64,000 bases of DNA from Algibacter marinivivus (GTDB taxonomy: Bacteria; Bacteroidota; Bacteroidia; Flavobacteriales; Flavobacteriaceae): NCBI RefSeq assembly GCF_003143755.1, contig NZ_QFRI01000001.1:806001-870000 (forward strand), in the 5' to 3' direction. This document shows, piece after piece, positions 1 through 64,000 of the stretch. The notes below the pieces were generated by a model that worked only from the letters and a program-made list of their open reading frames with translations, had not been told where the DNA came from and made no database searches. The first letter of the stretch is position 1; each line of letters opens with the position of its first letter. Position numbers and translations under genes: made by a program.

Positions 1-1614
1 TGCCGCAACAAATGTGTTAAAGTTTTCATTAACATCATATTCTAGTTGTCCAAATGCACCAATCCAACCCACATGACCATCATTATCATAATTAATTTTA
101 TCACCAACTCTAGCAGCATTGTTAGGATTGTTAGCATTGTTATTATCTAAAAAATACTGACCTCCTAATAAATCTGTTACCTCTTGAAAGTGAATTCCTT
201 TATATGATCTTAAATCTAAACCAACTTGTAAAACCATTTGGTCATTTAAATTGGTTTTTAAATTTGATAATACACCATACCAATTATGATCATTTCTAGA
301 AGCTCTTAAAATAGTTTCAGAACCTAAAGCTCCTAAATCTTCATTTTCTTGAGCAATTTTATCAAAATCTATTGGCCCGTATAGTCCATCTCTATAATCA
401 CTTGTTCCATCTGCATTAAAGGTAAATTTGTTTACACCTCTAATACCTCCTCCACCTCCAGAACCGAAGGATACGTAAGCTGATGAGTTTATTGATGTAT
501 TATCGTTTAAATTCCAGTAGTGGTTTAAAGATATTTGTGGTTTGTGATAAAAGTTATCCTCTTGAAAAGTAACTTGCCCGTTGTAGTATCCCCAATCGGC
601 ATTAAACTTTCTTCCTCTCTCACTATTTCTGTAAGTTTCAATAAGTTGTCTATTTTGTCTTTGTCCATGACGTTGTTTAGCCCCAAACGCAGAAAAAGAT
701 AATTTATGAAAATCGTTGATTTCCTTTGAGATATTTACAAAATAAGATACCCCTGTAAATTGAGTTCCATCTACATAACCATCTCCTTCTGTTCTTGCCG
801 CTGAAACTGTAGCAGCAAAACCATTATCTAACAAACCTGTAGAGTAAGTTAAACCATATTTGAAGTAACCATCATTACCAATTGATGTCATTACATTTCC
901 ACCTTCTTCAACATCGGTAGTTTTTGTAATAATATTAATTGTTCCACCTATAGACGGTACAGCAATTTTAGCAGCTCCTAACCCTCTTTGTGTTTGCATA
1001 GTACTTGTTACATCACCTAAACCTGCCCAGTTACTCCAAAATACACGTCCGTTTTCCATATCATTAACAGGTATACCGTTAATCATTACAGCAACATTTT
1101 CAGAGTTGAAACCTCTCATTCTAATTTGACCATCACCAAATCCTCCTCCTGCTTTAGTTACATAAACTCCAGGGGTAGATTTCAAAATTTCAGGAAATTC
1201 TTGAGTTCCTAATTTAAGCTCAATATCTGCAGCTTTTACAGTAGAAACAGCCACAGGCGTTTTTCTATCAACTGCTACAGAAGCAATAATTTGAACCTCT
1301 TCAAGACCAACTTGACTTGATTCTAAAGTTACATTACTCAGTGCCATATCTCCAGAAAAAGAGATTGTTTTAGAGTTGTAACCAATATAAGATATTACAA
1401 TATCTCCAGAAGAAGATTTAGTCTTGATAGTAAAATTACCATCAAAATCTGTAGTAACACCATTAGAAGTACCTTTCTCTATAACATTAGCCCCAGGTAA
1501 CGGAACATTAGTCCCAGCTTCTAAAACTGTACCAGAGATTGTACTTTGTGCCATAACAACAACTGAAAACAGCATTGCTACAGTAAACATTAAAAAACGC
1601 GTAGTTCTTTTCAT
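1..1614 (-). CDS. TonB-dependent receptor, C-terminus cut by window edge
   Basis: Outer-membrane active transporter, partial. I translated 538 codons from the ATG at 1614 to the window edge with no stop. The protein starts with a signal peptide (MKRTTRFLMF, then a hydrophobic run ending VVVMAQ). A carboxypeptidase-regulatory-like domain follows (GTVLEAGTNVPLPGANV, DFDGNFTI). The TonB plug comes next, with PGVYVTKAGGGFGDGQIRMRG, INGIPVNDMENG and IGGTINIITK. The start of the beta-barrel carries aromatic strands. The substrate cannot be read from sequence, and no SusD-type partner is visible inside the window. A TAnnTTTG-type -7 box lies 27 bases upstream of the start. The family call is firm; the function beyond TonB-dependent uptake is open. 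Confidence 0.93.
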   Translation of the reverse strand, partial: MKRTTRFLMFTVAMLFSVVVMAQSTISGTVLEAGTNVPLPGANVIEKGTSNGVTTDFDGNFTIKTKSSSGDIVISYIGYNSKTISFSGDMALSNVTLESSQVGLEEVQIIASVAVDRKTPVAVSTVKAADIELKLGTQEFPEILKSTPGVYVTKAGGGFGDGQIRMRGFNSENVAVMINGIPVNDMENGRVFWSNWAGLGDVTSTMQTQRGLGAAKIAVPSIGGTINIITKTTDVEEGGNVMTSIGNDGYFKYGLTYSTGLLDNGFAATVSAARTEGDGYVDGTQFTGVSYFVNISKEINDFHKLSFSAFGAKQRHGQRQNRQLIETYRNSERGRKFNADWGYYNGQVTFQEDNFYHKPQISLNHYWNLNDNTSINSSAYVSFGSGGGGGIRGVNKFTFNADGTSDYRDGLYGPIDFDKIAQENEDLGALGSETILRASRNDHNWYGVLSNLKTNLNDQMVLQVGLDLRSYKGIHFQEVTDLLGGQYFLDNNNANNPNNAARVGDKINYDNDGHVGWIGAFGQLEYDVNENFNTFVAA

Positions 1615-1640
1615 AATTAATTGTTTGAAATTAGTCGACG

Positions 1641-1648
1641 CAAAAATA
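1641..1648 (-). promoter_or_regulatory. Putative -7 box (TATTTTTG) of the TonB receptor gene
   Basis: On the minus strand this matches the Bacteroidota -7 consensus TAnnTTTG. It would give a leader of about 20 bases before the ATG at 1614. No TTG -33 box is seen at the expected spacing, so support is moderate. Confidence 0.4.
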
Positions 1649-1700
1649 CGCATAATATTACTTTTTATATTATGCATGCATAAATTAAATGTTAACAAAA

Positions 1701-1754
1701 AATTAAGGGTTTAAATATTAGCTGTTAATAACATTAATATTTAAACCCTTAATT
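1701..1754 (-). terminator. Intrinsic terminator after pgi
   Basis: A perfect 20-bp inverted repeat pairs 1701-1720 with 1735-1754 across a 14-base loop. On the minus strand a T-rich tract follows. It lies 31 bases past the pgi stop and separates the pgi transcript from the TonB receptor gene. Confidence 0.8.
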
Positions 1755-1785
1755 CAAATGTTGCAAACTATTGAAAAACAGTTGT

Positions 1786-3405
1786 TTATTTTAATTTTTT
1801 ATAGTGACTAAGTAAATTACTCGTAGAAGAATCATGATTATCAACAGATGCATTGTTAAATTCTTTTAAAATTTTTGATGCTAACTGTTTTCCTAATTCC
1901 ACTCCAAACTGGTCATAACTAAAAATATTCCAGATAACACCTTGTACAAATATTTTATGCTCATACATTGCTATTAACTTTCCTAAACTTTCAGGGGACA
2001 ACTTATTTATAAAAATAGTGTTGGTTGGTTTATTTCCTTGAAATATCTTAAATGGAATGATATCTTCACGTGTCCCTTCAGCAACAACTTCAGCTTCTGT
2101 TTTACCATTTAATAAGGCTTCTGTTTGTGCTAAAAAGTTTGATATTAACTTATCTTGATGATCTTGATTTCCGTGTAAAGATTTTGTAAAACCAATAAAA
2201 TCTGCAGGAATCAACTTGGTTCCTTGATGAATTAATTGAAAAAACGCATGTTGCGAATTTGTTCCTGGTTCTCCCCAAATCAATGTTCCTGTTTCATAAT
2301 CAATAGGATTTCCATTTCTATCAATACTTTTCCCGTTACTTTCCATAATACCTTGTTGCAAGTATGTTGCAAACTGATTTAAGTATTGAGAATAAGGAAT
2401 AACAGCTTCACTTTCAGCATTAAAAAAATTGTTATACCAGACACTGATTAAAGCTAAAACAACAGGGATATTGTTTTCAAAATCTTCATTTTTAAAATGG
2501 GTATCCATTTTATGAGCGCCTTTTAATAAGCTATCATAATTATCATAACCAACAGCTAAACTTATAGATAAACCTACTGCACTCCATAAAGAAAAACGAC
2601 CGCCAACCCAATCCCACATGGGAAATATGTTATTCGGATCAATACCAAAATTCTTAACAGAATCAATATTTGTTGAAACCGCTACAAAATGTTTAGCTAT
2701 ATCAGCTTCACTAGCATATTTTAAAAACCAAGCCTTAATCGTATTAGCATTAGATAATGTTTCTTGTGTTGTAAATGTTTTAGAAACCACAACAAACAAG
2801 GTTGTTTCTGGGTCTAATTTCTTAATAACTTCATTTACATGATCGCCATCAACATTACTTACAAAATGAGTTGTTAAATGGTTTTTATAGTACTGTAATG
2901 AATCTACAACCATGGCAGGTCCTAAATCTGATCCACCAATACCTATATTAACTACATCAGTAAATGCCTTACCTGTAAAACCTTTTCTTTCTCCATTAAC
3001 AACTTCACTAGTAAAAGCTTTAATCTTATTTTTTACTTTATAAATTTCTGGTAATACATTCTCACCATCTACTGTAACATTGTAAGACTCTGGTGCTCTT
3101 AAAGCAGTGTGCAATACAGCTCTTCCTTCCGTTATATTTATTATTTCTCCTGAAAACTGACTTTCAATAGCCTCTTTAAGTTTTACATCTTCAGCTAATT
3201 CTAAAAGATATTTAAAGGTGTCTTCAGTAATTCTATTTTTTGAAAAATCTACATAAAAGTCGTCCCACTTAATTGTAAATTCATTTGCTCTATTCTTATC
3301 TTCTGCAAACAAATCTTTCATGTGAACATCTTTTATATAATTAAAATGTTCTTGTAATTTTTTCCACGAATTTGTTGTAGTGGGATTTATATTTGGTAAT
3401 GGCAT
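1786..3405 (-). CDS. pgi: Glucose-6-phosphate isomerase
   Basis: Interconverts glucose 6-phosphate and fructose 6-phosphate in glycolysis and gluconeogenesis (cytosol). The 539 residues match the usual length of the long bacterial form. Two SIS domains are visible. Diagnostic motifs are the [11 protein letters not shown] phosphate-binding loop, [14 protein letters not shown] near residue 267 and [18 protein letters not shown] near 377; the latter carries the conserved Glu and His of the active site. It starts four bases past the stop of the upstream M23 peptidase gene and is probably cotranscribed with it. A strong hairpin terminator follows. Nothing unusual in the protein. Confidence 0.97.
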
Positions 3406-3409
3406 TGTA

Positions 3410-4720
3410 TTAATGGTTAAATGATATTGGATTATTATTTTGTTTTATATCGTATTCAGGTTGATTTTGATCTTCAAAAACATCTTCTAAAAAGTGAATA
3501 TTATCCAATTGGGTTTTTATCGGCTCAATAAAGTTCAAGTATTCAACTTTTAAAGAATCTGAAATTGGTTTAGCCTCTGGCAATTTTTGTTTAAACGGAT
3601 CGACTTGTTTTCCATTTTTCCAAAAACGATAACAGACATGAGGTCCACCAGTGTTTCCTGTCATACCTACCCAACCAATTACATCACCTTGTTTAACAAA
3701 CTCACCAACTTTGGCTTTACGCTTTTTCATGTGAAGGTATTGAGTCTCATAGGTGGCATTATGCCTAATCTTTACATAATTACCATTTCCTCCTCGTCTT
3801 CTGGAATCAATAACAGTTCCATTAGCTGTTGCCATAATTGGCGTACCAATTGGTGCAGCAAAATCAGTGCCTTTATGAGGACGCACTTTATACCCGTAAA
3901 CAGCTATTCTTCGTTTTAAATTATAACGCGATGATATTCTACTAAATTTCACCGGAGCTTTTAAAAAGGCACGACGTAAATTTTTAGCTTCTTCGTTAAA
4001 ATAATCTACAATTCCCTTTGCAGAGTCAGTTACAAATTCAAAAGCATAAAAAGGCTCTTTGTTATGCTCAAAATAGGCTGCTTTTACTTTATGCACACCA
4101 GTATAAATTGTGTCATCAATATATTTATCAGTGTAGATAACTTTAAATCTATCTCCTTTTTGAAGTCTTCTAAAGTCAATAGTCCATGCATAAATCTCAT
4201 CAGCCATTTTATAAGCTAATCTTGGGCTAAGCCCTTGTTCTTCTAAAGTTTCAGAAATATTACTGTTTATTATTCCTGTAGCCGTTTTTTCAACATACTT
4301 GATAGGCTTTCTGTTTGTGTAAGCATGAATTGAATCTTGAAAATCTATAACAACATATTCCTCCAAATTAGGTTGATAAATAAAACATCTTGGAGTTTCT
4401 AAAGAATCCTTAGCGCATAAAAGTGTATACGGCTTACCTACTTGTAGGCGTCTTATATCAAAAGAATCTTTTGCTTTTTCAGCGATATTGAAAATTTTAG
4501 GATACCCAACATGGTTACGTTCTAATATTTCACCAAAACTATCACCACGCTTAATCGTGTCTCTTTTAATAATGTAATCCTCTACATTAAATCCAAATTC
4601 AAAAACGTCTTTTGGCTCTTCAACTATCGCCAAAGGTTCCTCAATTATAGTTTTCTCATCGTCTTTACACCCAAACAAACTAAGGGTTAATATTACTATT
4701 ACTAAATATCTGTACCCCAC
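3410..4720 (-). CDS. M23-family peptidoglycan endopeptidase lipoprotein with an HxC site
   Basis: Predicted cell-wall zinc metallopeptidase of the LytM/M23 family. A lipobox (LSLFGC, Cys17) predicts a lipoprotein. A LysM-like/OapA-like stretch (about residues 55-105) precedes the catalytic domain (about 265-385). That domain has the HxxxD motif in [10 protein letters not shown] and the internal His in QYLHMKK. The final HxH motif, usually GPHLH, reads GPHVC here (His361, Cys363), so a Cys replaces the second His, normally a zinc ligand. The gene overlaps the upstream dioxygenase gene by 19 bases and is followed after four bases by pgi. Family assignment is firm; catalytic activity is likely but not certain because of the ligand change. 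Confidence 0.92.
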
Positions 4721-5619
4721 GTTTCTATTTCTTTATCGGTCCATAAATCAGGAAAAAATATTCTTTTTTGATATTTAGGATGCATATACTTAACCCATTC
4801 ACTACCTCCAGTAGCTTCTGCAGTTTTTCCACCTATATTTAAATAATGATTTGCAGTGTTATAATGAGCCATAACCCATTTTATATTTACTGTGTAATCG
4901 TAATGCCTCATCGCTTTGATCAAACCTTTATTAGACTGATCTTCATTAGGCAAAGTTTTAAACTTACTCCATAAGTTGTTCTCTTGATAAAATTTGGTAA
5001 ACCTTATAAACTCATCTTTATAGCGATCTTCGAAAGCAGATAAAGTATAACTCTTTTTACCTGTTTTATAATCTTTACCAGCGGCTTGCCAATACAAATG
5101 CTCAAAAGCATGCTCATAAGTAGAATTTCTATCAATAGTATCTCTAAAGCGCTTATCGATAAGGTTTATTAACTCTGTAGATGCAAATTCAATTTTTCTA
5201 TACTGGGCGCTTTGAAACCCACTTGCAGGTGTTAATGTAGTTCTAAACTTATTATATTGCTCAACATCCATTCCATCTTTCATTATACTAAAAGACGAGG
5301 TTAACACATCAAAATAACGGCTAATGCGCATTATTTTAGACGTAAATGTATCTGTATCAATATTTTTATGTCTTGCAATCTGATCTATTTCAGAAAGCAC
5401 CATTTTAAACAACAATTCGTTAACCTGATGATACATAATAAATACGTTCTCATCTGGGAAAACAGTACGTTGTACTTGTAGATTTAATAAAGCATCAGTT
5501 TGAATATAATCCCAATAATTAATGGGTTTACTATGCAGTAAGCCTTCTAAATGCACCTCTGCATCTTGGTCTATGGCTTCGTATTTTTCTTTAAGTTGGT
5601 CGGTTATTTTAGAGTTCAA
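4702..5619 (-). CDS. Tryptophan 2,3-dioxygenase family protein
   Basis: Heme dioxygenase that opens the indole ring of L-tryptophan to N-formylkynurenine, the first step of the kynurenine route. The 305-residue protein shows family blocks in order: YHQVNELLFKMV with the distal-side His, TPASGFQSAQYR, HYNTANHYL in the proximal-heme region, and ATGGSEWVKYMHPKYQKR near the C-terminus. It sits six bases after the DUF3108 gene and overlaps the M23 gene, so it is probably in a shared transcript. Tyrosine catabolism genes lie just upstream, which fits an aromatic amino-acid breakdown neighbourhood. No kynureninase or formamidase gene is in the window. Confidence 0.92.
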   Translation of the reverse strand: MNSKITDQLKEKYEAIDQDAEVHLEGLLHSKPINYWDYIQTDALLNLQVQRTVFPDENVFIMYHQVNELLFKMVLSEIDQIARHKNIDTDTFTSKIMRISRYFDVLTSSFSIMKDGMDVEQYNKFRTTLTPASGFQSAQYRKIEFASTELINLIDKRFRDTIDRNSTYEHAFEHLYWQAAGKDYKTGKKSYTLSAFEDRYKDEFIRFTKFYQENNLWSKFKTLPNEDQSNKGLIKAMRHYDYTVNIKWVMAHYNTANHYLNIGGKTAEATGGSEWVKYMHPKYQKRIFFPDLWTDKEIETWGTDI

Positions 5620-5625
5620 AATGCC

Positions 5626-6414
5626 TTAATTATTAACAACTATTTTAAATGGATGTTTGAGTCCTTTAAAAGCTTCTAAGTCTGCTCTTAAAGACCCCAC
5701 AGCCAAATCTGCCTTAATGCGCAAAGGTACTTTATTTTTGTCTTTTGACACCCATAGTGTTAAACTTTCTTCCTCTTTAAAAACACGTCCTGCCATAACA
5801 TAAGGTCTAAATTTTAAAGACTCTACATCTCCAAAATCTGTATCAATGGTTTCCTCACCCAAATACTTCAATTTAAACCCATAATTCTCTTCATCAAAAA
5901 ACATATCAATCTTAACCTCATCTCCAATTTTTAAGTTTTTTGTATCCAAATTATTACGCAAATAGTAAAACGTAGATACCATATCTTGAATATTAGGCTT
6001 CGTATCAATAACTTTTTTAGTTTTCTTCTTCTTATTATTTATATGCGCCTTATTGTTTTTTTGGTCAAACTCAATCTCTAAATTTTTGGTATGCCCACCT
6101 TCATTAATATTTCTAACAAACTTATAAGGCATTATAGTCTGTTTGTCAAAATAACTTTCATACCTGTCTTTAACCTTAAAAAACCATTTAATCATACCTG
6201 TAGTCCAGCCTTTCCCTACTACATGATAAACATCTTTATTATTTAGTGTTGCATCTTTTACTGCAAGTGTTGCGTTACCAGCTTTAAGCCAATTACTGTA
6301 GCTCATTTTAAACTTAAACCATTCGCCATCTTGAAAAGCCGACTCTTGCTGAGAAAAAGCCGTTTGCATAGATATTAATGCGATACATATGAGTAGTAGT
6401 TTTTTCATATTCAT
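5626..6414 (-). CDS. DUF3108 domain protein, secreted or periplasmic
   Basis: A 262-residue protein with a clear signal peptide (MNMKKLLLICIALISMQTAFS). The remainder matches the DUF3108 pattern: FKFKMSYSNWLKAGNATL, a KDRYESYFD segment and alternating strand-like repeats suggesting a lipocalin or beta-sheet fold. The molecular role is unknown. It heads the transcript containing the tryptophan dioxygenase, M23 peptidase and pgi genes; the next gene is six bases away. The ATG at 6414 and a second in-frame ATG at residue 3 are both possible starts. Confidence 0.88.
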   Translation of the reverse strand: MNMKKLLLICIALISMQTAFSQQESAFQDGEWFKFKMSYSNWLKAGNATLAVKDATLNNKDVYHVVGKGWTTGMIKWFFKVKDRYESYFDKQTIMPYKFVRNINEGGHTKNLEIEFDQKNNKAHINNKKKKTKKVIDTKPNIQDMVSTFYYLRNNLDTKNLKIGDEVKIDMFFDEENYGFKLKYLGEETIDTDFGDVESLKFRPYVMAGRVFKEEESLTLWVSKDKNKVPLRIKADLAVGSLRADLEAFKGLKHPFKIVVNN

Positions 6415-6484
6415 TGGGTAATTGTAATGTAACTCCTCTGTGCCACATTTATTGTTTTTAAGTAAGAAATTACAATTACTGTTC

Positions 6485-6492
6485 CAAAAATA
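6485..6492 (-). promoter_or_regulatory. Putative -7 box of the DUF3108-tdo-M23-pgi transcript
   Basis: Reads TATTTTTG on the minus strand, matching TAnnTTTG. It is about 70 bases before the ATG at 6414. No clear -33 TTG, so only moderate support. Confidence 0.35.
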
Positions 6493-6571
6493 AAAATTTT
6501 ATTGTATTAGCAGTAGTTATGCGTGTTATAGTTGTGTTAGATTAACAAAAATTAACGGTTTATCTGTATTT

Positions 6572-6659
6572 GGGCGTTACCACAAGGGTCGGGCTATTCG
6601 TTACAAGTCCTCGCACTTCCTTCGTCAGGCTGTGGGCTATCCACTGCTATCCCTAACGC
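6572..6659 (+). repeat. Dispersed 88-nt intergenic repeat, copy R1 (core type B)
   Basis: Begins GGGCGTTACCACAAGGGTC and ends ATCCCTAACGC, with GCGTTA/TAACGC as imperfect terminal inverted repeats. The interior has AAGTCCTCGCAC and GCTGTGGGCTATCCACTGC, shared with copy R5 at 59520-59620. Markedly more GC-rich than its surroundings. No ORF. It lies between the hppD terminator and the DUF3108 promoter region. Confidence 0.85.
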
Positions 6660-6661
6660 AG

Positions 6662-6692
6662 AAAACCTGCTAGTAAAAAACTAACAGGTTTT
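6662..6692 (-). terminator. Intrinsic terminator after hppD
   Basis: Twelve-base arms 6662-6673 and 6681-6692 pair with one wobble across a seven-base loop and are flanked by A/T runs. It is 22 bases past the hppD stop. Confidence 0.7.
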
Positions 6693-6713
6693 TATTTATA
6701 TAATAGTTAAAAA

Positions 6714-7874
6714 TTAAAGCGTACCTCTTTTTGCTTGCTCGCGCTCAATAGATTCAAACAATGCCTTAAAGTTTCCAGCACCAAAACCTCTTGCCCCCAT
6801 ACGTTGAATAATTTCAAAAAACAAAGTTGGTCTGTCTTCAACTGGTTTAGTAAAAATTTGTAATAAGTAGCCTTCCTCGTCAGCATCAATCATAATTCCC
6901 AATTTTTTTAGAGCTTCAATATCTTCACGTAGTTCATGACTATGCTCTTCTAATCTTCCTGGAACTGCTCGATAATACTCCTCTGGCGGAATAGATAAAA
7001 ACTCTACACCTCTACTTCTTAATTGGCTTACCGTTTTAATAATATCATCTGTAGCAACTGCAATATGTTGCACACCAGAGCCTTCATAAAAATCAAGATA
7101 CTCCTCAATTTGAGACCTTTTTTTACCTTCAGCAGGCTCATTAATCGGGAATTTTATACGTCCGTTACCATTACTCATGACTTTACTCATGAGTGCAGAA
7201 TATTCTGTATGGATTTGCTTATCATCAAAAGATAAAAAGTTTTCAAATCCCATAACATCTTCATACCATTTTACCCATTTGTTCATTTGCCCCCAACCCA
7301 CGTTACCAACCATATGGTCTATATACTTTAAACCTGCTGGTTCTGGGTTATAATCACTCTCCCAAACTTCAAAACCTGGTAAAAAGGCTCCATTGTAGTT
7401 TTTGCGCTCTACAAACATGTGTACCGTTTCACCGTAAGTGTATATTCCTGCTCTAACAACTTCACCGTGTTCGTCTTTTTCAACGGTTGGTTCCATGTAT
7501 GATTTAGCGCCTCTGCTTGTAGTTTCTTGATATGCTTTTCTAGCATCTTCAACCCAAAGTGCAACTACTTTTACACCATCACCATGTTTTACTATATGAT
7601 CATTAATTGGTGATTTACTACTTAGTGGCGTTGTTAAAACCAATTTTATTTTATCCTGTTTTAACACATAACTTACTGAGTCTTTAGACCCCGTTTCTAA
7701 ACCTCTATAGGCATAAGATTGAAAACCAAATGCTGTTTTGTAAAAATGTGCCGATTGTTTTGCGTTACCTACATAGAATTCTACATAGTCTGTTCCTAGA
7801 AGTGGCAAAAAATCTTGCGCTCCCTCAAATATTTTTTCTAAACCGTAGTTTACTGATTTTATTTCTTTACTCAT
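6714..7874 (-). CDS. hppD: 4-hydroxyphenylpyruvate dioxygenase
   Basis: Converts 4-hydroxyphenylpyruvate to homogentisate, the second step of tyrosine catabolism, using non-heme Fe(II). The 386 residues form two VOC-type domains. The metal ligands are visible: His in YIDHMVGNV, His in GVQHIAVATDDI and Glu in LFFEIIQRMGARGFGAGNF. This last block is the C-terminal signature of the family. hmgA, encoding the next enzyme, lies 155 bases upstream on the same strand with repeat copy R2 between them. No fumarylacetoacetase or maleylacetoacetate isomerase gene is in the window. Confidence 0.97.
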   Translation of the reverse strand: MSKEIKSVNYGLEKIFEGAQDFLPLLGTDYVEFYVGNAKQSAHFYKTAFGFQSYAYRGLETGSKDSVSYVLKQDKIKLVLTTPLSSKSPINDHIVKHGDGVKVVALWVEDARKAYQETTSRGAKSYMEPTVEKDEHGEVVRAGIYTYGETVHMFVERKNYNGAFLPGFEVWESDYNPEPAGLKYIDHMVGNVGWGQMNKWVKWYEDVMGFENFLSFDDKQIHTEYSALMSKVMSNGNGRIKFPINEPAEGKKRSQIEEYLDFYEGSGVQHIAVATDDIIKTVSQLRSRGVEFLSIPPEEYYRAVPGRLEEHSHELREDIEALKKLGIMIDADEEGYLLQIFTKPVEDRPTLFFEIIQRMGARGFGAGNFKALFESIEREQAKRGTL

Positions 7875-7943
7875 TGTCTTAAAGTTTATTCGTTTATGAG
7901 TTTAATTGTTTTTTTTAAAAAGTTTAATTTTTAACTCTACACC

Positions 7944-8020
7944 CTAGCCCTGATTGAAACGGCATCCTTTTTTGATTTTTCTTCAAAAAAGATATAGTGG
8001 AAAGCAGGAAATAGCTTCTA
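7944..8020 (-). repeat. Dispersed intergenic repeat, copy R2 (core type A, variant ends)
   Basis: Shares the core GGCATCCTTTTTTG...CAAAAAAGATATAG(T/C)GGAAAGC with copy R3 at 47529-47612. Its ends differ: CTAGCCCTGATTGAAACGG on one side and AGGAAATAGCTTCTA on the other. The core folds as a T/A-rich hairpin. It starts about ten bases past the hmgA stop and may serve as its terminator. Confidence 0.7.
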
Positions 8021-8029
8021 ATGATAAAA

Positions 8030-9187
8030 TTACTCCAACCATGATTTATGGTAACTATCATCGGCTATTTTCATGCCTTCTTCTGTTACCATTAATGGTT
8101 TAAAGGTATCTACCATAACAGCAAGTTCTTCGGTTTCTGTTTTTCCAATACTGCGTTCTGTAGCTCCGGGATGTGGACCGTGCGGAATACCTGCTGGATG
8201 CAACGAAATATGACCAGCCTCAACATCGTTTCTACTCATAAAATCGCCATCTACATAATACAACACCTCATCACTATCAATATTACTATGATTGTATGGC
8301 GCTGGTATAGATTGCGGATGATAATCATACAATCGAGGTACAAAACTGCACACCACAAACGCATCGGTTTCAAAAGTTTGATGCACTGGTGGCGGTTGAT
8401 GTATACGCCCCGTTATAGGTTCAAAATCATGAATTGAAAAGGCATACGGATAATTATAACCATCGTACCCAATTACATCAAAAGGATGCGATGCGTAAGT
8501 CATTTCAATAATATCATCTTGTTTTTTTACTTTGATTAGAAAATCTCCAGACTCATTGTATGTTTCCAATTCTTCCGGTCTACGGATATCACGTTCACAG
8601 AATGGTGAATGTTCTAACAACTGCCCAAACCAGTTTCTATACCGTTTTGGCGTGTAAATGGGTCTGCGAGATTCAACAATAAAAAGTCGGTTATCTTCGG
8701 TATCAAAATCTATTTTATAGATTATTCCTCTAGGGATTAAAAGATAATCACCATATTTAAAATCGAGATTCCCTAACATGGTCCTCAATTTACCAGTGCC
8801 TTTATGGACGAAAATCAATTCATCTGCATCGGTATTTTTATAAAAATAATCTTGAGTAGATTGTTTTGGAGCTGCTAAAATAATGGCACAATCGCTATTA
8901 ATTAAAACCGTTTTTCTACTATCTAAAAAATCGTTTTCAGGCTGTACTTGAAAGCCTTTTAAACGATACGATTTTATATTATTTGCATTGGCTATTTTTG
9001 GCGCCACACTATATTGTTTTCCTATTTTTTTTACTTGTGTAGGGCGTTGCTCATGATAACTGTTTGTAGACATTCCATCAAACCCAATAGTTCCAAACAA
9101 TTGTTCGTAATACAAACTACCATTTGGTTTCCTGAATTGGATATGTCGTTTATGCGGAATGTTTCCTAATTTATGATAAAAAGGCAT
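8030..9187 (-). CDS. hmgA: Homogentisate 1,2-dioxygenase
   Basis: Cleaves the homogentisate ring to maleylacetoacetate in tyrosine degradation; Fe(II)-dependent cupin enzyme. The 385-residue protein carries the family's conserved blocks. These are RIHQPPPVHQTFETDAFVVC, then FVPRLYDYHPQSIPAPYNH, DEVLYYVDGDF with a metal-ligand Glu, and SLHPAGIPHGPHPG with the His ligands. It is somewhat shorter than the 430-440-residue proteobacterial and eukaryotic enzymes, as is usual for the bacteroidetal branch. Functionally paired with hppD downstream. Confidence 0.95.
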   Translation of the reverse strand: MPFYHKLGNIPHKRHIQFRKPNGSLYYEQLFGTIGFDGMSTNSYHEQRPTQVKKIGKQYSVAPKIANANNIKSYRLKGFQVQPENDFLDSRKTVLINSDCAIILAAPKQSTQDYFYKNTDADELIFVHKGTGKLRTMLGNLDFKYGDYLLIPRGIIYKIDFDTEDNRLFIVESRRPIYTPKRYRNWFGQLLEHSPFCERDIRRPEELETYNESGDFLIKVKKQDDIIEMTYASHPFDVIGYDGYNYPYAFSIHDFEPITGRIHQPPPVHQTFETDAFVVCSFVPRLYDYHPQSIPAPYNHSNIDSDEVLYYVDGDFMSRNDVEAGHISLHPAGIPHGPHPGATERSIGKTETEELAVMVDTFKPLMVTEEGMKIADDSYHKSWLE

Positions 9188-9411
9188 ACTTTAAATTTTT
9201 AAAAATGAATATTAAGTGCTGTCTTAAGCTTTACTTAAGTTGCTAAATAACTCGTATTTATAAAGATACAAAAAGTATACTCATTCAGGATTTCTCTTGA
9301 TGAGGTAGTGAAGATGTGCCAATAAGTCTTTCCAAAAAGGCTTCATAGTTTCACAAATATCGTAAAAATTATTGACAGTAATATGAAATGAAATTTTAAA
9401 AAAACAAGCAC

Positions 9412-11652
9412 TTAAAACCAAAAGCCTATATTAAAAAACCATGTTCCTTCTTTTTGCTCTGGAGAGTAACTGTATTTTGTTTGAATAGGACCAAGAAATG
9501 TTTCTATAGCATATCCTAAAGCATAGCCTCTATAATCTGGAAGCGTAAACCATTCACCAGTATCAAAAATATTATCATTAACATTTGCCCAATTTGCTTC
9601 AAACGTAAGGTGGTGATTTTTAAAAGCCTCAAAATCTCCAATCACAGATGCTTTTACATAACTATTTCCTGTCAAGGATATAAAATCATAGCCTAAGAAA
9701 GGAATAAAATTATTTATTAAATTATTACCATATCCTCCTAGTGCAAAATCTAGAGTTTGGTTAGACTTATCTCCTAATTTAAAACCACCGCTAGTTTTAA
9801 AGTTAAACGCTAATTTATCCGAAGCACTAAAAGCATATCCAATATCTGCTTTTGCAATCGAAAAATCTTCAAAATCTTCAACAAACCCTGATGCATTCAA
9901 ATAAATATTTAAATCGCCATTAAAGTACACACCTCGTTTAGGAAAGTATTTATTATCATAAGTGTCTAATTTTAAATTTCCAAAGAGGCTTATATAATCT
10001 GTTTTTTCTAGTAAAAAATCTTCATCAGGATCATCTCCAGAAATTGTTTCAGAATTTATTTCTAATCGTTTATGTTCTAAACCTAGGCTTAATGAGAAAT
10101 CGCGTCTAAATAAAGTTTGCAAATAAACCTGATTGGTTTGATCTCTGAGCTTAACATCAAGTTTGTTTAAACCCGTGGTCATCATTTGAGCGTCATCCAA
10201 TACTAATTGAGCGTTTATATTTTTGCGAAATTGATTATATCTAGATTTTATACCAACACTCCAATAAAATCCTTTATCTATTAAATATTCAAAATTATAA
10301 CGCACATTATCACCTAAAATAACATCTAAAGACCCTACATCATTTTTAAAAAACAACTGCTTCTTTGTTAGATTTATTAAGGCTGCACTTTTGTATAAAT
10401 CATCAAAATGTATTCCTAGTTTTAAAAACGTATTAACTTCAGACTCCTTTACATTAGCTATTAAATTGTAACCTTCTTTGTTTGGTGTATCTTTTAATTG
10501 ATAAGTAAAAGCATCAAAATTATTAGTAGCAATCAGATTATTTACTCCTTTACCAAAATCTTTATAACTGATTTTTTCGTTATTTCTAATTTTAAGTTTC
10601 CCTAGCACATAGGCTCTCGTATAATTTTTATTACCAACTACTTGAGTGTTATTTATAGTTAAGCTGTCTATTGGTTTTAACTTTGTTTTTTGATTTATAA
10701 ATGGTTTTTTAGTTGCTACTTCTTTAAGCGTATTTAACTTTAATAAGGCTGCTATTTTGCCAGATTTAATAATAGCATTCCCTTGATTAAAAGAGACTAC
10801 ATTAAAATCTTTTATGTTAGGCTTAATATAAATATCCGTTTTTTTAACCTTAGACTTCATAGCGTTAATCGTTCTAAAATTATTTATTTGAATCAAAACT
10901 TCCGGAGCAGATGTTAGTTCTTCACGTGATGCCAAACCATCTTGTACATCAACTCCAATAACAATATCTATATCCTTGGCGCGTAATTCATCAATAGGAT
11001 AATTATTTACAACGCCACCGTCAATTAAAATATCATCATTGATTGTTACAGGCTGAAATAACGAAGGCAATGCACCACTTGCCATAATAGATTGAGTAAG
11101 GTTACCTTTATCTAAAATAACTTGCTTTCCTGTTTCAATGTTTGTTGCTATACAAAAAAACGGAATTGGGAGTTTACTAAAATCATCAACTTGGTTAACA
11201 TGTATTAGCAACTTTAACAGTAACCCATAAGTATTTTGACCTCTTGATAGGGCCGAAGGTAATTTAATTTTAAAATCGTTGAAGGGTAATTTTACAGCAT
11301 ACTTCTCCATATTATCCCGTTCGCTAAAAGCTGTAGAAGAACGTGGTAAATCATCATTAATAATTTTATCAAAATCAACGTTTTGGAAAATAGAATCGAG
11401 TTGTTTTCCTGAATATCCTGAAGCATATAATGCACCAATTATTGAACCCATACTGGTACCGGCAACATAATCAATTTTAACACCTAAACTATCAATAACT
11501 TTTAAAACCCCAATATGCGCTAACCCTTTTGCACCACCACCACTTAACACCAAACCTACTTTTGGTCTAGTATTTTCCTTTACTTCGTTTTGCGCTTTCG
11601 CGGAAAGTGAAGCGATTAGGAATAGGGTTAATATGATGGGGTTTAGGTTCAA
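9412..11652 (-). CDS. Patatin-like phospholipase fused to an outer-membrane beta-barrel
   Basis: Predicted surface or outer-membrane lipid acyl hydrolase. A signal peptide (ending LSAKA) is followed by a patatin domain (about 30-300). Its catalytic features are intact: oxyanion loop SGGGAKGLAHIG, nucleophile elbow GTSMGS (Ser67) and the catalytic Asp in DGGVVNNYP (Asp211). A POTRA-like segment (about 325-405) and a 16-strand Omp85/BamA-type barrel occupy the rest, ending in a terminal aromatic strand (GTWFFNIGFWF). The layout resembles PlpD, the type Vd autotransporter. It starts 16 bases after the PH-like gene and probably shares its transcript with it. Confidence 0.94.
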   Translation of the reverse strand: MNLNPIILTLFLIASLSAKAQNEVKENTRPKVGLVLSGGGAKGLAHIGVLKVIDSLGVKIDYVAGTSMGSIIGALYASGYSGKQLDSIFQNVDFDKIINDDLPRSSTAFSERDNMEKYAVKLPFNDFKIKLPSALSRGQNTYGLLLKLLIHVNQVDDFSKLPIPFFCIATNIETGKQVILDKGNLTQSIMASGALPSLFQPVTINDDILIDGGVVNNYPIDELRAKDIDIVIGVDVQDGLASREELTSAPEVLIQINNFRTINAMKSKVKKTDIYIKPNIKDFNVVSFNQGNAIIKSGKIAALLKLNTLKEVATKKPFINQKTKLKPIDSLTINNTQVVGNKNYTRAYVLGKLKIRNNEKISYKDFGKGVNNLIATNNFDAFTYQLKDTPNKEGYNLIANVKESEVNTFLKLGIHFDDLYKSAALINLTKKQLFFKNDVGSLDVILGDNVRYNFEYLIDKGFYWSVGIKSRYNQFRKNINAQLVLDDAQMMTTGLNKLDVKLRDQTNQVYLQTLFRRDFSLSLGLEHKRLEINSETISGDDPDEDFLLEKTDYISLFGNLKLDTYDNKYFPKRGVYFNGDLNIYLNASGFVEDFEDFSIAKADIGYAFSASDKLAFNFKTSGGFKLGDKSNQTLDFALGGYGNNLINNFIPFLGYDFISLTGNSYVKASVIGDFEAFKNHHLTFEANWANVNDNIFDTGEWFTLPDYRGYALGYAIETFLGPIQTKYSYSPEQKEGTWFFNIGFWF

Positions 11653-11668
11653 GTTTACTTTTTCTTAT

Positions 11669-12013
11669 TTAAGTGGTTATTTTATCTTTAATTAACTTCA
11701 CAATTGTTTCAGCTTTTTCAAAATCTACATTTTGCAACCATATTTTCAAAGTATGATTTACCGTTTTTAATTTTATGTTAGCCTCATTTTTATAATTTTC
11801 TCCACCTCCACCTGCAATAAATAAATCTACAATCCAACTTAAAGTTGTAACAAACCAATCTGTTTTTTTGGAAGTTAACTCAATATTTATAATATCATTA
11901 AATGAAAATGATCCACAATTTTTTGCTTGTGAAGCATCTGTAATTTCAATGCCTAGTCCATCTAACTTTATTTTTAGTAGTGGTTTATATCTCAACTCAA
12001 AAGTTTCTGTCAT
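11669..12013 (-). CDS. Small PH-like hypothetical protein
   Basis: A 114-residue protein not recognised by name. It looks mostly beta-stranded with one hydrophobic stretch (WFVTTLSWIVDLFIAGGGG), resembling bacterial PH-like domains. No signal peptide. The gene lies between uvrC and the patatin-barrel gene on the same strand, 16 bases before the latter. It is probably real given its length, ATG start and composition like its neighbours. Function unknown. Confidence 0.75.
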   Translation of the reverse strand: MTETFELRYKPLLKIKLDGLGIEITDASQAKNCGSFSFNDIINIELTSKKTDWFVTTLSWIVDLFIAGGGGENYKNEANIKLKTVNHTLKIWLQNVDFEKAETIVKLIKDKITT

Positions 12014-12041
12014 TTAAATACTAAAATTCAATTTTATTCCA

Positions 12042-12072
12042 AACCTACAAGGTTTTTAAAACCTTGCAGGTT
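12042..12072 (-). terminator. Hairpin after uvrC (AACCTRCAAGG palindrome)
   Basis: An almost uninterrupted palindrome with arms AACCTACAAGGTTTT and the complementary AAAACCTTGCAGGTT, one mismatch. It is two bases past the uvrC stop. It probably terminates transcription and also resembles a small dispersed repeat; a half-site with TTTAAAACCTTGCA occurs near 54854. Confidence 0.6.
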
Positions 12073-12074
12073 GT

Positions 12075-13868
12075 TTACGTTTTATGATAATAATTATAAA
12101 CCTTTTCAGCTCTAGAAACGCCAACCACAGCTTCCAACTCATCTAACTTAGCATTGGCTACCCGTTTTGCCGATTTAAAATGCCTTAGCAATTCTACAAC
12201 CGTTTTTTCGCCAACGCCACTTATGGTTTCTAGCTCTGTGTTTAACGCTGTTTTACTACGCTTATTTCTGTGATGTTCGATTCCAAAACGGTGGGCTTCG
12301 TTTCGTAGCTGTTGAATAATTTTTAGGGTTTCGCTTTTTTTATCTAAATATAAGGGAATTGGATCGTTTGGGTAAAATAATTCTTCCAAACGTTTTGCAA
12401 TTCCGATAATGGCAATCTTGCCTCTTAAGTTTAAAGCATCTAAACTTTTTAATGCAGAAGATAATTGGCCTTTTCCTCCATCAATGATTATAAGTTGCGG
12501 TAGAGGTTGCTCTTCTTCAACCAAACGTTTATAGCGTCGATACACCACTTCTTCCATAGATGCAAAATCGTCTGGACCTTCAACAGTTTTAATGTTAAAA
12601 TGACGATAATCCTTTTTACTTGGTTTTCCATTTTTAAAAACTACACAAGCTGCCACAGGATGTGTGCCCTGAATATTTGAATTATCGAAACACTCAATAT
12701 GTCGCGGTTCTTCAGACAAACGTAAATCGGCTTTCATTTGTGCCATAATTCTATTGGCATGTCTATCTGGGTCTACAATTTTCATTTGTTTGAAACGCTC
12801 CATTCGGAAGTATTTCGCATTTCTTAATGATAAGTCTAAAATATGTTTTTTATCTCCTAACTGTGGGATAGTCACTTTTACCGCTTCACCTAAATCAACC
12901 TTAAAAGGCACATAAATTTCTTTGGAATTGGAGTTAAAACGCTGCCTAATTTCTGTAATAGCCAGTTCTAATAATGCTTTATCAGTTTCGTCAAGTTTTT
13001 TCTTTATTTCAAGCGTATGTGAACGGATGATTGAGCCATAAGACAATTGTAAAAAGTTGATATAACCATAACTCTCGTCGCTCATAATAGAAAACACATC
13101 TACATTACTAATTTTAGGGTTAACGATGGTAGATTTAGCTTGATAATTTTCTAAAACCTCAACTTTTTCTTTTATTTTTTGGGCTTCTTCAAACTGCATG
13201 TTTTCAGCATACTGTTTCATTTGCGTTTTAAACTGAGACAACGAATCTTTAAAGTTTCCTTTTAAAATTTCCTTTATAGCTTTAATATTTTTATTGTACT
13301 CTACTTCAGTTTCTAAGCCTTCGCAAGCACCTTTACAGTTTCCTAAGTGGTATTCTAAACAAACTTTATATTTTCCAGCTTCAACTTTTTCTTCTGATAA
13401 ATTAAAATTGCAAGTTCTTAAACTATACAAACCTCTAATTAAACCTAAAAGAGTATGTACTGTTTTTCCGCTGGTATAAGGTCCAAAATATTCACCGCTT
13501 CCTTTAAAAACGCGTCTGGTAGAAAACACTCTGGGGAAACGTTCTTTTTTTATGCAAATCCAAGGGTACGATTTATCATCTTTAAGCAATACATTATAAC
13601 GTGGCTTATGCTTTTTAATGAGGTTGTTTTCTAGCAAAAGTGCATCCGTTTCAGTCTCAACTACAATATGCTTTATGTTAGCTATTTTTTTAACCAGCAC
13701 TCTGGTTTTACCATTTTCATGGGTTTTAGTAAAATAAGAACTGACTCGCTTTTTTAAATTTTTTGCTTTTCCAACATAGATTATCGTCCCGTCTTTATCA
13801 TAATATTGATAAACTCCAGGTTGATTTGGTAAAGTTTTTAATTGTATCTCTAAATTAGGGGTCTCCAT
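12075..13868 (-). CDS. uvrC: UvrABC nuclease subunit C
   Basis: Makes the dual incisions in nucleotide excision repair. The 597-residue protein has the usual order of domains. The GIY-YIG nuclease is at 15-95 (GVYQYYDKDGTIIYVGKAKN). A Cys-rich segment near 150-185 (CNF, CLEYHLGNCKGAC) and a UVR motif near 205-235 follow. The RNase H-like nuclease is at about 375-530 (HIECFDNSNIQGTHPVA, IIIDGGKGQL). C-terminal helix-hairpin-helix repeats end the protein (ISGVGEKTVVELLRHF). Divergent from rimK. A TACCTTTG box lies directly against the start codon. Confidence 0.97.
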   Translation of the reverse strand: METPNLEIQLKTLPNQPGVYQYYDKDGTIIYVGKAKNLKKRVSSYFTKTHENGKTRVLVKKIANIKHIVVETETDALLLENNLIKKHKPRYNVLLKDDKSYPWICIKKERFPRVFSTRRVFKGSGEYFGPYTSGKTVHTLLGLIRGLYSLRTCNFNLSEEKVEAGKYKVCLEYHLGNCKGACEGLETEVEYNKNIKAIKEILKGNFKDSLSQFKTQMKQYAENMQFEEAQKIKEKVEVLENYQAKSTIVNPKISNVDVFSIMSDESYGYINFLQLSYGSIIRSHTLEIKKKLDETDKALLELAITEIRQRFNSNSKEIYVPFKVDLGEAVKVTIPQLGDKKHILDLSLRNAKYFRMERFKQMKIVDPDRHANRIMAQMKADLRLSEEPRHIECFDNSNIQGTHPVAACVVFKNGKPSKKDYRHFNIKTVEGPDDFASMEEVVYRRYKRLVEEEQPLPQLIIIDGGKGQLSSALKSLDALNLRGKIAIIGIAKRLEELFYPNDPIPLYLDKKSETLKIIQQLRNEAHRFGIEHHRNKRSKTALNTELETISGVGEKTVVELLRHFKSAKRVANAKLDELEAVVGVSRAEKVYNYYHKT

Positions 13869-13873
13869 TCCCT

Positions 13874-13881
13874 CAAAGGTA
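13874..13881 (-). promoter_or_regulatory. Putative -7 box (TACCTTTG) abutting the uvrC start
   Basis: Matches TAnnTTTG on the minus strand and ends six bases before the uvrC ATG at 13868. If used, the transcript would be leaderless or nearly so. Confidence 0.45.
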
Positions 13882-13954
13882 TATTAAATTCTAGATAATG
13901 TAAAAATTCGTTTCCCTTTTTTAGTATATTGCATTGATAGGCTAAACCGCTTTT

Positions 13955-14830
13955 ATGAATATAGTTATACTCTCTAGAAATCCTAATTTATACTCCACTG
14001 ATCGTTTAGTTGAAGAAGGTGTAAAAAGAGGACATAAAGTAGAAGTCATAGATCCGCTTAAATGCGATATTATTATCGAAAAGGAAAAACCAACCATCTA
14101 TTATAAAGATAGATATTTGGACTATGTTGATGCCATTATTCCAAGAATTGGAGCTTCAGTAACTTTTTACGGCTGTGCAGTGGTAAGACAATTTGAAATG
14201 ATGGGTGTTTTTACTATTGTAACCTCTGATGCGATACAACGTTCTAGAGATAAATTACGCAGTTTACAACGTTTAAGTAAAGCAGGTATTGGTATGCCTA
14301 AAACCGTTTTCACTAATTATTCAAGAGATGTTGAAGAAGTTATTGAGCACGTTGGCGGAACACCAGTAATTATTAAGCTTTTAGAGGGCACACAAGGTTT
14401 AGGAGTTGTTTTAGCTGAAACTAAAAATGCTGCCGAATCCGTTTTAGAGGCTTTTAATGGTTTGCAGGCACGCGTGATTGTTCAAGAATTTATAAAAGAA
14501 GCTGGTGGTGCAGATTTACGTGCTCTAGTTGTGGATGGTCATGTTGTTGGCGCCATGAAACGCCAAGGTAAAGAAGGCGAGTTTCGTTCTAATTTACACC
14601 GTGGAGGTTCTGCTAATATTATTAAGTTAAATCATGACGAATTGAAGTTAGCTATGAATGCTTCCAAAGCTTTAAAACTTCCTGTTTGTGGCGTAGATAT
14701 GTTACAATCTTCTCGCGGACCTTTACTTTTAGAGGTGAATTCTACTCCCGGGTTAGAAGGTATTGAAACTGCTACAGGTAGAAATATAGCCAAAGCCATA
14801 ATACGTTTTATTGAAAAAAACAGACGATAA
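13955..14830 (+). CDS. rimK: RimK-type ATP-grasp ligase (ribosomal protein S6 glutamyl ligase family)
   Basis: ATP-grasp amino-acid ligase that adds glutamate to a protein C-terminus (ribosomal S6 in E. coli) or makes polyglutamate. At 291 residues it fits the RimK length. Family blocks are [89 protein letters not shown], and [23 protein letters not shown] with the Mg-binding Glu and Asn. The stop codon directly abuts the next ATG with zero spacing, so the pair is translationally coupled. The actual acceptor in this organism is not shown by sequence. Confidence 0.93.
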
Positions 14831-15805
14831 ATGACGCAAATTAATGATGGTGTTTTAACCATTCTGGGAGAATCTATTAAACCCGGAGAAAGTAAAGAAG
14901 TTAATTTTGATGTAGCGAATTTGCACACTTCAACCCCTGTAAATGTTCCTGTTATTGTTGAGCGTTCAAAAAAGCCAGGACCAACCGTTTTATTTACAGC
15001 TGGCATTCATGGTGATGAAGTAAATGGTGTTGAAATTGTTAGGCAACTTATTGCTAAAGGTATAAATAAACCCAAATGCGGAACCATTATTTGTATGCCC
15101 GTTATAAATATTTTTGGTTTTATTAATTTGAAAAGAGAATTCCCTGATGGCCGTGATTTAAATCGTGTTTTCCCGGGAAGTCCATCTGGTTCTTTGGCTG
15201 GACGAGTAGCTCATAAATTAATAAATCAAGTGGTTCCACATGTTGATTTAATTATCGATTTTCATACGGGTGGTTCAGGCAGATTTAATGCCCCTCAGCT
15301 TAGATATAGTAAAGAGAATAAAGAGCTAAACGATTTAGCTAAAGTGTTTGGAGCCCCTTTTGTTTTATACTCTAAAAATTTATCAAAATCATTTAGAACA
15401 ACGTGTTATAAATTAGGGAAACCGCTTTTGCTTTTTGAAGGCGGAAAATCGTTTCATATCGATGATGTGGTAACTAATTCAGGGGTTAATGGTTCTAAAC
15501 GTATTTTAAAACATTTAGGCATGCTTAAAACGGTTTTTAAATCATCAAAACCAAAAAAAGCATGTGTATTTATAAACGAAAGTAAATGGCAACGTGCTAA
15601 ATATTCTGGCATGTTTAAAGCTGCTGTTACTATGGGCTCTCATGTTGAAAAAGATGCTATTCTAGGAAATATTACAGACCCTTATGGCAAGTTCAATTAT
15701 TTTGTTAGAGCGTCTCATACAGGATATATCATTAATGTAAATGAGTCGCCAATTGTGTATCAAGGGGATGCTTTATTTCATATTTCTACCAAACTTAAAA
15801 AGTAG
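14831..15805 (+). CDS. Aspartoacylase/succinylglutamate desuccinylase family metallohydrolase
   Basis: Zinc-dependent M14-like carboxypeptidase/deacylase of 324 residues. The zinc site is intact: GIHGDEVNG (HxxE) and DFHTGGSG with the third ligand His. RDLNRVFPG is the family's substrate-carboxylate region. A C-terminal beta domain (about 250-324) ends with GYIINVNESPIVYQGDALFHI. The ATG follows the rimK stop without spacing. That tight pairing suggests it acts on the same bond or product that RimK makes, for instance trimming glutamyl additions. This is inference, not shown here. No arginine-catabolic ast genes are nearby, so a role in arginine breakdown is unlikely. Confidence 0.92.
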   Translation: MTQINDGVLTILGESIKPGESKEVNFDVANLHTSTPVNVPVIVERSKKPGPTVLFTAGIHGDEVNGVEIVRQLIAKGINKPKCGTIICMPVINIFGFINLKREFPDGRDLNRVFPGSPSGSLAGRVAHKLINQVVPHVDLIIDFHTGGSGRFNAPQLRYSKENKELNDLAKVFGAPFVLYSKNLSKSFRTTCYKLGKPLLLFEGGKSFHIDDVVTNSGVNGSKRILKHLGMLKTVFKSSKPKKACVFINESKWQRAKYSGMFKAAVTMGSHVEKDAILGNITDPYGKFNYFVRASHTGYIINVNESPIVYQGDALFHISTKLKK

Positions 15806-15809
15806 AATT

Positions 15810-16373
15810 ATGACAAAAGCTGAATTACGAAAAACATACAAAGCACTTCGGAAAAACTTATCTGAAACTCAGATTGACGATTTGAGTTTAGCTATTTCAA
15901 ATCAGCTTTTAAAACTTCCTATTTGGGAATATTCATTTTATCATATCTTCCTTCCTATTGAAGAACAGAAAGAGGTAAACACTGAATATATTTTGAATAT
16001 TCTATCAGGTAAAGACAAAAACATTCTTATTTCTAAAAGTGATTTTACAACTGGTGATATGACGCATTATCTGTTGACTGATAATACCGTTATTAATAAA
16101 AACAGTTATAATATTCCCGAACCTGTTGATGGTATAGAAATTACTAATGATAAAATTGAGGTTGTTTTTATTCCTTTATTGGCTTTTGATAAAAAAGGGA
16201 ATCGTGTAGGCTACGGAAAGGGATTTTATGATCGGTTTTTAGCCAGTTGTAAACCTGAAACTTTAAAAATTGGATTATCTTTTTTTGAGGCTGAAGTAGA
16301 AATTAGTGATGTTTTTGATGGGGATATTGGGTTGGATTATTGTGTGACGGCTAATAAAATTTATCAATTCTAA
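15810..16373 (+). CDS. 5-formyltetrahydrofolate cyclo-ligase
   Basis: ATP-dependent conversion of 5-formyl-THF to 5,10-methenyl-THF. From the ATG at 15810 the protein has 187 residues, the family's normal size, and begins MTKAELRKTYKALR. A longer open frame from 15741 would overlap the previous gene by 65 bases and add a non-conserved N-terminus, so I reject that start. Diagnostic motifs are FIPLLAFDKKGNRVGYGKGFYDRFL and a C-terminal VTANKIY. It lies four bases past the metallohydrolase stop and converges with a small membrane protein gene, overlapping it by four bases. Confidence 0.95.
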   Translation: MTKAELRKTYKALRKNLSETQIDDLSLAISNQLLKLPIWEYSFYHIFLPIEEQKEVNTEYILNILSGKDKNILISKSDFTTGDMTHYLLTDNTVINKNSYNIPEPVDGIEITNDKIEVVFIPLLAFDKKGNRVGYGKGFYDRFLASCKPETLKIGLSFFEAEVEISDVFDGDIGLDYCVTANKIYQF

Positions 16374-16585
16374 CTATTTCTTTTCTTAACAAGACATAAT
16401 ATCATTGAAATTAAAGTTAGAATAAATAATATTATAATCCCCATTATGACTAATTTAATCCAAATTTCAACATAATTTAATTCTGGAGCTACATTCCTTA
16501 AAACTGATTCTGCTGAAAAACACCAAATAATTGATAACGCAATAAACGCTGCAAAGTGAAGTAATATTATTTTCCAATTTTTCAC
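16370..16585 (-). CDS. Small two-span membrane protein
   Basis: A 71-residue hypothetical protein with two predicted membrane helices (ILLHFAAFIALSIIWCFS and LVIMGIIILFILTLISMILCL) and a basic tail. Its ATG overlaps the lspA stop in an ATGA arrangement, so it is translationally coupled to lspA. Function unknown; the coupling suggests it may be conserved with lspA in relatives. Confidence 0.75.
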   Translation of the reverse strand: MKNWKIILLHFAAFIALSIIWCFSAESVLRNVAPELNYVEIWIKLVIMGIIILFILTLISMILCLVKKRNS

Positions 16586-17202
16586 TCTTTCGAAAATGCC
16601 TTCTTATTAAACACAATAAGCATAATAAAACCTGTACTTATAGCCATATCAGCAATATTAAACACTGGGTCGAAAAAGCTAAAGCGTTTCCCACCATAAA
16701 AAGGAAACCACTCGGGTAAATCAACTTCAAATAATGGAAAATGAAGCATGTCGACTACTTTACCATGAAGCAAACTATCGTAACCTCCTGTTTCAGGTAA
16801 AAAATTTGCTACTTGACTGTAGCTATCATCAAACAAAACGCCATAAAACACAGAATCAATAATATTTCCTAAAGCACCAGAAAAAATTAAAGCAATGGCT
16901 ATAATTAATATTTTAGAGCTTTGCTTTTTTGTAGCGTCGTACAGCCAATAACCAATCCCGAAGATAGCCACAATTCTAAATGAGGTTAATATCACTTTAG
17001 CTGTTCTGTCTGATATAAAAGACACAAAATCACTAATTTTTGTACCCCAAGCCATTCCATCGTTCTCAACAAAAATAATCTCAAACCAACTAAAAATATC
17101 TACACTTTCTTGTAGTGCAAAATTGGTTTTGATGTAAATCTTACTAACCTGATCGATTAATAAAATGATGATGATTAGGATTATGGATTTTTTTAGTGAC
17201 AT
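16582..17202 (-). CDS. lspA: Lipoprotein signal peptidase (signal peptidase II)
   Basis: Inner-membrane aspartyl peptidase that removes signal peptides from prolipoproteins, of which several are encoded in this window. The 206 residues include four predicted membrane helices. The catalytic Asp residues lie in GALGNIIDSVFYG and DPVFNIADMAIS. The loop between helices is longer than in E. coli LspA (164 residues), typical of Bacteroidota. Located downstream of the ileS and dksA-like genes behind a terminator. Confidence 0.96.
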   Translation of the reverse strand: MSLKKSIILIIIILLIDQVSKIYIKTNFALQESVDIFSWFEIIFVENDGMAWGTKISDFVSFISDRTAKVILTSFRIVAIFGIGYWLYDATKKQSSKILIIAIALIFSGALGNIIDSVFYGVLFDDSYSQVANFLPETGGYDSLLHGKVVDMLHFPLFEVDLPEWFPFYGGKRFSFFDPVFNIADMAISTGFIMLIVFNKKAFSKE

Positions 17203-17230
17203 CTAACGAAAATCTTCTTTTAATAATGGA

Positions 17231-17248
17231 TTCCTGCCTACGCAGGAA
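17231..17248. repeat. Short palindromic repeat TTCCTGCCTACGCAGGAA
   Basis: Seven-base stems around CTAC, within GGATTCCTGCCTACGCAGGAATGACA. This resembles a motif widely scattered in bacterial intergenic DNA. Only one copy is in the window, so its repeat status rests on general knowledge. It lies between lspA and the upstream terminator. Confidence 0.4.
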
Positions 17249-17259
17249 TGACAAATAAA

Positions 17260-17286
17260 AAACGCCTCAAGACTCTTGAGACGTTT
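17260..17286 (-). terminator. Intrinsic terminator after the dksA-like gene
   Basis: Eleven-base stem (17260-17270 with 17276-17286, one wobble) with a five-base loop. A T-rich stretch follows on the minus strand. It separates ileS-dksA-like from lspA. Confidence 0.8.
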
Positions 17287-17307
17287 CAAATATATCATTT
17301 TAAAAAA

Positions 17308-17685
17308 CTATTGTTGCATATTTTTAGCTTCAATACTTAATGTGGCATGTGGCACAAGCTCTAATCGTTTTTTATTGATTAGCTTTCCTGTTACACGACA
17401 AACACCATAGGTTTTATTTTCTATTCTTATTAATGCATTCTTTAAATCACGAATAAACTTTTCTTGACGAATAGCTAATTGAGAATTAGATTCTTTACTC
17501 ATAACAGCACTTCCTTCATCAAAAGCTTTAAATGTTGGTGATGTATCTTCAGTACCATTATTATGGTCATTCATATACGCACTTTTAATCAGCTCTAAAT
17601 CGCGTTGTGCTTTTTCAATTTTTTCTCCTATCACCCCTTTAAAGTGCTCTAAATCAGCATCTGAATATCTTACGTTATCTGCCAT
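17308..17685 (-). CDS. TraR/DksA family protein with degenerate zinc finger
   Basis: A 125-residue protein with the DksA plan: an N-terminal coiled-coil (about 8-90, with AIRQEKFIRDLKNALIRIE leading into the finger) and a C-terminal zinc-finger region. In DksA the finger has four Cys (CxxC-17-CxxC). Here only the first remains (YGVCRVTG, Cys96); the others are Thr, Ser and Ala. The canonical finger is therefore gone, and metal binding is unlikely. Such proteins probably still enter the RNA polymerase secondary channel, but that is inference. The gene begins five bases after the ileS stop and is likely cotranscribed with it. Confidence 0.88.
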   Translation of the reverse strand: MADNVRYSDADLEHFKGVIGEKIEKAQRDLELIKSAYMNDHNNGTEDTSPTFKAFDEGSAVMSKESNSQLAIRQEKFIRDLKNALIRIENKTYGVCRVTGKLINKKRLELVPHATLSIEAKNMQQ

Positions 17686-17690
17686 AATTT

Positions 17691-20600
17691 TTAATGTTTT
17701 TGGATAAATAATTTGGTATTTACATCATCAAAAGCAATTTCTATACCATCTTCCAGTTTATCTATAATTTCAAGTTCGTTTGTTAATGTTTCTGTTTTAA
17801 TGTAAGTCATATTAGCATCAACTGCATGTATAACTTGCTCATCTTTTTGAAGGGTTACATCAATTCTGTCTGTGACTTCAAAACCAGAATCTTTACGTAG
17901 ATTCTGTATTCTATTAATCAACTCTCTTGCAATACCTTCTTTTTTCAAATCTTCGGTAATTGTTACATCTAAAGCTACCGTTAAAGCACCTTCATTTGCA
18001 ACCAACCACCCTTCGATATCTTGAGATGTAATCTCTACATCTGTACGTTCTAAAGTAATACTTTTTCCGTTTACTTCGACGTCTAAATTACCATTTTGTT
18101 CGATTTTTTTAATATCGTCAGGTGTAAAGTTATTAACTACTTGAGCAACAGCTTTCATGTCTTTTCCAAAACGAGGACCAAGAACTTTAAAGTTTGGTTT
18201 TATCTGTTTTACTAAAATATCAGACGCATCTTCTAGAACTTCAATTTCTTTTATATTAACCTCAGATTTTATAAGGTCTGCAACGGCTAATATTTCATTT
18301 TTTTGTGATTCGCTATCAATAGGAATCATTATTTTCTGTAATGGCTGTCTTACTTTTATTTTCTCTTTTGCTCTTAACGACAATACTAACGATGATATTG
18401 TTTGAGCACTTTCCATCTTGTTTTCCAGAGACTTATCAACATAAGCTTCATCAAAAACAGGAAAGTTTGCTAAATGCACACTCTCAAAATCTTCTTTTTT
18501 TGTGGCTGCATTTAAATCTAAATACAAACGATCCATAAAAAATGGAGCAATTGGTGCACCTAATTTAGCAATGGTTTCCATACACGTGTAAAGCGTTTGG
18601 TATGCTGAAATTTTATCTTGTTGGTAATCGCCTTTCCAGAAACGTCTTCTACTTAAACGTACAAACCAGTTACTTACATAATCTTGAGTAAAATCTGAAA
18701 TGGCTCTTGCCGCTCTTGTAGGCTCGTAATCTGCATAAAATGCATCCACTTTTTGAATTAATGTATGTAATTCTGAAAGTATCCAACGATCTATTTCTGG
18801 CCTTTCATTTAAAGGAATATCAGCTTCACTATATGTAAAATTATCTAGGTTAGCATATAACTGAAAAAATGAATAGGTATTGTAAAGTGTTCCGAAAAAC
18901 TTACGTTTAACCTCTTCAATACCATCTAAATCAAACTTTAAATTATCCCAAGGATTAGCGTTTGAAATCATATACCAACGTGTGGCATCTGCACCGTAAT
19001 TGCCAAGTGTTTCAAAAGGATCCACAGCGTTTCCTAAACGTTTAGACATTTTTTGCCCGTTCTTATCTAACACCAATCCGTTCGACACCACGTTTTTATA
19101 TGCTACAGAATCAAAAACCATAGTTCCGATAGCGTGAAGCGTATAAAACCAACCTCTAGTTTGATCGACACCTTCTGCTATAAAATCTGCTGGATATGTT
19201 GTGCCTTTATCAATTAAATCTTTGTTCTCAAACGGGTAATGCCATTGTGCGTAAGGCATGGAACCAGAATCGAACCAAACATCAATAAGATCGCTTTCTC
19301 GGAACATTTTTTGACCTGTTTTAGATACTAATACAATATCATCAACAATATTTTTATGTAAATCAATTTTAGCGTAATTGGCTTCAGAATTGTTCCCAAC
19401 TTCAAAATCAGCAAAAATATCTGCTTTCAAAACACCTGCTGAAACAGCCTTAAACATTTCATTCTTCAATTCTTCAACCGAACCAATACAAATTTCCTCT
19501 TTACCATCTTCAGTTCTCCATATTGGCAATGGAATTCCCCAATAACGTGAACGTGATAAATTCCAATCATTAGCATTTGCTAACCAATTACCAAAACGCC
19601 CTGTACCAGTTGATTTTGGCTTCCAGTTTATAGTTTCGTTAAGTTCAAACATTCTGTCCTTAACATCTGTAACTTTTACAAACCAAGAATCTAATGGGTA
19701 GTATAAAATAGGTTTATCTGTTCTCCAGCAATTTGGGTAGCTATGTTTATATTTTTCAACCTTAAAGGCTTTATTTTCTTCCTTTAATTTAATAGCTAGC
19801 TCAACATCTATAGAACGTTCTGGTGCTTCGCCATCATTATAATATTCATTTTTAACATATTTACCAGCAAATTCAGCCATTTCTGGTCTAAACTTTCCTT
19901 GTAAATCTACTAAAGGCACTAAATTATCATTCTCATCCTTAACCAACATTGGTGGAATTTCAGGTGATGCTTGTTTTGCCACTAATGCATCATCTGCTCC
20001 AAAAGTTGGTGCGGTATGAACAATTCCTGTCCCATCTTCAGTAGTTACAAAATCTCCAGAAATGACTCTAAATGCATCCTGAGGATTATCATTTGGAAGC
20101 GCGTATTTTAAAAGCTGCTCGTATCTTATTCCTAGTAAATCTTCACCTTTACATTCAGCAGCAATTAAAAAAGGAATTTTTTTGTTCTCTTTTGAATAGC
20201 TAGATAATTCTGAAACATCTTCAGTTTGCTGATATTTTCCAGTAAATTGTTTACCAACTAAGTTTTTAGCAAGAATAACATGAACAGGCTCAAATGTATA
20301 TTGATTGTAAGTTGCCACTACAACATAATCAATCTTAGAACCAACTGTTAATGCTGTATTACTTGGTAATGTCCAAGGTGTGGTAGTCCAAGTTAAAAAA
20401 TGTAAATGATCAAATCTTTTTAAGAATTCAGGTAATGTATTCTCAATTACTTTAAACTGAGCTACCACAGTTGTATCTGTAACATCTTGATAGGTTCCTG
20501 GTTGGTTTAACTCATGTGAACTTAGACCTGTACCAGCCTTTGGAGAATATGGTTGAATTGTATACCCCTTGTATAATAAGCTTTTGTTGTAAATCTGTTT

Positions 20601-21095
20601 TAATAACCACCAAACAGATTCCATATATTTAGGCTCATAGGTAATGTATGGATCGTCCATATCTACCCAATAACCCATTTTTTGAGTAAGGTCGTTCCAA
20701 ACATCTGTATAGCGCATTACTGCTTTACGACAAGCAGCATTATAATCTTCAACAGAAATGCTTTTACCGATATCTTCTTTAGTAATTCCTAATTCTTTTT
20801 CAACACCTAACTCAATAGGTAAACCGTGTGTGTCCCAACCTGCTTTACGCTTAACTTGGAAGCCTTTCATGGTTTTATAACGCGGAAAGATATCTTTAAT
20901 AGCACGTGCTAAAACGTGGTGTACTCCTGGAAGTCCGTTTGCAGAAGGAGGTCCTTCAAAAAACACGTAAGATTCTTTACCTTCTCTTGTAGATACACTT
21001 TTTTCAAAGATGTTGTTTTCTTGCCAATATTGTAGAACTTCGTTTGCTACATTTGGTAAGTCAAGTCCTTTATATTCAGGAAATTTAGCGCTCAT
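17691..21095 (-). CDS. ileS: Isoleucyl-tRNA synthetase, type 2, with GVHH in place of HIGH
   Basis: Charges tRNA-Ile with isoleucine. The 1134-residue length, about 200 more than the E. coli enzyme, and the C-terminal anticodon-domain region fit the eukaryote-like type 2 IleRS. The HIGH signature near the N-terminus reads GVHH (residues 57-60, in SANGLPGVHHVLAR): positions one and three of the motif are exchanged. The second class I signature is intact as KMSKR (682-686). The CP1 editing domain is present (FLTWTTTPWTLPSNTAL and GTGIVHTAPTFGADD). Type 2 enzymes tolerate mupirocin, and the GxHH form is reported to be hyper-resistant. It is the only ileS in this window. Confidence 0.97.
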   Translation of the reverse strand: MSAKFPEYKGLDLPNVANEVLQYWQENNIFEKSVSTREGKESYVFFEGPPSANGLPGVHHVLARAIKDIFPRYKTMKGFQVKRKAGWDTHGLPIELGVEKELGITKEDIGKSISVEDYNAACRKAVMRYTDVWNDLTQKMGYWVDMDDPYITYEPKYMESVWWLLKQIYNKSLLYKGYTIQPYSPKAGTGLSSHELNQPGTYQDVTDTTVVAQFKVIENTLPEFLKRFDHLHFLTWTTTPWTLPSNTALTVGSKIDYVVVATYNQYTFEPVHVILAKNLVGKQFTGKYQQTEDVSELSSYSKENKKIPFLIAAECKGEDLLGIRYEQLLKYALPNDNPQDAFRVISGDFVTTEDGTGIVHTAPTFGADDALVAKQASPEIPPMLVKDENDNLVPLVDLQGKFRPEMAEFAGKYVKNEYYNDGEAPERSIDVELAIKLKEENKAFKVEKYKHSYPNCWRTDKPILYYPLDSWFVKVTDVKDRMFELNETINWKPKSTGTGRFGNWLANANDWNLSRSRYWGIPLPIWRTEDGKEEICIGSVEELKNEMFKAVSAGVLKADIFADFEVGNNSEANYAKIDLHKNIVDDIVLVSKTGQKMFRESDLIDVWFDSGSMPYAQWHYPFENKDLIDKGTTYPADFIAEGVDQTRGWFYTLHAIGTMVFDSVAYKNVVSNGLVLDKNGQKMSKRLGNAVDPFETLGNYGADATRWYMISNANPWDNLKFDLDGIEEVKRKFFGTLYNTYSFFQLYANLDNFTYSEADIPLNERPEIDRWILSELHTLIQKVDAFYADYEPTRAARAISDFTQDYVSNWFVRLSRRRFWKGDYQQDKISAYQTLYTCMETIAKLGAPIAPFFMDRLYLDLNAATKKEDFESVHLANFPVFDEAYVDKSLENKMESAQTISSLVLSLRAKEKIKVRQPLQKIMIPIDSESQKNEILAVADLIKSEVNIKEIEVLEDASDILVKQIKPNFKVLGPRFGKDMKAVAQVVNNFTPDDIKKIEQNGNLDVEVNGKSITLERTDVEITSQDIEGWLVANEGALTVALDVTITEDLKKEGIARELINRIQNLRKDSGFEVTDRIDVTLQKDEQVIHAVDANMTYIKTETLTNELEIIDKLEDGIEIAFDDVNTKLFIQKH

Positions 21096-21162
21096 TTACT
21101 GTTGATTCTTATAAGTTCGCGAATTTAATGAATTATCCTTAAAACATGAATCTTAAAAACAA

Positions 21163-21190
21163 AAAAGACTACTTAAAAAAGTAGTCTTTT
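21163..21190 (-). terminator. Intrinsic terminator after the T9SS protein gene
   Basis: Ten-base stem AAAAGACTAC/GTAGTCTTTT around an eight-base A-rich loop, followed on the minus strand by a T run. It stands between the 1306-residue protein gene and ileS. Confidence 0.8.
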
Positions 21191-21214
21191 AAAATTTAAT
21201 TATTTGACATTATT

Positions 21215-24200
21215 TTAATTTACAATAATTTTTTTAGTAAGCACTTCATTTGTTTCTGTTCTCATACATACTACATAAGCTCCAGATGATACATTGCTGA
21301 ATTGAATTCCATTCTCTAATTGCGCTCTAGATACATCTGTTAGTTCTATTACTGCCTGCCCACGCATATTTATTAACGATAACTTACCAACATCGCTGCT
21401 TAACTTTTTAGCAAATAATGTGTTGGTTGTGTTCTGATAACGAACATAATTTTCACTCACTAATGATTCTTCTGTACTTAAACTTGCTTGCTCTCCTTGG
21501 AATACAATCTCAAACCTATCATTGAATATCCCTTGATATGATGTGAAACTATAAGTAGCTTCATTCCTCAAATCAAAATACGTTCCAGTTACATTATCTT
21601 TTATGTAAATCTCCTGGTCTGATTCTATGTTGCCTAACTCAGTAATTCTTATTTCAAAACTATTATCACCTGATGATCTGAAGTTTAATGGTACCGTTTT
21701 GTCTTCTGTAATCTCAGAATAGGCCTGCATATTCATATTCTGTCCTTCTAACTCTAAATTCAAATCATTATTACTAACCTCTGTGTTTTTGGCATCATAA
21801 CCATAATCAAAAGCATCTGTTGTATAATCACTAAAGCCTAATAAAAGTTCTCTTGTGGTTTCTGGCCCTGAGGTAGAGTTGAATTCTATACGGATTCTTT
21901 GCATACTATCTTCAGACACATCTGTCTTAGAACTGGTATTTGAGGTTTTGCCCTTTGATGTACTTCTTCTTGAAAAGGTAGAACCATTGTTATATGTACC
22001 ATCTGCGTCTGCTTCTTTTATAAAAATACGTTGGCTGTTGTTAAACTCTACTTGTCCTGTAGCTACTATTTCTGCAATAAATCCTTGCCCTACTGGAAGG
22101 TATCTGGTTGGTACAATGGTACCATCTTGATTGCCATTATGGTCTCCATAAAAACTAACAAATTGATAGGCTCTTGTTGATCCTAATTTGTTTACTTGGG
22201 CATAACCACCATGGTATTCGTTAAGATTATGTGAGGTTCCGCCCCATTGTTGCCATAGTTGTAAAGTACCATCTATAACACCTACATTATCATCTATAAA
22301 TTTATGCACGTCTAGTGCTGATGCATAAGGATTACCTAATAAATATTCTGTTTTTGATACATTGGCCACTGATCCTGGTCCGCCAACATCTTCTACGTCT
22401 AATAAAATAGTCCCATTGTTTGGTTTGCCTTCAAAGATGTATTCTCCAGTTGCTCCATTTCCTTTTTGTGTATATCCAACCCCTGAACTTAATCCTGTTG
22501 ACGTTGATATTTGCGCCCAATCCCAATAGGTCTTACCATTTATAAACGTATATAACCAATACGTGCTTATGTTTCCACTTCCTGTATAGCCTGAGGTAAA
22601 CAAACAATCAGATCCAGATTCATCTTTTAGCATGTTTAATCTAAAATCGGTATTGTTAGTATTATTAGTTGTAGCATTATTATCTGTTAAACTTGTAGCT
22701 GATAAAGCGCCTACTGGAGATGACCAATAGTTATACCAATATGGGCTTGATGTCCCTTCTTGTCGCCTTAATATCTTACCTGTTGAAGAGGTTACTAAAT
22801 CACTCGTTGTGGTTTGAATTAACTGGGAATCATCTTCTAAATCTAATGTCCCGTTAAGCTCTAAATACCAATCATTCTCAACCACACTGTCACTATGAAC
22901 GGTTAGTTTTGAACTTGAGTCTATTATTAATCCTGAGGCTTTTATTTCATGACAGGCTAAAACTTCGCTTGATATTTTTATTATGTTCCAATCTTTATTA
23001 CTTGAGGTCTGGTTAATATCCCAAACATCTCCATGTAACCAAACACTTTCACTTGTCCAATTACCATTACTTGAACTCTCATACGGCATTGGTGCTGTTT
23101 GCTCTTGAATTGTTGTTATGTTGTGCAAGTATCCTGTATGTCCATTCCCTGAATAATCTGTAGTTCGGCCTGTTTGAATATCTGTCATCGGATAGTAAGC
23201 CTTTAAACTTGACCATGGTAATATTGAAGAGGTAGTATTATCTATTATTGGCTTTGGGACTACTGAACCTATAACGTTACCTGAGTCAGATGTCACCTCT
23301 TGATATATGATTTTTTGAAGCTGATTTTGTGTTAAAGGTGTATTAAATACACGTACTTCATCTATATTACCTTTAAATAGTTTTAAATGATCTAATCCTC
23401 TGGCACCTATGGTAAACTTATTAGTTGAAGTATAAATGGAAGACGACAAAGATGCATTATTACTTGTAGCTGTTAGCACACCATTAATGTAAGCCTTAAG
23501 TTTTGATGTTGATAATGAATTATCAAATACTATAGCTACATGCGTCCAAAGATCTTTTTCTATAGATGGCATTGTTACTAATACATTATTAACTCTTGCC
23601 CATATTTGTCTTGAACTATGCGCTTCTATACTTAAATCTCCAAAACTCAGTATCTCTGATGAGGTTGTAAAATTCTCATCTAACTTTATCCAAGCCATAA
23701 GTGTGGCTTGATTGTAGCCTGTTAAATCTAAATCACTCTCTATATAATCATCAATACCATCAAAATCTATGGTTGCAGATGCTGGTGGGTTAACATTGAA
23801 TATATCTCGGTAATCTAAATCTCCTCCTGTTGCCAAATCGCCATCACCATCTGGTAAAATACTTAAATCTGTAGGATCGTCAATATCTTCGTTTACATCT
23901 AAATTAGCATCATTAATCCCATTCGTTTCAAAAGCATTATCTAAACCATCATTATCAGAATCAGTACCTATAAGTGAATTAGCCATCCCATTCTCTTGTA
24001 TATCTAGAATACCATCATTATCACTATCTGTATCTAAATAATCAGGTGTCCCATCACCATCTGTATCTTCAGGAGTCATTCCTGTTCCATAATTATCCCA
24101 CAACCCTGCATAAGGACCAGATGCATTAACTGTTCCACTTGGCGCTATATAACCTGACGTAGTTTGAATTTCTATATTATTAGGAATTCCATCATTATCT

Positions 24201-25135
24201 GAATCAATATCTATTGGGGGAACACATGCTAAACTATATGCAAAAGTGTCTAAACCATGCGGCTCATGAGTACTAATAATTAATTGCCCAGAAACAACTA
24301 TGTGCCTAATTGAAACTTTACTCATTCCAGAATTCGATGTAATACCAAAAGTATTTTCAATATTTTGTCCAGCTATTACAGATGTTTTTAAAACCCCATC
24401 AGCATCATATAAATTTATTGCTCCAACTGCATCATCTCCTATAAAATTATCATTAAAATAACCTACTAAATTACCATCAACATAAATCTCATAACTATTA
24501 ACAGTTCCATTACCTGTAGTATCGAAAATATCAATCATATCAAAACTAAAAGAACGAACTGGTGTTGTGAAATTAATATTTACAGTGTAGTAATCCCCCG
24601 CTTGGGCTCCAGTTTCTGGGTAAACATAAACACCTTGACCAGAATTACCTGAAATAAACCCTCCAGAGGTTGTTGTCCTCAAAACTGCTATTCTAGGAGA
24701 AGTGGTTCTACGATAGTAATTAGACTCAAAGTCTATTGTACCATTTGCAAATGTTCCAACACTTGTATTAGCACTTCCTGCTGTCCATGAACTACCTGGA
24801 AAACTATAATCACTTGAACCGTTTAAAACAGTTAAAGCCTCTCCTTTTGAATAGACCTCTTGTTGAAAGCCAGATTCTTGATACCCTAAACCATTAGTAT
24901 TATTACCAATAGTAAAAATATTTAAACCATTTTTAGACCAAGTTACTGCATCTCCTTTTGGTGATGAAGCTCCAGATAAAGGAGAACAAGTTGCAGTATC
25001 AATAATACCATCATTATTATTATCTACATCAAAAGCATCTAACACTCCATCATTATCTACGTCTTGCCCTTTTACAATTTGAGGAAGAAATAATAATCCT
25101 ATAAGTAGAGTTATTAATTGTAATTTTATTTTCAT
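21215..25135 (-). CDS. Large T9SS-exported protein with TSP3 repeats and LamG domain
   Basis: A 1306-residue surface or secreted protein. The signal peptide ends near IVKGQ (about residue 24). Thrombospondin type 3-like calcium-binding runs follow directly ([12 protein letters not shown]) and again around 310-445 ([18 protein letters not shown]). A LamG/concanavalin-like domain occupies about 455-615 ([40 protein letters not shown]). A long beta-rich module with [16 protein letters not shown] and [11 protein letters not shown] precedes a C-terminal type A T9SS sorting domain ending VLTKKIIVN. It may act in adhesion or polysaccharide binding; no catalytic domain is seen. The C-terminal module recurs in the partial gene at 61736. 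Confidence 0.93.
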
Positions 25136-25489
25136 AATTAATAGATTTGGGTAAACCTTAATTAGTTAATTGTCAGAAAATTAATAGTTTAAAAACTTAA
25201 CTCTAAAAAATTATACATATAATTAACGTAGCTAAATGATACCCAAATTTTTGATACATTTAACCTGATTCAATTTATATGCCAAAACTATACTGAAACT
25301 ATACTTGAGGGAAGAATACTTCGATTTTTAGAATCTAACTCTTAAGACTCCTAATAAATTAATAGACAATAATACTACAAATAATCGATAAAAACCAATA
25401 AATATCAGTTTAAGTGATTTATTTTTTCGACGAAATACATTTTTAATGAAATGAAAAGATTATATATTTTCAATAAAAAAAAGCAAATT
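25136..25489. other. AT-rich intergenic region of 354 bases
   Basis: No ORF or RNA gene recognised. A minus-strand TAGTTTTG at 25283-25290 matches the -7 consensus and could drive the T9SS protein gene with a leader of about 145 bases, but no -33 TTG is found at proper spacing. Nothing else stands out. Confidence 0.5.
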
Positions 25490-26848
25490 TTAAACAACAA
25501 AACCTACCAAATCTTCAATTTTAGAAATCAATTGAATTTTAATAACAGTATTTTTAAGTGAAATTTTATTGTATTTAGATACAAAAATGGTTGAAAATCC
25601 AAGCTTTTCTGCTTCTAAAATTCGTTGCTCTACGCGTTGAACCGGACGTATCTCACCAGATAAGCCAACCTCAGCTGCAAAGCAAAAATCTTTTTGAAGC
25701 GCTACATCTTCATTAGATGACAAGATAGAAGCTACTACAGCTAAATCTATTGCAGGATCATCAACCGTAATACCACCTGTGATATTTAGAAATACATCTT
25801 TGGCTCCTAGACGGAACCCAGCTCGTTTTTCTAAAACTGCCAAAAGCATATTTAAACGTTTGGCATTAAAACCTGTGGCGCTACGTTGTGGTGTGCCATA
25901 TACAGCTGTACTTACTAAGGCTTGAACTTCAATCATAAGTGGACGCATACCCTCCAAAGTTGCAGCAATAGCATTTCCAGATAATTCTTCGTCTTTTTTA
26001 GAAATTAAAATTTCTGAAGGGTTAGAAACCTCTCTTAAACCAGAGCCTTGCATTTCATAAATGCCTAATTCATTGGTAGAACCAAAGCGGTTTTTATGTG
26101 CTCTTAAAATCCTAAATACATGGTTCCTGTCGCCTTCAAATTGTAAAACAGTATCTACCATGTGTTCTAAAATTTTAGGACCAGCAATGTTACCATCTTT
26201 AGTAATATGACCAATTAACAAAACAGGTGTGGCAGTTTCTTTAGCAAACTTTATTAGTTCAGTTGTACACTCTTTTATTTGGGAAATACTTCCAGAAGAC
26301 GATTCAATATAATCACTATGTAGGGTTTGAATAGAATCTATTATAACAATATCAGGTTCTAAAGCTTCTATTTGTTTGAATATATTTTGCGTTTTAGTTT
26401 CTGTTAAAATATAGCAATTACTATTTTCAGGATTGATGCGTTCAGCACGCATTTTTATTTGTTTTTGACTTTCTTCACCAGAAACATATAACGTTTTGTA
26501 CGGTAATTTTAATGAGATTTGAAGTAACAACGTACTTTTACCAATTCCGGGTTCTCCTCCTAATAATGTTAATGACCCTGGGACAATTCCACCACCTAAT
26601 ACACGATTAAACTCTGCATCAAAAGTATTTAATCTTGGCTCTTTTGAAGTATCAATTTCATTTATTCTTAATGGAATTGAGGCTTTTTTTACAGGCGATG
26701 TTGGAGATTTCCAATCGCTCTTTTCAGGTTTTTGAATAAGCTCTTCAACTATAGTATTCCATTCTTTACAAGCATTACATTGCCCTTGCCATTTAGCATA
26801 TTGAGACCCGCAATTCTGACAAAAAAAAGTAGTTTTAACTTTAGCCAT
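25490..26848 (-). CDS. radA: DNA repair protein RadA/Sms
   Basis: RecA-like ATPase that aids branch migration during recombinational repair. The 452 residues carry the full family layout. An N-terminal C4 zinc finger comes first (Cys10, 13, 24, 27). The ATPase domain has the Walker A GGEPGIGKSTLLLQ and Walker B region DIVIIDSIQTL. The RadA-specific KNRFGSTNELGIYEM follows, and a C-terminal Lon-protease-like domain contains NITGGITVDDPAIDLA. It is two bases past the stop of the esterase-like gene and is last in the panC-panD-flippase-esterase-radA row. Confidence 0.97.
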   Translation of the reverse strand: MAKVKTTFFCQNCGSQYAKWQGQCNACKEWNTIVEELIQKPEKSDWKSPTSPVKKASIPLRINEIDTSKEPRLNTFDAEFNRVLGGGIVPGSLTLLGGEPGIGKSTLLLQISLKLPYKTLYVSGEESQKQIKMRAERINPENSNCYILTETKTQNIFKQIEALEPDIVIIDSIQTLHSDYIESSSGSISQIKECTTELIKFAKETATPVLLIGHITKDGNIAGPKILEHMVDTVLQFEGDRNHVFRILRAHKNRFGSTNELGIYEMQGSGLREVSNPSEILISKKDEELSGNAIAATLEGMRPLMIEVQALVSTAVYGTPQRSATGFNAKRLNMLLAVLEKRAGFRLGAKDVFLNITGGITVDDPAIDLAVVASILSSNEDVALQKDFCFAAEVGLSGEIRPVQRVEQRILEAEKLGFSTIFVSKYNKISLKNTVIKIQLISKIEDLVGFVV

Positions 26849-26850
26849 TT

Positions 26851-28002
26851 TTAATATCCAAAATCTTCTTTAATTAAATCTGCTTTTTCAAGCATTAAGT
26901 CTTTTGTAAGTCCCGCAATTTCTTCTAAAGTATAGGCAGATTGATAGGTGCGCATTGCTTTTTTAGGCTCTCCAGTTTCTTCATAAAAGCGGGCAATATA
27001 GTAAGTCCCTAAAAGCGTTTCAGGATATGCTTTTCTAGCCATTTTTCCTAATTCTTCATAATACTCGTATAATTCATTTTTTTCAATAGCTGCAGATATC
27101 GCTTTAAAATCATTAATTAAAACTTTCTTTTCTATACTAAACAAATCAGAAATAGCTTGATATTTTTCTTGAAGATAAAGCACTGGAGATATTTCCAGTT
27201 CTAATATTACATCTTTGTATTCCTTTTTTGAAATAGGCTGAAACACATTGAAAATATTTTCTAAAGCTTTAGGAATAGCATGAGTTGGCACTGAATAATG
27301 AGACGGTCCATTAAAACTGTCAAAATTATATACTAAGTTTTCATTTTCAATAGCATTAACATCAGTATTTAACGCTTCTGTCATTCGCTTTATTGATTTA
27401 GCATCACTATTTGTATTTGCTAAATAGTAAAATGTTTTAGATTCAATTTTAGTCATCACTTCAGGTAAATAATCTATCATTTGAGGTGCTAATTCTGGAC
27501 TTATACTAATATATCCTTGAAATAATGACCTAGGCTTTAATAAATAATAGTTTATAAAGTTTGCTGTTTCACCATGTCCTATGGCCACTCTAAAATTACC
27601 TGCTCTGTATGTTTTTTCAATGTACGGCAATAACTCCATACCTATAAATTCAAAAAAAGCAGCACCAGTTTCAATAGGCAATGAGTTTTGTTCAGAATAC
27701 ATACAATCGTCAAATCGTTTATCAATTTGATTAATCCCAACAACAATAGACTCTGGCATGTCTTCCCAATAGGAGTAATAATCAACATTTCCTGCAACTG
27801 CTTCAAACAAATAGTCTCCATCTAAAACAACAAATACTGGGTAAGTTTTATCAACATCAGAATTATACCCTCTTGGTAATTGAATTTTTATTTGTCTTTC
27901 TTCTCCTAATTTTGAAGATTGAATTGTTTCGTATTTAACTTGAGCATTTGAAGTATTAAAAACTGCAAAAAGAAGCAATAAGAAAACTGCTGTTTTTTTC
28001 AT
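26851..28002 (-). CDS. Esterase-D-like alpha/beta-hydrolase homologue lacking the nucleophile Ser
   Basis: A 383-residue secreted protein: signal peptide (ending FNTSNA), an Esterase-D/IroE-like fold (about 20-265), and a helical TPR-like tail (about 285-383, YYIARFYEETGEPKKAMRTYQSAY). The fold blocks are present (RQIKIQLPRGYN, YPVFVVLDGDYLF, IVVGINQIDKRFDD). However, the nucleophile elbow, normally GHSxGG, reads IGHGETAN, so Gly144 sits where the catalytic Ser should be. A His near the usual position is kept (GPSHYSVP). It is therefore probably not a classical hydrolase and may be a binding protein. Two bases separate it from radA. The family call is good; the function is open. Confidence 0.85.
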   Translation of the reverse strand: MKKTAVFLLLLFAVFNTSNAQVKYETIQSSKLGEERQIKIQLPRGYNSDVDKTYPVFVVLDGDYLFEAVAGNVDYYSYWEDMPESIVVGINQIDKRFDDCMYSEQNSLPIETGAAFFEFIGMELLPYIEKTYRAGNFRVAIGHGETANFINYYLLKPRSLFQGYISISPELAPQMIDYLPEVMTKIESKTFYYLANTNSDAKSIKRMTEALNTDVNAIENENLVYNFDSFNGPSHYSVPTHAIPKALENIFNVFQPISKKEYKDVILELEISPVLYLQEKYQAISDLFSIEKKVLINDFKAISAAIEKNELYEYYEELGKMARKAYPETLLGTYYIARFYEETGEPKKAMRTYQSAYTLEEIAGLTKDLMLEKADLIKEDFGY

Positions 28003-28088
28003 CTTAGAATGATTTGAGATTTATAATGGCAAGGTAATAAATTGAACCAAGGATTGAAAGCAAAGATTTTTAAGCTGTAAACAACCTT

Positions 28089-29057
28089 TTAAACATTTTC
28101 TGAAGTTTTCTTTCTGTTATAAATAGGTAAATAAATTAAAGAAAGTCCTCCAAAAATAATAATCATAAGTGTTTGTGAAGCCCACATAATCCATCCGAAA
28201 GCAATACTAGGATCTTCAGGAATTCCAAAAATTGAGAATGCTGCATAAATAGCTAATGGGTAAGACCCAATGCCTCCATTTGTAGCTGCAATACTAAAGC
28301 TTGCCGAAATAAAACCAATTAAAACGGCTCCTATTGTAATACCATCTAATTCAGCAATAGAAAATGTTGTAACATAAAACATAAGCACATACATTCCCCA
28401 AATAAATAGGGTATGAAAAATATAAGCCCATTTCTTTTTCATTTTAAAAATACTAAGTGCACCCTCTATTAATCCATTTACAAATGTTCTTATTTTTAAG
28501 GCGATTTTAGATTTACTTTTCTTTATAAATATTAGAAAAAGCACTAATACAAATACACCACCAACCAGAACAATTATAATTTTCTTTGGATCGAATTTTT
28601 CAATTAAAAATTGATAAATAAAATCGAATTGAAGAAAAAGTGTAATGCCTATAATTCCAAACATTACTATTAAGTCCGCAATACGTTCTGCTACAATGGT
28701 TCCAAATGCTTTTTCAAAAGGAACGCCTTCATAATTAGTGAGAATAGAGGCTCTGGCAACTTCTCCGGCTCTAGGTATAGTATAGTTTATTAAATACGTA
28801 GCAAAAACAGCCATAACACTATTACCAAATTTTACGTTATAGCCCATTGGTTCTAGTTGATAACGCCAACGATAAGCTCTAGATAAATGACTTAAAAACC
28901 CTAAAAACATTCCTAATACAATCCATGTATAATCTGCATTTTTAGCGTATTCAAGTAACTCATCTATTGATACCTTTGATAGAGAATACCAAACCAAAAA
29001 AACTCCCAATAATAATGGGAGTGAAATTTTAAGTATATTTTTTAGCTTTTTATCCAA
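28089..29057 (-). CDS. Flippase-like integral membrane protein (LPG synthase TM-region/UPF0104 family)
   Basis: A 322-residue protein with about eight membrane helices and no soluble synthase domain. Family blocks are YTWIVLGMFLGFLSHLSRAYRW, INYTIPRAGEVARASIL, FGTIVAERIADLIVM and a C-terminal ATNGGIGSYPLAIYAAFSIFG. The family includes the membrane half of lysyl-phosphatidylglycerol synthase and lipid flippase-like proteins; the substrate is unknown here. It starts four bases past panD, so it probably rides in the pantothenate transcript, a common flavobacterial order. Confidence 0.9.
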   Translation of the reverse strand: MDKKLKNILKISLPLLLGVFLVWYSLSKVSIDELLEYAKNADYTWIVLGMFLGFLSHLSRAYRWRYQLEPMGYNVKFGNSVMAVFATYLINYTIPRAGEVARASILTNYEGVPFEKAFGTIVAERIADLIVMFGIIGITLFLQFDFIYQFLIEKFDPKKIIIVLVGGVFVLVLFLIFIKKSKSKIALKIRTFVNGLIEGALSIFKMKKKWAYIFHTLFIWGMYVLMFYVTTFSIAELDGITIGAVLIGFISASFSIAATNGGIGSYPLAIYAAFSIFGIPEDPSIAFGWIMWASQTLMIIIFGGLSLIYLPIYNRKKTSENV

Positions 29058-29061
29058 AAGT

Positions 29062-29412
29062 CTATTTTAGTAAGTTAGTAGCTTCATCTGGAAACACTAA
29101 TGATGGTTTAAATACTTTAGCGTCTTCAATATCCATAAAAGCGTAGGTGATTAAAATTAGCGTATCGCCTACTGATACTCTTCTAGCTGCAGCACCATTA
29201 AGTGTTATTTCTCCACTTTTTCTAGGCCCTGGAATACAATAGGTTTCTAGACGTTCTCCATTATCGTTATTTACAATCTGAACTTTTTCACCTTGTATAA
29301 TATTGGCAGCATCCATTAAGTCTTCGTCAATGGTTATACTTCCTATATAATTGAGTTCAGCACCAGTGCATTTAACTCTATGAATCTTAGATTTTACTAC
29401 TTGAATTTGCAT
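29062..29412 (-). CDS. panD: Aspartate 1-decarboxylase proenzyme
   Basis: Makes beta-alanine from L-aspartate for pantothenate and CoA. The 116-residue proenzyme has the self-cleavage Gly-Ser in NYIGSITID; cleavage leaves a pyruvoyl group on the Ser. The catalytic Lys region ([14 protein letters not shown]), [22 protein letters not shown] and the Tyr in LITYAFMD are all present. It lies 13 bases after panC, whose enzyme consumes its product. panB is not in the window. Confidence 0.97.
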
Positions 29413-29425
29413 GAGGCAAAGATAA

Positions 29426-30277
29426 TTAATTTAACGCGATATTATCAATAAGTCTAATATCATCTGCATATACTGCAATAAACGCTCTATATGTTTTTTT
29501 GTTTGATTTTCGTTTAACTGGTTTTAAGGTTTTTGTATCTGCAATAATGAAATATTCTAACTCTAATATATCATGCATTGCAAACTGTTTTTCAACCCAT
29601 TCCGAAACTTTATTAGCACTTTTTGTGCCAAATTTCTCTTTGGCTGTTTTTAAAGTTTTATAAATAAAAGGTGCGGCTTTTTTATATTCTGGTTTTAGCC
29701 TTGTATTTCTAGAACTCATGGCTAATCCATTAGTTTCTCGATGAATTTTACAGCCAACTATTTTTACTGGAATATTATATTTATCGACCAATTTTTTGAT
29801 AATGGCTAATTGTTGAAAATCTTTCTCTCCAAAATAAGCGTTGTGAGGCTTTACTATATCAAAAAAACGTTTCACGATAGTTCCTACACCATCAAAATGG
29901 CCATGTCTAAATTTACCCTCCATTTCAAACTCCAAACCATCAAAATCAAATTCTTGAGAAACCGTATTACCCTCATAAATATCATCTACCGTTGGCGCAT
30001 AAACTAAGATATTTGTTTTACTAACAGTTTTTAATAACGTTACATCACTTTCAAGGGTTCTTGGGTATTTTTTTAAATCCTCATTGTTATCAAATTGTGT
30101 AGGGTTTACAAAAATACTAACCACAACTTTATCATTATCTTCTAAAGCTTTTTTAACCAATTGCAAATGCCCCTGGTGCAATGCACCCATAGTAGGTACC
30201 ATACCAATAGTTTGCTCTTTTGCTTTTAAAGCTACAATAGCATGTATTATTTGTTGTTTTTCTGAATAAACTTCCAC
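29426..30277 (-). CDS. panC: Pantothenate synthetase (pantoate-beta-alanine ligase)
   Basis: Joins pantoate and beta-alanine using ATP. The 283 residues contain [15 protein letters not shown] with the HxGH ATP-binding motif, [50 protein letters not shown] and MSSRNTRL, all conserved in the family. First gene of a minus-strand row running to radA. A minus-strand TAAGTTTG at 30302-30309 fits the -7 consensus, with a leader near 20 bases. The upstream region is shared with the divergent GT5-like gene. Confidence 0.97.
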
Positions 30278-30340
30278 TATTTAATAAAAAATTAACGCTT
30301 GCAAACTTAAGATTTTACAATCAATTAGCATAAATTTTTG

Positions 30341-30348
30341 TACTTTTG
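30341..30348 (+). promoter_or_regulatory. Putative -7 box (TACTTTTG) of the GT5-like gene
   Basis: Matches TAnnTTTG. It would give an unusually long leader of about 125 bases before the ATG at 30480. No TTG is seen at -33. Confidence 0.45.
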
Positions 30349-30479
30349 CGTGTTTTTTATTTTGAATTTTCTAAAAAAAGAAGCCTACAAAAATTAGGTT
30401 CATGATAATTCTACTAATAAACAAATCAACAATTGCTATAATTTAAGTTGTATTATTTTAAGTCAACAAAATCAAAAAT

Positions 30480-31289
30480 ATGAAAGATAAGAGGATATTA
30501 TACGTATCATCTGAGGTAGTTCCTTATTTGCCTGAAACTGAAATTTCTTCAGCTTCATTTGAAGCTCCAAGATTAGTTAACCAACAAGGTGGACAAATAC
30601 GAATATTCATGCCTCGATACGGCAATATTAATGAGAGAAGACATCAGCTTCATGAAGTTATAAGGCTTTCTGGTATAAATTTAGTTGTTAACGACTTAGA
30701 TATGCCACTAATTATTAAAGTAGCTTCGATACCGAAAGAACGTATTCAGGTTTATTTCATTGATAATGATGAGTATTTTAAAAGAAAGGCAACATTAACT
30801 GATGAAGATGGTAAATTATTTTCTGACAATGATGAACGTGCTATTTTCTTTGCAAAAGGTGTTATTGAAACTGTAAAAAAATTAAATTGGGCACCAGATA
30901 TTATCCATGTTCATGGATGGTTAGCGTCATTATTACCTCTATACTTAAAAGAATACTATAAAGACGAACCTCTATTTAATGAAAGCAAAATAGTAACCTC
31001 AATATACAATCAAAGTTTTGAAGATACGTTAAACAAAGACATGATTAACAAAATTAAATTTGATAATATTGAAGATGATGCTATTAAAACACTTGAAGAA
31101 CCATCTTACAACAATTTAATGAAGGTTGCAATTGATTATTCTGACGCATTAATTGTTGGGTCTGAGAATATTCCAGACGATTTAGATTCATATTTAAACG
31201 CATCAGATAAACCTATTTTAGAATTCAAAAGTAAAGATGAATTTGGAGAAGCTTACACTACTTTTTTTAACGAAACTGTTTTGAGCTAA
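30480..31289 (+). CDS. Half-length glycogen/starch synthase homologue (GT5 N-terminal domain only)
   Basis: 269 residues matching the N-terminal Rossmann domain of GT5 glycogen synthase. It opens with RILYVSSEVVPYLPET and continues with LVNQQGGQIRIFMPRYGNINERRHQ and WAPDIIHVHGWLASLLPLYLK. The whole C-terminal GT-B half, which binds ADP-glucose, is missing. The KxGG signature after EVxP is replaced (EVVPYLPETEISSA). It is therefore unlikely to synthesise glycogen. The stop is clean and the next gene follows in 25 bases, so this is not a simple frameshift. It may be a conserved regulatory or structural paralogue. Function unknown. Confidence 0.85.
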   Translation: MKDKRILYVSSEVVPYLPETEISSASFEAPRLVNQQGGQIRIFMPRYGNINERRHQLHEVIRLSGINLVVNDLDMPLIIKVASIPKERIQVYFIDNDEYFKRKATLTDEDGKLFSDNDERAIFFAKGVIETVKKLNWAPDIIHVHGWLASLLPLYLKEYYKDEPLFNESKIVTSIYNQSFEDTLNKDMINKIKFDNIEDDAIKTLEEPSYNNLMKVAIDYSDALIVGSENIPDDLDSYLNASDKPILEFKSKDEFGEAYTTFFNETVLS

Positions 31290-31314
31290 ACTATAAAATT
31301 CATTAAAATATTAT

Positions 31315-33018
31315 ATGAAAAATATATTTAAAGCCCTTAAATTATCTACTGTTTTTCTATTACTCTTATCATCCTTTATTGCTTGTGATAAAGATTTTAG
31401 CGTTGTAGAAAGTGATGTACTTGGTGAAGGAAATGCTAATTTTTCAACCAACATTGATACTATAAATGTTGTAGCTTACAATAAAAAATTAGACGCACTA
31501 CAAATTAACAACTTATCTTCTAATTTACTTGGAGTTTTTAATGATCCCGAATATGGAAAAACTACTGCTAGTATTGTAACACAATTAACTCCATCAACTT
31601 TTGACGAAGACTTTGGAGTTAACCCTGTTATTGACTCTGTAGTTATAAATATTCCATACTTTAGTACTGTAACTGGAGTCGATACTAATAACAATAATGC
31701 ATCTACATATTCTTTAGATTCCATTTATGGTAATGAAGACGCTTCTATTAAATTAACTATTTATAAAAACAATTACTTTTTAAGAGATTTTGATCCATCT
31801 GGAGATGCTAATAGTGCTCAAAATTATTTTTCTAAAGCTGAAGACAACCCAAATCCAACTCAAAATTTCGTCTTGAATGGTACTCAAACTATAAATTTCG
31901 ATGACCATGTGGGTGATATAATATATGAAAATGATAATTTAAAGATTAATTCTGAACCTTTTGAACAATGGACTATAAGTGCTACAGATACTGTTAAAAC
32001 ATTTTTAGCTCCTGCAATGAGGATTATTTTTGATAGTCAGGTTATAGAAGACGCTGAAGAAATTTCTTTTTGGCAACAAACAATTATAGATAAAAATGGA
32101 GATGCTGTTTTAAGTAATGCTAATAATTTTAGAAATTATTTTAGAGGGCTCTATTTTAAAGCAGAATCTATAGGGAGTGATGGCAATATGGCATTAATGA
32201 ATGTAGGCTCTACAAATTCAAATATTACTATCTATTACAAAAATGGAGAAGAAACCGCAAGAACTCAAGATATTTTTGTCTTAAATTTTAGCGGAAACAG
32301 GCTAAACACTTTTATTAACGAGTTTAACACTTCTTTAATGGATGGGGACAAAATGAATGGAGATGAAAATTTATACCTTAAGGGGTTAGAAGGCTCTATG
32401 GCTGTGGTTGACTTATTTGGTAATGAAGATTTCGACAACAACATGATCCCTGACGAATTAGATGATTTTCTGATGGATTACAGAAAAACTGACAGTGAGG
32501 GCGCTTTTATTAAAGATAACTCTGGAAGTTACGTCTTAAAAAGATTAATAAATGAAGCGCATTTAATCATTTATGAAGATGAAAGTAAGATATCTAATGA
32601 TGATGAATACCACAAATACGATCGAATTTATGCTTATGATGTAAAAAATAATAGTACGACCATTGATTATCAAATAGACCCAACTGAAAGCAATGAAGCC
32701 GTCAACTCTAAAATATTCAGTCTTGGGCAAAGAGAAAATATCTCTACTAATCTTGGGTTATACAAAATACGTATTACAGAGTACTTAAATAATATTATAC
32801 AAAATGATTCTACTAACTATCAATTAGGGTTAGTTTTATCTAATAATGTCAATTTTACAGCTAATTCTGAAATTTTAAATAGTGATGATGAATATGTAAC
32901 TGCTGTTCCTTCAGCATCAATTATATCACCAAGAGGAACAATTTTAAGAGGTAGCAATACTAATAGTTCTAATAAATTAATATTGAAAGTGTTTTTTACT
33001 GAACCTAAAGAGAACTAA
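31315..33018 (+). CDS. DUF4270 domain lipoprotein
   Basis: A 567-residue protein with a lipoprotein signal peptide (LLLLSSFIACDKD; lipobox Cys near residue 24). The rest follows the DUF4270 pattern: early VLGEGNANFSTNIDTINVVAYN, then LLGVFNDPEYGKTTASIVTQL, DSVVINIPYF and a C-terminal SPRGTILRGS. The family is common in Bacteroidota, predicted to be outer-membrane anchored, with no known function. It sits between the GT5-like gene and glmS, an order I associate with flavobacteria. Confidence 0.9.
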   Translation: MKNIFKALKLSTVFLLLLSSFIACDKDFSVVESDVLGEGNANFSTNIDTINVVAYNKKLDALQINNLSSNLLGVFNDPEYGKTTASIVTQLTPSTFDEDFGVNPVIDSVVINIPYFSTVTGVDTNNNNASTYSLDSIYGNEDASIKLTIYKNNYFLRDFDPSGDANSAQNYFSKAEDNPNPTQNFVLNGTQTINFDDHVGDIIYENDNLKINSEPFEQWTISATDTVKTFLAPAMRIIFDSQVIEDAEEISFWQQTIIDKNGDAVLSNANNFRNYFRGLYFKAESIGSDGNMALMNVGSTNSNITIYYKNGEETARTQDIFVLNFSGNRLNTFINEFNTSLMDGDKMNGDENLYLKGLEGSMAVVDLFGNEDFDNNMIPDELDDFLMDYRKTDSEGAFIKDNSGSYVLKRLINEAHLIIYEDESKISNDDEYHKYDRIYAYDVKNNSTTIDYQIDPTESNEAVNSKIFSLGQRENISTNLGLYKIRITEYLNNIIQNDSTNYQLGLVLSNNVNFTANSEILNSDDEYVTAVPSASIISPRGTILRGSNTNSSNKLILKVFFTEPKEN

Positions 33019-33157
33019 AAATTTGGATAAAATGTTTTATTCTTTTGAAAATGAACTTTATCGTATAAAACAACATGTTCATATAATAATTATCTATCAT
33101 TAGAATTTATTTTTACATATTTGCTTGAAATTTAAATAACCCCAAAATTAAATAACT

Positions 33158-35011
33158 ATGTGTGGAATTGTTGGATACATTGGACCTAGAGAAGCATACC
33201 CAATTATTATAGAAGGTCTTAAAAGACTTGAATATAGAGGGTATGATAGTGCAGGCATAGCGTTATTTGATGGTACAGATCTTAAAGTATCTAAAACTAA
33301 AGGTAAAGTAGCTGATCTTGAAGATCGCTCAGATAAAGAAATTTCTAAAACAGGAAACGTTGGTATTGGTCATACTCGTTGGGCAACTCATGGTGTTCCC
33401 AATGATGTAAACTCGCATCCTCATCTTTCTAACTCTGGTGATTTGGTTATAATTCATAATGGTATCATAGAAAATTATGAATCTCTTAAACAAGAACTTA
33501 TCTCTAGAGGTTATACCTTTAAGTCTGATACTGATACTGAAGTTTTAATTAACTTAATTGAAGACGTCAAAAAAAAAGAAAACGTAAAATTAGGTAAAGC
33601 AGTTCAAATAGCATTAAACCAAGTTATTGGTGCATATGCAATTGCCGTTTTTGATAAAAACAAACCTGAAGAAGTTGTAGTTGCTCGTTTAGGTAGTCCA
33701 TTAGCCATAGGTATTGGAGAAAATGAAGATGAATTCTTTATTGCTAGTGATGCTTCACCTTTTTTAGAATACACAAAAAACGCCGTATATCTGGAAGATG
33801 AGGAAATGGCTGTGATTCGTTTTCATAAAGGAATCAAAATTAGAAAAATACATGACGACTCTTTAGTTGATACTTATGTTCAAGAACTACAAATCAATTT
33901 AGAGCAAATTGAAAAAGGTGGTTACGACCATTTTATGCTTAAAGAAATTCATGAGCAACCTAAAGCAATTAAAGATACTTACAGAGGTAGATTAAGAAGA
34001 AATGATGCTATCATAAAAATGGCTGGTGTTGAGGATAACATGAAAAAGTTTCTTAATGCCAATCGTATAATAATAGTAGCATGTGGTACATCATGGCATG
34101 CAGGATTAGTAGCCGAATATATTTTTGAAGATTTAGCTAGAATCCCAGTTGAAGTAGAATATGCTTCAGAATTTAGGTATCGCAATCCAGTTATAAGAGA
34201 AGATGATGTTTTAATCGCTATTTCTCAATCTGGGGAAACAGCAGATACGCTTGCTGCAATTAAATTAGCTAAGTCAAAAGGCGCTTTTGTATTTGGAGTA
34301 TGTAATGTAGTTGGTTCTTCTATTGCTAGAGAATCTGATGCTGGAGCTTACACTCATGCTGGACCAGAAATTGGTGTAGCCTCAACTAAAGCTTTCACAA
34401 CTCAAATTACAGTACTTACATTAATAGCTTTAAGGTTAGCAAGAGCCAAAGGTACAATTAGTAGTTCTGATTTTCGTCAACACCTTTTGGAACTAGAAAT
34501 GATTCCTAAAAAGGTTGAAAAAGCACTTGAATCTGATGAAAATATTAAAAAAATATCAGCTGTTTATAAAGATGTTAGCAATTTTCTATATTTAGGAAGA
34601 GGTTACAATTTCCCAGTAGCTCTTGAAGGCGCTCTTAAATTAAAAGAGATTTCATATATACATGCAGAAGGTTATCCTGCTGCAGAAATGAAACATGGTC
34701 CTATTGCTTTAATTGATGAAAACATGCCCATAGTTGTAATTGCAACCAAAAAAGGGCATTACGAAAAGGTTGTGAGTAATATTCAAGAAATAAAATCTAG
34801 AAAAGGTAAAATTATTGGAATTGTTACTGAAGGAGATGTTCAAGTTAAGCAGCTTGCTGATCATGTCATTGAAGTTCCTGAAACATTAGAATCTCTTTCT
34901 CCGCTTCTAACAACTATTCCATTACAACTACTATCCTATCATATAGCAGTAATGTTAGATAAAAACGTAGATCAACCTCGAAATCTAGCAAAATCTGTTA
35001 CTGTAGAGTAG
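33158..35011 (+). CDS. glmS: Glutamine-fructose-6-phosphate aminotransferase (isomerizing)
   Basis: Makes glucosamine 6-phosphate, the first committed step to UDP-GlcNAc for peptidoglycan and lipid A. The 617 residues start MCGIVGYIG with the N-terminal nucleophile Cys2 of the glutaminase domain. GHTRWATHG and HNGIIENY follow. The C-terminal half has two SIS isomerase domains (CGTSWHAGL, SQSGETADTLAA, GRGYNFPVALEGALKLKEISY) and ends LAKSVTVE as usual. No upstream ribozyme-like structure was recognised. A hairpin terminator lies 26 bases downstream. Confidence 0.97.
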   Translation: MCGIVGYIGPREAYPIIIEGLKRLEYRGYDSAGIALFDGTDLKVSKTKGKVADLEDRSDKEISKTGNVGIGHTRWATHGVPNDVNSHPHLSNSGDLVIIHNGIIENYESLKQELISRGYTFKSDTDTEVLINLIEDVKKKENVKLGKAVQIALNQVIGAYAIAVFDKNKPEEVVVARLGSPLAIGIGENEDEFFIASDASPFLEYTKNAVYLEDEEMAVIRFHKGIKIRKIHDDSLVDTYVQELQINLEQIEKGGYDHFMLKEIHEQPKAIKDTYRGRLRRNDAIIKMAGVEDNMKKFLNANRIIIVACGTSWHAGLVAEYIFEDLARIPVEVEYASEFRYRNPVIREDDVLIAISQSGETADTLAAIKLAKSKGAFVFGVCNVVGSSIARESDAGAYTHAGPEIGVASTKAFTTQITVLTLIALRLARAKGTISSSDFRQHLLELEMIPKKVEKALESDENIKKISAVYKDVSNFLYLGRGYNFPVALEGALKLKEISYIHAEGYPAAEMKHGPIALIDENMPIVVIATKKGHYEKVVSNIQEIKSRKGKIIGIVTEGDVQVKQLADHVIEVPETLESLSPLLTTIPLQLLSYHIAVMLDKNVDQPRNLAKSVTVE

Positions 35012-35037
35012 ATATTCCACATATAAAACAATTCAAA

Positions 35038-35070
35038 ATATCTATGTTTTTAAACCCAAAACATGGATAT
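35038..35070 (+). terminator. Intrinsic terminator after glmS
   Basis: Thirteen-base arms 35038-35050 and 35058-35070 pair with one wobble across a seven-base loop. TCTTATTTTT follows. Confidence 0.75.
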
Positions 35071-35228
35071 TCTTATTTTTAGCATCTTTTTTTTGCTACT
35101 TTTTTAATAAAATGAGATGTTTTTTGTTAAAATATACTATGCGTGCATAATTTTTTTTATTTTTATCCACTAGGATAGAATAAAAATTTTATACTATCTT
35201 GTTGTTAAACTAAAACTTATATTACTAA

Positions 35229-38012
35229 ATGAAGACAATTCTCCCCTATTTAATGCTTTTGTTTTGTGGGTTATCTTTTTCACAAACAACAATTACAGGT
35301 TCAGTCGTCGATGATAATAGTCAGCCAATTCCTGGTGCAAACATTATTATTGTAGGAACATCAACAGGAACTGTAACAGATTTTGATGGTAATTTTTCGT
35401 TAACCACAAATTTAAATCCACCTTTTACACTACAAGCAAGTAGCATTGGGTTTGAAACTGTTACTGAAGAAGCAACCTCTAACAATCAAAAAATTAATTT
35501 TGTTTTAACAGAAGGTACTTCTCTAGATGAAGTAGTAATTTCTGCGTCAAGAACACCAGAGCGAATTTTTGAATCACCAGTTACAGTTGAGCGTTTTGGG
35601 CTTAAAGAAATAAAGAATACAGCTTCTGCTGATTTCTATGATGGCTTAGAAAACTTAAAAGGTGTAGATGTCAATACTAATAGTTTAACTTTTAAATCTG
35701 TTAACACAAGAGGTTTTGCCACATTTGCTAATAACAGATTCATGCAATTAGTAGATGGAATGGATAATTCTACTCCCGCATTAAACTTTCCTATTGGAAA
35801 TTTAGTTGGTATGACAGAAACCGATGTTTTAAGTGTTGAGTTACTACCGGGTGCATCATCTGCATTATATGGAGCAAATGCCTTTAATGGTATTTTGTTT
35901 ATGCGTAGTAAAAACCCTTTTGATCATCAAGGTATAAGCGCCTCACTTAAAGGAGGAGTTACTTCTCAAGAGGCTGCTGGTGATAATCAATACGTAGATT
36001 ATAGTATTAGAGTTGCTCATAAATTTAGCGATAAGTTTGCTGTTAAAGTTAATTTCGGTTATTTAAAAGGAACCGATTGGGCTGCAAATAGTGTAGTTGA
36101 TAAAACAAATATTGGTGGTACTCGTGCAAACATAGACTATGATGGTCTTAACGTTTATGGGGATGAAGTTATTTCAAATCTTAAAGCGGTAAAAGAAAGT
36201 CCAGACTTTTTAGCACAACTACCAAACCCAGCACTTGCTAATTTAGTTCCTGATGTTGAAGTCACCAGAACAGGATATGATGAAGGAGATTTAACCGATT
36301 ATAATGCTAGAAGTATTAAATCTGATTGGGGCTTATATTTCAGACCATGGGAGAATGATTTTGAAATATCTTACGTTGGAAAAGTAGGTACTGGTTCTAC
36401 TATCTATCAAGGTACAAACAGATATAATATTGATAACTTCTTCCAACAGCAACACAAATTAGAAATAAGAAATGATAATTTCTTTTTAAGAGGATACGTA
36501 GTTGCTGATAAAGCAGGAGACTCTTATGATATGGTTTTTACAGGAATAAATATTTTGAACGATTGGAAAGACCATAATACATGGTTTGGTGAATATACTG
36601 GTGCTTATATAGCTGCAACACTTGGTGGAGCAACAGACGCACAAGCGCATGCAGCAGGTAGAGCTACTGCAGAGACTGGGCGTTATGAACCAGGGTCACC
36701 AGGGTTTGTAGCCGCTTTTAATAAAAGTATAAATGATCCTGATTTAACAACAGGCTCAAAATTTCAAGATGCATCTAAATATTACCATTCTGATGCGAAT
36801 TATAATTTTAGCCATTTAATTGATTTTGCAGATATTCAAGTTGGTGGATCTTATAGAAAGTATAGTTTAAATTCTTCAGGAACCATTTATACGGATTTAG
36901 ACGGTACTATTGATTATTCAGAGTTTGGTATTTATACTCAGATTCAAAAAAGCTTAGAGTTAAACGAATCTTTAGAATTAAAACTTACGGGGTCTATTCG
37001 TTATGATAAATCTGAATTTTTTGACGGATTTCTTTCTCCTAGAATTTCTGCAGGTTTAACTGTAAATAGAAACCATAATATTAGGGCGTCAGTACAAACT
37101 GGGTTTAGAAACCCAACAACTCAAGATTTGTTTATTGGTTTAGATGCTGGTAGAGCTGTTTTAGTTGGTGCTGCACCAGATAATTTAGACAGATGGTCTA
37201 GAACTCATGATATAAGTCCTGCCGGCCAATTATTAGGACAGCCTGCAACTATATCACAAACTGGAGCAGCAGCATATAATAATTCTTACACAGCAAGTTC
37301 TGCACTAGAATTAGCCGCTACAGGTAACCCTGCTGTATTGGAAGTGTCTAACCCTAGCCTTGTAAAACCAGAGCAAGTATCATCTGCCGAGGTTGGCTAT
37401 AGAGGCAAGTTTAGTAAGGTTATTGTAGATTTAAGCGTCTATTATAATAGTTACAAAGATTTTATTTCTCAAGAAGTTGTTGTTTCTCCTTTATATGGAA
37501 CAGCTGGAGATGGCGGATTATCCGTTCTTGCATTAGCAAATGGAGATTCTCAAGCATTTAGCACCTATACAAATGCCGAAGCAGATGTTAATTCATATGG
37601 TGCTTCTATTGGCATATCTACTAAAGTTCTTGGAGACTTTGATTTAGGTGGTAGTTATACTTATGCAAAACTTGATTTTGATAGAGTTAAGTTTCCTGAT
37701 TTTACAACAAACTTTAATACTCCAGAGCACAAATTTAAAGCCTCGTTTGGAAATACTGAAGTCTTTAAAAACTTTGGTTTTAATATCAATTATAGATTTA
37801 GTGATGATTATTATTGGGAAGCTACTTTTGGTAATGGTATTGTACCAGAATTCCATGTACTGGATGCTCAAATTAACTTAAGAGTCCCTAGTTTTAAATC
37901 TACTTTCAAAGTTGGTGCAACAAATCTTTTAGGAGACGAGTACTTTACAGCTTATGGTACAGGAAACATAGGTTCTATGTATTATGCATCATGGACAATT
38001 AACAACTTATAA
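35229..38012 (+). CDS. TonB-dependent receptor
   Basis: A 927-residue outer-membrane transporter. Signal peptide (ending CGLSFSQ), carboxypeptidase-regulatory-like domain (about 20-98: TGSVVDDNSQPIPGANI, TDFDGNFSL), then the plug (LDEVVISASRTPERIFESPV, NTRGFATFANNRFMQLVDGM, LLPGASSALYGANAFNGIL) and a 22-strand barrel. The next gene, a lipoprotein with an SGNH-type esterase fold, begins five bases later and very probably works with it at the outer membrane. The substrate cannot be read; the pairing could suggest uptake of an esterified compound or fatty acid, which is speculative. Confidence 0.94.
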   Translation: MKTILPYLMLLFCGLSFSQTTITGSVVDDNSQPIPGANIIIVGTSTGTVTDFDGNFSLTTNLNPPFTLQASSIGFETVTEEATSNNQKINFVLTEGTSLDEVVISASRTPERIFESPVTVERFGLKEIKNTASADFYDGLENLKGVDVNTNSLTFKSVNTRGFATFANNRFMQLVDGMDNSTPALNFPIGNLVGMTETDVLSVELLPGASSALYGANAFNGILFMRSKNPFDHQGISASLKGGVTSQEAAGDNQYVDYSIRVAHKFSDKFAVKVNFGYLKGTDWAANSVVDKTNIGGTRANIDYDGLNVYGDEVISNLKAVKESPDFLAQLPNPALANLVPDVEVTRTGYDEGDLTDYNARSIKSDWGLYFRPWENDFEISYVGKVGTGSTIYQGTNRYNIDNFFQQQHKLEIRNDNFFLRGYVVADKAGDSYDMVFTGINILNDWKDHNTWFGEYTGAYIAATLGGATDAQAHAAGRATAETGRYEPGSPGFVAAFNKSINDPDLTTGSKFQDASKYYHSDANYNFSHLIDFADIQVGGSYRKYSLNSSGTIYTDLDGTIDYSEFGIYTQIQKSLELNESLELKLTGSIRYDKSEFFDGFLSPRISAGLTVNRNHNIRASVQTGFRNPTTQDLFIGLDAGRAVLVGAAPDNLDRWSRTHDISPAGQLLGQPATISQTGAAAYNNSYTASSALELAATGNPAVLEVSNPSLVKPEQVSSAEVGYRGKFSKVIVDLSVYYNSYKDFISQEVVVSPLYGTAGDGGLSVLALANGDSQAFSTYTNAEADVNSYGASIGISTKVLGDFDLGGSYTYAKLDFDRVKFPDFTTNFNTPEHKFKASFGNTEVFKNFGFNINYRFSDDYYWEATFGNGIVPEFHVLDAQINLRVPSFKSTFKVGATNLLGDEYFTAYGTGNIGSMYYASWTINNL

Positions 38013-38017
38013 TAATT

Positions 38018-39595
38018 ATGAAAAAGAATAATATTATGAACACAAAATATATATGGCTGTTATTAATTTTAATAAGCTTTTCTGCTTGTAATGAACCTGA
38101 AGACGTTTTAGTAGATAACAATGTTTTACCTGAAGAAGAATTACCAGCTTTAGTAGCTGGTTCAGCAGATTTTTCAAACTATGTAGCTATTGGGGCATCA
38201 TATACTGCTGGAATGACAGATGGGGCAACATTTAAAGCTGGTCAAGAAAATTCTTTTCCCAAAATGTTATCCATGGAATTTGCTAAAGTTGGAGGAGGAG
38301 ATTTTGTTCAACCTTTAGTAAATGATAATTTTGGAGGTTTGGCTATAGGTGGGAATAGAGTAGCTCCTCCTAGATTGGTTTTTGGAGGTGCTGGACCAGT
38401 TCCTCTAGAATCAGTTATCGGACCTGTTACAGTTACAACTGATATTACTGTGAATAATCCAACAGGGCCATTTAATAATCTAGGTCTTATGGGAAGCCCA
38501 AAAAGTTTTCATTTTATAGCTCCTGGATATGGAAATATTGCTAATCTTCCTATGGCAAACCCTTATGCCATTAGACTAACAGGAAATACTCCTAATGCAT
38601 CGCTTATTGATTTGGCCGTTAACCAAAATCCAACCTTTTTTACATTAACATTTTTCTCTGGCAATGATGCTTTAAGTTATGCAACCTCTGGTGGTGATGG
38701 ATCGGAACCTTTAACAGATCAAGCAACTTTCGATTTTGCTTTCAATACTGCTATACAACAATTAACTGCTAATGGTGCCAAAGGCATTGTTACAAATATG
38801 GCTTTCCCTGAAGATTTACCATACTTTACAACTGTACCAAATAATGCATTGGTATTAGACGCAGCAACAGCGGGTCAATTAACTGGTTTTTTTCAAGCAG
38901 TTGCGGGAATATTTACTCAAGTATTAATCGCTCAAATGGTGCCTCCAGCTCAAGCCCAAGCTATAGCCTCTCAATACGCTATTACGTTTAATGAAGGACC
39001 AAACAGATGGATAATTGATGTGCCTGTTACTCTTGAAAACCCACTTGGTTTTAGACAGATGACAGAAGATGAAAGATTAGTACTTACAATAGATCAAGGT
39101 GCGTTAGCACAAGGTTATGGTTCTGTAGCTTTATCTAATGATGTACTTCAAGTACTTGGTTTATTGCAAGCCGGTGGCACACCTACTCCAGAACAAGGTG
39201 CTTTAGTTATTGGAGCGGTTAACGGAATAGATGATTCTGATGTTTTAGATAGTGATGAGATTGAAGCCTTGACAAACGCAATTATTGGATATAATAATAC
39301 TGTCGAAGATTTCGCTGCTTCAAACGAAAATGTAGCATTGTTAGATTTAAAATCAATCTTTGCAGATGCCATTGCTAATGGTATTTCTTTTGGTGATTTT
39401 ACTATGACAGCAAACCTTGTAACTGGAGGTTTTTTTAGTTTAGATGGAATTCATCCAACTGCTCGTGGATATTCATATTTAGCTTTCAAATATTTAGAGA
39501 CTATTGATACTCATTTTGGATCAAACTTTGTAGCCTCAGGCAACATTCCAAATCCAGGTAATTTCCCAACAAATTATAGTCCATTACTGCAATAA
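38018..39595 (+). CDS. SGNH/GDSL-like esterase lipoprotein
   Basis: A 525-residue lipoprotein (lipobox ISFSAC, Cys24 from the first ATG; an in-frame ATG at 38036 is an alternative start). The SGNH hydrolase marks are visible. The nucleophile block reads YVAIGASYTAG (Ser61, GAS instead of GDS), FFSGNDAL gives the GxND-type block, and the C-terminal LDGIHPTARGYSYLAF gives the DxxH pair. A helical insertion (about 290-420) is larger than in simple GDSL enzymes. It is cotranscribed with the TonB receptor five bases upstream and ends at a strong terminator. Confidence 0.88.
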   Translation: MKKNNIMNTKYIWLLLILISFSACNEPEDVLVDNNVLPEEELPALVAGSADFSNYVAIGASYTAGMTDGATFKAGQENSFPKMLSMEFAKVGGGDFVQPLVNDNFGGLAIGGNRVAPPRLVFGGAGPVPLESVIGPVTVTTDITVNNPTGPFNNLGLMGSPKSFHFIAPGYGNIANLPMANPYAIRLTGNTPNASLIDLAVNQNPTFFTLTFFSGNDALSYATSGGDGSEPLTDQATFDFAFNTAIQQLTANGAKGIVTNMAFPEDLPYFTTVPNNALVLDAATAGQLTGFFQAVAGIFTQVLIAQMVPPAQAQAIASQYAITFNEGPNRWIIDVPVTLENPLGFRQMTEDERLVLTIDQGALAQGYGSVALSNDVLQVLGLLQAGGTPTPEQGALVIGAVNGIDDSDVLDSDEIEALTNAIIGYNNTVEDFAASNENVALLDLKSIFADAIANGISFGDFTMTANLVTGGFFSLDGIHPTARGYSYLAFKYLETIDTHFGSNFVASGNIPNPGNFPTNYSPLLQ

Positions 39596-39618
39596 ACAAA
39601 GTATAATATAATATTTTA

Positions 39619-39643
39619 AAACACCTTCGTTGCGAAGGTGTTT
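39619..39643 (+). terminator. Intrinsic terminator before atpD
   Basis: Perfect 11-base stem AAACACCTTCG/CGAAGGTGTTT with a TTG loop, followed by a T run to 39647. It closes the TonB receptor-esterase transcript. Confidence 0.9.
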
Positions 39644-39693
39644 TTTTATTCTAAAAAACCTTAAAAACAACTTTCATTTTAAATTAAAAAATA

Positions 39694-39701
39694 TATCTTT
39701 G
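39694..39701 (+). promoter_or_regulatory. Promoter -7 box (TATCTTTG) of atpDC
   Basis: Exact TAnnTTTG, with a partial -33 (TTTC at 39672-39675) 18 bases upstream. Predicted leader about 55 bases to the ATG at 39762. Confidence 0.6.
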
Positions 39702-39758
39702 CACGCGAAAACTTGAAGTGTTTTCATAGAATTAAAACGCATAATATTAAACACATAA

Positions 39759-41270
<1,512 letters not shown>

Positions 41271-41275
41271 AAATA

Positions 41276-41308
41276 AGTCGCAGTTTTAAGTCACAGTTTT
41301 AAGTGACT
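41276..41308 (+). repeat. Tandem 13-bp repeat and hairpin between atpD and atpC
   Basis: Two 13-base units, AGTCGCAGTTTTA and AGTCACAGTTTTA, run directly into GTGACT. The second unit and GTGACT form a six-base stem with an eight-base loop (41289-41308). It could modulate the ratio of beta to epsilon subunits; this is inference. Confidence 0.5.
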
Positions 41309-41334
41309 AAAACTTCAAACTAAAGATAAGATAT

Positions 41335-41613
41335 ATGTATTTAGAAATTGTATCACCTGAAGCAACTTTATTTAGTGGAGAAGTAACTAGCGTTTCTGTT
41401 CCTGGTGTAAATGGTGAATTTCAAATGTTGAATAATCACGCACCTGTTGTATCTATTTTAAAAGAAGGAACTGTAAAAATTGCAGGTAATATTGAATTGA
41501 ATGAAGATGTTCAAGATAAATTTTCTAAAGGTAATGCTGGTGAAACTTTATTAAAAATAAATTCAGGAACCTTAGAAATGAAAGATAATAAGGTTATTGT
41601 TTTAGCAGACTAA
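41335..41613 (+). CDS. atpC: ATP synthase F1 subunit epsilon, short form
   Basis: A 92-residue protein containing only the N-terminal beta-sandwich of epsilon (MYLEIVSPEATLFSGEVTSVSVPGVNGEFQ cut at conserved blocks; NNHAPVVSIL). The C-terminal two-helix inhibitory domain of the 130-140-residue E. coli type is absent. Short epsilons are usual in Bacteroidota. It lies 64 bases after atpD and ends before a bidirectional terminator. Confidence 0.94.
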   Translation: MYLEIVSPEATLFSGEVTSVSVPGVNGEFQMLNNHAPVVSILKEGTVKIAGNIELNEDVQDKFSKGNAGETLLKINSGTLEMKDNKVIVLAD

Positions 41614-41636
41614 TAAAAATATTATTATATAAATAT

Positions 41637-41669
41637 AAAAAACGCGAAGCTTTATGCTTCGCGTTTTTT
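41637..41669. terminator. Bidirectional terminator between atpC and the NTF2-like gene
   Basis: Perfect 14-base stem AAAAAACGCGAAGC/GCTTCGCGTTTTTT with a five-base loop. It has A and T runs on both sides and serves both convergent genes. Confidence 0.9.
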
Positions 41670-42118
41670 TATTCTACGCCATTCCATATATCCAAGTACA
41701 TTTTCCAATCTCCATCTACTTTTTTCCAAACAATAACGTACTTTCCTTTCCAAGAAGATTCTTCGCCTTTAGCATTTCTAGTTTTGCCTTCATAGTATCC
41801 ATAATCATATGCCATATCGTTTATAACTTCTATTTCTTCTTGAAAAATTTTATGATGCGTTATACTTAATCCTTTTGGAAGTGTCCAATAACTAACTATA
41901 TCATCTCCTTCCAGTATTTCAGATTTATTAGGAAAAATCTTAGCATCTTTTGTGTATGATTCACCTATCATTTTATAATCTGAAGCCATAACGTATTCTG
42001 AAAACTTATCTGTATTGTTTAATATTATATCAATCTCATTCTTGTCTCCAATGAAGTTTTGGCTTTGTAATTGAAATGAAGTAAAACCTACTAGAAAAAA
42101 CACTATTAGCGCTCGCAT
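41669..42118 (-). CDS. Secreted NTF2-like/SnoaL-like protein
   Basis: A 149-residue protein with a signal peptide (MRALIVFFLVGFTSFQLQSQ) and a cystatin-like NTF2/SnoaL fold. The pattern is FSEYVMASDYKMIGESYTKDAKIFPNKSEIL, a central DYGYYEGKT and a final WKKVDGDWKMYLDIWN. Such proteins often bind small ligands; no catalytic residues can be assigned. It is 92 bases downstream of the DUF5916-type gene on the same strand and may be cotranscribed. The C-terminal half of the 44372-45316 gene has the same fold type. Confidence 0.82.
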   Translation of the reverse strand: MRALIVFFLVGFTSFQLQSQNFIGDKNEIDIILNNTDKFSEYVMASDYKMIGESYTKDAKIFPNKSEILEGDDIVSYWTLPKGLSITHHKIFQEEIEVINDMAYDYGYYEGKTRNAKGEESSWKGKYVIVWKKVDGDWKMYLDIWNGVE

Positions 42119-42210
42119 AAATTATCGATTTTAATTAGACTTCTTAAAGCTATAAAAATTGAGTTTACTACCGATGATTTGTTAGTTAAAATTATAATAA
42201 ATAATATAAA

Positions 42211-44370
42211 CTAAAAATCAAACCTATAATTCATTTTAAAAGCAACACCCCAATTTTGACGTCTAATATCTTGGTTATAATTGTCTGAGACTACAAAATA
42301 AATATAAGAAAGTGGCTTATATTCCCACTGTAAACGGCTATTGATATTAAAATTATCCCTTTGCGTATTATATTGCACATACGTCGTCCAGTTTAAGCGA
42401 TTATTAAAAAAGACTTGTCCTGTAAATCTTGTAAGATGAAAAGTCTCTTTTCCTAATTCATTAAGATCTATTGCATTAATATCATGAAAAACTTCAAGGT
42501 TTGCAAATGGTAGTAATTGGTAGTTTAAATAAACCCCTCCTGAAGTTCGTTTTCCACTATAATAATTTCCTTTCTGAAGATTAACACGATATCTGAATTT
42601 TTGATTATTAGCCGAATTATATCCTACTTTCAATAGTCCATAACTATATGAGTCTGGTTGCAATGCATTACCATTTGATAAAGGATCAAACCCATATTTT
42701 AAATCTACAAAGTCGTGTGTGTAAACATAGTAAACAGCTGATAAATCTTTAAAGAACAATGCTGAATTAAAAAAATGAGATGATTGATTTAGTTTACCCT
42801 TTTCGTCAAAATAAGTATTGTTACTATAATTTAATATTCGAAATGAATTTAAATTTTTATGGTTCTCATAAAATTTTTCATGTTCAACTCTTGCTGTAGC
42901 TTGTGTATATCCTTCTCTAACAACAATATCATTTATAGCATCATAATTACTAACTCTTGGTGTAAACCCTAAATCTGTAATGTAGTTTTTAGCAATACTT
43001 TTTACGGCAGCACTCCACTCAAACCCTCTTTTATTATACCAAATACCTGCATGATAAAAATTATTCTTTTCTGAAACTCCATCATTAAAACTCTTTCCAA
43101 AATTAGCGAGTCCCAACCATTTATTATTGTTAGATTTATAATTAAGGTTTAATCCGGTTACACGATTATAATCATTAACAAATTCAAAACCATCGGTTTC
43201 TTGTCTATTAATTAAGTAAGCAGTGGCTGTTATGTTTTCTGATAATTGTTGTTCACCTACAAAGACACCATAATTCTGTGAGGCTATATCTTCTTCTTTA
43301 TCTGATTGTACATTTAAAAGGCCTATTCTAGTTTTAGGTGCAATGTTCCCTGAGAGTTTTAATCCAAATTGAATATCACTATTTACTCCAATACGTCTTG
43401 AATAAAACGGATTAACACCATCTACTCCTAAATTGGAAAATAAATCTGAATTTTCAAGAAAGAAGTTTCTACGTTCTGGAAAAAACACTGAAAACCTAGT
43501 AAGATTTGTCACTTGCTGATCCACATCAATTTGCGAAAAATCTGGGTTTATAGTGGCATCTAACTTTAAGGAAGATGTTACATTATATTGCGCATCTAAA
43601 CTAGGTTTTATGTTAGTGTCATCTATATTTTCAATAACATCATTTTGATAGCTTGTTGTTATAGATGGCGTTACTGCAAATTTAGATATTGATTTATCTG
43701 GTAGATTTTCAACAGTAAATTTTTCATTGAATCTTAAATCGAGATTGGCATAATTTCGCTTTACATTAGTATGAATAGTCCATGAATTATTTTTAATATC
43801 TCTAACATAAAACTGAACACCAAAAACAGCGTTATCTTTATTAAAATTTAAAGCCTTTAACGGAATAGCAATTTCATATTGCTTTTTATTTCCATTTAGT
43901 TTTGTTTTAGCTTCCCATACAGCGTTCCAACTAAAACTCAAATCATAACCACCTCCACTTCTACCAACAAGTCCATCAGTTTGATTCCCCAATGAATTTA
44001 CTGCAAATAAATACCCATTCTGCTCTTGGTTTTGCGTATCTAAAACCATGATAAAGGCATCACTAAAAACTATAGACACATCTCTTTTTAAGGTACTTAC
44101 CTGTGTTCTCTCAGTTGTATCATTATATATAGCACATACATATAAATATTCACCATTATGAAATAGTTTTACTGAAGTTTGATTCTCTGCCAAACCTATA
44201 TCTGTAGGCAAATAATTAAAAAAGCCAGTATGTTCTGGTAATTGTTGCCAAACAGATTCAGAAAACTTACCATCAACCTCAATCTTGGTGTCTATATATT
44301 TAATATTAGATTCTTGAGCGTATATATTGAATCCGCAAATGGTTATTAAAAATATATAACACTGCTTCAT
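42211..44370 (-). CDS. CBM9-like plus DUF5916-type outer-membrane barrel protein
   Basis: About 719 residues from the ATG at 44370 (MKQCYIFLITICGFNIYAQ, a signal peptide). A start at 44394 is possible but would overlap the previous gene. The N-terminal domain (about 20-215) resembles a family 9 carbohydrate-binding-like module: IEVDGKFSESVWQQLPEH, DAFIMVLDTQNQ, YEIAIPLKALNF. The rest is a beta-barrel of DUF5916 type with SQIDVDQQVTNLTRFSVFFPE, ERRNFFLENSDLF and FYSRRIG. It probably sits in the outer membrane; the role is unknown. It starts one base past the previous gene's stop. Confidence 0.88.
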   Translation of the reverse strand: MKQCYIFLITICGFNIYAQESNIKYIDTKIEVDGKFSESVWQQLPEHTGFFNYLPTDIGLAENQTSVKLFHNGEYLYVCAIYNDTTERTQVSTLKRDVSIVFSDAFIMVLDTQNQEQNGYLFAVNSLGNQTDGLVGRSGGGYDLSFSWNAVWEAKTKLNGNKKQYEIAIPLKALNFNKDNAVFGVQFYVRDIKNNSWTIHTNVKRNYANLDLRFNEKFTVENLPDKSISKFAVTPSITTSYQNDVIENIDDTNIKPSLDAQYNVTSSLKLDATINPDFSQIDVDQQVTNLTRFSVFFPERRNFFLENSDLFSNLGVDGVNPFYSRRIGVNSDIQFGLKLSGNIAPKTRIGLLNVQSDKEEDIASQNYGVFVGEQQLSENITATAYLINRQETDGFEFVNDYNRVTGLNLNYKSNNNKWLGLANFGKSFNDGVSEKNNFYHAGIWYNKRGFEWSAAVKSIAKNYITDLGFTPRVSNYDAINDIVVREGYTQATARVEHEKFYENHKNLNSFRILNYSNNTYFDEKGKLNQSSHFFNSALFFKDLSAVYYVYTHDFVDLKYGFDPLSNGNALQPDSYSYGLLKVGYNSANNQKFRYRVNLQKGNYYSGKRTSGGVYLNYQLLPFANLEVFHDINAIDLNELGKETFHLTRFTGQVFFNNRLNWTTYVQYNTQRDNFNINSRLQWEYKPLSYIYFVVSDNYNQDIRRQNWGVAFKMNYRFDF

Positions 44371-44371
44371 G

Positions 44372-45316
44372 TTAGTTGTCTTTAGCATTATCAACTCTAG
44401 TTGCAGTTTTACTAATTATTTTCCAGCCATTTTCAAGTTTCTTCAGTAAGAATAAATCAATATAAACCCATTTTCTTTCAGGACCTGCAATTTCAACTTT
44501 AGCAGTTGCTATATCTTTTACAACTTCTATTGCTAACACTTTAGCATCACGACCATTAAATTGTCCTTTTTCAGCATTCTTAAAAAACCCTGTGTACTCT
44601 TTTGGTGTATAAATCTTAAACTCACCATCTCTTCCTGTAAGATATAAAGTGGCATTTTCTGCAAAAGCACTTTCTAGCATTTCTAATTTGTTGTATGAAC
44701 TGCCTTCCATATAGTTTTGAAGTGTTTTCTCGATTAACGAATAATTAGATTCTATTTTATATGTAGAAGGGTCACTAATAGGATAAAAATCTTCAGTCTG
44801 TAAAGAACTTGCTTCATTGTTTTCTTTATTGACTAAAAAGGAACCTCCCCAAATAACATCTGGATAATCCAAAACCTGATTAACCATTTGCCCTAAAGAA
44901 GGAATTGTCTCTTTCAATTTTTTTATAGCATCGTCTTTTGAAGCCCAATGAAATTCAACATTTTTATTTTTTGGTAAATCATTAGTCGTAGATTTAGCAA
45001 CATAAAGTTGTGTAATATATGTTGAACTCTTAAAGCTATATTTATAAGTAAATACACCTTTCAGGTTGGGCTTTGTAATGGATACACCATATCTATTAGA
45101 GAGACTGTCAACAACTTCATTAATTGTTTGTCTTTGTTTAAAAGTTGTACTTATTGTAAGCCAACCTATAGTTGAGTTTTTTATTAAAATGTCGCCATTA
45201 TCGTTTAAGATAACTAATCTAATAACAGTTGAATTTGGATCAGAATTATCTTTAGATTGTCCTAAAAGGAAATTAGACATTAAGACTAATGCAAATAGAA
45301 TAACTACTTTTTTCAT
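44372..45316 (-). CDS. Secreted protein with degenerate Nudix-like N-terminus and NTF2-like C-terminus
   Basis: About 314 residues from the ATG at 45316 (MKKVVILFALVLMSNFLLGQ, signal peptide); an upstream ATG at 45349 would add 11 residues. Residues about 30-150 run like a Nudix fold (VIRLVILNDNGDILIKN, then NEVVDSLSNRYGV where the Nudix box would be), but the catalytic REUXEE residues are missing. Residues about 190-310 match an NTF2/lumazine-binding-like domain (LQNYMEGSSYNKLEMLESAF, IDLFLLKKLENGWKIISK). The Nudix reading is tentative; the C-terminal call is better. Overall function unknown. Confidence 0.75.
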   Translation of the reverse strand: MKKVVILFALVLMSNFLLGQSKDNSDPNSTVIRLVILNDNGDILIKNSTIGWLTISTTFKQRQTINEVVDSLSNRYGVSITKPNLKGVFTYKYSFKSSTYITQLYVAKSTTNDLPKNKNVEFHWASKDDAIKKLKETIPSLGQMVNQVLDYPDVIWGGSFLVNKENNEASSLQTEDFYPISDPSTYKIESNYSLIEKTLQNYMEGSSYNKLEMLESAFAENATLYLTGRDGEFKIYTPKEYTGFFKNAEKGQFNGRDAKVLAIEVVKDIATAKVEIAGPERKWVYIDLFLLKKLENGWKIISKTATRVDNAKDN

Positions 45317-45418
45317 TTGTTTTAATTTTAAGTTCTGTGCAAACTTCAAAAAACAAATAAAATTTAAAGTGTTAGGTTATAATGGAACTGTCCAGAATTA
45401 TAAAATTGGATAAAATGT

Positions 45419-46468
45419 CTAAGAGAATTGTTTTTTAAACTCTGATGGTGTTTGTCCTACAATCTTCTTGAATGTAGAATAGAATGTGGATTTTGAAGAA
45501 AATCCAGCTTCAAAACCAATAGCTTCAAGAGTGAATTGATTGTTCTCTATTAGTAAGCGTTTTGCTTCTTCAACTCTTCGCTCATTTATATATTGTGCAA
45601 ACGACTTTCCTAAATTATCGTTTAATAATTGTGATAAATAATGTTTGGAAATATTTAATTGGTCTGCTAAATTCTTCAGTTTTACATCTGGATTTTTAAA
45701 CAACGTTTGGGTTTCCATTAAAGAAGACAATTCATTAATAAGCTTATCTGCTTCGTTTGTGTCAATCTTTTTTGAAGCATATTTCTCTGGAATATCTTGA
45801 AAAACACTTTCTCTATTCTTTTTAAATAGTAAAAAAACCAACAATGCATAAAACACCACTGAAAAAGTAATAGTCCCAATTAAATAAAGATAAAAATAGC
45901 CAATTATATACGCTGAATAGATTAATACGTTTGCAATAAAAACGGCAACTAACCATACTTCTGAAGTTGTGCATTTTATATTTTTATTAGTAAGTTTCTG
46001 AAAAATATCTTTTAAAACAAAAACAGAGATTAATATATAAATTCCCCAAACTACATAAATAAAATGAACAAAATAATGATGCCAAAAATCCACATTTGTT
46101 TTATACGGTTTTAGTACCCCTACCAAAACAATAATTAAGGCAAGAATAATATAGTGTATCTTCCATATTTTCGGAATAACTTTCCTGTTTTCTACTGAAG
46201 ATTTTAAATAATAAAACAAGGAAACACCAATTAAAAAACATGCAGAAAGACCTATTTGAGGAATTAATAAATCTCGATGAGCCCGTTCTGTAAAAAGTAT
46301 ATATACAGATTTTCCTATTCTAACACTTAGCATTAAAAGTAATAAACCAAAGAATAAATTTTGAACTCGTTTTTGCTTACTGAAAAACAGGAAATAGAAG
46401 CTAGCAAAAAAGCCATTAAATACACCAATAGAACATATAAAAAACAGTATTGGATTATCAAATTCCAT
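45419..46468 (-). CDS. AraC-family regulator with seven-span membrane sensor domain
   Basis: 349 residues. The N-terminal 240 contain seven predicted membrane helices (from ILFFICSIGVFNGFFASFYF to a double segment ending LLVFLLFKKNR). The C-terminal 100 are an AraC/XylS helix-turn-helix pair: LADQLNISKHYLSQLLND, then EAIGFEAGFSSKSTFYSTFKK and GQTPSEFKKQ. It is presumably a membrane-bound transcription activator; the signal is unknown. It lies upstream of the secreted Nudix-like/NTF2 and DUF5916-type genes on the same strand and may regulate them, which is inference from position. Confidence 0.92.
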   Translation of the reverse strand: MEFDNPILFFICSIGVFNGFFASFYFLFFSKQKRVQNLFFGLLLLMLSVRIGKSVYILFTERAHRDLLIPQIGLSACFLIGVSLFYYLKSSVENRKVIPKIWKIHYIILALIIVLVGVLKPYKTNVDFWHHYFVHFIYVVWGIYILISVFVLKDIFQKLTNKNIKCTTSEVWLVAVFIANVLIYSAYIIGYFYLYLIGTITFSVVFYALLVFLLFKKNRESVFQDIPEKYASKKIDTNEADKLINELSSLMETQTLFKNPDVKLKNLADQLNISKHYLSQLLNDNLGKSFAQYINERRVEEAKRLLIENNQFTLEAIGFEAGFSSKSTFYSTFKKIVGQTPSEFKKQFS

Positions 46469-46509
46469 ATAGATTAAATCTTTTTAATCATATCGTTATA
46501 ATGAACTCA

Positions 46510-47049
46510 TTATGAAATATCCCATTTAAGGATTTCCCAATTTTGAAGCTTAGAGCGGTATGAATATAGCATTTTAAATCCAATTGCATGATGCGCATTA
46601 AGGGATCGTAGGTTAGTTTCATCTACCTCTGTTATAATAGCATTATACTCTTGTTTCATCTCATCCCTCATTTTGCTATACATCCCCCTAAAAATTCCTT
46701 TTTTTCTAAATGCTTTATCAATACAGATTTGACCCATTACAATGTATTTTAAAGTACTTGGTATGTTTGCTTCAATCTTTGTAAACATGGGTTTTAAAAC
46801 ATCTATATCCTCTTTAAAATCTTTTACCATTGATAATGCATAGCCTACTACATTATTATTGCTGGTAGCAATAATATGGGCACATTTACTATTCATGGCT
46901 TTGAGTAACTCAAAACTATGGTGTACAGTAACAAATCCTTCTTTTTGTTTTTCTTCTTCTGAAATTGAAGTTGGAATGTTTTTTTGTTGGAGCTCTAGAA
47001 TTTGATGTAATTCTTGATCTGTAACCGCTGTTTTATAACTAATACTCAC
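46510..47049 (-). CDS. GNAT-family acetyltransferase
   Basis: A 179-residue protein with the GNAT pattern: HIIATSNNNVVGYALSMV (strand 4 region), IVMGQICIDKAFRKKGIFRGMY covering the acetyl-CoA-binding Q/RxxGxG/A-type loop, and NAHHAIGFKMLYSYRSKLQNW near the C-terminus. The substrate is unknown. It starts nine bases past the umuD stop and probably shares its transcript, suggesting stress induction. Confidence 0.88.
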   Translation of the reverse strand: MSISYKTAVTDQELHQILELQQKNIPTSISEEEKQKEGFVTVHHSFELLKAMNSKCAHIIATSNNNVVGYALSMVKDFKEDIDVLKPMFTKIEANIPSTLKYIVMGQICIDKAFRKKGIFRGMYSKMRDEMKQEYNAIITEVDETNLRSLNAHHAIGFKMLYSYRSKLQNWEILKWDIS

Positions 47050-47058
47050 GGTTAATAT

Positions 47059-47499
47059 TTATACCTTTTTTATGACATTTGTTACTATACCCCAAATAAC
47101 AAAATCATTATCATCAGTTATTTTTATAATTGGGTAATGCGGGTTTTCTGGTTGTAACCAAACACCTTCTTTATTTACTTTTAGGCGTTTTACGGTAAAC
47201 TCGCCATCTAAAAAACAAACGGCTATTTTATTGTGAGAAGGTTCTAGACTTCTATCTATTACGAGTAAATCTTTATCGTCTAACCCTGCCCCTATCATAG
47301 ATTGTCCGCTAACACGAGCAAAGAATGTAGCTTCTTTGTTTTTTATAAGCTCCTTATCTAAGGAAAGACGTTGCTCTTTAAAATCCTCAGCTGGTGATGG
47401 GAATCCTGCTGAAATTCCTGTATCAAAAAAAGGAGCTCCTAAGCCATTTATTTGGTTTGGAGTGAAAAAGGTTAGGTTGTTAGATTTATGCAATATCAT
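47059..47499 (-). CDS. umuD: UmuD-like S24 peptidase (SOS mutagenesis)
   Basis: Self-cleaving subunit of a PolV-like translesion polymerase. From the ATG at 47499 it has 146 residues. An upstream in-frame ATG at 47571 would add 24 residues encoded partly inside repeat copy R3, so I reject it. The cleavage site is Ala31-Gly32 (ISAGFPSPAEDF). The nucleophile Ser67 (SGQSMIGAG) and general-base Lys104 (FTVKRL) are intact. umuC lies upstream rather than in the usual downstream position, with the repeat between them. Confidence 0.93.
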   Translation of the reverse strand: MILHKSNNLTFFTPNQINGLGAPFFDTGISAGFPSPAEDFKEQRLSLDKELIKNKEATFFARVSGQSMIGAGLDDKDLLVIDRSLEPSHNKIAVCFLDGEFTVKRLKVNKEGVWLQPENPHYPIIKITDDNDFVIWGIVTNVIKKV

Positions 47500-47528
47500 T
47501 GGGTATAGAATTTTGTTGGCGGTTAAGT

Positions 47529-47612
47529 GCGTTAGGGATTGCAGCGGCATCCTTTTTTGCTTTTTCTGCAAAAAAGATATAGCGGAAAGCCCGACCCCTT
47601 GTGGTAACGCCC
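47529..47612 (-). repeat. Dispersed intergenic repeat, copy R3 (core type A)
   Basis: On the minus strand it starts GGGCGTTACCACAAGGGGTC and ends ATCCCTAACGC, the same ends as R1, R4 and R5. Its core is the T/A-rich hairpin type shared with R2 and R4, with GATATAGCGGAAAGC-like flanks. It lies between umuC and umuD, 52 bases past the umuC stop. Confidence 0.85.
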
Positions 47613-47664
47613 ATATACTTATTTTATGTTCTTAAAATTAGTTTATTTTTTTGAGATTCTTAGT

Positions 47665-48921
47665 TTATTTAACAACTATAATATCATTAATATTGGTTGT
47701 GTAACGTGGCGATAAGCGTTCTTGACGCATTTTCCATGTGCGTTTTAGATCTTGGCTAGCTAGTTTTACTTTGTTATTGGCGTATTTGGAGTTTAAACCG
47801 TCTATGGCGTGCATTAAAGGTTTGTGCTTAGGGTTTTCGGTATCGAACATTTGTAACTGGTGGTTATTGGTTGGCACCAAGCCCATAACAATGACGCCCG
47901 CGCGCTTGTACTTTATGCCGGCTTTGAAAATGCTTTTTACGGCGTTAACAGCTTGCTGGCTAATAATTAGGTTGGAATCTGTGGGATATGGCAAACTGAC
48001 TACCCGACTTGCACGATGCTGCTCTAAATCTTTTTTATGTCTGTCGCTTTGCAACGTTACATATATCATGTGGCAACTAGAACCCTGTTTGCGTAATTTT
48101 TCGGCACAACTTGTGGCAAAAGTGGAAATGCGTTCTTTTATATTATCGATATCTGAATAGGTGTACTCGAAGCTCCTTGTGGTAGCTATGGCTCGTTTTG
48201 CTTCTACTTCGTCTAGTTTTATTTTTGAAATGCCTTCCAAATCTTTTTTGAGTTTCCAACCTGTGATTGTAAAGTTTTTGCGTACCCAATGGTCTGGAAG
48301 TTGTGTAAAATCATAAGCTTTTTTACAACCTTTGGCTTTTAATCGTTTTTGTAAGCCTCTGCCTATACCCCAAACATCTTCTACTTTTATCCATTTTAAG
48401 GCTTTTATTCGCTTTTCTTCAGAATCAATTACATACACGCCTCTTGTTGCTTCTGGAAATTTTCGAGCTACCTTGTTAGCGACTTTACTTAATGCTTTTG
48501 TTGGCGCAATACCTACGCTAGTTGGAATACCTGTCCATTTTAAAATGCGCTGTCGCATTTGATTGCCATAGTCTTCAAAATCATGATTTTTGAAGCCTTT
48601 AAATTCTAGAAAAGCTTCATCTATACTATATACCTCAACATCTGGAGTGTATTGCTCTAGAATCGTCATAACCCGATGACTCATATCTCCATATAGCGGG
48701 TAGTTTGAAGATAATACTTTTATTCCATTTAGTTTACAAAAGCCGTCCCACTTAAAAATAGGTGCGCCCATGGGTAATCCTAATGCTTTTGCCTCATCAC
48801 TTCTGGATATTACGCACCCATCATTGTTGCTTAAAATAGCAACGGGTTTGTGGCGTAAGTTTGGATTAAAAGCGCGTTCACAAGACGCATAAAAATTGTT
48901 ACAATCTACTAGGGCGTACAT
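47665..48921 (-). CDS. umuC: Y-family DNA polymerase, UmuC-like
   Basis: Catalytic subunit of a PolV-like error-prone translesion polymerase. The 418 residues match UmuC length. Catalytic acidic residues are in MYALVDCNNFYASCE (Asp6) and VYSIDEAFLEF (Asp101, Glu102). A helix-hairpin-helix region (VEDVWGIGRGLQKRL) and the little-finger domain follow, with a UmuC-type C-terminal tail (MRQERLSPRYTTNINDI). The gene is divergent from the hypothetical membrane protein gene at 48984. No LexA-type operator could be assigned because the bacteroidetal box is not standard. Confidence 0.95.
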   Translation of the reverse strand: MYALVDCNNFYASCERAFNPNLRHKPVAILSNNDGCVISRSDEAKALGLPMGAPIFKWDGFCKLNGIKVLSSNYPLYGDMSHRVMTILEQYTPDVEVYSIDEAFLEFKGFKNHDFEDYGNQMRQRILKWTGIPTSVGIAPTKALSKVANKVARKFPEATRGVYVIDSEEKRIKALKWIKVEDVWGIGRGLQKRLKAKGCKKAYDFTQLPDHWVRKNFTITGWKLKKDLEGISKIKLDEVEAKRAIATTRSFEYTYSDIDNIKERISTFATSCAEKLRKQGSSCHMIYVTLQSDRHKKDLEQHRASRVVSLPYPTDSNLIISQQAVNAVKSIFKAGIKYKRAGVIVMGLVPTNNHQLQMFDTENPKHKPLMHAIDGLNSKYANNKVKLASQDLKRTWKMRQERLSPRYTTNINDIIVVK

Positions 48922-48971
48922 GCGTATAAAAGTAATATGATTTCTTCAATTTTTGAACTAAAGCTCTTTAT

Positions 48972-48979
48972 TATATTTG
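48972..48979 (+). promoter_or_regulatory. Putative -7 box (TATATTTG) abutting the gene at 48984
   Basis: Exact TAnnTTTG that ends only four bases before the ATG at 48984; a transcript from it would be leaderless. Confidence 0.45.
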
Positions 48980-48983
48980 TTAA

Positions 48984-49529
48984 ATGTTTAAAAGTGACCT
49001 TATAATTAGCGAACCCAATAAGCCTCTTATTAATAAAATTATAGTAGCATTATTGTACGCTGGTTTATTTAGTTATGTTATGTATTTATATCGATATAAA
49101 GATCTTTTAAATCATCCAGAAAAATGGACAATCATAATATATTTAGTTATTTTATTCCTAATATTATTTTTTTCTTCGTTCATGTCAATAGCATCCCATA
49201 GTATACATTTAAATTTCAAGAACAATAAAATACAACACCAATTTAGAGTTGGCCTTTTTAACTACAAAGAAGTGTGGCAAGATTTAGTAGACCTTAAATA
49301 TATCTCTGTTTTTAAAACTGGTAGTTATTTTCAAATAAATATGTGGTATCAAAAGAATGAAATTTTGAATTTAATGACTTTGGATGATTCAGAAAAAGCA
49401 ATGGAAAATGGTTTTCTAATTTCTGAAAAATTAGATATAGATTTACTTGATGCAAGAAAAGCTGGATACCACAGATGGGTTAACAAAAAAGTTTACAAAG
49501 AAACTAATAAAGTTGTCTACTCAGATTAA
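48984..49529 (+). CDS. Membrane-anchored hypothetical protein with PH-like soluble part
   Basis: 181 residues, not recognised. Two membrane helices (IIVALLYAGLFSYVMYLYR and WTIIIYLVILFLILFFSSF) precede a soluble beta-rich region (HLNFKNNKIQHQFRVGLFNY, KTGSYFQINMWYQ) that resembles a bacterial PH-like domain. The C-terminus ends before and overlaps the convergent DUF3157-like gene by four bases. Function unknown. Confidence 0.78.
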   Translation: MFKSDLIISEPNKPLINKIIVALLYAGLFSYVMYLYRYKDLLNHPEKWTIIIYLVILFLILFFSSFMSIASHSIHLNFKNNKIQHQFRVGLFNYKEVWQDLVDLKYISVFKTGSYFQINMWYQKNEILNLMTLDDSEKAMENGFLISEKLDIDLLDARKAGYHRWVNKKVYKETNKVVYSD

Positions 49530-49954
49530 AAAAGTTTCTCTTTCTTTATAATAGCATTGCCAATACGCTTGTAAGCTACCTCTTCTCCATTAACGCAAAA
49601 AGTATATGTTGCTTTAGATTTTTGCTCTGAGACAGATAATAAAACAACATCTTTTACATCACAATTATGTGCTTTGGCAACTTTCTTCTTAACATGAGAC
49701 ATTGTTGCGCGCCCTTTTTTTAATTGTGCTTGTATTTTTTTGTTTAATTGAGGTTCTGAGTAATTTACAGCTAAATTACAGCTGGTACTTTTTTTAGATT
49801 TTATAGTACCTGAATTTTCAGAATCAATATATTCCCAAGTAAAATCAGCGTTTAGTAAAACACTTCTTCCATCTTCGATTTTTACGATATGATTATCTTG
49901 AGCAAAACCCATTGAAGATATAAAACATACTAAAAGAAAAAAACAGACTTTCAT
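49526..49954 (-). CDS. DUF3157-like secreted protein
   Basis: A 142-residue protein with a signal peptide (MKVCFFLLVCFISSMGFAQ) followed by VKIEDGRSVLLNADFTWEYI, the short beta motif typical of DUF3157-type flavobacterial proteins, then a Lys-rich helical part. Two Cys (CNLAV and CDVKD) could form a disulphide with CVNGE. A minus-strand TATTTTTG at 49984-49991 could be its -7 box. Function unknown. Confidence 0.75.
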   Translation of the reverse strand: MKVCFFLLVCFISSMGFAQDNHIVKIEDGRSVLLNADFTWEYIDSENSGTIKSKKSTSCNLAVNYSEPQLNKKIQAQLKKGRATMSHVKKKVAKAHNCDVKDVVLLSVSEQKSKATYTFCVNGEEVAYKRIGNAIIKKEKLF

Positions 49955-49995
49955 AACGAAAAATTATATAATTAAAAGCGTCTCAAAAATACAAT

Positions 49996-50202
49996 TTAAT
50001 CTTCAACATACTCTAAAATATCAGCAGGTTGACAGTCTAAAGCTTTACAAATAGCTTCCAATGTAGAAAATCGTACTGCTTTGGCTTTTCCAGATTTTAA
50101 AATAGACATATTTGCTGTGGTTATACCAATAATTTCAGCTAGCTCTTTGCTTTTCATGTTTCGTTTGGTAAGCATGATGTCTAGGTTTACAATTATTGGC
50201 AT
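49996..50202 (-). CDS. XRE/Cro-type helix-turn-helix regulator
   Basis: A 68-residue single-domain DNA-binding protein (MLTKRNMKSKELAEIIGITT, then ANMSILKSGKAKAVRFSTLEAICKALDC at the recognition helices). Similar to YozG-type regulators found next to DUF2975 membrane proteins. It follows the second DUF2975 gene by two bases, closing a three-gene operon. Likely autoregulator acting at the palindrome at 51201-51217; this is inferred from position. Confidence 0.93.
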   Translation of the reverse strand: MPIIVNLDIMLTKRNMKSKELAEIIGITTANMSILKSGKAKAVRFSTLEAICKALDCQPADILEYVED

Positions 50203-50204
50203 AG

Positions 50205-50729
50205 TTATATGGTTAAATCGTTTTCTTCTTCAGTTTCTTTACCTCTTTTAAAAATTTCAGCAAGAATAAAGAATGCTAATCCTACTGGTATTAAAAAGGT
50301 GAATTCTGCTTTAAGCTCATTAAAAAAGTTAAATGTAGATTCTCCAATTGCTGCCAAAAGAAACCTTAACACTAAAACGCTAATGGTATACCAAACAAAG
50401 ATATTTCCAATCTTTTTAAAATAACTAATATTCTTATCACTAAAATAATTTCCGTTTTCAATCTCCTTTAATATTGATAAAAAATACGAAAACCCATATA
50501 TAAGATAGCCTCTCCAGAAAAACAAACCTGCATTAATAGCATAATAACTCCATTGGATAGCATTTTTTGAGGTGAACCAAGGATCATTTTTATTTGCTGT
50601 TTTTGCCCAATTTTGAAATTCTTTGAATTGATTAAAATCAAACTCGCGCATATCATTAAGCAATACAGAAACGGCAGACAACAAAAGTCCCCAAGTAATA
50701 AATGTTAATATCGTAGTATTGTCTTTCAT
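50205..50729 (-). CDS. DUF2975 membrane protein (second copy)
   Basis: A 174-residue protein with four predicted membrane helices (ILTFITWGLLLSAVSVLL, YYAINAGLFFWRGYLIYGF, FVWYTISVLVLRFLLAA, FLIPVGLAFFILAEIFKRG). It ends ENDLTI, the same tail as its neighbour, which marks the two as paralogues. Two bases separate it from each adjacent gene. The family has no known function but commonly pairs with a small XRE regulator. Confidence 0.88.
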   Translation of the reverse strand: MKDNTTILTFITWGLLLSAVSVLLNDMREFDFNQFKEFQNWAKTANKNDPWFTSKNAIQWSYYAINAGLFFWRGYLIYGFSYFLSILKEIENGNYFSDKNISYFKKIGNIFVWYTISVLVLRFLLAAIGESTFNFFNELKAEFTFLIPVGLAFFILAEIFKRGKETEEENDLTI

Positions 50730-50731
50730 AA

Positions 50732-51184
50732 TTATATAGTTAAATCGTTTTCTAGTTTTAAATTACTGCCATTTTGAATTATATCTGCAAGTATAAAAAG
50801 GCTAAAACCAACCATAATTAATAAGAAGTCTTTCCCTAAATTTGAATATAAAAGCTCTACTATACGGTCAGATATTTTGCTTATCATTACAACATCAAAT
50901 ACAACTCCACCAAAACCAGCAATGAGGAAAAACAAACCTGCTTTTTTAAAATTAGCATGAATAGTACTATTAAAAAAGCCTTTTCTAATGATTGAATACA
51001 AAGCTCTTTGTTTAAAGAATAAACCTATGATAATAATCAAAGAAATACTCATGTTTATAATAAAGTGTGAATACAAATATTCTCCTTCAAAAGTTTTAAA
51101 ATTATAAAGTTCAGCAAAGAAACTTATTGTAAAAAGAGTCAATAAAACTATTAAAAGACCATGTAAAAATTTTATTTTTTTCAT
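50732..51184 (-). CDS. DUF2975 membrane protein (first copy)
   Basis: About 150 residues from the ATG at 51184 (MKKIKFLHGLLIVLLTLFT). A longer frame from 51247 is excluded because it would run through the predicted promoter and its operator. Four membrane helices, with the closing LLIMVGFSLFILADIIQNG and tail LENDLTI matching the second copy. First gene of the DUF2975-DUF2975-HTH operon. Confidence 0.87.
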   Translation of the reverse strand: MKKIKFLHGLLIVLLTLFTISFFAELYNFKTFEGEYLYSHFIINMSISLIIIIGLFFKQRALYSIIRKGFFNSTIHANFKKAGLFFLIAGFGGVVFDVVMISKISDRIVELLYSNLGKDFLLIMVGFSLFILADIIQNGSNLKLENDLTI

Positions 51185-51200
51185 AATATTGATAATTAAA

Positions 51201-51217
51201 TTATTGTTTAACAATAA
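51201..51217. promoter_or_regulatory. Perfect 17-base palindrome, likely operator
   Basis: TTATTGTT-T-AACAATAA, symmetric about a central base. It sits immediately downstream of the -7 box of the DUF2975-HTH operon, covering the expected transcription start. A half site AACAATAA recurs at 51243-51250 across the -33 region. It is a good candidate for binding by the operon's own HTH protein. Confidence 0.65.
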
Positions 51218-51247
51218 CAAACATATAAAAAAATTATCGAAAAACAA
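51218..51247 (-). promoter_or_regulatory. Promoter of the DUF2975-DUF2975-HTH operon
   Basis: On the minus strand TTG (51247-51245), 19 bases, then TATGTTTG (51225-51218): a full match to the Bacteroidota TTG-N19-TAnnTTTG promoter. Predicted start near 51213, leader about 30 bases to the ATG at 51184. Confidence 0.8.
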
Positions 51248-51296
51248 TAATTTTAATTAAAAAACTTTTAAATCATAAAATCAAGAATGCATTATT

Positions 51297-51304
51297 TATA
51301 TTTG
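51297..51304 (+). promoter_or_regulatory. Putative -7 box (TATATTTG) of the bioF operon
   Basis: Exact TAnnTTTG ending seven bases before the bioF ATG, so the leader would be only a few bases. No -33 TTG seen. Confidence 0.5.
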
Positions 51305-51311
51305 TTTTTAG

Positions 51312-52466
51312 ATGAAAGACTTCCCTCAAAAGCTATATCAAAAAATAGAAGAACGCAAAGCGAATAATGCTTTACGCCAACTTGGAGTGCAAAATGATTT
51401 AATAGATTTTTCGTCAAATGATTACTTAGGTTTTTCAAAATCTGAAACTATTTTTAATAGCACTCATGAGTTTTTAAAAGCTCATAATATTTCTAATAAT
51501 GGGTCAACAGGTTCTAGGTTGCTTTCAGGGAATCATAACCTTTATAATATAGTTGAAGATATTATAGCTAATTTTCATAATAATGAAAATGCATTAGTAT
51601 TTAATTCTGGTTATGATGCAAATCTCGGTTTTTTCTCTAGCGTTCCACAACGTGGAGATGTTATTATTTATGATGAATTTATACATGCCTCAATTAGAGA
51701 TGGCATTAAAATGAGTAATGCCAAAGCATACAAATTTAAACATAACAATCTCAAAGATTTAGAACAAAAATGTCAGACCGAGCGTAGTCGGATTCCTTTT
51801 GATGCTGAAATTTACATCGTTACAGAATCAATCTTCTCAATGGATGGAAATTCACCAGATTTAATAAGTATAGCTCAAATATGTAAAAATTATAATGCCC
51901 TTTTTATAGTTGATGAAGCTCATGCTATTGGTGTTTTTGGAGAAAATGGCGTTGGTATGATTCAAGATTTAAAATTAGAACAAGACATTTTTGCTCGTAT
52001 TATTACTTTTGGTAAAGCTATGGGATGCCATGGTGCAGCCATTTTAGGAAACAAAAAACTAAAACAGTATCTCATTAATTTTTCGCGTAGTTTTATTTAC
52101 ACAACTGCTTTACCACCACATAGTTTAGCAACAATATATTCGGCATATAGCGAATTATCAAATACTAAAAACAGAAGTAAACTCAATAAAAATATTACTT
52201 ATTTTAAGGCTGAAATAGTAAATAATAAACTTCAACATATTTTTATTGAATCTAACTCAGCCATCCATTGTTGTATTATTTCTGGGAATGATAAAGTGAA
52301 ATCTATTTCAGAAAAACTTCAGAATAGTGGTTTTGATGTTAAACCCATACTTTCCCCTACAGTTCCAGAAGGACAAGAGCGTTTACGTTTTTGTTTACAT
52401 AATTTTAATTCTGAAAATGATATTTCTAATGTATTACAACAACTGGCCACTTTAGTAAATATATGA
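51312..52466 (+). CDS. bioF: 8-amino-7-oxononanoate synthase (KBL family) with a small in-frame insertion
   Basis: PLP enzyme joining pimeloyl-ACP/CoA and alanine, first step of biotin ring assembly. The 384 residues show DFSSNDYLGF, GSTGSRLLSGN, IYVVTES-like IYIVTESIFSMDGN, VDEAHAIGVFG and the PLP Lys in ITFGKAMGCHG (Lys235). KBL relatives include glycine C-acetyltransferase, but the bio neighbours settle the call. Codons 154-161 derive from a palindrome-like DNA element (CCGAGCGTAGTCGG core), giving CQTERSRI where relatives usually have a shorter loop. The gene's last four bases overlap the DUF2007 start. Confidence 0.95.
   Translation: MKDFPQKLYQKIEERKANNALRQLGVQNDLIDFSSNDYLGFSKSETIFNSTHEFLKAHNISNNGSTGSRLLSGNHNLYNIVEDIIANFHNNENALVFNSGYDANLGFFSSVPQRGDVIIYDEFIHASIRDGIKMSNAKAYKFKHNNLKDLEQKCQTERSRIPFDAEIYIVTESIFSMDGNSPDLISIAQICKNYNALFIVDEAHAIGVFGENGVGMIQDLKLEQDIFARIITFGKAMGCHGAAILGNKKLKQYLINFSRSFIYTTALPPHSLATIYSAYSELSNTKNRSKLNKNITYFKAEIVNNKLQHIFIESNSAIHCCIISGNDKVKSISEKLQNSGFDVKPILSPTVPEGQERLRFCLHNFNSENDISNVLQQLATLVNI
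51771..51796 (+). repeat. Intragenic palindromic element in bioF
   Basis: Contains CCGAGCGTAGTCGG (51778-51791), a stem-loop with 4-bp arms, and shares GAGCG(T/C)AGTCG with 55490-55500. Translated in frame as CQTERSRIP. Confidence 0.6.
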
Positions 52467-52876
52467 GCAACACATTTAAAACCATCGCTAGATTTCAATA
52501 CTCTACAGAAGCCCAAATTATAAAGGGTCGTTTGGAAGCTGATGGCATTCAAGTATTTCTATCAGATAACCTAACAATAGATACGGATCCTTTAGTAAGC
52601 AACGCTATTGGTGGCGTAAAACTTAAAGTGTTATCTAAAGATGCTTTAAAAGCGCAACATATTTTAGATTCTTTAAATAAATATTCAATAGACGATGACG
52701 GAAATACCATAAATTGTCCTAATTGTCTAGGGCAACATATCGAGTTATTTTCAACAATAAAAGATGCTAAATCATTTTTTGCGTTTATTTTTGGTGTATT
52801 ATTTTCAGCACTTCCATTTTACACAAAACATAAGTACAAGTGCGAAGATTGTAAAACAGAATTTGATTTAAAATGA
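52463..52876 (+). CDS. DUF2007 domain protein with C-terminal zinc ribbon, inside the biotin operon
   Basis: 137 residues. The N-terminal 70 form a DUF2007 domain (ARFQYSTEAQIIKGRLEADG, FLSDNLT, GGVKLKVLSKDALKAQHIL), a small ferredoxin-like fold thought to bind partners. A hydrophobic helix (SFFAFIFGVLFSALPFY) and a C-terminal four-Cys zinc ribbon (CPNC...CEDC) follow. Both ends overlap biotin genes by four bases (ATGA), so translation is coupled to bioF and bioD. That is strong positional evidence for a role tied to biotin synthesis, but no function is known. Confidence 0.88.
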   Translation: MSNTFKTIARFQYSTEAQIIKGRLEADGIQVFLSDNLTIDTDPLVSNAIGGVKLKVLSKDALKAQHILDSLNKYSIDDDGNTINCPNCLGQHIELFSTIKDAKSFFAFIFGVLFSALPFYTKHKYKCEDCKTEFDLK

Positions 52877-53481
52877 GTACATATTTCATTACAGGAATTT
52901 CAACCGATGTTGGAAAAACAGTAGCATCAGCAATAGTCACTGAAGCTCTAGAAGCCGATTATTGGAAACCTGTTCAAGCCGGAGAGTTAGATAACTGTGA
53001 TACCAAAAAAGTAAAGCAATTGATATCCAACACTAAATCAATATTTCATCCAAACGCATATGCATTAAAAACGCCTATGAGTCCGCATGGTGCCGCTAAT
53101 ATTGATGGTATTGAAATTGATATCAAAAAAATTAAAACACCAAAAACAAAGAATCACTTAGTTATTGAAGGTGCTGGTGGATTGTTAGTTCCACTAAATG
53201 ACAGAGACACCGTTTTTGACTTAATAAAACCGGAATACAAAGTTATTGTGGTATCGAGACATTATTTAGGAAGCATCAATCACACCCTTTTAACCATAAA
53301 TGCTTTAAAGGAAAAAGGATTTGGTGTATCTATTATTTTTAGTGGAGATAAACACCCAACTACTGAAGATATCATCAAAAAAATGACACAAGTTCCCGTG
53401 ATAGGGCGCATTGATGAAGAACCATATTTTGATAAAAACGTGATAAAAGCGTATGCTGAATTGTTTAAAGAAAAGTTATGA
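52873..53481 (+). CDS. bioD: Dethiobiotin synthetase
   Basis: ATP-dependent closure of the ureido ring to give dethiobiotin. The 202 residues have the P-loop GISTDVGKTVASAIV at the N-terminus, YWKPVQAGELDNCDT with the conserved Lys, SPHGAA and EGAGGLLVPL. It is slightly shorter than E. coli BioD (225). Its ends overlap the DUF2007 and bioA genes by four bases each. Confidence 0.96.
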   Translation: MSTYFITGISTDVGKTVASAIVTEALEADYWKPVQAGELDNCDTKKVKQLISNTKSIFHPNAYALKTPMSPHGAANIDGIEIDIKKIKTPKTKNHLVIEGAGGLLVPLNDRDTVFDLIKPEYKVIVVSRHYLGSINHTLLTINALKEKGFGVSIIFSGDKHPTTEDIIKKMTQVPVIGRIDEEPYFDKNVIKAYAELFKEKL

Positions 53482-54743
53482 ATCTACAAGAACGCGATAA
53501 AAAACACCTCTGGCATCCGCTAAAACAGCATCAACTAAACCCAGAAAGTTTAGCCATTGTAAAAGCAAAAGGTTGTATTCTAACTGATGAAAACGGGAAT
53601 GAATATATTGATGCTATTGCATCTTGGTATACCTGTATGTATGGCCATTGTAACGATTACATTATAGAAGCTACACATAAGCAAATGCAGCAACTAGATC
53701 AAGTTATGTTTAGCGATTTCACACATGAGCCTGCTATAAAACTATCTGAAGAACTCATTAAAATACTCCCAGAAAACCAAAATAAGATCTATTTTAATGA
53801 TAATGGCTCTACTGCAGTTGAATCTGGCATTAAAATGGCACTTCAATATTACTTCAATAAAGAAGATAAACGCTCAACATTTATAGCCTTTGAAAACGGT
53901 TTCCATGGCGATACGTTTGGTGCTATGAGCGTATCAGGATTATCAGTATACAATGGGCCTTTTGAAGATTTTCTAATTGATGTAAAGCGTATTCCAACAC
54001 CAAATGGCTCTAATATCGATATCATTATAAAACAATTAGAAGGTTACATTTCAAACCACAATGTTGCTGGATTTATTTACGAACCATTAATTCAAGGTGC
54101 TGCAGGAATGAAAATTCATGATGCCGATGGACTAAATACTATTATAAAATATTGTAAAAATAATAATATCCTAACTATTGCTGACGAGGTGATGACGGGG
54201 TTTGGCAAAACTGGGAAACACTTCGCTTCAGATTATATAGACACCAAACCTGATATTATTTGCCTTAGTAAAGCCTTAACGGCAGGTTTAATTCCTATGG
54301 CAATTACATCTTGCACCCAAGACATTTTTAATGCTTTCTTAAGTAATGATATGGCAAAAGGGTTTTTCCATTGCCATACGTATTCCGCAAATCCAGTGGC
54401 TTGTGCAGCAGCAATAGCAGGAATTGAACTTCTTACCTCAGAAGAAATTCAAAACAACATTAAAAATATAGCTAAAACTCATAATGCTTTTCTAAAACGC
54501 ATTAAAAATCATCCCAAAATAAAGTCCACAAGACATTTGGGTGTTATTTTAGCCATCGATCTTGACACCAAAATGGAGCGCTATGGTAGTTTACGAGATA
54601 AGCTTTTAAAATTTTTTATGGATAGAGGCGTGTTTTTAAGACCTCTTGGAAATACTATTTACATACAAGTTCCTTATGTAATTTCAGATATTGAGCTACG
54701 GCAAGTCTATCAAGTTATTGAAGACGTTTTAGAAATTATCTAG
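53478..54743 (+). CDS. bioA: Adenosylmethionine-8-amino-7-oxononanoate aminotransferase
   Basis: PLP aminotransferase making 7,8-diaminononanoate with S-adenosylmethionine as amino donor. The 421 residues carry HLWHPLKQH, the SAM-selective ASWYTCMYGHC, YFNDNGSTAVE, FENGFHGDTFGAMSVSG, LTIADEVMTGFGKTG and the PLP Lys in CLSKALTAG (Lys265). It is last of the ATGA-coupled set bioF-DUF2007-bioD-bioA. Its stop codon TAG overlaps the first base of repeat copy R4. Confidence 0.97.
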   Translation: MNLQERDKKHLWHPLKQHQLNPESLAIVKAKGCILTDENGNEYIDAIASWYTCMYGHCNDYIIEATHKQMQQLDQVMFSDFTHEPAIKLSEELIKILPENQNKIYFNDNGSTAVESGIKMALQYYFNKEDKRSTFIAFENGFHGDTFGAMSVSGLSVYNGPFEDFLIDVKRIPTPNGSNIDIIIKQLEGYISNHNVAGFIYEPLIQGAAGMKIHDADGLNTIIKYCKNNNILTIADEVMTGFGKTGKHFASDYIDTKPDIICLSKALTAGLIPMAITSCTQDIFNAFLSNDMAKGFFHCHTYSANPVACAAAIAGIELLTSEEIQNNIKNIAKTHNAFLKRIKNHPKIKSTRHLGVILAIDLDTKMERYGSLRDKLLKFFMDRGVFLRPLGNTIYIQVPYVISDIELRQVYQVIEDVLEII

Positions 54744-54829
54744 GGCGTTACCACAAGGGTCGGGCTATCCGCTATATCTTTTTAATTTTTTTTGAAAATT
54801 AAAAAGGATGCCGCTTCTATCCCTAACGC
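54743..54829 (+). repeat. Dispersed intergenic repeat, copy R4 (core type A)
   Basis: Starts GGGCGTTACCACAAGGGTC at the bioA stop and ends ATCCCTAACGC. The core is an A/T hairpin, CTTTTTAATTTT paired with AAAATTAAAAAG, flanked by GCTATCCGCTATAT and GGATGCCGC. It separates bioA from the ketoacyl synthase gene. Confidence 0.88.
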
Positions 54830-54837
54830 ATAAGTAT

Positions 54838-54845
54838 TACTTTTG
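54838..54845 (+). promoter_or_regulatory. Putative -7 box (TACTTTTG) of the ketoacyl synthase gene
   Basis: Exact TAnnTTTG between repeat R4 and the TTG start at 54863; leader near 13 bases. It suggests the gene can be transcribed separately from bioA. Confidence 0.5.
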
Positions 54846-54862
54846 CCAAAAGCTTTAAAACC

Positions 54863-56044
54863 TTGCACAAAACAATCTCTATTACTGCTATTGCATCTAT
54901 ATCTTCCTTAGGAAAATCACCTGATGAGGCATGGAAAAACTATCTAAACAATTCACATCATATCACCACAAAAGCATTTTTAGGAAAAGATGTATTTATT
55001 TCTAAAATTACTGATGAAGCAGAACAAGAAATTAAACTTTTAAAGCAATCTGATAATAAATACAAATCATTGGACGATACTGTATTATTTGCAATTTATG
55101 CATCAAGACAGGCTATAAATCAAGCAGGTTGGAAACATTCTGATAATTTTGGTATTAATATAGGTTCATCTCGTGGTGCTACCTCACTATTTGAAAATTA
55201 TCATGAAGCTTTTTTAAAGGATGATAAAGCTAAAACGTTAACATCTCCAACAACTACATTAGGAAATATATCTTCTTGGGTGGCTCACGATTTACAAACT
55301 CAAGGTCCAGAAATTAGTCATTCTATAACCTGTTCTACAGCGTTACATAGTATGTTAAATGGCATTGCTTGGATTAACTCAGGCATGTGTGATAAGTTTT
55401 TAGTTGGTGGTAGTGAGGCGCCATTAACACCATTTACTATTGCTCAAATGCAAGCGCTTAAAATCTATTCGAAGTACGATGCCACCTTGAGCGCAGTCGA
55501 AAGGTCTTACCCTTGTCGCGCACTAGATCTTGATAAATCAAAAAATACCATGGTTTTAGGAGAAGGTGCTTCTATGATTTGTTTAGAAAAAGGTAAACTC
55601 GATAATGCTTTGGCTTTTATTAAAGGTTACGGTTATGCTACCGAAATATTAAAACACAATATTTCAATTTCTAGTGATGCTAAATGTTTCCAAAAATCTA
55701 TGAGGATGGCCTTGGGAGAAATGAATCCTGATGAAGTAGATATTATTGTCATGCATGCACCAGGGACTATAAAAGGAGACAAATCAGAATTTAAAGCTAT
55801 AGAAGCTGTATTTAAAAACAATACACCTGCAGTAACATCAAATAAATGGAAAATTGGTCATACGTTTGGCGCATCTGGAGCTTTAAGTATTGAACTTGCA
55901 GTTTTAATGTTACAGCATCAAGAATTTGTTAGTATTCCTTATTTAAAAAATCAAAAAACACCAAATAAAATTCAAAACATATTAGTAAATGCAGTTGGTT
56001 TTGGTGGTAACGCCGTAAGTATCTTACTCAGTAAAAACGAATAA
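54863..56044 (+). CDS. FabF-like beta-ketoacyl synthase in the biotin cluster
   Basis: A 393-residue thiolase-fold condensing enzyme. The catalytic triad is intact: Cys157 (SITCSTALHSM), His298 (MHAPGTIKGDKSE, in place of the usual HGTxTxxND) and His333 (WKIGHTFGASGA). No N-terminal methionine codon is available near the conserved start; translation probably begins at the TTG at 54863 (xHKTISITAIASIS). A short palindromic element at 55484-55505 adds about 11 residues (around 205-215). It lies between bioA and bioB, and no bioC, bioH or bioG is in the window, so a role in making the pimeloyl precursor is plausible but unproven. Confidence 0.88.
   Translation: MHKTISITAIASISSLGKSPDEAWKNYLNNSHHITTKAFLGKDVFISKITDEAEQEIKLLKQSDNKYKSLDDTVLFAIYASRQAINQAGWKHSDNFGINIGSSRGATSLFENYHEAFLKDDKAKTLTSPTTTLGNISSWVAHDLQTQGPEISHSITCSTALHSMLNGIAWINSGMCDKFLVGGSEAPLTPFTIAQMQALKIYSKYDATLSAVERSYPCRALDLDKSKNTMVLGEGASMICLEKGKLDNALAFIKGYGYATEILKHNISISSDAKCFQKSMRMALGEMNPDEVDIIVMHAPGTIKGDKSEFKAIEAVFKNNTPAVTSNKWKIGHTFGASGALSIELAVLMLQHQEFVSIPYLKNQKTPNKIQNILVNAVGFGGNAVSILLSKNE
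55484..55505 (+). repeat. Intragenic palindromic element in the ketoacyl synthase gene
   Basis: ACCTTGAGCGCAGTCGAAAGGT, an imperfect palindrome sharing GAGCG(T/C)AGTCG with the bioF element. Here it is read in another frame as TLSAVER. Confidence 0.65.
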
Positions 56045-56065
56045 AACGGTCTATTAAAATAGAAT

Positions 56066-57118
56066 TTATTTCATTGCTTTTAATTCTTGCATTAACTGTT
56101 TTACATGCTCATTTTTTAACATTCCTCCGTATGCAATATTACTCATTGGCAAATGTGGACCAAGATTAGCTTCAATTATTAGTGGACCCTCGTTTGTTAT
56201 CGCTACATCCCAACCTATTAACCTGTCTGGAATAACCTTTGTTGCACTAATTACAATTTCACAAGCTTCTTTATAAAAAGGAATCTTAAAACCCGCTAAT
56301 TTAAAAGAGCTATCAGGGTGTTTACTAATCTCCTTACCTCCGAACTCAAGTAAATAATGACCTGTTTTTTTTAATGTACCATCTTCTAAATTAATCCCTA
56401 CAAAAAAACCACCAGAAGAAGAATTATCAACAACACTTTTCCCCACTCCAAAACGCATAAAAGCACTAATTATCTCGATGCTATTAGTTGAGGTAATTAA
56501 TGTTATGAGCCTTAAAGTATTTACAGAACTACTGTGTATTTTATTTATCTCAGAATGTTGCTTAACAACTTCAGTATGCACAAAGTGCCCATTCAGTATT
56601 GTTAAGTAATAAGCTTCTAGTTCCTTTTCTAAATTCTTTTTTGTTAATTTAAAACAACCTTTTCCAGCATAACCTAAAGGTGGTCTAAAAAAAAGTTCTT
56701 CAATATTTAATTCATTGAAAACATTTTCAATAAAAATAATAACACCTTTTAAAGTGCTAACTTCTATAATTCTATTACTTAAACAAAAACTCCTCCCTAT
56801 GTTATAACTAATCAATTTAGGTGTTTTAATAGAACTTTTTTCAGAAAACAATGTAAAAAACAATTTATTTCCGATTAACGAATTATATTCAGGCTTATGG
56901 AGTATTTTACTATTACCAATTTTATTCATCTCTCCAGCACTTAAATAATCTAAATAATTGGTAACCTCTTTCCTATAGATATATTTAAAATAGTAGAATG
57001 GAAACTCTCTTTTTTTAACAATTAGAACAAGTACTTCTTTAATTATCTTAAAAAAACTCTTTTTATTTGGATCTTTAATAAAGATCCAAATTCTTGAAAT
57101 GCCTTCAAAATTTCTCAC
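56066..57118 (-). CDS. Sugar-transfer-associated ATP-grasp protein (copy 2)
   Basis: A 350-residue protein of the ATP-grasp type often found with polysaccharide genes. Conserved blocks are FFRPPLGYAGKGCFKLT (nucleotide loop), SSVNTLRLITLITSTNSIEI, FMRFGVGKSVVDNSSSGGFF and DRLIGWDVAITNEGPLIIEA with the Mg-binding ExN. It should ligate a carboxylate to an amine or hydroxyl, substrate unknown. It is collinear with the next gene over its whole length and clearly a tandem paralogue. It is inverted relative to the bio genes on either side. No sugar transferase genes lie nearby. Confidence 0.88.
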   Translation of the reverse strand: MRNFEGISRIWIFIKDPNKKSFFKIIKEVLVLIVKKREFPFYYFKYIYRKEVTNYLDYLSAGEMNKIGNSKILHKPEYNSLIGNKLFFTLFSEKSSIKTPKLISYNIGRSFCLSNRIIEVSTLKGVIIFIENVFNELNIEELFFRPPLGYAGKGCFKLTKKNLEKELEAYYLTILNGHFVHTEVVKQHSEINKIHSSSVNTLRLITLITSTNSIEIISAFMRFGVGKSVVDNSSSGGFFVGINLEDGTLKKTGHYLLEFGGKEISKHPDSSFKLAGFKIPFYKEACEIVISATKVIPDRLIGWDVAITNEGPLIIEANLGPHLPMSNIAYGGMLKNEHVKQLMQELKAMK

Positions 57119-57168
57119 AAATTAGTTAGTTAAATATAATAACAATAGGAAGTTTTCCAGAATTAGTC

Positions 57169-58194
57169 TTAATTTAATTCTCCCATTAATTCTTTTACAT
57201 ACGGGTTTCTTAATAAGCCTCCGTAGGCAATATCACTAGTATGCATACCTGGTTCTGCATTTGATTCAATTATTACTGGTCCATCTGGTGTAATAGCCAC
57301 ATCCCATCCTATTAATCTATCTGGAATAATTCTAGAAGCATTAATTACGCTTTCGCAAGCTTCTTCATAAAAAGGAATCTCAAAACCATTAAACCTGAAC
57401 CCGCTATCTGGATGTTCAGTTGGTTTTTGTCCACCGAATTCGGGCTTAAAATAACCAACAGCTTTTAGTGTTCCGTTTTCTATATTTATTCCTACAAAAA
57501 AACCTCCAGACGACGCATTATCAACAATATTATCTCCAACTCCAAATCTTATATATGCACTAATTATTTCAATTTCATTTTTTGAAGTTCTTAATGAAAC
57601 TAACCTTAGTGTATTTATTGATTTACTATGAATTTGATTAATTAAGCTATGTTGTTCTATAACTTCAGTATACACAAAATCTCCTGTTTTAAGTATATTG
57701 TATACTTCTACTAATTGCTTTTTAAAATTTAACCTCGTTATTTTGAAGCAGCCTTTTCCTCCATAATCTGAAGGCGGTCTAAAAAATATTCCATTAACAT
57801 TTTCTCTGTAGAATATGTTTTCTAAAAACAGATTTAAACCTTCTACATTGTAAATTTGAACTACTTCATTATTATAAAAAAAACTTGTTTTAAAATTAAA
57901 ACCTAGGAGTTTAGGCATTTTTATTTTTGTGTGTTTACTCAATAAAGAAAAATACAATTTATTATTAATCAATGCAACATAATTGGGGGTGTGTAAGGTT
58001 GGATGTAATTGAATTTTCCTTTGTTCGGTAAGACTTAAATAATCTAAATAGTTTGGAATATCTTTTTGATATAAATATTTAAAATAATAAAAAGGAATTT
58101 CTTTTTTCTTTATCATTAAAGTAAAAAATTCCTTTGTCATTTTAAATAAGTTCTTTTTCTCAGGACTTTTTAAAAAAACCTTTAACCTATTCAT
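57169..58194 (-). CDS. Sugar-transfer-associated ATP-grasp protein (copy 1)
   Basis: A 341-residue paralogue of the gene 50 bases downstream, with the same blocks in the same order: FFRPPSDYGGKGCFKIT, SKSINTLRLVSLRTSKNEIE, YIRFGVGDNIVDNASSGGFF, and RLIGWDVAITPDGPVIIES. By eye well over half the residues match the other copy. The N-terminal 120 residues also align (KEIPFYYFKYLYQKDIPNYL against KREFPFYYFKYIYRKEVTNY). Divergent from bioB. Enzyme class is firm, substrate unknown. Confidence 0.88.
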   Translation of the reverse strand: MNRLKVFLKSPEKKNLFKMTKEFFTLMIKKKEIPFYYFKYLYQKDIPNYLDYLSLTEQRKIQLHPTLHTPNYVALINNKLYFSLLSKHTKIKMPKLLGFNFKTSFFYNNEVVQIYNVEGLNLFLENIFYRENVNGIFFRPPSDYGGKGCFKITRLNFKKQLVEVYNILKTGDFVYTEVIEQHSLINQIHSKSINTLRLVSLRTSKNEIEIISAYIRFGVGDNIVDNASSGGFFVGINIENGTLKAVGYFKPEFGGQKPTEHPDSGFRFNGFEIPFYEEACESVINASRIIPDRLIGWDVAITPDGPVIIESNAEPGMHTSDIAYGGLLRNPYVKELMGELN

Positions 58195-58359
58195 TATGTA
58201 AAACTTTGGTTGGTATTATTAAATATATTGAAAATGAATACCTTAAAACAAAATTTAATGACGAACAGTATTAAAAACACTTTGTATGGTATAAATGGAA
58301 ATGTTCTGTTATGGTTTTAATTTTGTAATAATATTTATAAGTATATCCTGTATAATTAC

Positions 58360-58367
58360 TACTTTTG
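58360..58367 (+). promoter_or_regulatory. Putative -7 box (TACTTTTG) of bioB
   Basis: Exact TAnnTTTG with a predicted leader of about 18 bases to the ATG at 58390. No good -33 element or BirA-type palindrome was found. Confidence 0.5.
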
Positions 58368-58389
58368 ATTTTAATTAACGAGTAGATTT

Positions 58390-59484
58390 ATGAGCGAGAT
58401 TAAACACAACTGGACTAAACAGGAAATTCTAGATATATACAACAAACCTTTAATGGAACTGCTTTATGAAGCAGCTACGGTGCATCGTATAAATCATGAT
58501 CCAAACACGGTTCAAGTATCTACGTTATTATCCATTAAAACTGGTGGCTGTCCTGAAGATTGCGGCTATTGCCCTCAAGCAGCCCGTTACCATACCGACA
58601 TTGAAGGCAATGATTTAATGAGTGTACAGCAAGTTAAAGCCCAAGCTTTACGGGCAAAATCTAGTGGTAGCTCTCGTGTATGTATGGGTGCAGCTTGGAG
58701 AAATGTAAAAGATGGTGAAGAGTTTGATCAGGTTCTGGAAATGGTGCGTACCATTAATAAACTAGACATGGAAGTTTGTTGTACATTGGGTATGATTACC
58801 GAAAATCAAGCACAACGTTTAGCTGAAGCTGGTTTATATGCCTACAATCATAATTTAGATTCATCTGAAGAATACTATAAAGAAGTTATTTCTACTCGTG
58901 GTTTTGAAGACCGTTTAGAAACTATCGATAATGTTAGAAAAACCAATGTAACCGTTTGTAGTGGCGGTATTATTGGAATGGGTGAAGATATAGAAGATAG
59001 AGCTGGTATGCTTGTTGCACTTTCTACTTTAAATCCGCAACCAGAATCTACACCTATTAACGCCTTAGTTGCAGTTGATGGTACGCCTCTTGAAGATCAA
59101 AAACCTGTTTCTATTTGGGACATGGTAAGAATGGTGGCAACAACACGTATTGTTTTACCTGAAACTCAAGTACGCTTAAGTGCTGGAAGAACTCAAATGA
59201 CTAGAGAGGGACAAGCTATGTGCTTTTTTGCTGGTGCTAACTCTATTTTTGCCGGTGATAAATTACTGACTACTCCAAACCCTGATGTTAATGAGGATAT
59301 GGAGATGTTTAAATTGCTGGGTTTAAATCCACAAAAGCCATTTACTAAAAAAGTACAACCTCAAACAGTTGAAGCTGAAGATTCTAAATACGAGGCTTTA
59401 GGTGAAAAACCAAAATGGACAAGGCCAGAACATACTATTGAGCGCAATGAGGTAGCAAAAGAAAAGGCTAAAGCAGTTAAATAA
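58390..59484 (+). CDS. bioB: Biotin synthase
   Basis: Radical SAM enzyme inserting sulphur into dethiobiotin. The 364 residues contain the SAM cluster motif GGCPEDCGYCPQA (Cys54, 58, 61), then SRVCMGAAWRNVK, CCTLGMI, YNHNLDSSEEYY, GGIIGMGE and the Arg-containing RLSAGRTQM for the second cluster. The C-terminal 35 residues are charged and variable. It has its own promoter region and is separated from the other bio genes by the inverted ATP-grasp pair. Repeat copy R5 begins 35 bases after the stop. Confidence 0.98.
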   Translation: MSEIKHNWTKQEILDIYNKPLMELLYEAATVHRINHDPNTVQVSTLLSIKTGGCPEDCGYCPQAARYHTDIEGNDLMSVQQVKAQALRAKSSGSSRVCMGAAWRNVKDGEEFDQVLEMVRTINKLDMEVCCTLGMITENQAQRLAEAGLYAYNHNLDSSEEYYKEVISTRGFEDRLETIDNVRKTNVTVCSGGIIGMGEDIEDRAGMLVALSTLNPQPESTPINALVAVDGTPLEDQKPVSIWDMVRMVATTRIVLPETQVRLSAGRTQMTREGQAMCFFAGANSIFAGDKLLTTPNPDVNEDMEMFKLLGLNPQKPFTKKVQPQTVEAEDSKYEALGEKPKWTRPEHTIERNEVAKEKAKAVK

Positions 59485-59519
59485 TTTTTTGCTTAGTAAA
59501 ATAACTTTGCAATAAGCCC

Positions 59520-59620
59520 GCGTTAGGGATTGCAGTGGATAGCCCACAGCCCGATCCCGATAGCTATCGGGAGAGGTGCGAGGACTTGGAACGAAAAGCC
59601 CGACCCTTGTGGTAACGCCC
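59520..59620 (-). repeat. Dispersed intergenic repeat, copy R5 (core type B, extra palindrome)
   Basis: On the minus strand starts GGGCGTTACCACAAGGGTC and ends ATCCCTAACGC. The core matches R1 (AAGTCCTCGCAC, GCTGTGGGCTATCCACTGC) but the loop between them carries a 16-base perfect palindrome, CCCGATAGCTATCGGG, at 59556-59571. Confidence 0.88.
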
Positions 59621-59683
59621 AAAATACTATTTAAATATTTAGAACGTTTTCTTAACTTTACACACCTATAATTCATTTAAGCT

Positions 59684-60544
59684 TTGTCGTTAAATTTACA
59701 GGACATTCCGCGTGTAAAAACTATTACTAAAGCGGATTTTTTAAAACATTACTTTAAACCACAAAAACCTGTGGTAATAGAACGTTTTATTGACGATTGG
59801 CCTGCATATACAAAATGGAATTTAGACTATATGAAAACTATAGGGGGAGATTTAACTGTTCCGCTTTACGATGATAGACCAGTAGATTACAAAGATGGTT
59901 TTAATGAGCCTCATGCTAAAATGAAATTAAAGGACTATGTTGATTTATTAAAACGAGAGCCTACTAAATACCGTATTTTTTTATGGAATGCCCTTAAAGA
60001 AATTCCTGAATTACAAAAGGATTTTACATTTCCTGACTTTGGATTGCGTCTTATGAAAGGCATCCCTATGCTGTTCTTTGGGGGTAGAGACTCGCATACG
60101 TTTATGCACTATGATATTGATTTAGCAAATATTTTCCATTTTCATTTTGAGGGCACTAAACAATGTATTTTATTTGACCAGAAGCAGAATGATTATCTAT
60201 ATAAAATCCCGCATTCTTTAATAACACGAGAAGATATTGATTTTAATAATCCTGATTTTGAAAAATGGCCAATGCTAAAAAAAGCTAAAGGATACAAAAC
60301 AGAACTTAATCATGGTGAAGTTTTATACATGCCTGAAGGCTATTGGCACTATATGCGTTATATAACTCCAGGTTTTTCAATGAGTTTACGTGCTATAGCA
60401 AGAAACCCTAAAAATTTTAGTAAAGCGGTATACAATGTTTTTATAATGCGCAATTTTGATAATATAATGAGACGCATAAAGGGGCAAGAATGGATTGATT
60501 GGAAAAACAAACAAGCCATAACAAAAACACATAAGCATCTGTAA
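59684..60544 (+). CDS. JmjC/cupin_8-type oxygenase-like protein
   Basis: A 286-residue protein of the cupin-like JmjC family, Fe(II)/2-oxoglutarate hydroxylases. The facial triad is visible as His142 and Asp144 (FMHYDIDLAN) with His222 (YMPEGYWHYM). Also typical are KPVVIERFIDDWPA near the N-terminus and GFSMSLRAIARN. The start is the TTG at 59684; no ATG lies near the conserved N-terminus. Substrate unknown; relatives hydroxylate proteins or small molecules. It follows bioB in the same direction but a repeat of 101 bases lies between, so shared function with biotin is doubtful. Confidence 0.88.
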   Translation: MSLNLQDIPRVKTITKADFLKHYFKPQKPVVIERFIDDWPAYTKWNLDYMKTIGGDLTVPLYDDRPVDYKDGFNEPHAKMKLKDYVDLLKREPTKYRIFLWNALKEIPELQKDFTFPDFGLRLMKGIPMLFFGGRDSHTFMHYDIDLANIFHFHFEGTKQCILFDQKQNDYLYKIPHSLITREDIDFNNPDFEKWPMLKKAKGYKTELNHGEVLYMPEGYWHYMRYITPGFSMSLRAIARNPKNFSKAVYNVFIMRNFDNIMRRIKGQEWIDWKNKQAITKTHKHL

Positions 60545-60552
60545 AATAAAGC

Positions 60553-60582
60553 TTTGATATTAAAAAACTTATAATATATTTG
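60553..60582 (+). promoter_or_regulatory. Promoter of the small barrel protein gene
   Basis: TTTG (60553-60556), 18 bases, TATATTTG (60575-60582): a close match to the Bacteroidota consensus. Predicted start near 60587, leader about 20 bases. Confidence 0.75.
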
Positions 60583-60607
60583 CCGACTTAAATTAAAAAC
60601 TCAAATC

Positions 60608-61123
60608 ATGAAGAATTTTATTTTATTATTAACAATACTTAGTTTTTCAGCTGTAAATGCTCAAGCTTATAAAGGTAAGGACGATAACAAATTTCAAGTA
60701 GGTGCAAACTTTCAAGAAAATGGTACTGGTATTAACGTAAGTTATGATTACGGTATTGGAGAAAACATATCTATTGGTTTATCTACTACATATCTTTTAG
60801 GAGTTAATGACGCGCTAAAAAATAATGTAGATGATGATTTAAATGCAGATTTTGACAATCGTTTTGATATTAGAGCTCGTTTTAATGCTAACTTAGGAAA
60901 CGTAATTAATGTAGGAGACAACTTTGATGTTTACCCAGGATTAAGTCTTGGACTTAAAAACTTTGGCGGTCATTTAGGAGCACGTTACTTTTTTACTGAT
61001 GGTTTTGGTGTTTATACAGAATTGAATGTGCCATTTGCAAAATATAAAACTGAAAAGTTAAATGCAGCTGAAACATTACACAACCAATTTACTATTAATT
61101 TAGGGGCAAGTTTTAACTTATAG
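60608..61123 (+). CDS. Small outer-membrane beta-barrel protein
   Basis: A 171-residue protein with a signal peptide (MKNFILLLTILSFSAVNAQ) and amphipathic strands typical of an eight-stranded barrel: KFQVGANFQENGTGINVSYDY, NISIGLSTTYLLG, RFDIRARFNANLG, LSLGLKNFGGHLGARYFF, and the closing FTINLGASFNL. No enzymatic motif. Own promoter and own terminator, so a single-gene unit; precise role unknown. Confidence 0.85.
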   Translation: MKNFILLLTILSFSAVNAQAYKGKDDNKFQVGANFQENGTGINVSYDYGIGENISIGLSTTYLLGVNDALKNNVDDDLNADFDNRFDIRARFNANLGNVINVGDNFDVYPGLSLGLKNFGGHLGARYFFTDGFGVYTELNVPFAKYKTEKLNAAETLHNQFTINLGASFNL

Positions 61124-61144
61124 GTTCAAACTTAAAATTTTAGT

Positions 61145-61181
61145 AAAAAGCAGATTAAGTTTAACACTTAATCTGCTTTTT
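61145..61181. terminator. Bidirectional terminator between barrel gene and recX
   Basis: Perfect 15-base stem AAAAAGCAGATTAAG/CTTAATCTGCTTTTT with a seven-base loop. It closes both convergent genes. Confidence 0.9.
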
Positions 61182-61187
61182 ACGGTT

Positions 61188-61661
61188 TTACCCGAAAAGT
61201 TCTCTTGCTTTTTCATACACAAGATGCGTTTCCCAGCCTCTATATAGCAGATAATCGATTAATTTTCGCTTTTTTTTATGTTTGTTGGTTTCCGTAATAG
61301 AATTCGCTTTTTTTTCGGCTAAACCATTGAAAACCTCGATGTATTCCGTATTTTCTATTTCTGCAAGTGCCTGATTTATATTAACTTTGCCTATGTCTTT
61401 TTTCTTTAATTCATAAGTTAATCGACGTCGGCCCCAAGCCTTAATTTTAAACTTACCGCTTACAAATGTTTTGGCAAAACGTTCTTCATTAAGAAAGTTA
61501 TGTTCCAAAAGATGGACTATTATCATATCGATAGCTTCGGGTATCATATGTAAAGACTCTAACTTTTTACGAACTTCTTGATGGCAACGTTCTTGATACG
61601 CACAATAATGCTCTAGTTTTCTAGTAGCTTCTTGTACGGTATATGTTTTTTTTGAGTGCAT
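61188..61661 (-). CDS. recX: Regulatory protein RecX
   Basis: Modulates RecA filaments. From the ATG at 61661 it has 157 residues (MHSKKTYTVQEATRKLEHYC). An ORF from 61679 would start upstream of the predicted -7 box and is rejected. RecX three-helix repeats are visible: ALXXLX-type EATRKLEHYCAYQERCHQ, HLLEHNFLNEERFAKTFVSG, KIKAWGRRRLTYELKKKDI and a C-terminal KKRKLIDYLLYRGWETHLVY. recA is not in the window. Confidence 0.92.
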   Translation of the reverse strand: MHSKKTYTVQEATRKLEHYCAYQERCHQEVRKKLESLHMIPEAIDMIIVHLLEHNFLNEERFAKTFVSGKFKIKAWGRRRLTYELKKKDIGKVNINQALAEIENTEYIEVFNGLAEKKANSITETNKHKKKRKLIDYLLYRGWETHLVYEKARELFG

Positions 61662-61667
61662 AAGCAC

Positions 61668-61675
61668 CAAAAATA
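61668..61675 (-). promoter_or_regulatory. Putative -7 box (TATTTTTG) abutting recX start
   Basis: Minus-strand TAnnTTTG ending seven bases before the ATG at 61661; predicts a leader of at most a few bases. Confidence 0.45.
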
Positions 61676-61735
61676 ACAATGTTATCGATAATAAATTAAA
61701 GTTTTTAGAACCAAATCTAGAATTTAAAACTTAAC

Positions 61736-64000
61736 ATGATGAAAAAAATTACTTATTTACTAATATTGCTTTTAGCTTTTAATTTTGGTTATGGGCAGAC
61801 TAAAATTGCTGAATTGACTTTTGAAAATCCAGGAGGTTATTCAACTAATATTACTGAATACATAGATATTATTGGTTCCAATAATCACGATTATTTTACA
61901 AGAACTGATGGTTCATCATTTACTTTTGAAACTTATTCAAACATTCAAGGCAATTATTACTTCGCGGCGCAAGATATAGATAACGGTGGTACAATATCTT
62001 TCCCAGTAACTCTTTTAATTGATGATATTAATATAAGTGGGTATTCTAGTCTAGAATTTAGAGTTCATTTGGCAGAAGACGATGATGGAGTTAATGAAGA
62101 TTGGGACAATCTTGATTATATTCACTTTAATTATGATATTGATAATACTGGTGGTTTTACAAATTTATTATGGTTTGAAGGAACTGGAGGGCCAAATACA
62201 GAACCTACAATTGATACAAATTTCGATGGAATCGGGGATGTAGCTGGAGCTGTAATAACCGATACCTTTAATCAATTTACCCAAAACATAGCTGGTACTG
62301 GTAATTTAATAGATATCCAAATTGATTTTAGACTCAATGGAGGTCAAGAAGATATAGCAATCGATAATATTGAAATATGGGGTGTTGTTGCAGCTTGTGG
62401 AGCACCTGTAACTTGGAACGGAACAACATGGACACCTTCTGTACCTGACATATCAACCCCAGCGATTATAGATGGAGCTTATACAACTAATGCTACTGAT
62501 GGTAGTTTTTCAGCATGTAGTTTAATTATAAATGCAACTACTGGTTCATTAAATGTTACTGATGGTTATTATGTAGAAGTTGAAAATGATGTAACAAATA
62601 ATGGAACACTTATCGTTGAAAATCATGGTGCATTTGTACAAAATGATGATTCTGCTTCTTTTGGAGGTACCGGTACATCCGTAGTGAGAAAAAGTACCAG
62701 TGTTTTAAATAATTGGTATGATTATACTTATTGGAGCTCACCTGTTTCTGGCTTAACTATTGCTACAAGCCCGCTAGTTGATTCTGACAGGGTTTTTAGT
62801 TTTGATGCTGGTAATTATTTAGATGTATTACAAGAAATAGCGAATACTAACACATATATTGCTGGAAGTGATGATATAGATGACAATGGTGATGATTGGC
62901 AATACGTAAATGCTGCTACTCCCTTAACTCCTGGTGTTGGTTTTGCCGCTACACATGCTCAAGCTGGGTATATTGGAGCACTATCTTATGGTTATGATTT
63001 TACTGGTAATTTTAATAATGGTGTATATACAGCTCCTATTGTTTACAATGCTTTGAATACTGGAGGTCATTGGAATTTTATAGGAAATCCTTATCCTTGT
63101 GCTCTAGATTTTGATGCTTTTGTTGCAGCAAATTCAGGAATTGTAGATGGTGCAGCATATTTATGGTCGCATTCAACGCCTTTGTCTGGTACAACTAGTG
63201 GCGATCAAGCATTTAATTTTTCGCAAAATGATTATGTTATCATTACAGCTGGAAGTGGAAGCGTAAATAATAGTCCTGGCACAGTAGATGATTTCATACC
63301 TTCTGGACAAGGATTCTTCATAGCTAGTTTAGCTACTGGAAATGTAACGTTTAATAATTCAATGCGATTAGCTGACGGCACAAGTAACAGTCAGTTTTTT
63401 AGAAATTCTAACTCAAAAAGTAAATCTAAAGGAAGTTTAGAAGATAAATTGTGGATAAACTTAACTTCTGATAATGGTGTTTTTAATCAAATACTTGTGG
63501 CATATGTTAATGGAGCAACTGATGAATACGATGGTATGTCTTTCGATGCACCAAGAAATTTATCAAGTGGAGTAGCATCAATAATTTATACATTAATTGA
63601 AGGTCAAGTCGATAAAAAATATGCTATTCAGGGTAAACAAATAACTAGTCTAAATACTGAAGAGGTAATCCCTCTAGGGTTTTATTCTTCAATAACATCT
63701 CCAACTCTATATAAATTTTCAATAGACCGACTACAGGGTGACTTTTTATCAAGTAACACCGTTTATTTAAAAGATAATTTACTTAATAAGTTACATAATT
63801 TATCAGCTTCAAATTACACGTTTACTTCTGAAGTTGGTGAATTCAATGAACGCTTTGAAGTTGTATTTAATGCTAACGCTTTATCTACTGAAGATATTAG
63901 TAAAGAGCCTGTAACATTGAAAATTATTGAATTAGAAAATGACCATGTTCAGTTTACGACCTCTTCTAAGACAATAAAAACGATAACTATATTTGACTTA
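61736..64000 (+). CDS. T9SS-type secreted protein, C-terminus cut by window edge
   Basis: My translation runs 755 codons from the ATG at 61736 (a second ATG at 61739 is equally likely) to the window edge. Signal peptide (KKITYLLILLLAFNFGYGQ), then a lectin-like or jelly-roll region with DDDGVNEDWDN and QEDIAIDNIEIWG (about 20-220). A beta module follows with TWNGTTWTPSVPD, YTYWSSPVSG, FIGNPYPCALDFDAF and PSGQGFFIA. The last residues read KTIKTITIFDL, the start of a type A sorting domain. No catalytic motif seen. Its C-terminal module matches that of the 1306-residue protein at 21215-25135. Confidence 0.88.
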   Translation, partial: MMKKITYLLILLLAFNFGYGQTKIAELTFENPGGYSTNITEYIDIIGSNNHDYFTRTDGSSFTFETYSNIQGNYYFAAQDIDNGGTISFPVTLLIDDINISGYSSLEFRVHLAEDDDGVNEDWDNLDYIHFNYDIDNTGGFTNLLWFEGTGGPNTEPTIDTNFDGIGDVAGAVITDTFNQFTQNIAGTGNLIDIQIDFRLNGGQEDIAIDNIEIWGVVAACGAPVTWNGTTWTPSVPDISTPAIIDGAYTTNATDGSFSACSLIINATTGSLNVTDGYYVEVENDVTNNGTLIVENHGAFVQNDDSASFGGTGTSVVRKSTSVLNNWYDYTYWSSPVSGLTIATSPLVDSDRVFSFDAGNYLDVLQEIANTNTYIAGSDDIDDNGDDWQYVNAATPLTPGVGFAATHAQAGYIGALSYGYDFTGNFNNGVYTAPIVYNALNTGGHWNFIGNPYPCALDFDAFVAANSGIVDGAAYLWSHSTPLSGTTSGDQAFNFSQNDYVIITAGSGSVNNSPGTVDDFIPSGQGFFIASLATGNVTFNNSMRLADGTSNSQFFRNSNSKSKSKGSLEDKLWINLTSDNGVFNQILVAYVNGATDEYDGMSFDAPRNLSSGVASIIYTLIEGQVDKKYAIQGKQITSLNTEEVIPLGFYSSITSPTLYKFSIDRLQGDFLSSNTVYLKDNLLNKLHNLSASNYTFTSEVGEFNERFEVVFNANALSTEDISKEPVTLKIIELENDHVQFTTSSKTIKTITIFDL

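Follow-up and report, generated by a model that had tools for sequence, protein, structure and literature searches.

The isoleucyl-tRNA synthetase (IleRS) encoded in the stretch of Algibacter marinivivus DNA analyzed here (64,000 nucleotides, hereafter the window) is a type 2 enzyme (IleRS2) that carries GVHH at the position of the class I signature HxGH. The gene is almost certainly the housekeeping ileS of a member of the Flavobacteriaceae, with the G-x-H-H form inherited, and its product, predicted to be an active enzyme, would have a high inhibition constant (Ki) for mupirocin. The initial annotation presented GVHH as a rearranged HIGH motif; our survey found GxHH to be the standard state in the Bacteroidota sampled. 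The coordinates of the gene, its motifs and its neighbors are collected in Table 1.

Table 1. Features of the window around ileS
Feature	Position	Strand	Basis or remark
ileS (type 2 isoleucyl-tRNA synthetase, IleRS2), 1134 aa	17691..21095	-	TIGR00392, Pfam and PDB matches
GVHH, residues 57-60, class I HxGH signature position	20916..20927	-	ORF reading, alignment
Ser51 codon, E. coli Tyr59 position (GPP-S-ANG)	20943..20945	-	alignment; usual in the class
KMSKR loop, residues 682-686	19038..19052	-	alignment; coordinates computed from the ORF start
DksA/TraR-type zinc finger protein, 125 aa	17308..17685	-	starts 5 nt downstream of ileS
lspA, lipoprotein signal peptidase	16582..17202	-	NF011369, 280 bits (cut-off, 200)
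Terminator-like hairpin between the upstream 1306-aa ORF and ileS	21163..21190	-	consensus scan, weak
Terminator-like hairpin between the DksA-like gene and lspA	17259..17287	-	consensus scan, weak

In the profile search, the 1134-aa frame scored 987 bits with TIGR00392 (cut-off, 621), and the Pfam domains tRNA-synt_1, Anticodon_1 and DUF5915 were assigned to it. Codons 57-60 are GGA GTA CAC CAC on the minus strand (20927..20916), in the context EGPPSANGLPGVHHVLARAIKD. A scan of the whole protein found a single G-x-H-H, at these residues, and no H-x-G-H anywhere in the 1134 residues, which agrees with the reading of GVHH first made from the sequence. In an alignment of 46 rows including type 1 (IleRS1) and type 2 enzymes, the column of the window GVHH is occupied by HIGH in the IleRS1 of E. 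coli, Shinella and Fusobacterium, by HAGH in MupA and by HHGH in the IleRS of the plasmid pTML1; GVHH thus stands in the signature column, and no other HxGH tetrapeptide takes that place. The pTML1 enzyme (NC_015708.1, Pseudoalteromonas sp. SANK 73390; locus L229, 1941-5087) is encoded beside biosynthetic-looking genes, which we take to be those for thiomarinol, and is likely a self-resistance enzyme keeping the canonical motif order.

The PDB search with the window IleRS returned 8c8w, 8c8u, 8c8v and 8c9d as the top chains. The best match, 8c8w (an entry for P. megaterium IleRS2), reads GVHH, ungapped under the window GVHH, and 8c8u and 8c8v read HVGH at this position (three PDB alignments shown). 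According to the available text of PMC4861432, the eukaryote-like IleRS2 is marked by the presence of HYPFE and by the absence of Tyr59, NKIL and the C-terminal Cys cluster. The window IleRS has HYPFE at 619, no NKIL and Ser51 where Tyr59 would be expected; its last Cys is residue 838 and no CxxC occurs, hence the enzyme is without the C-terminal Cys-4 zinc cluster. With the same script, NKIL was present and HYPFE absent in the IleRS1 of E. coli, Shinella and Fusobacterium, C-terminal CxxC pairs were present in E. coli and Fusobacterium IleRS1 and absent in that of Shinella, and MupA, a type 2 enzyme, was without HYPFE. Because MupA lacks HYPFE and Shinella IleRS1 lacks CxxC, these two are not strict marks. 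The window IleRS has function and class I fold in common with the bacterial IleRS1 but is unlike them at the features that define type 1, with GVHH for HxGH (HIGH in the three enzymes), Ser51 for Tyr59 and no NKIL, and it lies on the opposite side of the tree (see below). Its sequence marks and its best PDB relative, an IleRS2 with GVHH, both place it where the initial annotation had put it, among type 2 enzymes of the GxHH form. It is like the G/AXHH IleRS2 of Streptomyces griseus, Deinococcus radiodurans and P. megaterium (GVHH form) in type and in the swap of motif residues 1 and 3, and differs from those described by Brkic et al. (2023) in its origin from Bacteroidota, in Ser for Tyr59 and in KMSKR for KMSKS. 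The predicted structure was of low confidence (mean pLDDT, 55.2; pTM, 0.48; alignment of 9 rows), and in this model residues 58-76 were drawn as a helix after the strand 42-47.

For the survey of the motif, 296 genomes of the phylum were drawn, of which 206 matched the A/GxHH pattern. For the 73 genomes at own, family, order or class rank, the printed matches were inspected by eye, and in each genome one decodes ANGxPG(I/V)HH. Of the 90 genomes of which no pattern match was obtained, 27 were opened, together with three genomes having chance matches; the pattern-survey loci L013, L033 and L034 (3 of 30) contained no motif and were rejected as such matches. Among these 30 opened genomes, 29 were readable, all with GxHH and with TVNG for ANG, and the remaining one (G280, locus L128) was cut off; the opened genomes that had escaped the first pattern did so because TVNG replaces ANG before the motif, not because of HxGH. 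A further 20 pattern-matched genomes from outside the class all had GxHH; note that they were chosen by the printed match PG(I/L)HH and so probe the neighboring residues and the loop, not GxHH itself. The outside-class sample is therefore 50 opened of 223 phylum genomes, with the illegible G280 among them. In total, GxHH was found in 149 of 149 legible Bacteroidota genomes (one more was illegible), 100 of the window's class (73, 26 new genomes from 30 class loci, and G384 with locus L243) and 49 of other classes (29 and 20). It was also found in 80 of 80 loci of a separate set (77 GIHH and 3 GVHH), which were taken as the best 80 of 586 and may include some of the 149 genomes. Since the same form recurs in both sets, the window GVHH is neither an error nor a chance reading, and the survey speaks against a recent or local rearrangement of the motif, which was considered as a candidate. 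Within the family of the window, none of 30 genomes gave a match to the canonical pattern, and the matches in other Bacteroidota read ANGPVHIGH and alike, presumably in MetRS.

The residues accompanying the motif differ between classes. At the Tyr59 position, Ser was found in class Bacteroidia in 30 of 30 (L069-L098) and 80 of 80 (the best of 586; L149-L228) loci, and Thr in all 49 readable genomes of the other classes (L099-L127 and L250-L269). The loop is KMSKR in 29/30 and 75/80 (again the best 80 of 586) of the Bacteroidia loci, the rest being KMSKS, KMSKH or unread, and KMSKS in 43/49 of the other genomes. The KMSKR loop, called normal in the initial annotation, is thus the usual form in the class but departs from the KMSKS consensus. 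The replacements of Tyr59 named in the available text of PMC4861432 are Phe and Thr.

A search of the entire genome (3.34 Mb, 99.89% complete) detected a single IleRS, on a 1.9-Mb contig. The next best match, an 890-aa frame on contig C6, was considered as a second ileS and rejected, being ValRS by both scanned pieces; judging from size and score, we regard the weaker matches (1027-, 697- and 504-aa frames) as other class I synthetases. With a sole IleRS detected and conserved gene neighbors (see below), the earlier view that this is the main enzyme of the organism rather than an acquired copy holds. In the class survey, 123 of 129 genomes had an IleRS match at E <= 1e-80; 15 of the 123 gave two rows, but these align to complementary stretches of the model, as expected for fragments of a single gene, and none gave two largely overlapping rows. 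For the six genomes having no match at this threshold, a laxer search gave nothing in G363 and G387, rows in G312, G333 and G374 with frames reading PPNVTGVLHMGH, which we assume to be ValRS, and in G384 a row of the PPNVTGVLHMGH type plus a 166-aa N-terminal IleRS piece with GIHH. G333, listed as 99% complete (30 contigs), has a ValRS-like frame and no IleRS match at E <= 1e-30; its missing IleRS is probably an assembly gap. Second rows with E values of 1e-81 to 1e-83 in G074, G196 and G204 (outside-class search) were ValRS-like frames of 903-907 aa. In one class relative (G115), a 5.6-kb contig (C10; locus L248, 261-782, minus strand) holds the beginning of another IleRS, with GIHH, which runs into an unrelated frame soon after the motif, and a full ileS is on another contig; the fragment is either what remains of a truncated gene or the product of an assembly join.

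A quick tree of 46 hand-picked rows was reconstructed with the motif columns removed (the window, 9 of 30 class loci, 18 of 30 loci of the outside-class search, 10 of the 80 best-of-586 loci and 8 plasmid-collection records); only 6 rows are from outside Bacteroidota, and these drew long-branch warnings. The window IleRS stands beside that of Aestuariibaculum (87% identity), followed by those of Tenacibaculum and Flavobacterium, and belongs to a clade made up of 40 Bacteroidota rows (SH-aLRT, 97); the three IleRS1 rows are placed across a branch with an SH-aLRT of 100, the window being on the IleRS2 side. This position among Flavobacteriaceae fits vertical descent of the gene. Outside Bacteroidota, the IleRS2 of Acetoanaerobium reads GIHH, and at least two motif changes are needed overall on this small tree.

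Downstream of ileS in 20 relatives across the phylum, the DksA-like gene was found in 16, lspA in 14 and at least one of the two in 19. The scan gave four terminator-like hairpins in the region, where shuffled sequence gave 2.1 (sd 1.6), a weak signal; one hairpin precedes ileS and another follows the DksA-like gene, an arrangement in which these two genes would form one unit. The housekeeping operon proposed for them in the initial annotation is well supported by the short spacing, the conserved order in relatives and the flanking hairpins. No RNA leader or T-box was found near ileS with Rfam at gathering thresholds. Elsewhere in the window, three Flavo-1 RNAs (RF01705; gathering score, 42 bits) were found at 7942-8015 (plus strand, 73.3 bits), 47522-47600 (plus, 58.1 bits) and 54754-54835 (minus, 61.8 bits). 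The order ileS then DksA-like gene was also seen on records labeled as plasmids, from Riemerella anatipestifer (L231, 2498-7025; lspA is also on this record) and Bacteroides finegoldii (L236, 201-3871), which are perhaps misassigned pieces of chromosome.

The G/AXHH IleRS2 was described by Brkic et al. (2023; PMC10485003), and the link to extreme mupirocin resistance invoked in the initial annotation is indeed published there. According to the parts of that paper available to us, mutagenesis changed the mupirocin Ki by about 175- to 820-fold: D. radiodurans IleRS2 (ALHH) has a Ki of 6600 uM, and 8.1 uM with the canonical motif, and the introduction of GVHH raised the Ki from 0.20 to 35 uM in T. 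thermophilus IleRS2 and from 1.08 to 460 uM in P. megaterium IleRS2. IleRS1 given GxHH formed no product (PMC10485003). The same text reports that the side-chain nitrogen of the third-position His replaces that of the first His, that this His fits IleRS2 without pushing the adenine because the motif helix has a shifted tip, and that it would clash with mupirocin. Since motif, type and nearest structural relative all match, this mechanism is the best explanation for the window IleRS. In that enzyme, the third-position His would take over the catalytic role that the first His has in HxGH, the active site would be shifted enough to hold it with the adenine undisplaced, and mupirocin would clash with this His, so that the enzyme is expected to be active with a Ki of tens of micromolar to millimolar. 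We infer its catalysis, histidine geometry and resistance from homologues, and target-level hyper-resistance to mupirocin would be a sound inference on this ground. Whole-cell resistance of Gram-negatives is also affected by the outer membrane; thus, an MIC alone is no proof of resistance at the target. In the literature, no resistance measurement for the window IleRS was found, nothing useful on mupirocin susceptibility in Flavobacterium or Bacteroides appeared among the matches (examined in part), and no paper on GxHH later than that of Brkic et al. (2023) was found when judged on title and start of abstract.

Could the gene be an acquired resistance copy of the MupA/MupB kind, borne by a mobile element in a genome that also has a sensitive housekeeping IleRS? 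The staphylococcal plasmid enzymes are likewise IleRS2, and the window IleRS gives 752.4 (MupA) and 768.8 (MupB) bits with the NCBIfam exception models NF000257/NF000258; however, both scores are far below the cut-off of 1900 bits, the window IleRS is the only one found in the genome and lies on a 1.9-Mb contig, its gene neighbors are conserved, and the tree order tracks the Flavobacteriaceae relatives. In addition, the one MupA read (S. hominis, plasmid-borne) has HAGH, not GxHH. We therefore give this reading practically no credence. Recent selection of the swap in this lineage by mupirocin-like antibiotics is also very improbable, although antibiotic pressure is what the authors of PMC10485003, in the text available, propose for the origin of the motif. 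GxHH is present wherever the motif is readable in the phylum, so no recent or local cause is needed, and no change from HxGH to GxHH was seen inside Flavobacteriaceae (30 family genomes). The motifs of pTML1 IleRS (HHGH) and MupA (HAGH) likewise argue against it, since they show that GxHH is not obligatory in resistance enzymes.

A neutral or structurally driven origin, in which the swap is an alternative IleRS2 active site, present by ancestry and with resistance as a by-product, is a far stronger candidate, to which we give slightly less than an even chance. It agrees with GxHH in all legible Bacteroidota sampled, with the minimum of two motif changes on the small tree and with the catalytic efficiency of D. 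radiodurans IleRS2 (ALHH), which is like that of canonical IleRS2 enzymes according to the available text of PMC10485003. On the other side, the laboratory motif swap had effects of up to 10-fold on kcat and KM (same source), and sequence cannot tell a neutral origin from old antibiotic selection. The housekeeping IleRS2 with inherited GxHH is the reading preferred here.

The window IleRS is an ordinary member of the published G/AXHH IleRS2; it brings little new and mainly confirms earlier work. What is added is scope, in that an exception to a highly conserved enzyme motif is the rule in the sampled Bacteroidota. Words beginning with "bacteroid" or "flavobacter" do not occur in the main text of PMC10485003, of which the figures or source data may well show the group. 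A smaller addition is the combination of GxHH with Ser and usually KMSKR in class Bacteroidia, as against Thr and mostly KMSKS in the other classes. A wider proposal is put forward tentatively, and we consider it rather unlikely as a whole: GxHH would be the fixed, ancestral state of the sole IleRS of Bacteroidota, co-fixed in class Bacteroidia with Ser and KMSKR, giving an alternative class I active site, phylum-wide immunity to mupirocin at the target level and an enzyme without tRNA-dependent pre-transfer editing, which S. griseus IleRS lacks according to the available text of PMC4861432. In the accessible part of PMC10835994, the IleRS of Ornithobacterium hominis (Flavobacteriaceae) is listed among resistance genes. 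As GxHH is the rule in the sampled Bacteroidota, intrinsic resistance to mupirocin at the level of the target is predicted in the group, and an ileS with GxHH in a Bacteroidota genome should not be annotated as an acquired resistance gene.
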